Shown: positions 1 to 47,273 of the stretch, in pieces | Layout: each line of letters begins with the position of its first letter | How positions within the stretch are numbered: position 1 is the stretch's first letter | Assembly (NCBI GenBank): GCA_013177895.1 | Contig: JABLXV010000020.1 | Coordinates: 1 to 47,273 of the forward strand | Length of the DNA: 47,273 nt | Source: Brevinematales bacterium | GTDB lineage: Bacteria > Spirochaetota > Brevinematia > Brevinematales > GWF1-51-8 | Reading direction: 5' to 3' | Position numbers and translations under genes: made by a program | Notes under the pieces: generated by a model | The model's input: only the letters and a program-made list of their open reading frames with translations | Database searches by the model: none | Told to the model about the DNA's origin: nothing

Positions 1-231
1 GTCGAACGCCTCGCGGTAACGCTCGAAGCTCACCGGGTGCGCGATAAAACGGTATCCCGACGGCTCCGCTCCATGCGCGGGGCTGTAATTCCCCCGCCCG
101 TTCACGGAGTAGAGTATCCTGCGCGGGTCGATATCCGCAAGCGGGATCACGGCAGGATTTGCCGCGTCGAAATCGACGACGAACAGGAAGGGTATCCCGT
201 CCCTGCCGAGACGGTTCATCTCTTCGAACAT
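1..231 (-). CDS. pabB: Aminodeoxychorismate synthase component I, N-terminal fragment
   Basis: This is the first 77 codons of a gene that runs off the left edge in frame. The translated start reads MFEEMNRLGRDGIPFLFVVDF, followed by a segment with ILYSVNGRGN, which is the usual opening of PabB-type chorismate-utilising enzymes that make 4-amino-4-deoxychorismate for folate synthesis in the cytoplasm. The ATG is preceded by a GAGGTG ribosome site. The catalytic chorismate-binding domain lies outside the window, so the identification rests on the N-terminus only; anthranilate synthase component I is the main alternative, but this opening is more typical of PabB. A terminator for the next gene on the same strand separates the two. 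Confidence 0.7.
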   Translation of the reverse strand, partial: MFEEMNRLGRDGIPFLFVVDFDAANPAVIPLADIDPRRILYSVNGRGNYSPAHGAEPSGYRFIAHPVSFERYREAFD

Positions 232-311
232 ATCGCACCTCAATCAGGGGAAATGATAACGATATTTCCGTCTTTTCGCAACTTCCGCGCGGGGGTAAAT
301 GCGGGATAAAT

Positions 312-343
312 AGAAAAGCGGGAAACGTTTTACCGCTTCCCGC
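312..343 (-). terminator. Rho-independent terminator after the small GAF gene
   Basis: On the minus strand a 10-bp stem (GCGGGAAGCG / CGTTTCCCGC, one G-U pair, loop of six) is followed by TTTTCTATTT. It lies about 22 bases past the stop codon of the GAF gene and before pabB. Confidence 0.8.
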
Positions 344-365
344 CCGCCTATTTTTAGGAGTGTTA

Positions 366-839
366 TCAGATCGATTCGAGGTTAGCTAAAGCCCTTGCGA
401 GCCGAAGCCCGGCTTTGTTTTCAACACTGGCGAGGTTGTGCACGAGCATCATCGCCATCCGGGAAATAAACTCCACCTTTTCAGGGGTAAAATTGTCCTT
501 AGCCGTGCTCTCGATATTGAACGTCCCTATGACCTTGCCCGCGATCATCATCGGAATACAAAGCTCCGCCTGCGCGTTATCGATACCCGCGATATACTGC
601 CCGTTATAATGCGAGAGGTCGTTGATCACCACGACGGTCTTTTCAACCGCGCAGCGTCCGCTCACGCCCTGGCCGAGGAATATCCGCAATGACGCTTCTT
701 CCCGTCCATACCCGAAATAGGCGGCGGTCTTCAGCTCGTCATCCTCAAGCTTACGGATGATGGCGTTCGAGATACCCAGCTTACCTTTAAGCTGGCCCAT
801 AATATCATTAAACGCGCTGTGAAAATCAGTGTTAGACAT
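366..839 (-). CDS. Stand-alone GAF-domain protein
   Basis: A 157-residue soluble protein that is essentially a single GAF domain. The fold's hallmarks are visible: ASLRIFLGQGVSGRCA in the middle, the VVINDL turn, then ELCIPMMIAGKVIGTFNIES on the last strands. GAF domains bind small ligands or act as redox or dimer sensors; the ligand cannot be read from the sequence. I start it at the ATG directly behind GGAGGCGTGAG rather than 15 codons upstream, where there is no ribosome site and where the coding region would run to within a few bases of the sigma-54 promoter. The free-standing GAF could be an fRMsr-type methionine sulfoxide reductase relative, but the conserved cysteine pattern of that group is not evident. 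A sigma-54 promoter upstream and a terminator downstream make it a single-gene transcript. Confidence 0.8.
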   Translation of the reverse strand: MSNTDFHSAFNDIMGQLKGKLGISNAIIRKLEDDELKTAAYFGYGREEASLRIFLGQGVSGRCAVEKTVVVINDLSHYNGQYIAGIDNAQAELCIPMMIAGKVIGTFNIESTAKDNFTPEKVEFISRMAMMLVHNLASVENKAGLRLARALANLESI

Positions 840-872
840 CTCACGCCTCCAAAGGTTTAGATATAATATATT

Positions 873-888
873 TGCAATAACCATGCCA
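873..888 (-). promoter_or_regulatory. Sigma-54 (-24/-12) promoter
   Basis: The minus strand reads TGGCATG GTTA TTGCA, matching the sigma-54 consensus TGGCAYG-N4-TTGCW at every position, with the GG and GC doublets 10 bases apart. Transcription would begin near 862, leaving a leader of about 23 bases that contains the GGAGG of the GAF gene. Three CACAT repeats at about 967-994 lie at a distance usual for an activator site. No other match was found upstream of genes in the window. Confidence 0.75.
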
Positions 889-1042
889 TCGTGGGAGGTT
901 TCTTTTTCTATACCGGGTTATGAGTTAGCGCTTGCCAGCGAAAAGGGAAATGATTATTATTTATTCATGTGACGATATGTGATTAATATATGTGCGGTCT
1001 AGTGATTACTTTACATACACCTATCGGATGATGCGCGCGGAT

Positions 1043-2803
1043 TTACGCGATGCGGATAGACAGGACGGTCATATCGTCCCACTGCGCGACACCGTTCGCC
1101 CATTCGTCTACCGAACGGATGATGGAATTGACGAGGGTGGCGGAGTTGGTGGACGCGTACTGCTTGACGACATGTTTCAGGCGGTCGAGCTCGAATTCCA
1201 GCCCCTGGTCGTTCACCGCCTCGGTCACGCCGTCGGTAAACGCGAACATGACGTCGCCCGACTTCAGCTGTATCTTACGGGTCTCGTAGGACTCGGACAT
1301 GGATATCCCGAGCGGGATTCCGCGGGTGCCAAGCAGGATGAACTGATTCTCGGCGGGACGGTACAGGTACTGCTGGTTATGCCCCGCGTTGGAATAGGCC
1401 ATTTCCATCGTGTCCATATCGATAATTCCGTAGAACAGGGTAGCGAACATACCGACATGGGAATCCTCGACCAGCATATTATTCGCGTACTCGAGGAGTT
1501 CATGGGGATGCTGGGTATAGTAGGAATATGCCTTGATAACGCTGCGGGAGATCGCCATAAATAGCGACGCGGGAAGCCCCTTACCGGATACGTCGCCGAC
1601 CACGAACCCCAGCTTATTCGGCGGAAGCTCGTAGAAGTCGTAGAAGTCCCCGCCCACGATCTCGGCGGATTTCATCCGGGCGAATATTGAAATATTTTTA
1701 TACGCCTTGAAATTGGACATGAGGAGGGAATTCTGGAGCATCCGCATAATCTCGAGCTCTTTAGTGAGCTTTTCATGCTCGATGCGCTCGATATAGTTCT
1801 TGTTGCTCTCGTATGCGCTGCCGACCTGGTTCGCGATCGTTTGCAGGGTTTTAATCATCGACCCGGTATAACGGATACCCTTCTTCGGCTCGGAGATATT
1901 GATAACCCCGATGGGGATATTTTTCGTCTTGATAGGCACCGAGATGAATGCGGCGTTATCGTAACGCAATTTTTTATTGCGGCCGTATCCCGAACGTTCG
2001 ATATCGTTGGAAAATATGATCTTTCCCATACTCACGGCCATCGACGATATCCGGTCGGTATTCAAATCGACGTTAATTTTCGCCATCAGCGCTTCCTCGA
2101 TACCGATCGCGCTCTCCACATAGAGTTTACCCGTCTGTTCGTCGACCAGCATGATGCTCACGCGCCCCGAATCGAACGCGCTTGCGAGGAGGGTGATGAT
2201 TTTACTGAACAGATCCTTCCGTTCGAATGTCTGGTTCGTCAGGTTGCTGATCTCGAACAGGTACTCGAGCTCGTCCGCCTTCTCCTGAATCCCCTTATAG
2301 AGTAACGCGTTCGATATAGCGATACCCGCCTGCACCCCGAACTCGTTCAGCAGGTCGCGGTCGTCCCTAGTGAACCCGGTGGGCTTGTTGGAATTGATGA
2401 CCTCCATCACGCCGATCACTTCCTCGTGCCGCACGAGAGGCACCGCGATCAGGCTGCGCGTGATAATCTGGGTCTCGTTGTCGACCCCTCGGTAGAAACG
2501 CTGGTCGTTCTGAGTATCGTTGACAATGATCGCCTCGCCGGTCTGGGCGACCGATCCCGCGATTCCCTTGTTCTTCGGGACTACGACATCATATAACGCT
2601 TCGGCGTTTTCGCTGAACGCCACCTCGAAATGAAGGTTGCCGGTTTCTTTATCGACCAGCAGGATAGACGCGCCTTCGGCGTCGATAAGCTGGGCGGCCG
2701 AGTTCGATATATCGAGCAGTACGGAACGCAGATCATTAATGGAGTTAATCTTACGGTTGATTTCGAGTATGGCCTGAAGCCCGGTGGGGTCTACAGAGGG
2801 CAT
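1043..2803 (-). CDS. GAF-GAF-SpoIIE-type PP2C phosphatase
   Basis: A 586-residue cytoplasmic signalling phosphatase. Residues about 10-165 and 190-335 are two GAF domains (the first ends SLIAVPLVRHEEVIGVMEV), a linker helix follows, and residues about 355-586 form a SpoIIE/RsbU-type PP2C domain. Its metal-binding motifs are all visible: EIVGGDFYDFY, VGDVSGKGLPASLFM, SNAGHNQQYLY, FAFTDGVTEAVN and WDDMTVL. Such enzymes dephosphorylate STAS anti-anti-sigma proteins in partner-switching cascades, and a STAS protein is encoded at 24631-24939; that they act together is only a guess. GGAG lies 7 bases before the ATG. It is the last gene of the run that begins with the DUF4921 gene, 73 bases after the iron-ADH homologue. 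Confidence 0.9.
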   Translation of the reverse strand: MPSVDPTGLQAILEINRKINSINDLRSVLLDISNSAAQLIDAEGASILLVDKETGNLHFEVAFSENAEALYDVVVPKNKGIAGSVAQTGEAIIVNDTQNDQRFYRGVDNETQIITRSLIAVPLVRHEEVIGVMEVINSNKPTGFTRDDRDLLNEFGVQAGIAISNALLYKGIQEKADELEYLFEISNLTNQTFERKDLFSKIITLLASAFDSGRVSIMLVDEQTGKLYVESAIGIEEALMAKINVDLNTDRISSMAVSMGKIIFSNDIERSGYGRNKKLRYDNAAFISVPIKTKNIPIGVINISEPKKGIRYTGSMIKTLQTIANQVGSAYESNKNYIERIEHEKLTKELEIMRMLQNSLLMSNFKAYKNISIFARMKSAEIVGGDFYDFYELPPNKLGFVVGDVSGKGLPASLFMAISRSVIKAYSYYTQHPHELLEYANNMLVEDSHVGMFATLFYGIIDMDTMEMAYSNAGHNQQYLYRPAENQFILLGTRGIPLGISMSESYETRKIQLKSGDVMFAFTDGVTEAVNDQGLEFELDRLKHVVKQYASTNSATLVNSIIRSVDEWANGVAQWDDMTVLSIRIA

Positions 2804-2876
2804 CTGTATTCTCCTTCACATTCACGCTATTTATATTCTAACGCCTTTTTTCGATAAACACAACCAAATCGGAGCA

Positions 2877-4022
2877 TTACATCGCGGCTTCGAGAATTTC
2901 GTTCAATTCGTTACGGCCGGCGGGACGCCCGAGGTAGGTCAGGAAGTCGTACTGCGCCGCGACCTTGGACACCTGATCGAGCAAGCCCTGATTGATATTA
3001 TGTTCCGACAGACGCGACGGTATCTTGAGGTCGATCATCATTCTCCGAATCGACTCGATCGACTTGATCGCGGCCTCGATAACCGTGATATCCGCCACTT
3101 TTTCACCGAGCGCGAGTCCGATCTGGATAAACTTGTTCGCCGCCGCCGTCAGGTTGAATTCCATGACATGCGGGAGGATCAGGGTAGAGCCGAGCGGCTG
3201 GGCGAAATTGCATACCGCGTCCAATCCCATCGCGCACGCCGCCGTCGTTCCGAGCGCCGAGGTGTAGATCGAGAGAGACGCGAGCAGAGTCCCCATACTC
3301 AGGTTACCCTTGATCTTGATATTCGCGGGCTCCAATGCCAGACGCTTGAGGTTGATGCTCAGGAATTCTATCGCCTTGAGGCTGAACGCGTCGGATAAGG
3401 GCGAGGCTTTCTTCGAGATATAGGCGTCGAACGCGTACGACAACCCCTCCATCGCGGAGAATATCACATCTTCGGTCGTGACTTCCTCGGTCAATCCGGG
3501 GTCGATAATCACCGCCTGCGCGCGGGAATCCTTATCGATATAGGGTTTTTTGATATTGTCGGTCTCGTCGATAATATAGGTCACCGGCATGATTCCCCAC
3601 GACACGGTCTGGAGGTAAGGCACTTCGATATAACGCACCTTCTTGACCCCGAACCGTTTATGGCTCTTATATTCTTCCTGCACCAGTTCCTGCGTGCTGA
3701 ACTGCGCGATAGCCTTAGCGACCGATAGGACGTTCTCCCCGCCCACCCCGATAATAACATCGGCGCGGGAGTTCTTCGCGATATTGACGCCTTCGAACAG
3801 GTCTTTCGTGTTCGCCCGCGTCGGTACCTCGTAGACAATTACCCCGTAGGCGTATCCTTCGATCGTTCTTTTCACTTTGTTCGTGATACCCATTTCCGTC
3901 GCTTTCTTTTCGGCGACCAGCACGACTTTTTCGCCGTTAGGCGTAGCGATTTCAGGAAGTCTCCCGATCGTGTCGTCTCCGTAGATAATCGAACTCGGTA
4001 TCTGAAATTCCAATACGGGCAT
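2877..4022 (-). CDS. Iron-ADH/glycerol-dehydrogenase-family protein lacking catalytic motifs
   Basis: 381 residues, the family's normal length, with its typical opening (LEFQIPSSIIYGDDTIGRLPEI) and the DPGLT and LILPHVMEFN landmarks. Every functional motif is altered. The nucleotide loop GGGSxxDxAK reads GGENVLSVAK (about 94-103); the GTGSE turn reads QTVSWG (about 138-143); the four metal ligands (Asp and three His in FucO-type enzymes) align with Glu192, Tyr196, Ala261 and Gln275. The protein is therefore unlikely to be a metal-dependent NAD(P) alcohol dehydrogenase. It may bind a ligand or a different cofactor, or act as a regulator. The gene lies 53 bases after the AEC transporter gene and 73 before the SpoIIE phosphatase gene, so it is probably co-transcribed with them. 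The alignment was done by eye. Confidence 0.75.
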   Translation of the reverse strand: MPVLEFQIPSSIIYGDDTIGRLPEIATPNGEKVVLVAEKKATEMGITNKVKRTIEGYAYGVIVYEVPTRANTKDLFEGVNIAKNSRADVIIGVGGENVLSVAKAIAQFSTQELVQEEYKSHKRFGVKKVRYIEVPYLQTVSWGIMPVTYIIDETDNIKKPYIDKDSRAQAVIIDPGLTEEVTTEDVIFSAMEGLSYAFDAYISKKASPLSDAFSLKAIEFLSINLKRLALEPANIKIKGNLSMGTLLASLSIYTSALGTTAACAMGLDAVCNFAQPLGSTLILPHVMEFNLTAAANKFIQIGLALGEKVADITVIEAAIKSIESIRRMMIDLKIPSRLSEHNINQGLLDQVSKVAAQYDFLTYLGRPAGRNELNEILEAAM

Positions 4023-4075
4023 GAAGTTCTCCTGTGCGGAATACCGATTCTAGTATCGGAATATTTGGGATAAAA

Positions 4076-4978
4076 TTAAAGAAGTAAATAGATTAATACG
4101 CTCAAACTGATAAAACTGAGGATTGTCGAGACAAAAACGATGCTGCTGGCGAGTTCCGTATCGCTGTCGTAGTGAGACGCGAGGATCGAGCAGTACACCG
4201 CCGGGGGCATCGCGATCTGGAGCATCGTCGATTTCAGGTCGAGCCCCTGCAGTCCCATCAGCACCAGCGGGAAATACGCCGCGGCGGGAATAACCAGGAG
4301 TTTGATCGCCGACGCGGTCAGTACCAGCGGGAGCCGTTCGACTTTCCTGATGCGCGACAGGTTAAACCCGAGCTGTAGCAGGTTGAGCGGTATCGCGGAA
4401 AGCCCGATCATTTCGATCGGCTTGAATACCGGGTCGGGCAGTTGTATCTGGAAATAGTTGACCGCCAGCCCCGCGACCAGCACATAGAAGAACGGCATCT
4501 TGAGCGACCCCAGGAGCGCCTGCCGCAGATCGGACTTATCCGCCGCCGCGACAATCACTCCCACCGTATTCGTATAGAACGAGTAGATCACGAGGAGAAC
4601 GCTCGCCACAAGGAGCGCCTGGTCTCCGAACGCGTACTGGTTGATCGGCAGGCCGAAGTTCCCCGAGTTGGACAACATGAGCGTCAGGATCAGCACCACC
4701 CGCGTGGACTTGTCCAGCTTGAAAATCCTGCCCGCGAGCTCCACGAGCACGATTATCAGCACCGATATGACGGTGATCGCGATGAGCATTTTCAGGGTAG
4801 TGATTTCGAACAGGTTCTTGTACTTATAAATCGACTGGAATATCAGCGCGGGGGTGAGGAGATATAACGACAGTGTGGATAATGTTTTAACCTCGAACTT
4901 AAAGAACCTTCCGGCAATATACCCGAGCGCCAGCACGATCAGTACCGGCACCATGACCGAATAGAAAACCTGTATCAT
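4076..4978 (-). CDS. AEC-family (auxin efflux carrier-like) transporter
   Basis: A 300-residue inner-membrane protein with about ten hydrophobic segments and the family's landmarks: an N-terminal VLALGYIAGRFF, the SNSGNFGLPI motif on the fourth helix, and a C-terminal half with LQIAMPPAVYCSIL. AEC carriers in bacteria export or exchange small organic acids or amino acids; the substrate is not readable. The start codon overlaps the stop of the preceding DUF4921 gene as ATGA, which indicates translational coupling; an upstream in-frame extension would lie inside that gene and is not credible. The coupling hints that the carrier moves the substrate or product of the DUF4921 protein. Confidence 0.85.
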   Translation of the reverse strand: MIQVFYSVMVPVLIVLALGYIAGRFFKFEVKTLSTLSLYLLTPALIFQSIYKYKNLFEITTLKMLIAITVISVLIIVLVELAGRIFKLDKSTRVVLILTLMLSNSGNFGLPINQYAFGDQALLVASVLLVIYSFYTNTVGVIVAAADKSDLRQALLGSLKMPFFYVLVAGLAVNYFQIQLPDPVFKPIEMIGLSAIPLNLLQLGFNLSRIRKVERLPLVLTASAIKLLVIPAAAYFPLVLMGLQGLDLKSTMLQIAMPPAVYCSILASHYDSDTELASSIVFVSTILSFISLSVLIYLLL

Positions 4979-6324
4979 GCACGGCCTTCGTAGCTGATAT
5001 TCTTGAGCATACCCTTGTAATACTTGAGCGGGTTCGGCGACCGCCGGACCTCGTTGCCGATACGGATACTCCCCGCGATCAGGCCGTCGATCTTCCTCTG
5101 CGCGAGCGCCTCGGTGAGGTCGCGGCACAGTTTATCGGGACTGATCGGATTGATATATATCTTGGTGTTCCCCTCGAACCCGGCGGGATTGTGCAGGCGC
5201 AGTTTGATCAGGATATGCCATGGCGCGGGATAGATCGTATCGAACGGCGCGAAGAACCATTCCTCGTTACAGGTGGTCTGACTGGTCAACGCGCTATGGA
5301 TCGCATGCACGAGGTCGCTCATCCCGCGTATCTCCTCCTCGGTGTGCTCGAACGGGCGGCTATGCTCGCTCTTCGAGTAGACCGCGACTGTCGGGAAACG
5401 GTGCCCGATCTCGGTAAACGCCATCGCGTGGTCGTTCTCCGCAATCAGGAGCGAGTTGTATATCGCGAAATTCGCCGCGAGCTCATTATAAAGGTTCGGG
5501 TTCGTTTTGAGCGAGTCGATCTCCCCGGTCATCTGCACGCCCCATTCGTCGAGGCCGACGAGCTGTTTATGCAGGTGGTCGAACGACGCGCCAGCGGGCT
5601 TCAGCCAGTTCTGGAAGACGCTGATATAACGGACATAGGGATTCTGCTGGTAGATATCGACCAGCGTATCGACCGCGAGGCGGATATAACGGTAATGCTC
5701 GTCGGGGGTGAGCGACCCGGATGAGCAAAGCTCATGGGTATGCTTTGCGCCGGGCACGAAATGCTTCCGGCCGATCAGGAGCTCGTGGCATCCCCCGAAG
5801 AACGGTTCGGCGCGCTGGAGCCGTTCCTCCTCGTCCATCGCGTCAAAATCCGCCCCGATCATCCGCATCTTCAGCCCGAGGACGTTCATAATATGATCGT
5901 AGCCCGCCTTCGATCCGAGGTAATCCTCCTGCCATTTCCGGCAGGCATCGGACATCGTGTAATTATAGTTCATCCGCCAGTAATCGTAGGTCACTATCTC
6001 GAAAAGGTTGCCGACCCTGCGGAATTCCGCGTACTCACGCCCCAGTTTCTCCGGCGCGATAAATCGCTGGCGTTTCCACACCCCGTTTTTATCGACAAAG
6101 TCGCGGTTCTTTTCCGGCGGGGTAAACACGTAATTGGTCTCGCAGAAATGGCAATAATCCTCGGGGTCCCGGAGTTCGAGCGGTTCCGGGGTATGCGGGA
6201 CGGTATTGATCGTGGGCTTGCGCCCGCGCTCCTCCACGCACCATACCTCGGTGTTGCTGAACGGGTTGATCTGCTTGATAGTGCCGTCGGGCATCTTATG
6301 GTAATATTTCTCATAGAACGCCAT
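4975..6324 (-). CDS. DUF4921 family protein, galactose-1-phosphate uridylyltransferase/HIT-like
   Basis: 449 residues, cytoplasmic. Near the N-terminus C58-x-x-C61 (YCHFCETNY) resembles the zinc site of GalT; about residues 250-254 read HLHKQ in SFDHLHKQLVG, the position of the nucleotidylated histidine motif (HPHGQ) of GalT and of the HIT-fold relatives. These features place it in the GalT-like group known as DUF4921, whose reaction I do not know; transfer of a nucleotide to or from a sugar phosphate, or phosphorolysis of a nucleotide, would fit the fold. It is the first gene of a run with an AEC carrier, an iron-ADH homologue and a SpoIIE phosphatase, has its own promoter, and starts behind GGAGG. 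Confidence 0.8.
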   Translation of the reverse strand: MAFYEKYYHKMPDGTIKQINPFSNTEVWCVEERGRKPTINTVPHTPEPLELRDPEDYCHFCETNYVFTPPEKNRDFVDKNGVWKRQRFIAPEKLGREYAEFRRVGNLFEIVTYDYWRMNYNYTMSDACRKWQEDYLGSKAGYDHIMNVLGLKMRMIGADFDAMDEEERLQRAEPFFGGCHELLIGRKHFVPGAKHTHELCSSGSLTPDEHYRYIRLAVDTLVDIYQQNPYVRYISVFQNWLKPAGASFDHLHKQLVGLDEWGVQMTGEIDSLKTNPNLYNELAANFAIYNSLLIAENDHAMAFTEIGHRFPTVAVYSKSEHSRPFEHTEEEIRGMSDLVHAIHSALTSQTTCNEEWFFAPFDTIYPAPWHILIKLRLHNPAGFEGNTKIYINPISPDKLCRDLTEALAQRKIDGLIAGSIRIGNEVRRSPNPLKYYKGMLKNISYEGRA

Positions 6325-6355
6325 GAATCCTCCGTGGGCGGGCGTATTCGGGTGT

Positions 6356-6384
6356 ATTTTATCCGGTTACCGCGGAAAAATCAA
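6356..6384 (-). promoter_or_regulatory. Sigma-70 promoter of the DUF4921 operon
   Basis: On the minus strand TTGATT, 17 bases, TAAAAT, about 32 bases upstream of the start codon. Confidence 0.6.
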
Positions 6385-6540
6385 GTACTGCGTACGGCTA
6401 ATTCCATTACGTAAAATGGTAACATATCAACCTTCAGCCTGCGACAATAGTAAGCACAACAAATCCGGCCGTTGAACATGTACTGCGTGTACTGCGTACA
6501 CTAATCCCGATATTCACTGTTTCTTTTTTTTCTACATAGC

Positions 6541-6589
6541 GCCCGTGATGAGGGAGCGCGATTCCATCAAATCACGGGCTATCTTTTTG
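6541..6589 (+). other. Hairpin followed by a T-run
   Basis: gcccgtgat at 6541-6549 pairs with atcacgggc at 6571-6579, and tatcttttt follows. It is shaped like a plus-strand terminator, yet both neighbouring genes lie on the minus strand, so what it would terminate is unclear. The right arm is part of the duplicated segment. Confidence 0.4.
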
Positions 6590-6718
6590 TACCTAGAACG
6601 CGCCTCATATCGAAACTACGGTGCGCAGTAACCACGTTCCGGTATACATTCCCGCTATCATCACGGGCTATCTTTTTCTACCCAGAACACGGTTCATATC
6701 GGGAATAGGGTGCGAAGC
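6571..6718. repeat. Imperfect direct duplication, period about 89 bases
   Basis: atcacgggctatctttttgt at 6571 recurs as atcacgggctatctttttct at 6660. Similarity continues through (cc)agaac, catatcg and ggtgcg(c/a)ag for about 60 bases. The second copy runs up to the stop codon of the sensor kinase, so the unit looks like a duplicated 3' flank. Confidence 0.6.
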
Positions 6719-6719
6719 A

Positions 6720-8579
6720 CTAACGGCGGAGCTCGATAGTAAATTTCGCGCCGTCAGGGGTGTTTTCCGCGCGGAGACTCCCGTCCAGGTGCTTGTCGAT
6801 AATCATTTTCGACATATACAGCCCGATACCGGTACCCTTCCCCTGTTCCTTAGTGGAGAAGTACGGCTCGAATATCCGGTCGATCACATCGGGGGGTATC
6901 CCCCCTCCGTTATCCGCGATCTCGATACGGATTTTATCGCTGACCCGCGCCGCTCTGATATGAATTTCCCCCTGCAGGGCGCGGAATTTTTTCTTCCTGC
7001 GCCGCTCGATAATCGCGTCCTTCGCGTTATTCAGGATATTGATAAGAACCTGCTTGATCTCGTTGGGGTAACCGATCATATTGAGCGGCTTATCGAACGT
7101 ATCCCGCAGTTCGAACACGTTATCGGCGATCCGTTTACCGATCGAAATCCGGTCGCCCTCGCTGATATGGGATTCGGCGGTAACAACGATATTATTATTC
7201 TTGAACTGCACCGCGATCAGCGTGAGGAGTTCCGCGATCATCCTGGATACGTCGAACACCTCCTGCATCTTACTTGGCCTGAAGAAGTTACGGAAATCGT
7301 CGATGGTCTTCGATAGGAATTGAATCTGCCGCATCGCGGTGCTCACGTTTTTTTCGATATAACGGGCGTCGATCTCCCCGTAGTGGTACGTGTCCTCGAT
7401 ATCCTGCAGGATCAGCCCGACCGCGTTCAGGGGCTGTCTCCACTGATGCGCGATCGCCCCGATCATTTCCCCCATCGCCGCGAGCTTCGACTGCTGGATC
7501 ATTATTTTCTCATGCTCCTCCCGCATTTTGCGTTCGGACTCCGCCCGATTCAATGCATTCCGCTGTTCGGTGATATCGTGCAGGAATATCAGGAATCCCG
7601 ACGGCGTCTTATCCTTTTCCATGATGGTATAAATGAAGTAATCGAAATAGACCGGGCCGTCCTTCGCGTCGTACTCGATATCCCCCCGGTATTCCAAAGT
7701 CTCGGGGCTGGTTTGCCGCAGAATCTCGTCCAGCCGGGGGAAAAAGTCCGCGATCGGGGATGATTCAGTATCCGGGAATATTTCATCAGCGGCGGGATTG
7801 GTATCTGCGATCACCCGGTTATATCCGGCCACCAGCACCGCTTCGGGCATTTTTTCCTGTATCATATCATGGGGGACAATCCTCAACGCGGGGAACTTAA
7901 ACCCGATAATCGCGACCGCGGTCAATGTTCCGGTAATCACGAAACTCCCCGGCGTCAGATCGAACGGAACCGAATGCAATAATCCCAGATGGTAAAAAAT
8001 ATTCATCATCCATGGGATAATCCCGGCGCCGAGGAAAAGGAACGCCTGTACACGGTTCGGCTTCGGGAGACGCGGAAGGGATTCCCATAGAAACACCACC
8101 GCGCCCAGCATGAGCAGGTACGAATAGAATGTATGGACTATCCCCCATATCCCGAACACGGGCTTATAGTAAACCATCGTCCCGGCGATCCCGCCGGTAA
8201 CGGACGCCCAGAAAAGGTGATGCATCTCGTTGGTCAGCATCGTAATAATCGATAGGAACGGTATTCCCGTTAATAACGCAACGGCGCCAGGCTTCAGGGC
8301 TTGTTTCCGTCCGGAATACTGCGCGCTGAAGAAGAACCAGAACGGCGGCGTCAGTATCAGCCCGATATACTTGATTTTCCGCCATAGTATCGCGATATCG
8401 AACCCGGCGTTCATCAGTTCCATCCCGCCCGCCCCGCACCACACGGTCAGCGCGGCCAGCAGGAGAAGCACGGAGATAATCCGGTACTGCTTATAATACC
8501 GGATAGCGATGATACAGTCGAGTAGCAGAATTCCGCTCGATACCAGCAGGAGTGTGGGAAATATTTGAAAAAATATCAT
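6720..8579 (-). CDS. Membrane sensor histidine kinase (7TM-type N-terminus, PAS, DHp, ATPase)
   Basis: 619 residues. The first 230 or so hold about seven to eight hydrophobic helices of the '7TM histidine kinase N-terminal' type (MEL.N.....ILWRKIKYIG is typical). A PAS domain follows (about 240-345, ending FLIFLHDITEQ), then DHp with the phospho-acceptor His378 in IAHQWRQPLNAV and a HATPase domain with NILNNAKDAI, DNGGGIP, FEPYFSTK and GKGTGIGLYMSK. It is therefore a complete kinase. No response regulator is adjacent on this strand, so it is an orphan; the NtrC-type regulator at 12486 has its own kinase next to it. It is divergent from the LolA operon and has its own promoter. Confidence 0.93.
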   Translation of the reverse strand: MIFFQIFPTLLLVSSGILLLDCIIAIRYYKQYRIISVLLLLAALTVWCGAGGMELMNAGFDIAILWRKIKYIGLILTPPFWFFFSAQYSGRKQALKPGAVALLTGIPFLSIITMLTNEMHHLFWASVTGGIAGTMVYYKPVFGIWGIVHTFYSYLLMLGAVVFLWESLPRLPKPNRVQAFLFLGAGIIPWMMNIFYHLGLLHSVPFDLTPGSFVITGTLTAVAIIGFKFPALRIVPHDMIQEKMPEAVLVAGYNRVIADTNPAADEIFPDTESSPIADFFPRLDEILRQTSPETLEYRGDIEYDAKDGPVYFDYFIYTIMEKDKTPSGFLIFLHDITEQRNALNRAESERKMREEHEKIMIQQSKLAAMGEMIGAIAHQWRQPLNAVGLILQDIEDTYHYGEIDARYIEKNVSTAMRQIQFLSKTIDDFRNFFRPSKMQEVFDVSRMIAELLTLIAVQFKNNNIVVTAESHISEGDRISIGKRIADNVFELRDTFDKPLNMIGYPNEIKQVLINILNNAKDAIIERRRKKKFRALQGEIHIRAARVSDKIRIEIADNGGGIPPDVIDRIFEPYFSTKEQGKGTGIGLYMSKMIIDKHLDGSLRAENTPDGAKFTIELRR

Positions 8580-8599
8580 ACCGCGTCCGTTTTTTATAT

Positions 8600-8629
8600 A
8601 TTTTAACGCTATTCCCGCGAACCTGTCAA
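8600..8629 (-). promoter_or_regulatory. Sigma-70 promoter of the sensor kinase
   Basis: On the minus strand TTGACA, 18 bases, TAAAAT. The leader would be short, about 14 bases, and the ribosome site weak. Confidence 0.6.
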
Positions 8630-8632
8630 TTC

Positions 8633-8733
8633 GGCGCGGGTTGGCAAACTGTTTTTATCATTGCGAGGCCTAAACCGCGGCGATAGAAAATAATAGAATT
8701 TCCCTTTCCGCCAAAACCCTTCGGCGCGTGGGA
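8633..8733. repeat. Short, internally deleted copy of a dispersed element
   Basis: Begins cggcgcgggttggcaaactg and continues ttttta-tcattgcgaggc. It ends gatagaaaataat...cccttcggcgcgtg. Both ends match those of the longer element at 19037-19297, whose middle (hairpins) is absent here. It lies just upstream of the LolA operon promoter. Confidence 0.6.
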
Positions 8734-8753
8734 TTTGTATTTGCGTCTAATAC

Positions 8754-8782
8754 TTTACATTTCAACGTTTTTTTTCTATAAT
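8754..8782 (+). promoter_or_regulatory. Sigma-70 promoter of the LolA operon
   Basis: TTTACA, 17 bases, TATAAT; transcription would start near 8789, about 29 bases before the first ATG. Confidence 0.8.
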
Positions 8783-8817
8783 TAATAGGTTAAATTTTAA
8801 CGGTAAGGAGACAAAGT

Positions 8818-9483
8818 ATGATTAAGAAAATTGTCATCCCCGCGGGGATATTTTTAATACTCCTGTTCTCGCCATCCTACTCGCAGAAAATCGAGGTTTT
8901 CAACGCGATGAGTATTGTGGATATTATCCAGGAGCGTATCACTAAGGTCGAGACATTCACGGGGAATTTCGCGTATGTTTTCGACGGGAAAGCGTACTCC
9001 GGTTCGATTATTTTTAAAGCGCCGGATAAGTTCCGCATGGATTTCTCGGGCGGCGGCCAGCGTATAATGTCCGACGGTAAGTACCTGTGGCTTCTATTCG
9101 ACGCGCAGGATATCGCGGTCAAAGAAATCCTCGATAAATCGAAGAGCAACCCGATGATGGGATGGAATATAAAAAGATTATTAAAAGATTACGCTCCGAT
9201 GGAACCAAAAGAGGGATTCAAGATCAAATATAAAGACCAGGTCGTATATAAGATTGTTTTCGAGCCGCGTAATAATACCGCGGGTTTCCGTAAGATAGAG
9301 ATGTTCGCGAGTCTGGAAGGGTATATCCTGAAAGTCAAGGCGGTTACCGCGATGGGTAAAAATCTCGAATTCGAGATCTCCTACAATATGGGGACGATCA
9401 ATCAGGCGATTTCCGACGCGAGCTTCGTGTTCGTGCAGAACGAGAATACCCAGGTTTACGAAAACCTTTTGACCCAGCAATAA
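8818..9483 (+). CDS. LolA-like outer-membrane lipoprotein carrier
   Basis: 221 residues with a clear signal peptide (IVIPAGIFLILLFSPSYSQ), so periplasmic. The mature part has the LolA/LolB-type layout: a first strand set with TFTGNFAYVF, then IIFKAPDKFRMDF, the SDGKYLWLLFDAQ turn, and a C-terminal FRKIEMFASLEGYILKVKA. LolA carries lipoproteins across the periplasm to the outer membrane; a paralogue with another lipid cargo is possible. TAAGGAG precedes the ATG. It heads a plus-strand operon, and the next gene encodes a lipoprotein, a possible client. Confidence 0.82.
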   Translation: MIKKIVIPAGIFLILLFSPSYSQKIEVFNAMSIVDIIQERITKVETFTGNFAYVFDGKAYSGSIIFKAPDKFRMDFSGGGQRIMSDGKYLWLLFDAQDIAVKEILDKSKSNPMMGWNIKRLLKDYAPMEPKEGFKIKYKDQVVYKIVFEPRNNTAGFRKIEMFASLEGYILKVKAVTAMGKNLEFEISYNMGTINQAISDASFVFVQNENTQVYENLLTQQ

Positions 9484-9504
9484 CATTTACATAAGGAGCC
9501 ATTC

Positions 9505-10299
9505 ATGAAAAAATTCGCGATAATCGGGGCGGCATTACTCATACTTTCCGGGTGCGTGGTCACATCGGAAATATTCCGCTATAAGAACCGTTTCGATCAC
9601 TTCTATAACCTCCTCGGCGAGCAGGAAAAACAACTATTCGCGCAGGACAAATTAACCGAGCTCGGCGCGTCAATCGATAAAAAACTTGCCTCCGATTCGG
9701 AGTTCTATAAAAAGTACCGCGAAGTCCAGATATACGAGGCGATTACCTCGTTCGACGGCGCTAAGACCTCGTGGTTCTTCCGCTATATCATCCTCAAGGA
9801 ATTGAACCGCGATAATCTTTATACCTACATGAATTTCTTCACTCCCGAGGAACAGACGGCGTTCGCGAGCAATCAGGGCATCAACGAAATAGTGGAAAAT
9901 AAAGTCCAGAAGGACGGGGCGTTCAAGTCCTTCATGGAAAGCATGCGTACCGAGTTCCGGTTGTACGGGTTTACCAATCCCCAGATCAACGGATTTTTCC
10001 GGAATGTGGTATTCCCCGAGGTATCGCGCAAGCAGGTCTATCAGTTATTGCTGACGCTGAAATCCGCCGGATTGATCGCGGAATACAAGGCGCCGGAAAA
10101 GAATATCGCGGATATCGCATTAAAGCTCGACGCGGCGCTCAAGGGAAATATGCTCGATAAAAATAAGTTCGAAGAGATCAAGAAACTTTCAGGGTTGAGC
10201 AAACTCGATACAGCGTCATTTTTAAAGATTTACAACGATAATATCATGGTAGAGATGGACCAGCAGGCTGTAAAAAAGATCTGGGCCGAACTATTATAG
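9505..10299 (+). CDS. Lipoprotein of unknown function
   Basis: 264 residues with a bacterial lipobox (ILSGC, Cys17), so a lipid-anchored protein of the inner or outer membrane. The mature part is mostly helical, rich in Lys, Glu, Phe and Tyr, and contains no motif I recognise; recurring short helices such as FYKKYREVQIYEAI suggest a helical repeat or all-alpha fold. It is separated by 21 bases from the LolA-like gene and by 8 from rsfS, with AAGGAG before its ATG, so it is co-transcribed and might be a cargo of the LolA-like protein. Confidence 0.75.
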   Translation: MKKFAIIGAALLILSGCVVTSEIFRYKNRFDHFYNLLGEQEKQLFAQDKLTELGASIDKKLASDSEFYKKYREVQIYEAITSFDGAKTSWFFRYIILKELNRDNLYTYMNFFTPEEQTAFASNQGINEIVENKVQKDGAFKSFMESMRTEFRLYGFTNPQINGFFRNVVFPEVSRKQVYQLLLTLKSAGLIAEYKAPEKNIADIALKLDAALKGNMLDKNKFEEIKKLSGLSKLDTASFLKIYNDNIMVEMDQQAVKKIWAELL

Positions 10300-10307
10300 G
10301 AGATTGA

Positions 10308-10661
10308 ATGTCCGTTATAGACCAGATTCAGGCGGTTTTAGAAGAAATAAAGCTGCAGGAAATCACCCGGTACGATATGCGGGAAAAATCGTCGTTAACC
10401 GACGTAGTGGTTGTCGCGTCCGCCGAAAGCTCGGTTCAGCTCGACGCCGCCCGCTCCAAAGTTGAGGAACTTATGTGGAAGCATAAAGTCCCGTTAAAAA
10501 ACCCGTCCGAAGAATGGGGTGGAGGTTGGCTTCTGATGGATTACGGCGATCTGATCGTCAATGTCTTCCTTGAGGAAAAGCGCAGTTTTTATAATCTCGA
10601 CGACCTTCTCCGGTCGCAGCATTTCGATATCGATGAGATAAAAAATGTTCATAATCGATGA
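10308..10661 (+). CDS. rsfS: Ribosomal silencing factor RsfS
   Basis: 117 residues, the usual length. It carries the family pattern: YDMREKSSLTDVVVVASAES (normally D.RE.SS.TDYFVI.SG.S), a helix with QLDAARSKVEELM, then GGWLLMDYGDLIVNVFLEEK and FYNLDDLL. RsfS binds ribosomal protein uL14 on the 50S subunit and blocks subunit joining when nutrients are short. It usually sits near nadD; here it lies inside a LolA and two-component operon. Its last 17 bases overlap the kinase gene that follows. Confidence 0.92.
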   Translation: MSVIDQIQAVLEEIKLQEITRYDMREKSSLTDVVVVASAESSVQLDAARSKVEELMWKHKVPLKNPSEEWGGGWLLMDYGDLIVNVFLEEKRSFYNLDDLLRSQHFDIDEIKNVHNR

Positions 10662-12489
10662 AGCTCCGTTAAAAAGCTTTCTCATCGATTTAATCGCTTC
10701 CCACTCTCCCCAGTATGTCCTCATCTTCAAGGACGAGACCTATACCTCGGTTCTGACCGAACAGGATATTACCGATAATTCCAAGCTCCTTCCCGCCGAT
10801 AAGGTGAACGATCTCCTTGCCGCGCGGGAGATACCTATCGAAATATTGATCGACACTGAATTGATGAAAATATGGGGACGTCCCGAACCCGCGTTAGTCC
10901 ATCTCCTTTCGCATTTTAATAACCTATTCGGCGCCTATTTCGAGGAAAACCGCCAGCAGAGCGACGAGCAGAACCTGATCGATAACGCGTTTTCCGACCT
11001 CTATAACGCGTTCGCGGTGAATATCGGCGACGATTTCCTGTTCTCCTACCTCATCGGGACTATCGTGAAGTTCCTTAACGCCGAAGTCGGGCTTCTCCAG
11101 ATATTTGACGATAACGATGTAATGAACTTTTCCATGGGGTTCAAGTCCGAGAGCCTTAAACAGATCACCTACGAAGGGATGGAGATCAAGGACTACCTTT
11201 TCGGCGCTAAGGATATCCTTCTCATCAACGAGGCGGAAGACAATCCCAAGATACATATAGAGGATTCCGACCGCCAGCACATGAAAAGTATCATGGCGGT
11301 CCCGTTATTCAATAAAGGCGTACTGGTCGCGATCATCTATCTGGTCAATAAGAGCTATGCCGCCGATTCGGACAGTTTTAACGAAGCCGACAAGCAATTC
11401 GTCTCCAACCTTTCCATCCAGATCGGGGCGATTATTACGAACGCCCTCCTGTATAAGAAAACAATCGAACTGAAAGAATTTAACGAAGAGGTGCTTGAAA
11501 ATATCCCGGTGGGTATCCTGAACGCGTCCGCGGACGGGAAAACCATATTCACCAACAGGTATATGCGCGACTTTCTCGCCGAGATGAAAATGAGCCTGAG
11601 CTCGATCATCGAGCTGGTCGAAAACAAGGCCGACCCGGAGTTCTTCGGCAAGGAGTTTCATATCCCGGTCAAGGACAGGGATTTTTACCTCAGCGTATCG
11701 AAGCGTATCCTGAGTATCGGGTATAAACCCTCGGTGCATCTGTATACCATATTCGATATCACCTCCGAGAAGGAGATCGAATCCCAGCTCCGCAGGACGG
11801 AAAAACTCGCATCCGCCGGGGAACTGGTGTCCAGTATCGCCCACGAGATCAAGAACCCGTTAACCTCCATCAAGGGATTTGCCGACCTGTTATGGCAGAG
11901 AATCCACGACGAGGAGTTTGTGCTGAAATTCGCGAACATCGTCTCCCGCGAGATCAACCGCCTGAATAATATCATCGAACGCTTCCTGTCGTTCGCGAAA
12001 CCCCAGATCGGGGTACTTTCCACAGTCGACATGAATTCCATCATATCGGAAGTCAGCGAGGTGATCGGGTACAGCCTCAAGGAAAGCCGCATCACACTGG
12101 AGCTTCATACAAAGCGCGAGATCATCGTGTACGGTAACCGCGAGCTCCTGACGCAGGTGATGATGAATGTTATCCTGAATTCGATACAGGCGCTGAAAAA
12201 CACCAAGCGAAAGAAGAAGTATATCCGTATCACCGAAAATTTTGTCGACGGAAACGCCGATATAGTGATAGAGGATAACGGCGAGGGCATCAAGAAAGAG
12301 GACTTGGATAAGGTGTTCAACCCGTTCTATACGACAAAGTCCCAGGGAAGCGGGCTGGGCCTCTCCATCTCGCACCGCATCGTCACCGAGCACAAAGGTA
12401 CGATGATTCTCGAATCGAAGGTCGGGGAATTTACCCGTCTGACTATACAGCTGCCGGTTTTTGAAAAATCATGGGTTGAGGAAAAATGA
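10645..12489 (+). CDS. Soluble GAF-PAS sensor histidine kinase
   Basis: 614 residues with no membrane segment, so a cytoplasmic sensor. Residues 1-110 are an unassigned N-terminal region, about 115-275 a GAF domain (SIMAVPLFNKGVLVAIIYLVN), about 285-380 a PAS domain (LENIPVGILNASADGKTIFTN). The DHp helix carries the phospho-acceptor His400 (SSIAHEIKNPLTSIKGFA), and the ATPase has MNVILNSIQAL, EDNGEGI, NPFYTTKSQGSGLGL. This is an NtrB-like kinase. The start overlaps the end of rsfS by 17 bases, and the stop overlaps the regulator gene as ATGA. It almost certainly phosphorylates that sigma-54 activator. Confidence 0.93.
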   Translation: MFIIDEAPLKSFLIDLIASHSPQYVLIFKDETYTSVLTEQDITDNSKLLPADKVNDLLAAREIPIEILIDTELMKIWGRPEPALVHLLSHFNNLFGAYFEENRQQSDEQNLIDNAFSDLYNAFAVNIGDDFLFSYLIGTIVKFLNAEVGLLQIFDDNDVMNFSMGFKSESLKQITYEGMEIKDYLFGAKDILLINEAEDNPKIHIEDSDRQHMKSIMAVPLFNKGVLVAIIYLVNKSYAADSDSFNEADKQFVSNLSIQIGAIITNALLYKKTIELKEFNEEVLENIPVGILNASADGKTIFTNRYMRDFLAEMKMSLSSIIELVENKADPEFFGKEFHIPVKDRDFYLSVSKRILSIGYKPSVHLYTIFDITSEKEIESQLRRTEKLASAGELVSSIAHEIKNPLTSIKGFADLLWQRIHDEEFVLKFANIVSREINRLNNIIERFLSFAKPQIGVLSTVDMNSIISEVSEVIGYSLKESRITLELHTKREIIVYGNRELLTQVMMNVILNSIQALKNTKRKKKYIRITENFVDGNADIVIEDNGEGIKKEDLDKVFNPFYTTKSQGSGLGLSISHRIVTEHKGTMILESKVGEFTRLTIQLPVFEKSWVEEK

Positions 12490-13844
12490 AACGCACTCTA
12501 TTAGTAGCGGACGACGAATACGGTATCCGCGAATTCCTGTACGAACTATTTAAAGAAACCTACGACGTCAAGCTCGCGAATGACGGGAAAGAAGCGATCG
12601 CCCTGTTCGATAAGGAGGTATTCGACGTCGCATTGATCGACCTTCGTATGCCCGAGGTATCCGGCGTGGAAGTACTCGAATACATCAAGGAAAAAAATAT
12701 CGACACTATACCCATCGTTATCACCGCGGACAGGGATATCGACCATGCGGTCGAGGCGATGAAGATGGGCGCCTACGACTATATCACGAAACCGATGGAC
12801 TATAAAAAACTCACGATCACCATTCATAACGCTATCGAGAAAAAGGGTCTCGAGGAACGTATCGATTCGCTGGAACGGGACGTCAAAGGCCCGCTTTTTT
12901 TCTCCAATATCATCAGCCAGAGTAAAGAGATGCGCAGTGTTTTCAATAATATCGAGAACGTGCTGAATAACGACGCGACCGTACTGATCTACGGCGAAAG
13001 CGGCACAGGTAAAGAACTGATCGCGCGCGCGATCCACTTTAACGGCAACCGCGCCCAGAAACCGTTCATCCCGGTGGATTGCGCGTCTATCCCGGAATCG
13101 CTGATAGAAACCGAATTGTTCGGCTATGAGAAGGGCTCGTTCACCGGCGCGGGTAAAACCACCCGCGGGAAATTCGAGCTCGCGGACGAGGGCACGCTAT
13201 TCCTCGACGAGATTTCGAATATCTCCATGGACGCGCAGGCGAAGCTGCTCCGCGTCATACAGGAACGGGAATTCCTGCGGATCGGCGGGGAAAAGCGTAT
13301 ATCGGTGAATGTGCGCATCATCAGCGCGTCCAATAAGGACCTGAAAAAAATGATCCATGACGGGACATTCCGCGAGGACCTTTATTACCGCCTCAACGTT
13401 ATCCCGATACACCTTCCGCCCGTGCGCGAGCGCAAGGAAGACATCCCTCTTCTCATTCAGCATTTTCTCAAGATATTTAACGAACGCTACCAGAAGAAGG
13501 CTCTGTTCGACAGCGGGACATTGAAGATACTGATGGACTACCGTTGGCCGGGTAATGTGCGCGAGCTCGAAAACGTCATCAACCGGATTATCCTGACCTC
13601 CGATAACGACGTGATTCTCCCGGAGATGCTGCCGGTGGAAATCCGCCGCGCGGGGCTTTCTATTATGTCCGGCACGGAACTCCTCGAAGCGGACATCACG
13701 CTGGATAATCTGGAAAAGATTCATATCGAGAAACTGCTCAAGAAGCACGAATACAATATCTCCACTGTCGCGGAAATCCTCGGGGTTACCCGGAAGACGC
13801 TCTACGCGAAAATGGAGAAATTCGGGCTGCAGAAGAAGTCTTAA
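12486..13844 (+). CDS. NtrC-family sigma-54 activating response regulator
   Basis: 452 residues in the classical three-domain order. The receiver domain (1-115) has the phospho-acceptor Asp52 and Lys102. The AAA+ domain (about 135-375) has Walker A GESGTGKE at 170-177, the sigma-54 contact loop GSFTGA at 217-222 (Ser instead of the usual Ala), Walker B GTLFLDE, and the arginine finger region REDLYYRLNV. The C-terminal Fis-type helix-turn-helix ends LGVTRKTLYAKMEKFGL. It would drive sigma-54 promoters when phosphorylated by the kinase encoded just upstream. One sigma-54 promoter is seen in the window, at 873-888 before the GAF gene; it is a candidate target. The stop overlaps the convergent HD-GYP gene by 4 bases. 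Confidence 0.95.
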   Translation: MKRTLLVADDEYGIREFLYELFKETYDVKLANDGKEAIALFDKEVFDVALIDLRMPEVSGVEVLEYIKEKNIDTIPIVITADRDIDHAVEAMKMGAYDYITKPMDYKKLTITIHNAIEKKGLEERIDSLERDVKGPLFFSNIISQSKEMRSVFNNIENVLNNDATVLIYGESGTGKELIARAIHFNGNRAQKPFIPVDCASIPESLIETELFGYEKGSFTGAGKTTRGKFELADEGTLFLDEISNISMDAQAKLLRVIQEREFLRIGGEKRISVNVRIISASNKDLKKMIHDGTFREDLYYRLNVIPIHLPPVRERKEDIPLLIQHFLKIFNERYQKKALFDSGTLKILMDYRWPGNVRELENVINRIILTSDNDVILPEMLPVEIRRAGLSIMSGTELLEADITLDNLEKIHIEKLLKKHEYNISTVAEILGVTRKTLYAKMEKFGLQKKS

Positions 13845-15205
13845 CCCTCGATCTTGAGGTTGGGGATAATTTTTTCGAGCTTCGCGAGAATAGTCCGGTC
13901 GATTTCATGGTTGTTCGCCATATCCTGCATAATCTGTAAACATTTATCCAATTCAAGCCCCTCGCGGTACGGACGCTTGCTGGAAAGCGCGTCATAGATG
14001 TCCGCGACGGAGATAATCTTCGCGATCTCCGGGATTTTCTCGTCCGTCAGACGGTCGGGGTATCCCTCCCCGTTCAGCTTCTCGTGATGAGCTTTCACAT
14101 AGGTCGCTATCTCGAACAGGGGCTTATAGGTCGAAACGATATCGAAGCCCAGTTCGGAGTGCCGTTTGATCTGGCGGAACTCGTCCTCGGTCAGTCTCCC
14201 CGGCTTATTCAGGACTAATTTACTGACCCCGAGTTTCCCGATATCGTGGAGTATCCCGGTAATTTCGATCTTATCGATCACGGACGTGCGGAGTCCCATC
14301 GCTTTAGCGATCTCCATAGATATCTGCATGACCCTGCGGGAGTGCCCGGCGGTGTACTGGTCGTCCCGTTCCAGTATCTCCACGATGGTGGAAAGGATGT
14401 CCTCGTACTCCTTCTCGATATTGTCCCGGATTTGTTTTAATTGCCCCTCTTTCTCCGATCGTTCCCTAAGGGTAATCCCGTAACGCATCGTCAGCATCAC
14501 GGTAATAATGAAGCTGAACATCGTAAAGCCGATGGAGGACGCTGAGTTATCGAGCATCGATAGAATAGAGTTGTCGCTGAGTTTGAGGATAGCGATACCG
14601 TTAAACACCAGAAGGACGAGGCTTCCTATAATGAAACCTATCTCGTTCGTAGCCAGTTTACCCTGCAGCCGGGCATTGCCGACGGCATATATCCCGGATT
14701 TTACTAAATTGATTAAAAACACCAGCCCGTGAACGGCAAGCACGCCGACGTAGAGAAATCCCGGGGTTCCCTGGGTAATACTGCCGAACTTTACCGGAAC
14801 CGGCAGGATAAACCACGGGGTAAACATTAACGGGATAGTCGCGCAAATCAGGCCGATTAAAATCCCGCGCAGGATATTACTCTCGTTCTTCACGTTAAAG
14901 ATGTGCCTCGGCAGGCGGATGAATGAAATCAACGCGACCGCGATACCGATATGCTGAACCCGGTGCATCCAGAGATTCAACTCGAATACGTTTGACATTA
15001 ATAAAACTGCCTGCGGCGTGACATAAAGTAACGCGCCCAGCGAGAATTCTATATAACTTTGGATTTCCTTTTTCTGGTAGATTCCCTGATACGAGGTTTT
15101 CCGGTTCTCGAACCAGACGTAGGTAAGGAAGCATGCATTTAAAAGATTTAACACGATACTCAGCACATTGATTAAAGTCGGAACAAGAGGCACCGTTTCG
15201 TTCAT
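13841..15205 (-). CDS. Membrane HD-GYP phosphodiesterase (first of a tandem pair)
   Basis: 454 residues. Residues 1-260 carry about seven to eight hydrophobic helices, then a short coiled linker (RSEKEGQLKQIRDNIEKEYED), then an HD-GYP domain with the HD pair at 320-321 (ILHDIGKLG), HHE at 373-375 and GYP at 381-383. HD-GYP proteins hydrolyse cyclic-di-GMP, and all expected metal ligands are present, although the usual DGxGYP reads NGEGYP. The start codon shares its A with the stop of the upstream HD-GYP gene (TAATG), so translation is coupled. The 3' end overlaps the convergent regulator gene by 4 bases, leaving no room for a terminator. Confidence 0.9.
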   Translation of the reverse strand: MNETVPLVPTLINVLSIVLNLLNACFLTYVWFENRKTSYQGIYQKKEIQSYIEFSLGALLYVTPQAVLLMSNVFELNLWMHRVQHIGIAVALISFIRLPRHIFNVKNESNILRGILIGLICATIPLMFTPWFILPVPVKFGSITQGTPGFLYVGVLAVHGLVFLINLVKSGIYAVGNARLQGKLATNEIGFIIGSLVLLVFNGIAILKLSDNSILSMLDNSASSIGFTMFSFIITVMLTMRYGITLRERSEKEGQLKQIRDNIEKEYEDILSTIVEILERDDQYTAGHSRRVMQISMEIAKAMGLRTSVIDKIEITGILHDIGKLGVSKLVLNKPGRLTEDEFRQIKRHSELGFDIVSTYKPLFEIATYVKAHHEKLNGEGYPDRLTDEKIPEIAKIISVADIYDALSSKRPYREGLELDKCLQIMQDMANNHEIDRTILAKLEKIIPNLKIEG

Positions 15206-16434
15206 TAGGTCTTAACCTCTACACATTTTAAAAACACATCAACCAGATCGGGGTCGTAATCCGTGCCCTTCCCCGTACGCAAAATAATCATCGCGTCCTC
15301 GCGGCTTAACGCGGCGCGGTAAAAACGGTCGGTCGTCAACGCGTCGTAGGTATCCGCGATCTGGATAATCCTCGCGAATAACGGGATTTTCTCGCCGATG
15401 ATACCGTTGGGATATCCCGTACCGTCCCAGTTCTCATGGTGATACAGCACATAGTCCGCGAAGCGGGAAAACTGCGAACTTTTCCGCAGAATGTCCGCGC
15501 CGATTTTCGGATGCTTCTTGATCCGCATAAAATCTTCGGAATTGATAATTTTCCGGCTGCTGTATTCCTCGATCGCTATCCCGACATATCCTATATCGTG
15601 CAGGAGAGCCGCGGTCTGGAGCTCCTCCAGCGATTCGGCGTTCAAACCGATCCGGTTTCCTATCAGGGTCGCGTAGAGACTGACTTTCTCGGAATGACCC
15701 TTCAGGAACTCGTTCTTCGATTCCAGCATATTGACGACCAGGTAAATCGACGACTCATAGCTTTCCTTTTCCTTGCTGGTCATTTCGTCCAATGAGATAA
15801 TTTCCGCATGAAGCTCCCGGTTTAACTGGGAGTATTTAAAGATAAAGAAAAAAGGCAGCAGGAACGGGAGTATCCACGCCCCATACAGAAGGGAAATATT
15901 CTCAAAAATCGTATCGACCGTGTTGATGCCGATCATTAAAAAGAACAGGAATGATAAAACCCTGTTCTCGATGGTAATCTGGCGGTCGGGATTTTTCGCG
16001 AACAGCAGGTGAACGCTTTCGGAAATCAGGAATAGCGAAAAATATCCGTGCGCCGCGTATTCCATCGAACATAACCCTATCAAGCCCAGAGCCGCGCTGA
16101 TAGCGAACAGTACAACTGATAAGACCATCCGCCTTCTGAGGTGCTTCGGGTTTGTATTGGTCGAGTTAAAAATAAAGATAAAAACCGCCGATACCAGCAT
16201 AAATATCAGGTAGAACATCCTGTATAATTCGACCGAAAATACCGGATTCGACATATATTTCGTTAAAAATATGGAGTTAAGAATAATAGTCGCGAATAAA
16301 TATATTCCCGAGCTGGAGATGCGCGCATCAAAGAACCTTGTTTTCGCTAATCCGCGCTGGAACGCGAAAATTACAAGACCCCAGATGGAAAACGCTATAA
16401 TGAATAGTAGTACAATTCCCCGTAAATGAATCAT
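15205..16434 (-). CDS. Membrane HD-GYP phosphodiesterase (second of a tandem pair)
   Basis: 409 residues with about seven hydrophobic N-terminal helices (to about residue 205), a helical linker, and an HD-GYP domain: HD at 279-280 (LLHDIGYVGIA), HHE at 332-334 and DGTGYPNG around 338-344. The signature is intact, so cyclic-di-GMP hydrolysis is expected. It is the promoter-proximal gene of the pair; the two proteins share layout and probably arose by duplication, but their sensory halves differ clearly. Its promoter lies about 30 bases upstream. Confidence 0.9.
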   Translation of the reverse strand: MIHLRGIVLLFIIAFSIWGLVIFAFQRGLAKTRFFDARISSSGIYLFATIILNSIFLTKYMSNPVFSVELYRMFYLIFMLVSAVFIFIFNSTNTNPKHLRRRMVLSVVLFAISAALGLIGLCSMEYAAHGYFSLFLISESVHLLFAKNPDRQITIENRVLSFLFFLMIGINTVDTIFENISLLYGAWILPFLLPFFFIFKYSQLNRELHAEIISLDEMTSKEKESYESSIYLVVNMLESKNEFLKGHSEKVSLYATLIGNRIGLNAESLEELQTAALLHDIGYVGIAIEEYSSRKIINSEDFMRIKKHPKIGADILRKSSQFSRFADYVLYHHENWDGTGYPNGIIGEKIPLFARIIQIADTYDALTTDRFYRAALSREDAMIILRTGKGTDYDPDLVDVFLKCVEVKT

Positions 16435-16461
16435 TTCTTTTCCTTAAATCGCCCCTAATAT

Positions 16462-16489
16462 ATTGTAATATATTTTAAATTTAATACAA
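16462..16489 (-). promoter_or_regulatory. Sigma-70 promoter of the HD-GYP pair
   Basis: On the minus strand TTGTAT, 16 bases, TACAAT, in an AT-rich leader. Confidence 0.55.
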
Positions 16490-16510
16490 GCCGGAAATGC
16501 TTTTATTAAT

Positions 16511-16539
16511 AAAAAAAGGCGGGAGCGAACTCCCGCCTT
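16511..16539 (-). terminator. Strong terminator after the pyrophosphatase gene
   Basis: On the minus strand GGCGGGAG-TTCG-CTCCCGCC followed by seven T residues, with an AA/TT extension of the stem; the loop is a stable TTCG tetraloop. It lies 17 bases after the stop. Confidence 0.95.
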
Positions 16540-16555
16540 GATATTTCGAATACCC

Positions 16556-18907
16556 TTACTTAAATATACCGACCAGTCTGTTCAACGCATAGATAGTCGC
16601 GCCGAATACGACCGCGACCATGCTCATCAGCTTGATGAGGATGTTCAGCGAAGGACCGGCTGTATCTTTGAACGGGTCGCCTACGGTATCGCCGACAACG
16701 GCGGCTTTATGAGCCTCGCTGCCTTTTCCGCCGAGCGCTCCGCCCTCGATATACTTCTTAGCGTTATCCCATGCGCCGCCGGCGTTGGCCATCATAACCG
16801 CCAACGGGAAACCGGTAACCAGCGCGCCCGCGAGAAGCCCTACCAGACTCGATATACCGAAGAAGACTCCGGTCGCGATCGGCATGATAATCGCAAGAAG
16901 CGCGGGAAGGATCATTTCACGCTGCGCGCTCATTGTGCTGATACGTACACAGCTCGCATAATCGGGATCGGTCGTCCCTTCCATCAGTCCCTTGATCTCG
17001 CGGAACTGGCGGCGGACTTCCTCCACCATCTTGTTAGCCGCGCGCCCTACAGCGCTCATCGAAAGCGCGCTGAAGAGGAACGGGGTCATCGAACCTATGA
17101 ACAGGCCGATCAGCACTTCGGGAGTGATAACATTCGCTACCACAACTAACTGGCTGCCTTCGATCTGGCTGACTTTATGCGTGATCTCGTCACGGAACGC
17201 GGCGAGCAGAGCGAGAGCCGTCAACGCGGCGGAACCGATCGCGTAACCTTTTCCGGTCGCGGCGGTCGTGTTTCCGAGCGAATCAAGCGCGTCTGTTCTG
17301 CGGCGTACTTCTTTACCCAATCCGCCTTCGGTGCCCGCCATTTCAGCGATACCGCCGGCGTTATCCGCGACAGGCCCGTAAGCGTCGGTCGCGAGGGTGA
17401 TACCCAGAGTGGACAGCATACCGATAGCGGCGGCGCCGATACCGTACAGTCCGAGTCCGTCTTTCATCTCGGCGGGATTACCCATACCGGCGAAGAAATA
17501 CGCGCCGATGGTCGCCAATACGACGGTGAATACGGGTATCCATGTCGACGCCATACCCAGCGAAAGACCGCCGATGACCAAAGTCGCGGCGCCGGTCTTA
17601 GACTGATCGGCCAAATCTTTTGTGGGTTTATAGGAATCGGATGTGAAGTATTCGGTGAAGAACCCGATGATGTTTCCGGCAATCAAACCGGTGGCAATCG
17701 AGAAGAATACGCCGATATACTGCATGCCCATCGTGAAATACACGAGGAAGAACGCGGCTATGAGAATAAGCCCCGAGGATATATAAACACCCCGGCGCAG
17801 AGCGCCCAATAGAACCGGCTGTGTCGCGTTGTCGTCCTTTGTACGAACCAGGAACGTACCTATGAGAGACGCGAATACGCCCATCGCCGCCAGCGCCATC
17901 GGTACTGTAACACCGAGGAGCGGGTTCGACGCGAACGCTACCGCGCCCAGAGCCATAGTCGCTACAATAGAACCTACATAACTTTCATAGAGGTCGGCGC
18001 CCATACCCGCGACGTCGCCTACGTTATCGCCCACATTATCCGCGATAGTCGCGGGGTTGCGGGGGTCGTCTTCGGGGATACCCGCTTCGACTTTACCCAC
18101 AATATCCGCGCCCACATCGGCGGACTTGGTATAGATACCGCCGCCTACGCGCGCGAATAACGCCATCGAAGAAGCGCCCATTTCGAATGTGAGCATCGCC
18201 TGGGTGATTTCTTCAATAGGAAGGTTGGCAATATACTTGAGGCCGAGGAACCACAGCGAGAGGTCGAGCAAGCCCAAACCTACGACGCTCATACCCATGA
18301 CCGCGCCGGCGGTAAACGCCACACGCAGAGCGGGGTTCAAGCCTTCTTTCGCCGCCCATGCTGTTCTGCTGTTCGCGCGGGTCGCGATATTCATCCCGAT
18401 GAACCCCGCGAGACCGGAGAATAATCCGCCGGTCAGGAACGCGTAAGGCACGAAGGGCGACAGCAGGTTGTGGGAAACGGTCGATATGATAAAGAGCAGG
18501 ATAAACATCGCGATAAAAAAGATGATTACCACCTTATACTGCTGCCGGAGGTACGCGAACGCACCTTCTCGGATAGCGGCGGAAATCTTTTTTACCTTGT
18601 CGGAACCCTCGTCCTTTTTCAGCACATACCGTGCGGCGAATATAACGAATATAATAGCCGCAATTGCTGCCACGAACGCGATTAACGCGGGGATAGCGGC
18701 CTGGATATCGGCGCCGCCCGTCGCATTCTGCATCGGGGTAGTCTGAGCCGCGGCGTCCGCCGCGGGAGCCGTTACCGCATTAGTAGCGGCAGGCTGAGCG
18801 GCGCCCGCTTCCTGCGCGTGGGCTACCGCATTGGATATGAGAAGCCCGGCGCAGAGCAGAGTCACGCCCGCTAAAAGTACTTTAGACCAACGAATCTTTT
18901 TTAGCAT
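16556..18907 (-). CDS. hppA: Membrane-bound ion-translocating pyrophosphatase, K+-dependent type
   Basis: 783 residues, about 16 membrane helices. It couples PPi hydrolysis to H+ or Na+ pumping across the inner membrane. The substrate-binding block is intact: [20 protein letters not shown] then [15 protein letters not shown], and later [16 protein letters not shown]. The motif [10 protein letters not shown], with Ala where K+-independent enzymes have Lys, points to the K+-dependent class; H+ versus Na+ cannot be told. Unusual is the N-terminus: a signal-peptide-like helix ([20 protein letters not shown]) followed by about 35 Ala, Gln, Thr and Pro-rich residues before the usual first helix. 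I prefer the ATG 7 bases behind AGGAGG to a GTG two codons upstream. Single-gene transcript with its own promoter and terminator. Confidence 0.96.
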
Positions 18908-18957
18908 GAACACTCCTCCTAACTTATGATTTGTATTAGAATAATTTGTCTCATGGT

Positions 18958-18986
18958 ATGATATAATAAATTTTAGGAATAATCAA
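18958..18986 (-). promoter_or_regulatory. Sigma-70 promoter of hppA
   Basis: On the minus strand TTGATT, 17 bases, TATCAT, leaving a leader of about 45 bases before the ATG. Confidence 0.6.
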
Positions 18987-19036
18987 GAAATGCAATTTTT
19001 CAAATTTTTTCCGTTCCCCCGCCCCGTTTCCCCGAA

Positions 19037-19297
19037 CGGCGCGTGATGACGAACTGTTTTTTGTCATTGCGAGGCGTCATGGTGAACGCTTGCCTGCATT
19101 CTACCTGCGGTAGAAGGTAGACAGGTCCCGCGTTCAGCGGGATGTCGAACCTAGCCGAAGCAATCTATTTTATTATTGGTTATTAAATAAAACAGACTGC
19201 TTTACCCCGCGTATCGAAAAATATTGTATCGCGGGGCATCGCAGTGACAGAAAAGAATAAAAATCCGACTTCGTCATCAAGCCCTATGGCGCGTGTT
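19037..19297. repeat. Palindromic dispersed element, full-length copy (MITE-like)
   Basis: The 461 bases between hppA and the amylase gene are mostly this element. An inner unit at 19063-19248 is bounded by gtcattgcga and tcgcagtgac, a 9/10 inverted repeat. It contains several hairpins: ttctac/gtagaa, tcccgc/gcggga, aagca-tct/aga-tgctt and ccccgcg/cgcgggg. The flanks (cggcgcgtgatgacgaactg on the left, agccctatggcgcgtg on the right) also match the 8.7-kb copy. No protein is encoded. I recognise the cattgcgag...gaagcaatc...gac type as a common non-coding dispersed repeat in environmental genomes. Confidence 0.7.
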
Positions 19298-19308
19298 TTT
19301 AAGCAAAT

Positions 19309-19337
19309 TTGCAATTCTACTATTTCCTATATATAAT
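19309..19337 (+). promoter_or_regulatory. Sigma-70 promoter of the cyclomaltodextrinase operon
   Basis: TTGCAA, 17 bases, TATAAT. The -35 box overlaps a 10-base palindrome, gcaaatttgc at 19303-19312, which could be a small operator; that is speculative. Confidence 0.7.
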
Positions 19338-19368
19338 AAACTGTCATATATATGCCCGGAGACGCCTT

Positions 19369-21360
19369 ATGCATAAGTACAATGTCTTTTTCAAGTTTGG
19401 CGCGCATTACGATACGAAACGGGTTGAAGTGGTGGGTGATTTTAATAACTGGGAACGGGGGAGCCTTCTTCTCGAAGACGAAGACGGCGATAATGTCTGG
19501 TGGGGAGCCGCGAAACTTCCGGCCGGGCGTTACGAGTACAAGTTTCTGGTGGACGGCACGCAGTTTGTCATCGATCCGCGTAACCCGCTGAAATCTAAAA
19601 ACAACAGCTATGAGAACTCGCTTCTCCTGGTCGGTTCCGCCAAACTGAAAGAAGATTTCATTCATATACCTCATATCGATTTCTTTATCCCCACATGTTT
19701 CTATATCAGGGCCGCGATCAATTTTGAAAAATTCAGCGACGCCCGCCTGATTGTGGTAGTCGACGACCTTTTTCATACCGTCAACGGGTACGAGTTGTAC
19801 CGCGACGAGGTTTACGCCTATCTCATCTTCCACTACCGGAACGGGTTCGGCGCGAGAAACGTCATGTACTACTTCGAAATCGACCGTATCGGTAACGGTA
19901 AGGAATACTTCGGCAGGAACGGGCTTATCCAGAACGAATGGGAAGTCGAGCACTTCGAGTATGTTCAGCCCGAGGGCGATCTTTTCAAATCCCCCGACTG
20001 GGTCAAGGACGCCGTGTTCTACCAGATTTTCCCCGAACGTTTCTATAACGGCAATCCCGCGATCAATCCGCAGGATGTCGCGCCGGTCAGCCAGCTCCCG
20101 AAGGCCGATACGTTCTACGGCGGCGACCTCGATGGGGTGATCCGGAAGCTCGACCATATCAAGGAACTCGGCGCCAACGCTATCTACTTCAATCCCATCT
20201 TCGAGGCGCAGTCCACCCATAAATTCGATACCGCCGATTATATGAAGATCGACCCGCACTTCGGGGACGACGATACGTTCGACCGTCTGTCCGCGGAGAC
20301 CAAAAAACGGGACATCCGGTTTATCCTCGACGGGGTATTCAATCATACAGGCACCGATTTCGCGGCATTTAAGGATATCGAGAAAAACGGCGCGAAGTCT
20401 AAATATAAGGATTGGTATTTCGTTAAAAAATTCCCGCTGATGGAAAACGGGAAGCCGAATTATACATGCTGGTGGGATTTCCCTTCTCTGCCGAAGCTGA
20501 ACGCGCTCGATCCCGCGGTCGAGAAATACCTCCTCGGCGTGGCGAAGCACTGGATTCACAAGGGCGCGTCGGGATGGCGGCTGGATGTCCCCACCGAGAT
20601 CGACCACCCCTACTGGAAGGAATTCCGTAAGGCGGTCAAGACGGAGAATCCCGACGCCTATATAGTCGGCGAGATATGGTTCAACGCTTCCCCGTGGCTC
20701 GACGGGACGGAGTTCGACGCGGTGATGAATTACCGTTTCCGCGACGCGAGCCTCGAGTTCTTTGCCAACCGCAGAATCAACGCCGACGAGTTTGTAAAAA
20801 TTATCGGCGAGCAGATATACGATTACCCGATGCAGGCGAACTTCGCGATGCTCAACCTGCTGACCAGCCACGATACCGCGCGGTTCTTTACGGTCGCGGG
20901 CGAACGTCTCGACCGCGTACGGCTCGCCATCGCGTTCCAGTTTACCTATATGGGCGCGCCGTGCGTCTATTACGGCGAGGAGACCGGTATGACGGGCGGG
21001 AAAGACCCGGATAACCGCCGCTTTATGAACTGGAACGAACAGGAATGGAATAAAGACCTTTTACAGCTCTATAAAAAGCTCGCCGGAATCCGGCATGACA
21101 ACGAAGTCCTGCGGCGCGGCGAACTCCGGTTCTTCTATATCAAAGGGATGACCATCGGGTTCGAGCGCTTTATCAAGGATCAGAAACTGCTGATACTGAT
21201 CAACAACTCCGACGAGAATGTCAATATCGACGTCACCCGTTACGCGGGCAACGGCGAATTCCTCGACATCTCGAAGGATTATCCCTTGAAGCGGAAACGC
21301 GCCTACACGCTATACGCCAACGATTTCGCGATTCTGAAAAAGATACGGGATCTCCGCTAA
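19369..21360 (+). CDS. GH13 cyclomaltodextrinase/neopullulanase-like enzyme with N-terminal CBM48-type domain
   Basis: 663 residues with no signal peptide, so cytoplasmic. Residues 1-90 are an AMPK/isoamylase-type glycogen-binding domain (VEVVGDFNNWERG, YEYKFLVDG). A second beta domain spans about 100-200. The GH13 barrel starts at about 210 and has region I DGVFNHTG (321-328), the nucleophile Asp406 (GWRLDVPTE), the acid/base Glu435 (IVGEIWFN) and the stabiliser Asp502 (LTSHDTARF). LPKLN at 374-378 is the fifth region typical of the GH13_20 neopullulanase and cyclomaltodextrinase group. It should hydrolyse alpha-1,4 (and perhaps alpha-1,6) bonds in malto-oligosaccharides. I start at the ATG behind CGGAGACGC; the frame extends 20 codons further up, through the promoter. 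Confidence 0.93.
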   Translation: MHKYNVFFKFGAHYDTKRVEVVGDFNNWERGSLLLEDEDGDNVWWGAAKLPAGRYEYKFLVDGTQFVIDPRNPLKSKNNSYENSLLLVGSAKLKEDFIHIPHIDFFIPTCFYIRAAINFEKFSDARLIVVVDDLFHTVNGYELYRDEVYAYLIFHYRNGFGARNVMYYFEIDRIGNGKEYFGRNGLIQNEWEVEHFEYVQPEGDLFKSPDWVKDAVFYQIFPERFYNGNPAINPQDVAPVSQLPKADTFYGGDLDGVIRKLDHIKELGANAIYFNPIFEAQSTHKFDTADYMKIDPHFGDDDTFDRLSAETKKRDIRFILDGVFNHTGTDFAAFKDIEKNGAKSKYKDWYFVKKFPLMENGKPNYTCWWDFPSLPKLNALDPAVEKYLLGVAKHWIHKGASGWRLDVPTEIDHPYWKEFRKAVKTENPDAYIVGEIWFNASPWLDGTEFDAVMNYRFRDASLEFFANRRINADEFVKIIGEQIYDYPMQANFAMLNLLTSHDTARFFTVAGERLDRVRLAIAFQFTYMGAPCVYYGEETGMTGGKDPDNRRFMNWNEQEWNKDLLQLYKKLAGIRHDNEVLRRGELRFFYIKGMTIGFERFIKDQKLLILINNSDENVNIDVTRYAGNGEFLDISKDYPLKRKRAYTLYANDFAILKKIRDLR

Positions 21361-21405
21361 CATCTTTTCCCGCTCCCGTCTAAATATATTTCTCCCGGAG
21401 GATTT

Positions 21406-21795
21406 ATGAAAAATTTGAAATGGCTCGCGCTGGTATTCCTGCTCACGTCGTGCGGGCAGACGCTCAACCTGAACCGCGTCAATAATATCAAAGGGCCGAA
21501 TTACCCGGTCGTCGCCGATACCGGTATCACATTCGCGGTAGCCGCGCCCGGGGCGACATTAGTCATGCTCGCCGGAAACTTCAACGGATGGAACAAACAG
21601 GCTAATCCGATGACGGTGAGTTCCAACGGGGTATGGTCGCTCGCGATGGAGCTGAAAAAAGGGAAAACCTACTACTATAAATTCGTGATCGACGGCTACT
21701 GGGTCGCCGACCCGGATAACCCGGACACCGTGTCGGACGGTATGGGCGGCGTGAACTCGGTGCTCGACCTCAAGACGCCGAAAACGAATCAATAA
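21406..21795 (+). CDS. Small lipoprotein with a CBM48/AMPK-type glycogen-binding domain
   Basis: 129 residues. A lipobox (FLLTSC, Cys16) anchors it to a membrane. The rest is a single carbohydrate-binding domain: ITFAVAAPGATLVMLAGNFN, GWNKQANPM, then a strand YYYKFVIDGYWVADPDNP. It closely parallels the N-terminal domain of the enzyme encoded 45 bases upstream (DFNNW versus NFNGW; YKFLVDG versus YKFVIDG). With no catalytic part it may present alpha-glucan at the cell envelope, or be a regulatory or structural module. CCGGAGGA precedes the ATG; the gene is co-transcribed with the enzyme. Confidence 0.85.
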   Translation: MKNLKWLALVFLLTSCGQTLNLNRVNNIKGPNYPVVADTGITFAVAAPGATLVMLAGNFNGWNKQANPMTVSSNGVWSLAMELKKGKTYYYKFVIDGYWVADPDNPDTVSDGMGGVNSVLDLKTPKTNQ

Positions 21796-21807
21796 AAGGA
21801 GACCGCT

Positions 21808-24453
21808 ATGAAAAACATATTAAGAATACTTTTCGGGTTTATCTTCGTCCTGTCGTTCCGGTTCGCCTTCGCGGTCGACCTGACGAAGCTCCAATTCACC
21901 AAGAATATCAAGGAATTCGACCTCCCCAACGGGCTTCATATCATCGTGAAGGAAGAACCGTCCATCCCGCTCGTGGGATTCTCGGTGACCTATAAGGTCG
22001 GTTTCCGTAACGAGGATATCACCGGTAAATCGGGGCTCACCCACCTTCTCGAGCACATGATGTTCAAGGGCACGACGAAGTACGGGAAGGGGCAGTTCGA
22101 CAAGGTGATGAACGACCTCGGCGCGGAGAATAACGCGTTCACGTCCTACGAGATGACCGTTTACTGGGAAGTGCTCCCTGTCGCGGGGCTTGAGAAGGCG
22201 ATCGAACTCGAGGCCGACCGGATGGTGAACCTCCTGCTCGACCCCAAGGAGTTCGAGAGCGAGAAGAACGTCGTATTCAGCGAACTGTCCAAGCATGAGA
22301 GTATGCCGGACACCCAGCTTTACCACGAGTTCGACAAGGCGATGTTCGGGGAACACCCGTTCGCCTACAGCTACGGCCGCCTCGAGGATATCACCAACGC
22401 TCAGCGCGATTATGTAATGAACGGGTTATATAAGAAATACTATGTGCCGAATAACGCATATATCGTGGTGGTCGGCGATGTGAAAGCCGACGAAGTGCTC
22501 GCGATGGTGAAGAAGTACTTCGCCCCTATCCCCGCGAACCCCAATCTCCCGAAGGAAACGCCTATCCCGCTCCCGAAGAAGAAGGGCGTGCATGTCGAGG
22601 TCGAGGGCGTCGCGAGCGAGAATTTCGGCGAGGTGGTTTTCCATCTGCCGGGATACGACCTGAAGAATAAGGAATGCCAGGTACTGAGCTTTATCAACGA
22701 AACCGGGCTGATCGGCGGATTCGGATACTGGCCGACTATCGACGGGGGACTCGGGTTTATGGGATACACCAAGGAACCGGATTACCCGTCGGAAACAATC
22801 ACCCGCGAGTATGTGCAGGAGAATCTCGAGGACCTGAAGAACGAACTGTTCTATTCCGAGATGATGCAGTACGACTCCATCAGCCGCATCATGTTCACTA
22901 TTATCGACCTCGCGCGTTATCATAGCGTCGGTATCTATAACGACCTCGTGAAGGCGTACCAGAAAATAACGGTCGACGACGTGATGAACGTCATACAGAA
23001 ATACCTGACCCCCGATAACTCCGGCACGGGATTCTTCAAGGTGACCAAGAAGAACCCGAAGGCCAAGCCCGGCGGCGGTATGGAAGAAGAAAACCACGGC
23101 GAGCCGATCGATTACTCGGAGTTCGATAACCCTACCCCCCAGGCGATCGCCGAGGCGCAGGAACGCAAGGATTTCCTCTTCAAGGGCGCGGTAAAGTCTA
23201 TCACGGGCTACCTCGCGACCGTTAAGAAGGTCACCCTCGATAACGGCATCACCATCCTCTATAAACCGTTCACCATGAACGAAAAGGTATCCATCTCGGT
23301 CGCGTTCGGCGCGGGATCGATCTACCAGAAGAAGGCCTACCAATCGAGCTACGCTTACGATTTCGTATTTAACGGAGGTCCGATGTTCGGGCTGGAGAAC
23401 GAGCTCGAGAAGAAAGGGGTGACGTTCAAGGGCGGCAGCGGATACGACAATACCTCTATCGGTATCGACGTGCCCGCCGAGTTCTTCGGCGACGCGGTAA
23501 AATGGCTCGGGCTCGCGGTCAAAGACCGCAAGTTTATCCCGCTCGTCCTCGAGGAGAAGAAGTTCAACACGATGAAGTCCATCGAAGAGATGGCGAACAG
23601 CCCCTCCCCCGACCTTCACGCGAAGTACGCCGTATTCCAACTGGCGTTCGGCAAGGACGGCGCGGGGCTGGACTTCTACGCCACCAAAGACGACGTGATG
23701 AACCTCACGATGCAGGATATCTACGACTTCTACGCCTCGTTCTACCGCCCGGAGAATATGGTGATCGCCGTAGTCGGCAACCTCGACTTCGATCAGGTGG
23801 TCGCGGCGGTGAAGGAACAGCTCGGCGGATGGAAGCAGCCGCCCGCGGTGATGAAGCCTGCCGGCGCGAAGCTCGCCCCGAAACCGACGCAGAACCAGGT
23901 TAAGGTCGTGCCCCTCGATATCAAGCAGTCGGTCGTGCTGATGGGCGCGCCGTCGGTGGACTATACCGATGTCACGAACTACACCGCGTTCTCGCTCGCC
24001 CTCGACATCTTCGGCGGCGGCAGTTTCACGTCGTGGCTCATGCGCTCGATCCGCGACACGGCGGGGCTGACCTACGGCGTATATACGTTCCCTATCCTCT
24101 ACGGACAGTACAGCCTGTTCCGCCTGTATATGCAGAACGCGCCCAAGGACGTCTACACCGCGATCGATATGTACAAGACCCAGCTGAAGAAGTATAAAGA
24201 GACCGGGCCGACCGACCTCGAGGTGCTGAAGTTCCAGATCAATAAGCTGAACTCGGTGCCGTTCAACTATGAGAACAGCTCGAAGATCGCGTCGATGCTC
24301 TCCACCTATATGCTCAAACGCGGGGCGTACGACTACGAACTGAGCTATATCAACCTGATTAACGGACTGACGAAGGCCGACCTGATGAAGGTGATTAAGG
24401 AATATTTCCCGGATTATTACTATATCGTGATCGCGGGGAAGGATAAGGAATAG
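21808..24453 (+). CDS. Secreted M16 (pitrilysin-type) zinc metalloprotease, two-domain
   Basis: 881 residues with a signal peptide (residues 1-22, ILFGFIFVLSFRFAFA), so exported, probably periplasmic. The N-terminal M16 half carries the inverted zinc motif HxxEH at 79-83 (HLLEHMMFKGT) and the downstream glutamate in ELEADRM. The C-terminal half (from about residue 465, VTLDNGITILYKPF) is a second M16 unit without the motif and with the late SxxLMRSIRDTAGLTYGV block. This active-plus-inactive layout is typical of the family. It degrades peptides; the substrate is unknown. It starts 12 bases after the lipoprotein gene, behind AAGGAG. Confidence 0.92.
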   Translation: MKNILRILFGFIFVLSFRFAFAVDLTKLQFTKNIKEFDLPNGLHIIVKEEPSIPLVGFSVTYKVGFRNEDITGKSGLTHLLEHMMFKGTTKYGKGQFDKVMNDLGAENNAFTSYEMTVYWEVLPVAGLEKAIELEADRMVNLLLDPKEFESEKNVVFSELSKHESMPDTQLYHEFDKAMFGEHPFAYSYGRLEDITNAQRDYVMNGLYKKYYVPNNAYIVVVGDVKADEVLAMVKKYFAPIPANPNLPKETPIPLPKKKGVHVEVEGVASENFGEVVFHLPGYDLKNKECQVLSFINETGLIGGFGYWPTIDGGLGFMGYTKEPDYPSETITREYVQENLEDLKNELFYSEMMQYDSISRIMFTIIDLARYHSVGIYNDLVKAYQKITVDDVMNVIQKYLTPDNSGTGFFKVTKKNPKAKPGGGMEEENHGEPIDYSEFDNPTPQAIAEAQERKDFLFKGAVKSITGYLATVKKVTLDNGITILYKPFTMNEKVSISVAFGAGSIYQKKAYQSSYAYDFVFNGGPMFGLENELEKKGVTFKGGSGYDNTSIGIDVPAEFFGDAVKWLGLAVKDRKFIPLVLEEKKFNTMKSIEEMANSPSPDLHAKYAVFQLAFGKDGAGLDFYATKDDVMNLTMQDIYDFYASFYRPENMVIAVVGNLDFDQVVAAVKEQLGGWKQPPAVMKPAGAKLAPKPTQNQVKVVPLDIKQSVVLMGAPSVDYTDVTNYTAFSLALDIFGGGSFTSWLMRSIRDTAGLTYGVYTFPILYGQYSLFRLYMQNAPKDVYTAIDMYKTQLKKYKETGPTDLEVLKFQINKLNSVPFNYENSSKIASMLSTYMLKRGAYDYELSYINLINGLTKADLMKVIKEYFPDYYYIVIAGKDKE

Positions 24454-24490
24454 AATAAACAGATAAAGATAGAGCCGACCCCATGGATGG

Positions 24491-24534
24491 GGAAGTCCCG
24501 CGGTGACAGGGATGTCAAAGAGCGGGGCGCTTCC
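24491..24534 (+). other. Long imperfect hairpin after the M16 gene
   Basis: ggaag at 24491 pairs with cttcc at 24530, cccgc with gcggg inside it, and tgaca with tgtca at the tip. A T-run (ggaattttta) follows only about 15-20 bases later, so termination of the plus-strand operon is possible but not secure. Confidence 0.35.
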
Positions 24535-24562
24535 AGTGATAGCAGGGAATTTTTATTATGTC

Positions 24563-24596
24563 AAAAAATAAAGCCCGTCCTAAATAGGCCGGGCTT
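24563..24596 (-). terminator. Terminator after the STAS gene
   Basis: On the minus strand AAGCCCG-g-CCT pairs with AGG-a-CGGGCTT around a four-base loop and is followed by TATTTTTTG. It lies 35 bases past the STAS stop codon. Confidence 0.85.
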
Positions 24597-24630
24597 CTAT
24601 AAAAAATCGCTTGCTCCCTTAGTACGGGTA

Positions 24631-24939
24631 CTAGTACTGGTACTCCACGAAAGTGAGTTCCGCGTTATCCACGATACGCTTCACCACATCTTTAGGCTTC
24701 TTGATAAACAGGGGCTTGCCCTTCCCGTCGTTGTACTTCCCGGTCATAATCAGGAGACTGATAGCGGCGGAATCGATATAATTCACTTCTTCAAAATCGA
24801 AGAGAAAATAAATCACTTTCCCCCCGCCGATATCTTTTTCAATATCAGATTTGATGTTATTAAGAAAGAAGATGGTAAAGTCCCCGTTGATCTTATAGGT
24901 AACCGTTCCGTCATCACTTGGTTTTCTTTCGTACTGCAT
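24631..24939 (-). CDS. STAS-domain protein (anti-anti-sigma factor type)
   Basis: 102 residues, a single STAS domain: an N-terminal strand TYKINGDFTIFFLNNI, then IYFLFDFEEVNYIDSAAISLL. Ser57 in YIDSAAIS is at the position phosphorylated in SpoIIAA and RsbV. Such proteins are switched by a kinase and a PP2C phosphatase and release a sigma factor or other partner; no kinase of that sort is adjacent. I start at the ATG closely behind GGAGGG; a GTG seven codons upstream would put the ribosome site inside the gene. An AT-rich stretch (TTGATA on the minus strand at about 24985) separates it from serS and may hold its promoter. Confidence 0.85.
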   Translation of the reverse strand: MQYERKPSDDGTVTYKINGDFTIFFLNNIKSDIEKDIGGGKVIYFLFDFEEVNYIDSAAISLLIMTGKYNDGKGKPLFIKKPKDVVKRIVDNAELTFVEYQY

Positions 24940-25010
24940 AGACCCTCCTATGTTCACCACATTATCTTAATGTAAATTTTTATTTTATCAAGTTTTTTTT
25001 GCATAATTCT

Positions 25011-26285
25011 TTATTTAATTTCGGTCAGCCCGCGCATATAAGGCACGAGAACCGCCGGGATTTCGATACTCCCGTCCGCGCGCTGGTAATTTTCCAGCAC
25101 CGCGACCATCGTGCGGCCTACGGCAAGTCCCGACCCGTTCAGAGTATGCACGAATTCGGTCTTTTTCGTTTCTTCGCGGCGGAAACGGATATTCGCGCGT
25201 CGGGCCTGGAAATCCGTGCAGTTCGATACCGACGAAATCTCCTTATACCCGTTCAGACCCGGAAGCCATACCTCGATATCGTAGCACTTCGCCGCCGAGA
25301 ACCCCATATCCCCGGTAGAAAGAACGATGACGCGGTACGGAAGTTCCAGCAGGCGCAGAACCTTCTCCGCCTGCGCGAGCATCGACTGCTGTTCCGCCTC
25401 GGAATCCTCCGGGCGCGCGAACTTCACGAGCTCCACCTTGTTGAACTGGTGCACCCGTATCAGCCCCTTGGTGTCCTTGCCGTAGCTCCCGGCCTCGCGG
25501 CGGAAGCTCGGCGCGTACGCGGTCACTTTTATCGGGAGCGCGCTCTCTTCGAGTATCTCGTCACGGTAGATATTCGTGAGCGGCACCTCGGCGGTCGGGT
25601 TCAGGAACAGATTTTCGTTCTCTATCTGGTACATCATCTCGTCTTTGAATTTAGGAAGCTGGCCCGTGCCGGTCAGCGATTCGGCGTTGACGACGAACGG
25701 GACGAAATTCTCCTGGAAACCGTCGGACGTATGCGTATCGAGCATGAAATTGATGAGCGCGCGTTCGAGTAACGCCCCCGCTCCGCGATAGAGGATATAT
25801 CCATGCCCGGCGATTTTCGCGCCGCGCTCGAAGTCGATAATACCGAGCTTCTCGCCGATATCGTGATGCGCCGCCGGGGTGAAGTCGAACTTGCGGGGCT
25901 CGCCCCACCGGCTGATTTCCTTGTTCGCGGACTCGTCCTGCCCGACAGGAACGTCCGGGCGCGGCAGGTTCGGGATACGCAGAAGAGTGTCGCGTATCGA
26001 CCCGTCCAGATCCTTCTCGCGGGCCTCGACAGCCTCCATCTTCAGCTTGATCGCGGCCACCTCGGCCATCAGTTCGCCGGCGTTCTCTCCCTTGGATTTC
26101 TTCGCGCCGATCTCCTTGGAGAGCGTGTTGCGCCTATTCCGGAGGTCGTCGGCGTCCTTCTGCGTCCGGCACTTTTCCTCGTAGTCGAGGATTATCTTTT
26201 CAACCAGCGCCGGGCCTATCTTTCTCGACTCCAGCAGCTCCTTGGCCTCATCTCGGTTCTCGAGCAGGTATTTTATATCCAGCAT
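25011..26285 (-). CDS. serS: Seryl-tRNA synthetase
   Basis: 424 residues, full length. It charges tRNA-Ser with serine in the cytoplasm. The N-terminal helical arm binds tRNA (MLDIKYLLENRDEAKELL, then a coiled coil to about residue 110). The class II core has FLNPTAEVPLTN, motif 2 (APSFRREAGSYGKDTKGLIR VHQF), CYDIEVWLPG with EISSVSNCTDFQARR, and motif 3 (LNGSGLAVGRTMVAVLENYQ). It lies 15 bases after the giant coiled-coil gene on the same strand and is probably co-transcribed with it. Confidence 0.98.
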   Translation of the reverse strand: MLDIKYLLENRDEAKELLESRKIGPALVEKIILDYEEKCRTQKDADDLRNRRNTLSKEIGAKKSKGENAGELMAEVAAIKLKMEAVEAREKDLDGSIRDTLLRIPNLPRPDVPVGQDESANKEISRWGEPRKFDFTPAAHHDIGEKLGIIDFERGAKIAGHGYILYRGAGALLERALINFMLDTHTSDGFQENFVPFVVNAESLTGTGQLPKFKDEMMYQIENENLFLNPTAEVPLTNIYRDEILEESALPIKVTAYAPSFRREAGSYGKDTKGLIRVHQFNKVELVKFARPEDSEAEQQSMLAQAEKVLRLLELPYRVIVLSTGDMGFSAAKCYDIEVWLPGLNGYKEISSVSNCTDFQARRANIRFRREETKKTEFVHTLNGSGLAVGRTMVAVLENYQRADGSIEIPAVLVPYMRGLTEIK

Positions 26286-26300
26286 AAAGTCATACTCCTG

Positions 26301-29300
26301 TTACTTAGCGTAACGTTCGATAATGATTTCGACATAACGGGGCGAGAGTTTGAGGCTGCGCGCGATCTCGTCGACACCCCACCCCTTCTCGTAGAGGCGC
26401 AGGACGTTCTTGGTGGTCTCGTCCTCGCTCGCGCCGGAACGCTTCTTCTGCGACACGGGATTCTCAGGGGTCGCCGCGGCAGTCATCTCTTTCAGTTCCT
26501 CGACATCGCTCATCGCGCGCCCGATCCACTCCTGTATCTTGCGGACCTTCTTCTCCTCCTCCTCGATATGGATGAGGAGGCCTTCTATATTCGCGAGCTT
26601 GTCCAAACTGTCGCTCATCTTGTCCTGTGACTTGTAAACATTATCGATCTGGCGCTGGGCGGCGCGTATCTCGTCCTCGATACGTTTCGCGCTCTGGGTA
26701 AGCATGCTCATCTTGTCCTCGACGCCGTTTACCTTATCCCGCATCGTCTCGATTGTCCCCGCGGACTGGTCGATCGTCTGGAGGAGGTCGTTGATCATTT
26801 CGCGCTTGCCCTCGAGCTCGTTGACGCGTAATTTGATATCGTCGTACATATCGAGGGTACCCACAAGCACTTTCTTCACCGCGTCGGCCTGTTCCTGCTG
26901 TTCCTTGATCACATCGAGAAGGTGCTCGATATCCTTTGCCTTTTCCATCGCCGCATCGACGCTTTCCTTGATCAGCATCGCGTCCTTGCGGTTCTTCAGG
27001 GTCTCGCTCATCATACTTTGGATGGTCTTGTTATCGTTCTTCACCGAGTCCACGTCGCGCAGAGCCTTGTCGATCTCGCGGCGCTGTTCCTCAAGGTCGC
27101 GCAGGAAATCCCGGATGATCGTCATATTCTGCTCGGCCTTCTGCGCCATATCCTCCGCGCGTTCGAGGGTGGCCGACTTCTTCAGGAACTGGTCGTAACG
27201 GCTCTCGATTTCCTGGGTCTTCTTGCTCAGGTTGCGGATGTCGTCCAGCACCGTATTCTTCATCTTCTCTTCCTGGAGCTTGAGCTCGCCGAACAGGGAC
27301 TTGACCTCGCCCTGCACGTGCTCCATCTCTTCCTTCAGTTCGTCCTCGCTTTTCTTGATATAGCTGTCGAACTGGTGGCTGATCATATTGATGCGCGTGG
27401 TAATTTCGTTCTCGATTGTCGTCACCTTCGTCTGGACGGCGCCGACCGATTTGTCCTCGATACCCTTCAATGTATCGGTGACCTCCTCGATACGGAGCAT
27501 GAACGTCTTATACTCGTCCTTCACGCCGGACAGGTCGGATTCGAGCTCCACCCGCAGGGAATCTGCCTTCTTATTGAACTGCGCGATAATGTCGTCGGAC
27601 GGCGAGAAGAAGGATTCCCGGAAATTCTGGATTTCCTTCTGGAAATCGGTCTTCCGCTGGTCGAAAAAGTCGCGGAGCAGGTTCTGCGCCTTCCCGTCGA
27701 GTCCCTTGATATTGGTCTCGGTATCGGAAAGGATTTTTTCCATCCGCTGGTTGATCTGGTCGCGCGCGGCGGCCACAAATTCCGCGATCACATCCTTCGC
27801 CTTATCCCGTTCGTCGGAGATATGGGAAAGGATGTCCGATTTTTCATTCTCCATCTGCGAATAAATGGAATTGATATAGGTATTGATATTCTCGTCGATA
27901 CGCTTGCGCGTACTGTCGAGGTTGTTTTCCAACTGCTGGACGCTGTCCTTCACGTCCTGGTACTTATCGCGTATCTTCGATATATTCGAATCGGATGTGT
28001 TTTTTATATCGGCGAGGAGTTTCTCGAAACCCGACAGTTCCTCGCGGAGCTGGTTGCCGTTCTTCATCTGGCGCTCGAGTTCCTCGGTGAGACGTTCGGT
28101 CGAACGGGCTAAATCGGCCTCGAGGCCGGAACGCGCCGCTTCGATCTTGCTGTTCGCCTTGGCGAGCGAGGCTTCGATGCCCTGTTGGAAATTCTCCATA
28201 CGCCGGCCGATCTCGCGTCCCTTCTCGTCGAACTCGCGCCCCATCTCTCCGGCGATACGCTTGATCTCCTCTTTCTTGGCGTTCAACGTCAGGTCGCCGT
28301 CACGGATAGCCGCCTCGAGCTTGATTTTCAGGTCGTTGCGGAGTTTGTCCACATTCCGGTCGATTTCGTCATGCACGTCGACAAGGATACCGTCGGCGCG
28401 GAGCTTGGTGCCCTCGATATCCTCCTTGACCTCGGTAAGCTGGGCGGTTCCCCACTGCTTGAGGGTCTCGACCGACTCCTTAACCCCGTTGAGGATGCGG
28501 TCTTTCTGCGATCCGACCGAGTCCTGCAATTCCTTCACGTCGTCGCGAAGCCCGATAATCTCGTCCTTCGTATTGTCGATCAGCCCCTTATAGTCCTCGA
28601 TAAACGCGTCCTTGAGGCGTTCCATATAGGTGTCGATTTCCTTGGTGCGCTGGGATATGGTATTGTCGAGATTCTTCTCGAGCTTCATCGCGATACCGCG
28701 AAGTTCCTCGACACGGTTCTTGGAATCGTTGATATCCTTGATAAGTTCCGACTCCATCGTGGAGACCTTTTTCGTCAGGTCGGTCTCGTAGGAGTTGATA
28801 AACTTCTCGAGCTGAACCAGACGGTCGCTGACGACGTCCGAGGATTTCTCGAGATTGCCGAGGATTTCCTTCTCGCGCGACTGGATTTTATCGAGGGCGG
28901 CGCTCCCGGATTCCTCCGCGACCTTGCGGATATTTTTCGACGCGTCGGTGATCTGGAGATTGAGCTCCTTCGCGATAGCGTTGAGCTGGTTCTCGCGGTC
29001 GTCGAGCTTCTCGAAGAAGCCGGCCGCCTCCGCGGTATAATTCGTCTTGATCGCGTTCAGCTCGCCCTTGAACTTCTCGGAGCTCTCCTTGATGAAATTC
29101 GTCAGGCGGTTATTGAGGTCGCCGATGCCCTTGGCGGTATTATTGAGGTTCTCGTTAAAGCTGCGTATGCTGGAATTGACCCGTTCCTCGAGCTTCTTGA
29201 TCTCTTCCTTGAGGCGCTCGTCGATAGACGCCACCCGTTCGTGCGCGGTCGATTCGGTCTCCTTCTTGAGCGCGTCGATAATCAGGCGGATTTCGTCGCC

Positions 29301-30095
29301 GGCCTTATGGAATAACTGCTCGGCTTCCGCGCGGAACTTCTTCTCAGTCCCGTCGATATCCTGCGTGATCTTGACAAATCTCTGCTCGATGCCGGATATT
29401 TTCCCTTGGTACTCGCCCTCGATAGCGTCGATATCCTTCATCCTGCTGTCGATATCATTGAAACGCTCCTCGATCTTCGCGGCGCGGAACTCGGTATCCT
29501 CGATAGCCTTCGAGAGGTCGCTCTCCATCTTTTCGAGCTTCTCGTTCTGCGCGTCGGCGATATGAATGCGGTAGTTCTCGATCTCGGACTCCATCCGTTT
29601 CACGAAGTCGCCGAGGCTGTCCTGCGCCCATACCCGCGCCTGCTCGACGTCGTTCTTGAGGACGCCGGACTGCTTCTTATATTCGCCGATATCCTTTTTC
29701 AGTACGTTGATCTGGTCGACCGCGGCGGAAAGCTCCTTGAGCTGGTCCCTGACCGCGACTATATCCTGATTGAATACGGTTGCGCTCTGGAGGTTGTGTT
29801 TCAGGTCGGCATGGACAAGCGTCGTCTTATCGAAATACTCCTTGATTTCGGCGAGACGCTTATTGATGAACTCGCTGGCCTTATCGAGCTTTTTGAGCGA
29901 AATATCGAGGTTGATTGTTTTATCGCGGAGGTCGCGTTCCTTATCGTTGAATAGCTGCTGAATATTATTCATCGCCATCTGGACGAAGCCCTTCAGAGTG
30001 GAAAGCTGCGCGTTCCGTTTGTCTCGTCTGCGAAAGTACAGGATAAGCGCAACGCTGATAAAGAGGATAATAATATCCACTATGTAATAATTCAT
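26301..30095 (-). CDS. Giant single-TM coiled-coil protein with C-terminal HTH-like segment (SpiroCoCo-like)
   Basis: 1264 residues. Residues 4-22 form one membrane helix (IVDIIILFISVALILYFRR), after which the protein is almost continuous heptad-patterned coiled coil, rich in Glu, Lys, Asp, Ile and Leu, to about residue 1190. The last 40 or so residues, after a Pro and Ser-rich break, read NVLRLYEKGWGVDEIARSLK followed by LSPRYVEIII, resembling a helix-turn-helix. The layout recalls a spirochaete coiled-coil family that I remember as 'SpiroCoCo'; that is memory, not a search. A rod projecting into the cytoplasm from the membrane, for shape, division or motor organisation, would fit. It starts behind GGAGGGG with its own promoter. 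Confidence 0.85.
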   Translation of the reverse strand: MNYYIVDIIILFISVALILYFRRRDKRNAQLSTLKGFVQMAMNNIQQLFNDKERDLRDKTINLDISLKKLDKASEFINKRLAEIKEYFDKTTLVHADLKHNLQSATVFNQDIVAVRDQLKELSAAVDQINVLKKDIGEYKKQSGVLKNDVEQARVWAQDSLGDFVKRMESEIENYRIHIADAQNEKLEKMESDLSKAIEDTEFRAAKIEERFNDIDSRMKDIDAIEGEYQGKISGIEQRFVKITQDIDGTEKKFRAEAEQLFHKAGDEIRLIIDALKKETESTAHERVASIDERLKEEIKKLEERVNSSIRSFNENLNNTAKGIGDLNNRLTNFIKESSEKFKGELNAIKTNYTAEAAGFFEKLDDRENQLNAIAKELNLQITDASKNIRKVAEESGSAALDKIQSREKEILGNLEKSSDVVSDRLVQLEKFINSYETDLTKKVSTMESELIKDINDSKNRVEELRGIAMKLEKNLDNTISQRTKEIDTYMERLKDAFIEDYKGLIDNTKDEIIGLRDDVKELQDSVGSQKDRILNGVKESVETLKQWGTAQLTEVKEDIEGTKLRADGILVDVHDEIDRNVDKLRNDLKIKLEAAIRDGDLTLNAKKEEIKRIAGEMGREFDEKGREIGRRMENFQQGIEASLAKANSKIEAARSGLEADLARSTERLTEELERQMKNGNQLREELSGFEKLLADIKNTSDSNISKIRDKYQDVKDSVQQLENNLDSTRKRIDENINTYINSIYSQMENEKSDILSHISDERDKAKDVIAEFVAAARDQINQRMEKILSDTETNIKGLDGKAQNLLRDFFDQRKTDFQKEIQNFRESFFSPSDDIIAQFNKKADSLRVELESDLSGVKDEYKTFMLRIEEVTDTLKGIEDKSVGAVQTKVTTIENEITTRINMISHQFDSYIKKSEDELKEEMEHVQGEVKSLFGELKLQEEKMKNTVLDDIRNLSKKTQEIESRYDQFLKKSATLERAEDMAQKAEQNMTIIRDFLRDLEEQRREIDKALRDVDSVKNDNKTIQSMMSETLKNRKDAMLIKESVDAAMEKAKDIEHLLDVIKEQQEQADAVKKVLVGTLDMYDDIKLRVNELEGKREMINDLLQTIDQSAGTIETMRDKVNGVEDKMSMLTQSAKRIEDEIRAAQRQIDNVYKSQDKMSDSLDKLANIEGLLIHIEEEEKKVRKIQEWIGRAMSDVEELKEMTAAATPENPVSQKKRSGASEDETTKNVLRLYEKGWGVDEIARSLKLSPRYVEIIIERYAK

Positions 30096-30121
30096 GTTTC
30101 CCCTCCGAAATGCACTGCATC

Positions 30122-30150
30122 ATTTTATAACAAATTGTAAAATATTTCAA
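30122..30150 (-). promoter_or_regulatory. Sigma-70 promoter of the coiled-coil/serS operon
   Basis: On the minus strand TTGAAA, 17 bases, TAAAAT; the leader is about 20 bases. Confidence 0.65.
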
Positions 30151-30229
30151 CTGATTTTCTCCTTTTCGGACAATTAGATAACGGAGAATCGGGGGTTGCC
30201 GGGAGATAAAGAATCAAATCCCCGAATAG

Positions 30230-30259
30230 TTGAGTTTTCCGCCCCGTTGAAGTTATAAT
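30230..30259 (+). promoter_or_regulatory. Sigma-70 promoter of the two-gene membrane operon
   Basis: TTGAGT, 18 bases, TATAAT, followed about 37 bases later by the first ATG. Confidence 0.55.
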
Positions 30260-30295
30260 AATCCGTCCGAACGATTTCACGAACGGGGGAACGGT

Positions 30296-30982
30296 ATGGC
30301 TCAGAAATACATCCCGCCCAAGAACGACAAGACAGGCGGTGAAAAACTAGGTTTCTTTATCGTTCTGATTGCCGGCATCGCCATCCTGTTTTTCCTCTTT
30401 TCGCAGATGAAGGATATCCTCCAGGATAAGGTCGACGACCTCCGCAAAACTATCGCATGGGTCAAATCGGAATATAATTACGCCCGTATCACCATCCTGA
30501 AAAAAGGCGCGAACGCCGTCGAGTTCGAAATATCCATCCTCGGTATCGACGGAGAGGTCAAGGGGAAAAAGACCCTCACGCTCCCCGGCACCGATATCTA
30601 TCTCGAATCCCGGATGGTCGTGTTACAGACCGAGGACGAGACTAAGACGGTCATCTTCCCGTATAAGGTCTATACCGAACGGATCGCCCCGAAGGACGGA
30701 ATCGGTATCCAGACCCTCTATGTAGTCAATAATTTTCCGCAGAACTATAACGCAACCGGAATGACCGAGCAAATCCGCCGGGCTTTAGCCGGAATCTACG
30801 AGACCGTATTCGAATACGGGGATTACTACAGCGCGGTCAAGGGGAAATATATCCTCGATATTACCGATGTCGCGGCGCACCAAAGCCCGTACACACCGTT
30901 CGAATCGGGGAAAACGTACAGTTATATTCTTCACCCCAACGGCGGGGTCGAAATGATGGAGGGCGTCAATGGAAGTCAATAG
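30296..30982 (+). CDS. Unknown protein with one N-terminal membrane helix
   Basis: 228 residues. After a charged N-terminus, residues 17-36 form one membrane helix (KLGFFIVLIAGIAILFFLFS) and a short coiled segment follows (MKDILQDKVDDLRKTIAWVK). The remainder looks beta-rich and probably lies on the outer face of the inner membrane: repeated short strands such as VEFEISILGIDGEVKGKKTL. I recognise no family. The gene after it overlaps by 14 bases and has a similar plan (membrane anchor, coiled linker, beta domain), so the two products probably form a complex. Confidence 0.75.
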   Translation: MAQKYIPPKNDKTGGEKLGFFIVLIAGIAILFFLFSQMKDILQDKVDDLRKTIAWVKSEYNYARITILKKGANAVEFEISILGIDGEVKGKKTLTLPGTDIYLESRMVVLQTEDETKTVIFPYKVYTERIAPKDGIGIQTLYVVNNFPQNYNATGMTEQIRRALAGIYETVFEYGDYYSAVKGKYILDITDVAAHQSPYTPFESGKTYSYILHPNGGVEMMEGVNGSQ

Positions 30983-31859
30983 TATCATTTCCGCGATAGG
31001 GGTTATCGACGAGCTTCTCAACGGTTTTCTGAATGTCATCATCTGGATAGCGAAAATCCTCTTCCTGACCCCGTGGGGATGGATTATCGTCGCCGTAGCG
31101 TTCGTTGCTATGCTGGTGGCTAAGATACGCACCTCAAAGGACGAGATAACCTTTTATAGCGTGGTCGGCGGTGTATCGGAGACATTATTCTGGTTCTATA
31201 CCAATATATCGACCATCATTATCGGCGTATTCGTCGTGTTCGTCCTCTCGGTCATATTCACCGGGCTGAAGGACGTCACCGGGAGCTTCAAGCTCTTCAA
31301 CGAGGTCAAGACGCTCGAGGCCACCCTGAAGAACCTGAAAACCGAGCGCAAGGTGCTCGAAGTCACCGCGCTGCCGGTATCGGTCAACGGCACGAACCGG
31401 ATGAATGTCACGGTGAAGTACTTCGCGTATTCGCCGGTAAAGGAGCAGGATATCCAGACCGGCGAACGTGTCTACATTATCGACGGGAAAAAGCTGTATG
31501 TCGATTTCGGCGTCATCAATTTTAAATATTCCCTCATCGAGAAGGGCGAGGCGTATAATATCGCGTTCCCCAATCATATGTTCTCCGAGGTGCTCCCGCC
31601 GGATAACGGGATGAACATCTTCGCCGCCGGGGACGGAGTCCCGCTGACATTCAAACTGGATACGCAGGATATTTATATCCTCAGCAAGGACAGTTATATC
31701 GCGCAGATTAATAAGATGATCGCCTATTCGACGAATACGAACCTCTGCCGCGAGATGGGGGTCAAGACCACTTACGGCGAGGCGCTCGGCTTCGAACCCT
31801 TGGAAGGCAAGGTCTACCAGTTCTACTCCACGGGAGCGGGCGGGGTGATTATAAAATAG
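30969..31859 (+). CDS. Unknown membrane protein, partner of the preceding gene
   Basis: 296 residues. Two or three N-terminal hydrophobic segments (about 20-38 and 38-52, then 76-97 IIIGVFVVFVLSVIF) are followed by a short coiled stretch (NEVKTLEATLKNLKTERKVL) and a beta-rich domain of about 160 residues (VTALPVSVNGTNRMNVTVKY, ERVYIIDGKKLYVDFGVINF). No known family recognised. GGAGGGCGTCA, lying inside the end of the upstream gene, sets the ATG; the 14-base overlap implies coupled synthesis. Confidence 0.78.
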   Translation: MEVNSIISAIGVIDELLNGFLNVIIWIAKILFLTPWGWIIVAVAFVAMLVAKIRTSKDEITFYSVVGGVSETLFWFYTNISTIIIGVFVVFVLSVIFTGLKDVTGSFKLFNEVKTLEATLKNLKTERKVLEVTALPVSVNGTNRMNVTVKYFAYSPVKEQDIQTGERVYIIDGKKLYVDFGVINFKYSLIEKGEAYNIAFPNHMFSEVLPPDNGMNIFAAGDGVPLTFKLDTQDIYILSKDSYIAQINKMIAYSTNTNLCREMGVKTTYGEALGFEPLEGKVYQFYSTGAGGVIIK

Positions 31860-31994
31860 TCTGGGGTGTTTGGATGTAGTGAGTTGTCATACAACGCCGG
31901 CGGGAACCCCTAAGGAATAGCCGCGGCCTTTCTCACTGCCGATTGCCTCGGGATTTCAACCCTCGTAGAATGAGAAACATATCATGCTAAGCCG

Positions 31995-32507
31995 TTATTT
32001 CTTATAATTTTCCCATCCGCGCGACTGTAGCTCGTCGTCCCGTTCGCGCAGGTCTTTCTTCATTTTCTCACGGTACGCTACAAGCTTATCCCGCAGCGTA
32101 GTATCCGATAACGCGAGAATCTCGACTGTCAGAAGCGCGGCGTTTTTCGCGCCGGACTTTCCCTTACCGGTGACCCCTACCGGGATTCCCGGGGGCATCT
32201 CGACCATCGACAGAAGGGAATCGAGGGAACCGAAGTCGGGGGACGATAACGGGACTCCGATGACCGGGAGAACCGTATGCCCGGCGATTACGCCCGCGAG
32301 ATGCGCGGACATGCCCGCCGCCGCCAGTATCACCCTGCCGCCGTTCGCCTCGAACCCCTTAACGAGCTCGACCGTACGTTCGGGGCTTCTATGCGCGGAG
32401 CTGAAATGCACCTCGGTATCCACCCCGAAATCCTTAAAAATCTCCAATCCGCCGGATAATACCGGAAGGTCGCTGTCGCTCCCCATGATTACAAGTACTT
32501 TCGCCAA
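31995..32507 (-). CDS. purE: N5-carboxyaminoimidazole ribonucleotide mutase (PurE)
   Basis: 170 residues, normal length. The active-site blocks are present: GSDSD near the start, FSSAHRSPE, and AAAGMSAHLAGVIAGHTVLP with GVPLSS. It converts N5-CAIR to CAIR in purine synthesis (or acts as AIR carboxylase if of class II; I did not separate the two). The start codon is TTG: AGGAG lies 8 to 9 bases before it, and the TGA of the upstream receiver gene ends 3 bases before it, so expression is coupled to that gene. No purK is adjacent. Confidence 0.95.
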   Translation of the reverse strand: MAKVLVIMGSDSDLPVLSGGLEIFKDFGVDTEVHFSSAHRSPERTVELVKGFEANGGRVILAAAGMSAHLAGVIAGHTVLPVIGVPLSSPDFGSLDSLLSMVEMPPGIPVGVTGKGKSGAKNAALLTVEILALSDTTLRDKLVAYREKMKKDLRERDDELQSRGWENYKK

Positions 32508-32510
32508 TTG

Positions 32511-33176
32511 TCACTCCTGATCCAAGTCGATAATTTTTATATCGTGAAGATAATCCTTCACACGGTATTCCTTCAGTTTCTCCACTTTCTGCACCAGTAC
32601 GGAAATTTTCTCGGCGGACTCGGTGACCATATCCATCAGCTCGATCACTTCCTCGTCCAACTGTTTCTGCACCTTCAGCATCTTGATCATCTCGGCCGAA
32701 CCGAGCAGGGTCGTCAGCGGCTGATTGAAGTTATGCGCGATCGCCCGTCCCATCTCGCTCACCGTGGTATCCTGCTTAATTCTTACCAACTCCTGCGTCT
32801 GGCTCGAAAGTTTCAGCACGTTCTCCATCCGAATGAGCATCTCGATAGCGTTGAAAGGTTTTTTAATATAATCGACCGCCCCGGCGCGGTACGCGTTTTT
32901 CAGCACCTCCACATCCTCTTCGGAGGTAACCATGATAACAGGGACACTGCTTAACTCCGGGAAAGATTTTAACTCGCCGCACAGGTCGACGCCGTTAGCG
33001 TCGGGCAAATGCACGTCCATCAGGATAATATCCGGTTTGAAGGAACGTACTTTATCGATAAAAACCGAACCCCTGCTGATCGTCATCAATTCGAAATGCG
33101 CGGGGTTGAGAATCTTTTTATAGATAGTCACATAGAACGCTGCGTCCTCTACAACAAGCACTTTGTATATATTCAT
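32511..33176 (-). CDS. Receiver domain fused to a DHp helix pair, no ATPase domain
   Basis: 221 residues. Residues 1-125 form a complete CheY-like receiver: acidic pair Glu10 and Asp11, phospho-acceptor Asp54 (ILMDVHLPD), Thr84 and Lys106. Residues about 138-205 are a kinase-type DHp hairpin with His148 (RAIAHNFNQPLTTLLGSAEM). The protein then ends, with no N, G1, F or G2 box of the HATPase. It may relay phosphate from a separate kinase, or only dimerise. I start at the ATG where the receiver domain begins; the frame extends 46 codons upstream across a terminator and promoter. Single promoter, then purE. Confidence 0.85.
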   Translation of the reverse strand: MNIYKVLVVEDAAFYVTIYKKILNPAHFELMTISRGSVFIDKVRSFKPDIILMDVHLPDANGVDLCGELKSFPELSSVPVIMVTSEEDVEVLKNAYRAGAVDYIKKPFNAIEMLIRMENVLKLSSQTQELVRIKQDTTVSEMGRAIAHNFNQPLTTLLGSAEMIKMLKVQKQLDEEVIELMDMVTESAEKISVLVQKVEKLKEYRVKDYLHDIKIIDLDQE

Positions 33177-33203
33177 ATTACCGTCCGAAAAAATGAATAA
33201 GGA

Positions 33204-33232
33204 ATTATAAGCAATCTCGAAGGATATGTAAA
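33204..33232 (-). promoter_or_regulatory. Sigma-70 promoter of the receiver-purE pair
   Basis: On the minus strand TTTACA, 17 bases, TATAAT, the same boxes as the LolA operon promoter. The -35 box touches the T-tract of the preceding terminator. Confidence 0.75.
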
Positions 33233-33266
33233 ATAAAAACGGCATGACGCCAAAAAGCGCCATGCC
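33231..33266 (-). terminator. Terminator after the chemoreceptor gene
   Basis: On the minus strand GGCATG-g-CGC pairs with GCG-t-CATGCC around a six-base loop and is followed by GTTTTTATTTT. Confidence 0.85.
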
Positions 33267-33357
33267 TCTATCACAACTGAAGAAAGGGGGGTCAAACTGA
33301 TTGCATCCATTCAAATCCTAACAGAATAAGTATAACAACATTTCTTCAAATCGTCCA

Positions 33358-33398
33358 TCAGGGAATCCCTGATTTTTCAGGGGAAAAACCCTGATATT
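33358..33398. repeat. 41-bp palindrome-headed repeat, copy at the 3' end of the chemoreceptor gene
   Basis: Starts with the palindrome TCAGGGAATCCCTGA and shares about 35 of 41 bases, in the same orientation, with 35205-35245. A second small inverted repeat (caggg/ccctg) follows, and the copy ends inside the stop codon. Confidence 0.65.
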
Positions 33399-35013
33399 AA
33401 AAATCCCTGAAATCGTCCATCGGGATTTTATCGTCCTGCTTGATAATCTCCACCCCGGAGTTCTTATCATGTAAGGGTTGAGCATGGATCACCGCGGCTT
33501 TCTTCACGGACGCAGACTCCGTCCCGGACGATTTGTCGGTCAGCAGCTTCTTCTCCGGCGGCTTACCCTTGCTGCTATTTTTGGATCTCCCGACAATCCG
33601 GTTGAGATTTTCAATGATTTCTCCGAGTACCTCGGCCTGGTGATATAACTCCTCACCCGACGCCGCATTTTCCTCAGAGGATGCGGCTGTAGTCTGGACT
33701 ACTCCGTTCACCTCGCCGACCGCCTTAGTGATCTGTATCGCGCCCTTGAGTTGTTCCTGCGATGCGCGGTCGGTTTCCTCCATCAGCGTGCGGATTTTCT
33801 CCAATGTCCCCTTCATTAACAGTATCGATTCCCTGACGGCGTCGCTGACTTTTTTCCCGTTCGATACGCTGATAATCGCGCCTTCGATCAGGTCCGCGGT
33901 CTCTTTCGCGGCTTCGGCGCTTTTCTGGGCAAGGCTTTTCACCTGATCGGCGACTACCGCGAACCCTCGTCCGGCATCCCCGGCTCTCGCCGCTTCAACC
34001 GCCGCGTTCAACGCGAGTATATTCGTCTGGAACGCGATATCGTCGATCACCTTGATAATCTTCGCCACACGGTTATTATTGTTCTCAATTTCCTCCATCG
34101 CCGCGGTCATTTCCCGCATCTGGCTTGCGCTTTTTTCCGCGGAATCCCCCGCCTCGTTCGTCATCAGCTTAGACTGGTTGACATTTTTCGTGTTGGATTC
34201 GATGATCGACTGAAGTTCCTCGAGCGACGATGTCATCTCCTCGATAGACGACGCGAGTTCCGACGCCCCGCCGGAAAGATTTTGACTGGAATCCGAGATC
34301 TGCTTCGAGGAGGAGGTCAGGCTATCCGCATTGACGGTGAGTTCCTTCACGTTGTTTTTTATCTTTTTTGACAGGCTGAAGCTCATAAACGATCCCATGC
34401 CTCCTAAAAAAATCGCGAGAAATATCCCTATCCCGGTTCCGCTATACCCCTGCGCCAACGCGTCGCTTACCCCGCGGGTATGCGCTGCGGTATCCTTCTT
34501 CAATTCGGATTCTAGATATGTCCGCATATCGCCCAAATCCGACTGCACCTGAGTCAGTGCCGCGGAAGTTTGTTTTTGAAATAATTCCTCGGCTCCGTTA
34601 TAATTCCCTTCCTTCAGCGCGGACTCCAGCGCGATAACCGACTGATGCAATTCTTTGTGCGGTTTCTCCAAATCCTCGATAATACCTTTAAGTTTCGGGT
34701 ATTTAGCCTCAACAGTTTTTCTTTCATCGCTGTAATACCATTTACCCAGATTGCACTTGGTAGGGTCTTTTTCAACTTCTATACTCGAGCTTTTCGCGGA
34801 TAAAGCGCTCATCACCTTTTGACCCCACTTGAGATGCTCGATTTCCCGCATCAGCAGTTTTTCGTCCAGTACATGAAGAGTATCCATGCTTTCCGCGAGA
34901 ACATTCAACCTTTCAGTAGAGCTGAAACCCAGTAACCCTACAACCATCACAATCACCGTTACGCCGATAAACGACAGTACTAACCGTACCGTTAAACTGA
35001 TTTTCTTAAACAT
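33397..35013 (-). CDS. Methyl-accepting chemotaxis protein with periplasmic CZB zinc domain
   Basis: 538 residues. A membrane helix at about 8-30, a periplasmic domain of about 160 residues, a second helix at about 190-215, and a cytoplasmic signalling rod with the hairpin tip [20 protein letters not shown]. The periplasmic part is a CZB (chemoreceptor zinc-binding) domain: His60 (HLKWGQ), Cys87 in [11 protein letters not shown], His119 and His123, the expected His, Cys, His, His ligands. CZB domains sense zinc and, through it, oxidants such as hypochlorite. Most CZB domains are cytoplasmic, so a periplasmic one is less usual. No clear HAMP domain follows the second helix. No CheR-binding pentapeptide at the C-terminus. 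TGGAGG precedes the ATG. Confidence 0.92.
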
Positions 35014-35204
35014 TTTAACCTCCAGATATATCAGGCCCCTCTCTCTATCAAGAAAACAGCGACCTCTGAAACAACCTCCTTTTTTTATTCCCCCATCGGT
35101 ACCACGATATAATTAATTCGCGTATGTATGCATATATACACTATTATATTTATAGTTATAATAGTATATGAACATAGTTTACCCCTTTCACGGATATTTA
35201 TCAA

Positions 35205-35245
35205 TCAGGGATTCCCTGATTTTTCAAGTGAAATTCCCTCATATT
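35205..35245. repeat. 41-bp palindrome-headed repeat, upstream copy
   Basis: Starts TCAGGGATTCCCTGA and continues tttttcaagtgaaattccct, in the same orientation as the copy at 33358-33398. The two bracket the chemoreceptor gene. Confidence 0.65.
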
Positions 35246-35333
35246 CTAATCATTACAGTAATATTGTTCACTAAACATATATTATTTGTGTTCATACTAA
35301 TTTAGCATAAATTCATAACATATGCAAGTTATA

Positions 35334-35366
35334 ATAAAAAAACCGCAGCCGGTTTCCCGGCTACGG
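35334..35366 (-). terminator. Terminator after the secreted amylase gene
   Basis: On the minus strand CCGTAGCCGG-gaaa-CCGGCTGCGG (one mismatch) followed by TTTTTTTATTAT. Confidence 0.9.
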
Positions 35367-35418
35367 TTCATATGGAAACGGTTCATGGTTACATAGTTAC
35401 ATAGTTATTTTCCTGCTC

Positions 35419-38400
35419 CTACGGGTGAAGGTAAGCCCCGTCCTCGCCGATTTTTCCAGGCGCGGGATTGTTCACAAGGTCGAGGACATATATCCGCATA
35501 TTGCCCTGCCCGCTGCAGCTCGCGGCCAATGTCCCGTCGGTAACGACTTTGACGTCCCCGGTGATCGCGTCCTTATATACCCCGTTGGGGATTCCGCTGA
35601 ATGCCGCGCCGCCGGAAATAGTCACCAGCACGAAACTGTCGACCGCCCCGCTCGTGAAGCGCTTCTTGAAGCACATCCCGCCGCTGCACCCGTCGGTGGA
35701 GTACTGCCCCTTCTGGAGCGCGGGTATTTTATGCCGTATCTGGTTCAGGCGCTGGAGGTGTTTCGCCAACGGGTGATTGAGCGTATTCGCCATCTCGCCC
35801 GTAGCGTTGTTCCATACCCCGAAATCGGTGACGTTGACGCTTCCGGCGATGTGGTCGCCGAAATACGCGCGTCCGGTCGTCGCGATCGCGGCGCTCGGGC
35901 CTTTATCGCACGGCGCGCCCTTCATAAACTGGATCTCGCTTCCGTAGTACACGCACGGGATACCGCGGAACGTGAAGATCAGCGAGAAGCTCTCGGCGTA
36001 TTCGGCCTCGCTCCCGCCGTAACGGTTATCCGTGTTCGGGCCGTAATCGTGCGAGTCGACATAACACACGTTCCATGTCGAGTCGTTATAGACATAATCG
36101 TTATTCTTCGCGAAATTGTACGCCTGTCCCGCCGTACCGAAGTTCCAGTGCATCGGGAAGTCGATCACTCCCATACCGGAAGACTGCGAGTAGTCCGGCG
36201 TATGATAGGCGTTGCCCTGCAGGAACGCGTTCTGGCTGGTCGGCTGGTTTCCGGTGCCCTGGTTATTTTCCCAGATATAGGCGTTCGACGCGCACTGGGC
36301 GTCCGTTCCCGTGAAAGTCTGCCGTTCGCCCCATGTATAGAACGGGGTCGAGAGCGGCGCAATACCGTGATTCCATACCTCGTTGACACGGGTACAGACC
36401 TCCCCGAACATATAGAAGCTCGCCGGAGCGTGGGACTTGAACGCGGGGATAAACCGCATATTCAGCGTCCATCTCGATATGTGCTTCACTGTATCGATAC
36501 GGAAACCGTCCACGCCCATATCGATATATTTATTGTAGGCGTTGATTAAATACTGCTGAACTGTCGCGCTCTCCGTGTTCAGGTCGATACAATCCTCGTG
36601 GATCGTTCCGTTCTGGCAGGTATAGTCTTCCCAGTTCTGGAGCCAGCCCTTATGGAACAGCGTGGGATCGAACAGATCGAGGTTCGGCCACTGGTAATTG
36701 TAGATGATATATCCTTCGGGACTGCGCCATTGGGTGGGGGTTCCCCACGCCGTCAACGGGTTCCACGCGAGGGTGGGTTTCGCCGTCTGCCACAGGTCGC
36801 CGTTATAGTAACTTTTCCCGGAGACCGGCTCGTAGGACAGGCCGTCATAGGTGAATCCGGCGTTCGGCAAATCGTAATAATCGATAGTCGTCCCGTCGCC
36901 CCATTCCGGGTCGTTAGAATCGCCCCAGTACTTGACCGTCTGGAGCCCTACCGCCCCGTAGCGGCTGGTATGATTGAGCACGATATCCTGGATGATCTTG
37001 AGGCCCTTCGCGTGCGCGGCGTTAATCAGGTCCTGATAGGTCGCGCCGGGGGACTCGAGACGGGGATCGACTTTATTGAAGTCCCACGCATGGTAGCCGT
37101 GGTAATCGTAATCGCTTCTGTTCAGCACGACAGGGGTAATCCAGATCGCGGTAAAGCCCAGCGCCTTGATGTAGTCGAGTTTCGCGATCAGCCCCTTGAA
37201 GTCGCCGCGCCATGCCGGATCGTTATTCGCGGCGTTCCCGCTCGATACGTAACAGCGGCTGGGACGGTTATTCCCGGTGTCGCCGTCATAGAAACGCGCG
37301 GTCATCAGGAAGTAGATCGTCTCCTCGCGGAAATCGATCCTGTCCGGCGACGGTACGTTCGTGACCACATGCACGACCACCTGATCGGTGCCGGTCGCGC
37401 CCTCGTTATCGGTGACTGTCAGGGTAACCGTGTAGTTCCCGATAGCGCTGTATACCTTCGACGGGTTCACCCCGCTCAGGCCGTTATTCCAACTGTAGCT
37501 TACGATAGTCCCGTTCGGGTCGTAGGAGGCCGACGCGTCGAACTGCGCGCTATTCCCCATCAGCACCGTGATATCGACTCCGGCGTTCGCCACAGGAGGT
37601 ACGTTCGCATTCGCGGTGGTAACGTTGACTACGGGGGACGTCCCGGTATTCCCGGCGTCGTCGTAGGCTTTCGCGGTCAGCGCGTGGCTGCCGTTGGGGG
37701 CATACGACGTGTTCCATTCCATAGTATAGGGTTCGGCGGTCGCCTGGCCTATTTTATTCGTGCCGCGGTAGAATTCCACCTTGGCGACATGGTTATTGTC
37801 CGACGCGTTCGCGACGATAGTGACTATCCCGGAAAGGCTCGCGCCGTTCGCCGGGGACGCTATGCTCGCGGTCGGGGGTATCAGGTCGTCGGGATTGGAA
37901 TCGTACCATGTCCCGTTCTTATAGTATCCCGTTTTATTCCGGCTTAGGTCGGCCGTCTGCGGGGAAGAGTCGTTATTGAAGATGAGAAGGGTATTGGTGC
38001 CGGTGAAGGTATAGGAATACCAGCTTGCGCCCAATGCGGGTTCGGGGGTCATCGCGAAGCCCGGCCATGTGGTCGAACCGCAGTTGCCGCCCCAGTAATG
38101 TATCTTGGGAGTCTTCGTCCATTCGGTAGGGCGGCTAAAATAGACAATGAACGCGCCTTGGACCTGCACGACGGTGAAGGAGACCGTCTTTTCGGCCGAC
38201 TGGTTACCGGCTTTATCTTTCGCGTAATACTTGACGGTATGCGCGCCCGTGGAGATAGGGAGGGTGACGCTCCAACTCGATGTACCGGACGCCACGTTGA
38301 AACTCCCGGCATCGACCGCGACGTAGACCTTATCCACGCCGGAGAGGTTATCGCTCGACGTACCGGATACGACGACGCTCTGAATATTGGTGAACGTTTT

Positions 38401-39426
38401 ATTCGCCGCGGGAGTAATCGCGGAAACCTGCGGCGCGGTGATATCGGCGATCACGCTGATTTCGGAGCTCAACGCCGATTTCCCGTTATCCGCGAACGCT
38501 TTCGCGACGATACGGTTCGTGCCCTCGATGAGTGTCACCCCGTTCTTCTGCCACCCGGTATTGGTGATCGTCCCGATACTACTGAACGTACCGCCGTTAA
38601 CGGAAAGCTGTACGGAGGTAATCGCGGCGGGCGTATCGACCGCGGCCAGCCCGGAGACGTTGACGGAAGTCTGATTGATCATTACGCCGTTGGCGGGCGA
38701 GGAGATACTGACCGACGGGTTGCCGGTCTCGTATACGAAAGTGACGGATTTCACGCCGGACGAGTTTCCGGATTTATCGGTGCAATAGACATATGCGGTA
38801 TGACTGCCGGCTGTAGCTAACGGGAACTGAATCTGCCATACTTCGCTATTCAAGGCGGCGGCGATATTCGTGCCGCTGTCGAGCTTGACATATACCTTAT
38901 CGATACCCGAGAGGGTCTCGCCCTCGTTATAAATATCTTCGGCGGTACCGCTCACGGTCACCGAATTTCCGACAGGCTGGTTATTGGTAGGAGTAGAAAT
39001 AAACACATCCGGGGGAGTCACGTCCACCGAGCCGGAATCGACCTGGAAGAGGATATCCGATGTACGGCTGGAATTCCCCTTATCGTCTGAGACAATCGCC
39101 CAAGCGAGAAAATGGCCCGCGCCGCCCTGGAAACGCGCCCTGAATACGATAATCCCGTCGGTATTCAGTACGATATTGGTGATATTGGTCACCCCCGATT
39201 CGACGCAAAGGCAGTAGACGTTAACCGTCGTGAGTTCGGCGGGAATTTTTGCAACCGCTGAGCCCACAATTTCGTATATGGAAGGTACGACCTGGTTATT
39301 AGTCGGTTTGGTGAGCATGACGATGGGAGAGTTTTCGTTGAACTTGGACGTCAGCTCGTCGATTTGGGAACATGAGGCAAAAGAGACCAGCAGGAGAAGG
39401 ACAAAAAACTTTGAAGAAAGTTTCAT
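35419..39426 (-). CDS. Secreted multidomain alpha-amylase lipoprotein (Ig-like repeats, CBM26-like, PKD, GH13)
   Basis: 1335 residues. The signal peptide ends in a relaxed lipobox (SFASC, Cys19), so a surface or envelope lipoprotein. Then follow four Ig-like domains (about 30-425; recurrent VxISxPxNxxxV..SxVxVSG openings), a starch-binding module resembling CBM26 (about 430-515, IHYWGGNCGSTTWPG), another Ig-like domain (about 520-610), a PKD domain (about 612-695, NAGVDITVLMGNSAQFDAS) and the GH13 barrel (about 700-1330). The catalytic blocks are DIVLNHTS, nucleophile Asp in GFRIDTVKH, Glu in MFGEVCT, Asp in YVDSHDYG. It should cut extracellular starch or glycogen and feed the cytoplasmic GH13 enzyme. 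Own promoter with a cre-like site; strong terminator. Confidence 0.93.
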   Translation of the reverse strand: MKLSSKFFVLLLLVSFASCSQIDELTSKFNENSPIVMLTKPTNNQVVPSIYEIVGSAVAKIPAELTTVNVYCLCVESGVTNITNIVLNTDGIIVFRARFQGGAGHFLAWAIVSDDKGNSSRTSDILFQVDSGSVDVTPPDVFISTPTNNQPVGNSVTVSGTAEDIYNEGETLSGIDKVYVKLDSGTNIAAALNSEVWQIQFPLATAGSHTAYVYCTDKSGNSSGVKSVTFVYETGNPSVSISSPANGVMINQTSVNVSGLAAVDTPAAITSVQLSVNGGTFSSIGTITNTGWQKNGVTLIEGTNRIVAKAFADNGKSALSSEISVIADITAPQVSAITPAANKTFTNIQSVVVSGTSSDNLSGVDKVYVAVDAGSFNVASGTSSWSVTLPISTGAHTVKYYAKDKAGNQSAEKTVSFTVVQVQGAFIVYFSRPTEWTKTPKIHYWGGNCGSTTWPGFAMTPEPALGASWYSYTFTGTNTLLIFNNDSSPQTADLSRNKTGYYKNGTWYDSNPDDLIPPTASIASPANGASLSGIVTIVANASDNNHVAKVEFYRGTNKIGQATAEPYTMEWNTSYAPNGSHALTAKAYDDAGNTGTSPVVNVTTANANVPPVANAGVDITVLMGNSAQFDASASYDPNGTIVSYSWNNGLSGVNPSKVYSAIGNYTVTLTVTDNEGATGTDQVVVHVVTNVPSPDRIDFREETIYFLMTARFYDGDTGNNRPSRCYVSSGNAANNDPAWRGDFKGLIAKLDYIKALGFTAIWITPVVLNRSDYDYHGYHAWDFNKVDPRLESPGATYQDLINAAHAKGLKIIQDIVLNHTSRYGAVGLQTVKYWGDSNDPEWGDGTTIDYYDLPNAGFTYDGLSYEPVSGKSYYNGDLWQTAKPTLAWNPLTAWGTPTQWRSPEGYIIYNYQWPNLDLFDPTLFHKGWLQNWEDYTCQNGTIHEDCIDLNTESATVQQYLINAYNKYIDMGVDGFRIDTVKHISRWTLNMRFIPAFKSHAPASFYMFGEVCTRVNEVWNHGIAPLSTPFYTWGERQTFTGTDAQCASNAYIWENNQGTGNQPTSQNAFLQGNAYHTPDYSQSSGMGVIDFPMHWNFGTAGQAYNFAKNNDYVYNDSTWNVCYVDSHDYGPNTDNRYGGSEAEYAESFSLIFTFRGIPCVYYGSEIQFMKGAPCDKGPSAAIATTGRAYFGDHIAGSVNVTDFGVWNNATGEMANTLNHPLAKHLQRLNQIRHKIPALQKGQYSTDGCSGGMCFKKRFTSGAVDSFVLVTISGGAAFSGIPNGVYKDAITGDVKVVTDGTLAASCSGQGNMRIYVLDLVNNPAPGKIGEDGAYLHP

Positions 39427-39455
39427 GGGAACCTCCGTGATTTATGTAACATAAC

Positions 39456-39469
39456 TGTAACCGCTTTCA
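39456..39469 (-). promoter_or_regulatory. cre-like operator in the amylase leader
   Basis: The minus strand reads TGAAAGCGGTTACA, which fits the catabolite-responsive element consensus TGWAANCGNTNWCA at every defined position. It starts a few bases past the expected transcription start, a position where a LacI/CcpA-family repressor would block transcription. Confidence 0.6.
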
Positions 39470-39479
39470 TTGCACTTAC

Positions 39480-39508
39480 AGTGTATCACTTTTTTTATAA
39501 GAAATCAA
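39480..39508 (-). promoter_or_regulatory. Sigma-70 promoter of the secreted amylase
   Basis: On the minus strand TTGATT, 17 bases, TACACT; transcription would start near 39473. Confidence 0.6.
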
Positions 39509-39566
39509 GGTTTTTCCTGAAATAATTTTAATGAAGTTTATCGGGAGGTTTTTATCATCGACGCGT

Positions 39567-39598
39567 AAAAAAATAAAACCGGGATATGAATCCCGGTT
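39567..39598 (-). terminator. Terminator after the 60-residue gene
   Basis: On the minus strand AACCGGGAT-tcat-ATCCCGGTT followed by TTATTTTTTTA. It ends the transcript of the small-protein cluster. Confidence 0.85.
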
Positions 39599-39715
39599 CC
39601 TGTACACTTACAGACCCCACAGTTCTCGGCGTGTTTTCCTTCGGTCAGCCGGTTTCCGCTGGTTTACCCGGTTATCGATCACATCGGGTACCGGAAGGAG
39701 TACGACACCCGATGG

Positions 39716-39898
39716 CTAAGCCATTACGTTGACAAACGATGCAACACCGTTTTCAACCAACCCGCTTCTGAATGGGATAGGAATAGGATGGAACTCCGGT
39801 TTTACCTTTTCGTTCCATACCGCTTGATCGATATTCCCCGATCCAGAAAGCGCGGGTTTACTGAACTGCCCGCTAAATACGGCGGTATTAACGTCCAT
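39716..39898 (-). CDS. Small unknown protein A (60 residues), shares C-terminal motif with protein at 40385
   Basis: 60 residues with an excellent ribosome site (CGGAGGTAAAAC) before the ATG and a terminator after the stop, so it is very probably translated. No membrane helix or signal peptide. Its C-terminus RSGLVENGVASFVNVMA parallels RSSLVDNRMGGNVNMLA of the protein at 40385-40576, and both N-termini are hydrophilic with VNxxV-like stretches. No family recognised. Confidence 0.65.
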   Translation of the reverse strand: MDVNTAVFSGQFSKPALSGSGNIDQAVWNEKVKPEFHPIPIPFRSGLVENGVASFVNVMA

Positions 39899-39907
39899 GT
39901 TTTACCT

Positions 39908-39954
39908 CCGAAAATCCGTTTTCGTACTATTATTATCGGAACGGGTTTTCGAAG
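39908..39954 (-). other. Inverted repeat just before the ribosome site of small gene A
   Basis: On the minus strand CGAAAACCCGTT pairs with AACGGATTTTCG (11 of 12 bases) around a loop of about 20 bases. The right arm touches the GGAGG of the 60-residue gene, so folding could limit its translation. Confidence 0.4.
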
Positions 39955-39985
39955 TATTAGTAATTAAAAGGAAAAATGTGTCGGA

Positions 39986-40297
39986 TTATGACTGGGTTTT
40001 ACAGCAACTTTCGATAACTTCCGCGAGTGTCGGGTCGTTATTGAATACGATATACTCGATGACCAGCGCTTCCATCTTATGGTCTTCGTGTATCTTGATG
40101 GATACTTTTTCAGGAATTTGCATAAACTGGATAGCCGAACCGTCGGTGATCTTTCCGCTATAGGTCTTCAATTCCCCATAAGGCGTCAGCTTGCCGGATA
40201 ATTCGCCCACGATATCGATCATCATCATATTCCCGCGAAATTCCTTCGGCGACTTCTTATACTTATCTGAGAACGGTATGGTATGACTAACTTTCAT
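39986..40297 (-). CDS. Unknown 103-residue protein
   Basis: 103 residues, soluble, no signal peptide or membrane helix. The predicted pattern alternates strands and turns (MMMIDIVGELSGKLTPYGEL, KVSIKIHEDHKMEALVIEYI) and ends with a Cys-Cys pair, VIESCCKTQS. I do not recognise it. It lies between the two small proteins that share a C-terminal motif, all on the same strand. GGGGCG lies before the ATG, a moderate ribosome site. Confidence 0.6.
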   Translation of the reverse strand: MKVSHTIPFSDKYKKSPKEFRGNMMMIDIVGELSGKLTPYGELKTYSGKITDGSAIQFMQIPEKVSIKIHEDHKMEALVIEYIVFNNDPTLAEVIESCCKTQS

Positions 40298-40384
40298 AAA
40301 CGCCCCGAAAAATAAATAACATTACCTTTATTATATTCGGCATTTTTCGCTTCAAATCTGAAATCCTTCCATAACATACCTATA

Positions 40385-40576
40385 TTATGCAAGCATATTG
40401 ACGTTTCCGCCCATCCGGTTATCGACCAGCGAGGAGCGCGGCACATTCTGGAGTATCCCAGATGCGGGCGCTTTCGCTACCCCCTCGGCGATCTGGGAGG
40501 CGGCGCGAACCTGCGCGGGTCCTGCTTCGGGGCGCACATGCTGCGGCGATACATTCATATTAATAGGCGCGAACAT
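40385..40576 (-). CDS. Small unknown protein B (63 residues), paralogue-like to protein at 39716
   Basis: 63 residues behind AAGGAGGGAAT, a very strong ribosome site, and a TTGATT N17 TACAAT promoter. The sequence is Ala, Pro, Asn and Met-rich, with QVRAASQIAEGVAKAPASGI in the middle and RSSLVDNRMGGNVNMLA at the end; the last 17 residues resemble those of the protein at 39716-39898. No family recognised; it is too short for a domain call. Confidence 0.65.
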   Translation of the reverse strand: MFAPINMNVSPQHVRPEAGPAQVRAASQIAEGVAKAPASGILQNVPRSSLVDNRMGGNVNMLA

Positions 40577-40612
40577 ATTCCCTCCTTGAAAATTCCTTCA
40601 TCCGTCAACGAT

Positions 40613-40641
40613 ATTGTAATTAAGCGGAATAGAAAAATCAA
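40613..40641 (-). promoter_or_regulatory. Sigma-70 promoter of the small-protein cluster
   Basis: On the minus strand TTGATT, 17 bases, TACAAT, placed directly after the stop of hemW; no hemW terminator is seen. Confidence 0.65.
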
Positions 40642-40653
40642 GACTTTATTCAT

Positions 40654-41772
40654 TTATATTACAATTTCCCATACTTTTTCTATTATATAGTCCATAATCT
40701 CCGTTCCCCGCCGCGTCAGCCGGATATTCCTATCCCGCGATTCCACCCATTCCGACAACTCCCTCAAACCCGCATCCGGTATATCCGCCCCGGACAGCGC
40801 TTTCAGTTTATCCCTGTCCAGCCCTTCCGTCTTCCGCAGGCCGAGCATAATCAGTTCGCGCGCGATTGTGCTCTTATCGAGCGCTTCGCTCATGCCCCGG
40901 GGAAATTCTCCCCTGTCGAGCCGCGCGATATATTCGTCCAAATCCCGGGTATTGGTATATCGCCTCGGGATACCGTCCGCGCCCGGCAGGAAACCCGACG
41001 CTCCCAATCCCGCGCCGGCATAATATCCGTAGTCCCAGTAATTGGAATTATGGCGGCTTTCATATCCCCGCCACGCGTAGTTCGAGATTTCATAACGGCG
41101 GTATCCGCGCTGTTCGAGATATTCCGCCGCGCGCCAGTACTGTTCCATATACTCGTCGTCGGACAACGGGACATAAGCCCCATCAAGCGGTGTGCCCTCC
41201 TCGATAGTCAGGTGGTATGCCGAGATATGCTCCGGCTCCATCGAGGCGATTTCCGCGAGCGTCCCGTCCATATCGTCCCCGCGTATCGCGAGTATCATAT
41301 CGAGCGAAATATTCCGGAAACCCGCGCCCCGGAGTATCCGATACGCCGCGCGGTTCTGCTCAGGTGTGTTCCTGCGCCCGAGGAAACGCAGGGTGTCCGC
41401 GCCCATCGACTGGAATCCCATACTGACGCGGTTTATCCCGCGCGCGCGCCAGTATTCCGCCAATCCGGGGGTGATATCGTCGGGATTTGCTTCTATAGTA
41501 TATTCCGCGCCGGGCGCAGGTAATCCTTCCAGCAGGCGGAATATCCCGTCCATATCGTCAACGGATGGGTACGACGGGGTGCCGCCCCCGATATAGATCG
41601 TATCGAAAACGGGATAATCCGTGGTATAAAGGGAGATTTCTTTCTCAAGCGCGCGGAAATAACGGGAGACCCGTTCGCCGCCGTCCGGCGGAAAGGACAA
41701 AAAATCGCAGTAAACGCACTTCGACTTACAGAACGGGATATGGACGTAAAGGGCGCGGACGGGAAGCATCAT
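40654..41772 (-). CDS. hemW: HemW-type radical SAM protein (coproporphyrinogen III oxidase-like)
   Basis: 372 residues. The radical SAM cluster motif CxxxCxxC is Cys15, Cys19 and Cys22 (HIPFCKSKCVYCDF), followed by the GGGTPSYP SAM loop and TIEANPDD, MGFQS and SLDMILAI blocks of this family. HemW proteins are usually annotated as oxygen-independent coproporphyrinogen oxidases but, by published work on the family, act as haem chaperones. The expected C-terminal domain is present. The first ATG overlaps the stop of the voltage-sensor gene within ATGATG; the second Met is equally possible. Third gene of a coupled operon. Confidence 0.9.
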   Translation of the reverse strand: MMLPVRALYVHIPFCKSKCVYCDFLSFPPDGGERVSRYFRALEKEISLYTTDYPVFDTIYIGGGTPSYPSVDDMDGIFRLLEGLPAPGAEYTIEANPDDITPGLAEYWRARGINRVSMGFQSMGADTLRFLGRRNTPEQNRAAYRILRGAGFRNISLDMILAIRGDDMDGTLAEIASMEPEHISAYHLTIEEGTPLDGAYVPLSDDEYMEQYWRAAEYLEQRGYRRYEISNYAWRGYESRHNSNYWDYGYYAGAGLGASGFLPGADGIPRRYTNTRDLDEYIARLDRGEFPRGMSEALDKSTIARELIMLGLRKTEGLDRDKLKALSGADIPDAGLRELSEWVESRDRNIRLTRRGTEIMDYIIEKVWEIVI

Positions 41773-42662
41773 CCCAGAAGGTCGGAATAATCGTCCTGGG
41801 GCTGGCCGGGAGTCTGAGCGGCATGTTTCTTCTGCCGCATCGACTGAATCCTGACCTTCATCGGCAGCCAGAGCGTATTATACGCCTCGGCTAGCTCGAA
41901 AACTTCCTCGTTTTTATAGGGCTTCTTGGACTTTACCGTGAAGTTATAATCATCCTCGATCATCCCGCGCTTCATTACATAAATCGGATCGCTGACATTC
42001 TGCGCGAAATGACGCCCGTAGAGCAGGCTGATCAAAAGTACGTTCGCGATCGCTACAAATGTAAATGTGAGCGAGACTCTCGCCTCGATTATGGGGTTTT
42101 CGCCGAGGTCGACGAACCCGATCGACGTCAGGAACATGAACACCGCGACGCTGCAAGTTACCACGAGCGCGGACACGGAGGATACATGGTGCTGGCTCAT
42201 CTTGGACATCACGTTCTCGATCTTGCCGAATATTTTCAGGACGCGCAGGAGCCGCAGGATACGCGATACGCGGATCGCCTTGATAATTTTGAGGTTGCCG
42301 ACGAAGCGGTTGCCCTTGATCGCGATCACCCCGTTAAACGCATACTCGTAGAACGCGGGACCCGAAAGGAGCGCCAGAAGCGGCACCGACGCCAGCAGAT
42401 CGATCCAGCCGCGTTCGTAGAAAAAGTACATCACGAAACGTTTATGCGCAAGCGCGTAGATCGCCCGGCTGATGAATTCCAGCGTGAATACCGCGTCGAA
42501 CGCGAACCCGATGATGATCATCCAAAGGTCCCAATCCTTCGCCCAGTTATAGGTAGCGCTCCACGCCCCGATAACGGCGAAGTCGTCGGTAATAATCTGT
42601 ACGATAGATAAAAGAATAATGACGAGCAGGGTATTATCTATGATTTTTCCAAACGTTTTCAT
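41769..42662 (-). CDS. Voltage-sensor domain fused to a HAMP domain, no pore
   Basis: 297 residues. The N-terminal half is a four-helix voltage-sensor domain of the ion-channel type: S1 about 9-25; S2 about 45-66 with Glu62; S3 about 85-100 with Asp88 (WIDLLASVP); and S4 with seven basic residues exactly three apart (Lys125, Lys128, Arg131, Arg134, Arg137, Arg140, Lys143). Two more helices follow (about 161-182 and 196-215), joined by only about 13 residues, too short for a pore helix and filter; no GYG-like motif is present. Residues about 213-275 then read as a HAMP domain (GRHFAQNVSDPIYVMKRG, FELAEAYNTL). No output domain follows. Start and stop are coupled to both neighbours. Confidence 0.8.
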   Translation of the reverse strand: MKTFGKIIDNTLLVIILLSIVQIITDDFAVIGAWSATYNWAKDWDLWMIIIGFAFDAVFTLEFISRAIYALAHKRFVMYFFYERGWIDLLASVPLLALLSGPAFYEYAFNGVIAIKGNRFVGNLKIIKAIRVSRILRLLRVLKIFGKIENVMSKMSQHHVSSVSALVVTCSVAVFMFLTSIGFVDLGENPIIEARVSLTFTFVAIANVLLISLLYGRHFAQNVSDPIYVMKRGMIEDDYNFTVKSKKPYKNEEVFELAEAYNTLWLPMKVRIQSMRQKKHAAQTPGQPQDDYSDLLG

Positions 42663-43621
42663 CACAGATCCTCTTCAATGGTTATTTTATATAATTCGTC
42701 GACGGTGTTGAGATCGTAGGAATAGAACTTGTAGTTCACGCGCGCCACATTGAGCCAGCTCGCCTCGAAACTTTCAGCGCCCCTGTCCTTTTTCACCTTT
42801 TTCCACTGGAGAGCCATATTATAGACGATTTTCAGCATTTTCGACGTATAAGTCGTATTTTCCGCTTCCTCGGCAAAGTAATAGACCTTCAGGATAATAT
42901 CGAGGAAATACGGCGAGATATTCGGGAAACCGGTCATAATAATTTCCTTCAGCTTCGCGAGGAAATTTTTCCGCAGCGCGTCGTTGGACTCGGTTTCGGG
43001 ATAGGACACCGTCTTATTCGCCGGGCCGCCGTATCCGGGCATCACCATATTGATCGGCATCATAATATCGTAGATCGGCAGGATAAACATCGCGGTATAC
43101 AGGAAATCCACCGCTTCCTCGGGTTTGGCGAACCCGATCTTATCGAACTTACTCAACCCGTTACTGACATAACGGCGGTTATTATACACCGCGGTGATGA
43201 ACGGGAATATGACATTATTTTTCATAAAAGTCAGGATATTGCTGTAGTGCATGCGGGAGGTATATCTCGACGAGAGTTTCCCCGCGAAATCGATCAACTG
43301 CTGACGGAAAAGCTCGTTAGATATCATAAAATCCGTGTATTTCTGCTTCCACTCCATCTGGAGGGAATCGATCGTTATTTTAAGCTGTTCGCGGACTGAG
43401 TCGGTAATCGCCTCGCCCAGAACCTTCGCCAATTCGGACTTGATATCCGGCCACACCATATCGGGATAAAAATCCGGCGAGGAAAATGTGATGCTGAGTT
43501 TGCCCTCGTTCTGGTTGATAAACGCGAGTACGTGCTCTTCCTTCTCATGCGGCGCCAGGTTTTTTATCGCACCGCTGTTAATTAGTTGTTCTACAAAACT
43601 TCGTAGTTTTTCGGTATTCAT
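42662..43621 (-). CDS. Unknown 319-residue soluble protein, first gene of the voltage-sensor operon
   Basis: 319 residues, no signal peptide. Mostly helical by eye, with long amphipathic stretches (FRQQLIDFAGKLSSRYTSRM, FLYTAMFILPIYDIMMPINM) and an aromatic, charged C-terminus ending ITIEEDL. I recognise no family. Its stop overlaps the start of the voltage-sensor-HAMP gene as TGATG, so the two are made together and may interact, for instance as a soluble partner of the HAMP domain; that is inference from gene order only. Own promoter about 28 bases upstream. Confidence 0.7.
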   Translation of the reverse strand: MNTEKLRSFVEQLINSGAIKNLAPHEKEEHVLAFINQNEGKLSITFSSPDFYPDMVWPDIKSELAKVLGEAITDSVREQLKITIDSLQMEWKQKYTDFMISNELFRQQLIDFAGKLSSRYTSRMHYSNILTFMKNNVIFPFITAVYNNRRYVSNGLSKFDKIGFAKPEEAVDFLYTAMFILPIYDIMMPINMVMPGYGGPANKTVSYPETESNDALRKNFLAKLKEIIMTGFPNISPYFLDIILKVYYFAEEAENTTYTSKMLKIVYNMALQWKKVKKDRGAESFEASWLNVARVNYKFYSYDLNTVDELYKITIEEDL

Positions 43622-43646
43622 CGCCCATCCTTTTTAGCTGACACTC

Positions 43647-43676
43647 ATTATAGAATTTATCGGTATTTTTACGCAA
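43647..43676 (-). promoter_or_regulatory. Sigma-70 promoter of the voltage-sensor operon
   Basis: On the minus strand TTGCGT, 18 bases, TATAAT. Confidence 0.5.
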
Positions 43677-43859
43677 ATTTCTTTAGGGCATATGTAATAA
43701 GATGCGATTATCGCTTATAATAAAACGTCCGTCGAACGTAATTTAAGACTGTTTTTATCGCGATGCTATAATTATCAGGCGTATTCCGTAATAACCCTTA
43801 ATGATTCGCGGCCTTATTCCCCGTCAGAAGCGGTACTTTATATATACGGCATCGATTGA

Positions 43860-43889
43860 TTGACATTTCCGTGATAAAAACGGTAAAAT
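43860..43889 (+). promoter_or_regulatory. Sigma-70 promoter of the nucleotidyltransferase pair
   Basis: TTGACA, 18 bases, TAAAAT, with the start codon about 24 bases further on. Confidence 0.65.
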
Positions 43890-43912
43890 AGAATAACTTA
43901 AACGGAGCATGT

Positions 43913-44416
43913 ATGTTCTATACCGAAATTCTGGAATCGTTCTATAAAAACAAAGTCCGCTATTTACTTGTCGGCGGTCTTGCCCTGAATCTTCACGGCG
44001 TCCCGCGAACCACATTCGATATGGATATTATTATCCCATCGGATAAAGCTAGTAACGAGAGGCTGATTAACGCGATCAAGGAATTAAACTATGTCCCGAG
44101 GCTTCCGGTGGACCCGTTAAAAATAGCCGACCCGGAAACTTTAAACGACTGGATCGAAAATAAGAATATGAAGGCCTTCAGTTTCTATCATAAAACTGAT
44201 AACGCGCGGGTGATCGATATCGTGCTGGTTCACCCTCTCGGTTTCGATGAGGCTGAAGCGAGGAAAAAAATATTTACCTTCCGGGGTATCGAAATCCCCG
44301 TCCTCTCCATCGACGATTTAATCGAGATGAAAATATTCAGCGGACGGCCGAAAGACCTGAGCGACGCGGAGATGCTGAAAGAAGCGAAAAAAATCTCGGG
44401 GGACGGCAATGAATAA
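43913..44416 (+). CDS. Nucleotidyltransferase-fold protein (DUF6036/MNT-like)
   Basis: 167 residues. The N-terminus holds the minimal nucleotidyltransferase pattern: LVGGLALNLHGVPRTTFDMD, in which GG-x(n)-HG and the D-x-D pair (Asp-Met-Asp) correspond to the catalytic core; a later acid is offered by VIDIVLVHPLG, and SIDDLIEMKIFSGRPKDLSD is the usual C-terminal helix. Members modify or regulate partners by nucleotide transfer and often occur as one half of toxin-antitoxin-like pairs. Here it overlaps by 8 bases with a tiny gene. The target is unknown. Confidence 0.85.
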   Translation: MFYTEILESFYKNKVRYLLVGGLALNLHGVPRTTFDMDIIIPSDKASNERLINAIKELNYVPRLPVDPLKIADPETLNDWIENKNMKAFSFYHKTDNARVIDIVLVHPLGFDEAEARKKIFTFRGIEIPVLSIDDLIEMKIFSGRPKDLSDAEMLKEAKKISGDGNE

Positions 44417-44579
44417 GGGCTTCCGATACACGCTCGAACCCGGGGATATCAGGGCGTATATCAAGTTACCGGTCGAGGAAAAGCTCGAATGGCTCGAGGA
44501 GATGTTTGTCCTGACTACCGAGGCGCAGACCGGGAAGGAGAAACATGTCCGTGAATTTTTCCGCGCGGATGTCAGATAA
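44409..44579 (+). CDS. Tiny partner of the nucleotidyltransferase (56 residues)
   Basis: 56 residues, from the ATG inside the end of the nucleotidyltransferase gene to TAA at 44577. It begins MNKGFRYTLEPGDIRAYIKL and continues PVEEKLEWLEEMFVLTT, a pattern (RYTL..D...Y.KLP...KLEWLEE) I recognise from small proteins that accompany such nucleotidyltransferases. The frame keeps the same codon bias as its neighbours. Its 3' end overlaps the convergent glgC gene by 8 bases. Likely the partner in a two-gene module. Confidence 0.75.
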   Translation: MNKGFRYTLEPGDIRAYIKLPVEEKLEWLEEMFVLTTEAQTGKEKHVREFFRADVR

Positions 44580-45864
44580 CCGTCCCGTCCGGGATGACCG
44601 CGTTCTTCGGGATGACCGTTATCCCGTCGACAATCGAATAATTCGACTCTTCCCTGAACCGGATATCCGCCTCGTTGACTATCCGAACATTTTTCCCTAT
44701 CCGGCAGTTCATATCGATGATCGCGTTACGGATCACGCATCCCGTCCCGATACCCACCTCGGGAATCCCGCGTTCCTTATCCGCCCGGCGTTCGGAATCC
44801 GTCTCATAGTAATTCGCGCCCATCACGATACTCCGTTCGATTTTCACAAAGTCGCGGATGACGCTGCGGATACCGATCACGCTGTCGGCCGCCTCGCACC
44901 GTTCGAGGATAGCCCCGTCGCTCGCGATACAGTTCCTCAGCTTCGAGTCGACAATTTTCGCGGGCGGTAAAAACCGCGGGCGCGAGAAGTACGGGAACTC
45001 CGGGTCGTACAGGTTGAATTGCGGGATATCCCGCGTCAGCTCCATATTCGCCTCGTGGTAGGTGCGGATAGTCCCGATATCCTCCCAGTAGCCCTCGTGG
45101 ACAAATCCCCCGACCTTGTACTTTTCCAGACAGTACGGGATGACCTCTCCGCCGAAATCGTTCATCTCCGGCCTGCCCCATAATACCTCGTTCAGCACAT
45201 CCCAACGGAACAGGTAAATCCCCATCGACCCGTAGAACGGCTTCTTGTCCGCGCCGGGGATACGCCAATCCTCGATCCGTTCGGGCGACGACGGTTTCTC
45301 GCGGAACCCGGTGATATTATCGCCCGCGTCCATCCGCATCACGCCGAAACGGGAGATGTCCTCCTCGGGTATCGGGATAACCCCCATCGTGATATCGTCG
45401 CCGCGCTCGATATGCGCGGTAAACAGCCTGCGGTAGTCCATCCGGTAGAGCTGGTCGCCGCCGAGGATGAGCAGGTACTTCACGTCGCGGTACCCGGTGA
45501 TATTCCGCAGCGCGCGGCGGACGGCGTCGGCGGTACCCTGCGAAAATCCCCCGGTCCCGTCGATGGTCTGTTCGGCCGCGAGGATGTCCACGAACCCGTT
45601 ATGGAAAATGTCGAATTTATAGGTCTGCGCGATATGGGTGTTCAGCGACGCGGAGTTGAACTGCGTCATCACGAACACCCGGTTGATGCCGGAGTTGACG
45701 CAGTTGGAGATGGGGATATCGACGATGCGGAAGTTTCCGCCGAACGGGACGGCGGGCTTCGAACGCTCGCGGGTCAGCGGGTGCAGGCGCGTGCCCTTCC
45801 CCCCGCCGAGTATCACCCCCAGCACGTACTTCATCGGATAAGACGCGTCAGTCATTTCGGGCAT
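44572..45864 (-). CDS. glgC: Glucose-1-phosphate adenylyltransferase
   Basis: 430 residues, normal length. It makes ADP-glucose from glucose-1-phosphate and ATP for glycogen synthesis. The nucleotide loop GVILGGGKGTRLHPLTRERS and PAVPFGGNFRIVDIPISNC are intact; GGDQLYRMDYR carries the metal aspartate; GFREKP provides the sugar-phosphate lysine and GSMGIYLF follows. The C-terminal left-handed beta-helix (ISDxxI-like hexads, RNAIIDMNCRIGKNV) is complete. GGGGGAG precedes the ATG. Together with the amylases it points to storage and re-use of alpha-glucan. Confidence 0.96.
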   Translation of the reverse strand: MPEMTDASYPMKYVLGVILGGGKGTRLHPLTRERSKPAVPFGGNFRIVDIPISNCVNSGINRVFVMTQFNSASLNTHIAQTYKFDIFHNGFVDILAAEQTIDGTGGFSQGTADAVRRALRNITGYRDVKYLLILGGDQLYRMDYRRLFTAHIERGDDITMGVIPIPEEDISRFGVMRMDAGDNITGFREKPSSPERIEDWRIPGADKKPFYGSMGIYLFRWDVLNEVLWGRPEMNDFGGEVIPYCLEKYKVGGFVHEGYWEDIGTIRTYHEANMELTRDIPQFNLYDPEFPYFSRPRFLPPAKIVDSKLRNCIASDGAILERCEAADSVIGIRSVIRDFVKIERSIVMGANYYETDSERRADKERGIPEVGIGTGCVIRNAIIDMNCRIGKNVRIVNEADIRFREESNYSIVDGITVIPKNAVIPDGTVI

Positions 45865-45918
45865 ACACTCCCCCTTGTTATATATAAAACATATTAAGTA
45901 TATAAAAAGGTGAGTATA

Positions 45919-46818
45919 CTATTTAACATCCGGAGCTTTTTCATCACTTCGAGATACTGTTCCTTGGATGTTTTTGTACTCTTCATCATACCAAGCCGGT
46001 TTAGTATAAAAAGTACTATCTCCATTAATAAAAGGACGAATAAGAGATTTTGTATTTTCATTCTTTGAAACAGTAGAAATATAATCCTCACAAAAACTAT
46101 TTAAAATTGCATAATCCACAGTTTTTATTAATACTTCTTCTTTGTCATTTTCCCGTTTAGCTGTTTTAATAAATATTAATGGATATTGAAAACCGCCTAA
46201 TACACCCTTTAAAAGCGTTTTCCCACCATATACAAATTCAATTCTGTCACAAGTGTTTTTTGTTAATAATAAAGCTAAATCTACTGATACAGGACATAGA
46301 TAAGGAGTTGATAATTTTGATATTCTAAAACCAATATCAATTGAAGGGCCAATAAAATCAACAGGTTCATTATCTTCATTATCCTTAGAATATGGAATGT
46401 ATTTAAAGTTTAATACTGGAAACCCAGCTATCCATGCTGATGCTTTTATATTAAGTAGCGGGTCATTAATACCTCTTCTATACTGCTCAACAGCATTTTT
46501 AAAAGCCTCGATAAAAAAAACAGAATGGAACGAATTTTTTAGCAGTACTGTGAATACTATTTCGTCTCCTAATCTTTTCCAAATAATTGGAGTATCCGGC
46601 GGAGATTCAGTTATTCTAGTATCTTTATAGTCTTGTTGCTTTTCTTTTAAATATATCATATTTGAAGTAAAAAGATTTGGGAAATCCTTATAAAAATCAT
46701 TAATGAAGGGAGCCCATGCAGAGACAAATATATTTTTAGCTTTATATTCCGTAGAGTTTACAATATCAACGCTGAGGAACAAACGGAGTTCACAGTCCAA
46801 GTACTTTTGTTCTGACAT
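45919..46818 (-). CDS. Class III nucleotidyl-cyclase-like protein
   Basis: 299 residues, soluble. The order of blocks recalls a class III cyclase homology domain. LFLSVDIVNSTEYK has the first metal Asp (Asp18), like F-x-D-I-x-x-S-T. WKRLGDEIVFTVL has the second (Asp85), like GDxxxAxF. VDFIGPSIDIGFRISKLS matches GxxVNxAARLxxxA with Asp161 where the transition-state Asn would be, and Arg165 kept. The Asn-to-Asp change and a longer gap between the two Asp residues make ordinary adenylate cyclase activity doubtful. The start lies within the last 29 bases of the metallopeptidase gene upstream. AT-rich, so probably acquired. An uncharacterised two-gene module is likely. Confidence 0.6.
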   Translation of the reverse strand: MSEQKYLDCELRLFLSVDIVNSTEYKAKNIFVSAWAPFINDFYKDFPNLFTSNMIYLKEKQQDYKDTRITESPPDTPIIWKRLGDEIVFTVLLKNSFHSVFFIEAFKNAVEQYRRGINDPLLNIKASAWIAGFPVLNFKYIPYSKDNEDNEPVDFIGPSIDIGFRISKLSTPYLCPVSVDLALLLTKNTCDRIEFVYGGKTLLKGVLGGFQYPLIFIKTAKRENDKEEVLIKTVDYAILNSFCEDYISTVSKNENTKSLIRPFINGDSTFYTKPAWYDEEYKNIQGTVSRSDEKAPDVK

Positions 46819-47273
46819 CTACTGCTGCCTTTGAAACGTTAAATACATATGAAAGATAATCCGCATTCCCGTTGTATTTTTTATATAATTCTTTAAACTC
46901 TTTCTTTGGCATTAACAATGCTCCAGCAAAATAATTACATTCACTCTCGATTTGATCTGTTTCATTTCTATCTGCCTTTAAAGGAAGCATTTCTTTTTCT
47001 GTCCCTTCTTTTGTATGTAAAACATAATGCGCTAATTCATGCGCTATAGTAAAATTATCTCTTAAGGGACCGGTAAATTGGGAAAGAAATATTATAAATT
47101 CCCTTTCTGCACTAACAATGATTGAACCGTCTTTTGATTTTATCCAGTTTTCATAATCTAAAAATTTAATTTCCCCACCACAACTAGTAACTAAATTTCT
47201 TATATTGTTACCAATTTTAAACCCATGCTTTTCTGCAAATTAAGTTGCAATTCTTTCAAATTCATCTTTTTTT
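46790..47273 (-). pseudogene. ImmA/IrrE-family metallopeptidase, partial, with in-frame TAA
   Basis: Reading from the right edge, the frame gives KKDEFERIAT, a TAA stop (47240-47242), then FAEKHGFKIGNNI and an uninterrupted 149 residues to a TGA at 46790. The zinc motif HELAH (IAHELAHYVLH, at 47027-47041) and the later ECNYFAGALLMP block identify the ImmA/IrrE family, which cleaves repressors to derepress genes. No ATG, GTG or TTG lies between the TAA and the zinc motif, so the active-site part cannot be started anew. Either the gene is broken, the base is an error, or the stop is read through. The true start is outside the window. Confidence 0.75.

Follow-up and report, generated by a model that had tools for sequence, protein, structure and literature searches.

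The window, that is, the whole stretch of 47,273 nucleotides analysed here, carries a gene for a 297-residue protein in which a voltage sensor without a pore is joined to a HAMP domain. This observation, first made in a preliminary description of the DNA, was confirmed, and the accompanying interpretation, in which membrane potential is converted into a signal for the product of a partner gene rather than into an ion current, was supported by family comparison. We consider it likely that the voltage-sensor domain (VSD)-HAMP protein is a membrane-potential receptor which signals through its HAMP domain to the partner, and it is probable that these spirochaetes sense the voltage of their own membrane as a signal.

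The VSD-HAMP protein and its gene

The open reading frame begins with an ATG at position 42662 and ends with a stop codon at 41769-41771 of the minus strand, with an alternative GTG start possible 3 bases upstream (42665). Its extent agreed with the preliminary description, in which the strand was missing. The features of the locus are as follows.

40654..41772 (-): hemW-like radical SAM gene, a local neighbour only (NCBIfam TIGR00539; ATGA overlap with the end of the VSD-HAMP gene)
41769..42662 (-): voltage-sensor/HAMP protein, 297 residues (open reading frame and translation)
42570..42659 (-): S1, model helix, residues 2-31; the acids at its outer end, D26 and D27, are kept as D or E (AlphaFold model; conservation)
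42447..42542 (-): S2, residues 41-72, with D56, F59 and E62 of the charge-transfer centre (AlphaFold model; invariant columns)
42339..42410 (-): S3, residues 85-108, with D88 (AlphaFold model; invariant column)
42225..42290 (-): S4, residues 125-146, with K125, K128, R131, R134, R137, R140 and K143 (sequence and conservation; the model is poor here)
42120..42203 (-): S5, residues 154-181, corresponding to TM1 of a receptor hairpin (AlphaFold model; hydropathy)
42096..42119 (-): short S5-S6 link, residues 182-189, the site at which relatives carry an extracytoplasmic domain of 79-116 residues (model; family comparison)
42021..42095 (-): S6, residues 190-214, corresponding to TM2 and continuous with the first HAMP helix in the model (model helix 190-235)
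41835..42017 (-): HAMP domain, residues about 216-276, with SDP at P226, a connector and an EE..LA..YN motif (hhalign with controls)
41772..41813 (-): C-terminal acidic tail QDDYSDLL, residues 284-297, a possible docking site for the partner (sequence; relatives)
42662..43621 (-): partner gene, 319 residues, product predicted to be soluble and all-helical, without a known family or fold (family, PDB and fold searches; model; adjacency)

The partner gene lies directly upstream of the VSD-HAMP gene and the two meet in a TGATG overlap. Because the genes overlap at both junctions (TGATG and ATGA), the partner, VSD-HAMP and hemW-like genes are probably expressed as one transcript; among the loci read, the hemW-like gene adjoined the VSD-HAMP gene only in the window's genus. 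Copies of the VSD-HAMP protein within the genus were 80-94% identical across the full length, and a search of plasmid and phage records gave no match. On the divergent strand, a DUF6036/AbiEii-like nucleotidyltransferase gene adjoins the pair (window 43913-44416, +). The window also encodes a 299-residue protein without a family match (45919-46818, -), of which one motif (FLSVDIVNSTEYK) resembles class III nucleotide cyclases, and a 454-residue HD-GYP-like protein (13841-15205, -; HD match at 13862-14407).

The Pfam Ion_trans model matched residues 9-177 only (profile positions 5-143 of 241; E 3.6e-7), corresponding to S1-S4 and part of S5, with a score of 30.1 bits, above the Pfam gathering cut-off of 25, and 67 of the 68 relatives searched likewise gave a match at E < 1. 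As the preliminary description had claimed, S4 contains seven basic residues at an exact three-residue spacing; when the protein was shuffled 200,000 times, 4 of the shuffles reached such a run, and all seven were kept in 100 of the 122 family members examined. The partner acids that it had placed in S2 and S3 were also found, since D56, E62 and D88, together with the aromatic F59, were invariant or nearly so in the family alignment. The protein thus combines an S2 aromatic residue and acid, an S3 aspartate and at least four S4 basics at three-residue spacing, by which a voltage sensor was defined here, and the charge-transfer residues and S4 basics formed the most conserved part of the family. 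Judged from its residues, S1-S4 is a voltage sensor with an intact charge-transfer centre, and the retention of its charges across relatives of 30-40% identity is as expected if charge movement is under selection. The AlphaFold monomer model (mean pLDDT 81.7) contained helices for S1, S2, S3, S5 and S6; S4 and the S3-S4 linker were poorly resolved (pLDDT < 50 at residues 113-127). Whether the protein itself or the family profile served as the query, sequence searches of the PDB gave just weak matches to the VSDs of Kv and HCN channels (E 0.04 and worse), and a Foldseek search of the PDB with the model gave nothing better than E 0.8 and no convincing VSD match.

In the model, S5 and S6 are connected by 8 residues, which leaves no space for a pore loop. 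A re-entrant pore loop or filter between the two helices was absent from this protein, no filter motif was present in any relative examined, and Ion_trans_2 was not among the families listed for 68 members. The preliminary description had therefore been correct on the missing filter motif and had made the link slightly too long (about 13 residues). A true cyclic-nucleotide-gated channel encoded beside one relative (L042) matched both Ion_trans (positions 2-236 of 241) and Ion_trans_2, so these models would have detected a pore.

Nearly all other members contain 79-116 residues between S5 and S6, which are extracytoplasmic, lack filter motifs and have the conserved core LLiVK..G.TlYSRY...FGPgDY.Y...FFDlR. 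The resulting order, S5-domain-S6-HAMP, is the TM1-sensor-TM2-HAMP order of known receptors. Because this domain separates them in nearly all relatives, S5 and S6 resemble TM1 and TM2 of an ordinary HAMP receptor, and the protein looks like a HAMP-receptor chassis preceded by a fused voltage sensor. For the same reason, a simple channel that lost its pore was rejected: the absence of a pore stood, whereas the picture of a lone oddity, a channel minus its pore, gave way to membership of a spirochaete family with an extracytoplasmic domain between S5 and S6.

The extracytoplasmic domain was absent from the window's genus and, separately, from two genomes of another family (L186, L187). In a tree that included only L186 of the latter two, this corresponded to two losses, with the L186 branch being long and unsure. 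On this phylogenetic reading, the window's genus is a case of secondary loss. Its VSD charges are intact; those of L186 and L187 are largely gone. Since the genus kept the voltage sensor and dropped the extracytoplasmic domain, voltage would be the sole recognisable input there.

The preliminary description had placed a HAMP domain after the sixth helix and named an HMM search as the test. With the plain Pfam HMM (PF00672), no HAMP domain was found in the VSD-HAMP protein at E < 1, the gathering score was not reached, and weak matches were obtained in 4 of 68 relatives (best E 0.017), so by the named test the claim would have been rejected. The domain was recovered only when a profile of the C-terminal part, built from 68 relatives, was aligned, profile against profile, to HAMP sequences from this genome and from related ones. 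In hhalign, residues about 216-276 aligned to a complete HAMP domain with a probability of 94, an E-value of 1.5e-7 and a score of 42.9; scores of the controls were at most 14.3 for 30 column-shuffled profiles, 16.7 for the reversed profile, 12.0 for a VSD slice and 12.1 for the partner. The marks of HAMP were also present, namely the first-helix proline (P226 in SDP) and DE..LA..fN ahead of the second helix, and one long model helix (190-235) runs from S6 into the cytoplasmic domain. These alignments indicate that the C-terminal region is clearly homologous to HAMP. Only 21 residues follow it and they match no family, in agreement with the earlier claim that an output domain is missing; neither a kinase- or chemoreceptor-type output domain (Pfam, NCBIfam) nor a PTEN-like phosphatase was found. 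The tails of relatives often end in LSxDDhxxLh. An association between the C-terminal DD-hydrophobic tail and the presence of the partner (Fisher p 3e-5) was dropped, because it did not survive correction for phylogeny (independent pairs, median p 0.25).

Distribution of the family and its partner gene

A scan of the genomes of 84,980 species gave 107 confirmed relatives; because it used a single peptide pattern, distant relatives elsewhere may have been missed. The record titles of the best 80 of the 107, which were read, were almost all of spirochaetes. Only L080 departed from this, a record under the label Candidatus Hydrogenedentota; it has both genes and falls inside the spirochaete tree, suggesting a mis-binned contig or a transfer. 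In a profile search, the family was present in roughly a third of 296 genomes of the phylum, and within the window's class it was found only in the window's own genus (four genomes). The nearest named records were Brevinematales and GWF1_51_8 metagenome-assembled genomes. Within this family, which extends across Spirochaetota, the gene in the window represents the shortest form.

The 319-residue partner gene of the preliminary description proved to be dedicated and part of a phylum-wide pair. Wherever both open reading frames were called (58 loci), it lay directly upstream of the VSD-HAMP gene and on its strand, mostly within 15 bases, so that the gene ends overlap or nearly touch, and homologues were present in 103 of the 296 genomes. 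The partner matched no Pfam or NCBIfam family and no PDB entry by sequence, and Foldseek with its model (pLDDT 91), which predicts an all-helical, soluble protein, returned nothing better than E 0.8. In mirror-tree comparisons of the VSD-HAMP protein and its partner against bystander genes, the partial correlations were 0.28-0.49. The conserved pairing across the phylum strengthens the suggestion that the partner is the receiver of the HAMP signal.

Members without the partner comprised the f8 subfamily and a Leptospiraceae group. One well-supported subfamily (L017-L019, L023, L135-L137) lacks both the partner and the acidic tail, and a polysaccharide deacetylase gene follows in one of its genomes. 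At three loci (L042, L071, L090), a partner-less member is directly followed by a gene for a cyclic-nucleotide-gated channel, so that two different voltage-sensor proteins are encoded side by side. Conversely, a Leptospiraceae-like genome has a partner homologue without a VSD gene directly behind fliP and fliR (L183:2624-3535, +).

Diverged VSD-like genes were uncovered in Borrelia-like and Brachyspira-like genomes by reading the DNA beside partner homologues. The Borrelia-like VSD (L175:4722-6625, -; L176-L178) has lost the S2 glutamate and its S4 is reduced to about four basics; the pair adjoins cheA2-cheW3-cheX-cheY3 and is transcribed towards that cluster. The Borrelia counterparts of the pair would be BB0674 and BB0675, and a search of the open-access literature for these locus numbers gave no match. 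Brachyspira-like genomes (L163, L164, L179, L180) have kept the pair with an S4-like helix devoid of gating charges and a partner without its N-terminal part, and two f23 genomes have kept it although S4 lacks most or all charges. These cases imply that the HAMP/partner unit does not need voltage sensing in order to work.

In another spirochaete family, a single chain (L171:1586-3316, -) contains a voltage sensor (Ion_trans E 1.4e-17), a transmembrane hairpin with an extracytoplasmic part, a HAMP-like region (sub-threshold) and an HD domain of the HD-GYP type (HD_5/HD E 7e-25). This chain shows that, on at least one occasion, a VSD-HAMP unit became coupled to a signalling enzyme of the cytoplasm, and the protein is possibly a voltage-controlled c-di-GMP phosphodiesterase. 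In a search for more VSD-HAMP-HD fusions, the matches listed, other than the query, spanned essentially the HD part.

Proposed signalling route and its alternatives

The following route is hypothesised. A change in membrane potential would move S4 of the voltage sensor. S4 is joined to S5, and S5 and S6 would act as a hairpin of two helices comparable to TM1/TM2 in HAMP receptors, with no pore between them. Their motion, probably within a dimer that the HAMP four-helix bundle holds together, would be passed to HAMP, and HAMP with the acidic tail would then control the soluble helical partner by changing its state or location. In most spirochaetes, the extracytoplasmic domain between S5 and S6 would add a second input, and the window's genus, having dropped it, would sense voltage alone. 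We infer the voltage-driven movement, the dimer, the direction of the signal and the binding of the partner from the arrangement and conservation of these parts, and the protein presumably passes no ionic current. Points that weigh against this route are the pairs kept with a charge-depleted S4, the members without a partner, the lack of a Foldseek match in the PDB for either model, the poor resolution of S4 in the monomer model and the failure of the Pfam HMM to detect HAMP in this protein.

The extracytoplasmic domain of most relatives could also belong to an ordinary ligand-binding receptor of the HAMP type with its ligand outside the cytoplasm, whose four extra helices are structural or otherwise unrelated to voltage and of which the protein in the window's genus is a degenerate remnant; pairs with a charge-less S4 that persist in Brachyspira-like and f23 genomes would fit such a receptor. 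The window's genus, however, lacks the extracytoplasmic domain yet has all VSD charges intact, which is the reverse of what would be predicted, and the conservation of the seven basics in 100 of 122 members also speaks against it. We regard this explanation as unlikely.

Another explanation accepts a voltage-sensing signalling protein and assigns the partner to assembly or stability (as a chaperone or scaffold), with HAMP acting on some other, unlinked protein. Members without a partner, and the distant partner homologue that a Leptospiraceae-like genome carries behind fliP and fliR with no VSD gene, would be accommodated in this way. Such a role is rather improbable given the near-constant coupling of two genes whose ends overlap or nearly touch, one of which encodes a HAMP protein without any output domain. 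Finally, membership of the Ion_trans family and the ability of a VSD to conduct by itself, as in Hv1, would allow a proton pathway through the VSD or a small S5/S6 channel in an oligomer, but this is very improbable since the Hv1 S4 signature RxWRxxR is absent (Trp occurs in the S4 region of just 1 of 122 members), S5 and S6 enclose neither a pore loop nor a filter motif, and S6 continues into HAMP.

Relation to known systems and a possible link to motility

The membrane-potential receptor proposed here is alike in principle to the voltage-sensing phosphatases (Ci-VSP/TPTE), where the output under the control of an S1-S4 voltage sensor is something other than a channel. These are eukaryotic and have a lipid phosphatase directly after S4, whereas in the spirochaete protein S4 leads to a transmembrane hairpin, HAMP and a separate partner. 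In passages of a review of voltage sensors (PMC13095418), Hv1, VSP, TMEM266 and SLC9C1 are given as VSDs outside the classical channels, all of them eukaryotic, and those passages name no bacterial non-channel VSD. Hv1, TMEM266 and SLC9C1 share with the spirochaete protein a VSD outside classical voltage-gated cation channels (PMC13095418); they differ in being eukaryotic and in lacking HAMP, Hv1 itself being a proton channel and SLC9C1 an exchanger. HAMP receptors such as chemoreceptors and NarQ-type kinases have the same order of TM1, extracytoplasmic part, TM2 and HAMP, with HAMP identified here by profile comparison, but in the spirochaete protein HAMP is followed by neither a kinase nor a chemoreceptor or cyclase domain, and a four-helix VSD stands ahead of TM1. 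Its VSD is homologous to S1-S4 of voltage-gated ion channels (Kv, HCN/CNG, BacNav; PF00520), from which it differs in having no pore loop or filter, unlike the CNG-type channel in a related locus, which matches pore models. No report of a VSD and HAMP in one protein was found in the open-access literature. The two halves are known, and their junction and the partner appear to be new.

A role of the pair in motility or chemotaxis is a lead only. It comes from the cheA2 neighbourhood in Borrelia-like genomes, the lone partner homologue behind fliP/fliR and old reports on Spirochaeta aurantia, in which an involvement of membrane potential in chemotaxis was reported in 1981 and 1983 (according to the titles cited in PMC4841586). 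The gene order of the cheA2 cluster is established and its genes are required for chemotaxis of B. burgdorferi (PMC10703414). In addition, coordination between the motors of the two cell ends is too fast for diffusion of CheY-P, and the coordinating signal has been called unresolved (PMC7225975). When the pair was compared with flagella for co-occurrence, FliM was found in 269 of the 296 genomes of the phylum, and no VSD-HAMP/partner pair was detectable in motile Treponema-like genomes (f22). Since these are motile without it, a general role of the pair in motility is disfavoured, and it cannot be the general solution to coordination of motors at two ends.

We tentatively suggest a spirochaete-wide class of voltage receptors, in which a non-channel VSD acts through HAMP on a dedicated new protein and which might serve motility or chemotaxis as a fast electrical connection. 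With a non-channel voltage sensor on a HAMP receptor, bacteria would be shown to possess receptors dedicated to membrane potential. The family occurs across the entire phylum, and Borrelia-like and Brachyspira-like genomes contain diverged copies. The pair is a concrete candidate for how membrane potential enters Spirochaeta chemotaxis and, though not as a general solution, a candidate for the fast coordination of motors at both cell ends.
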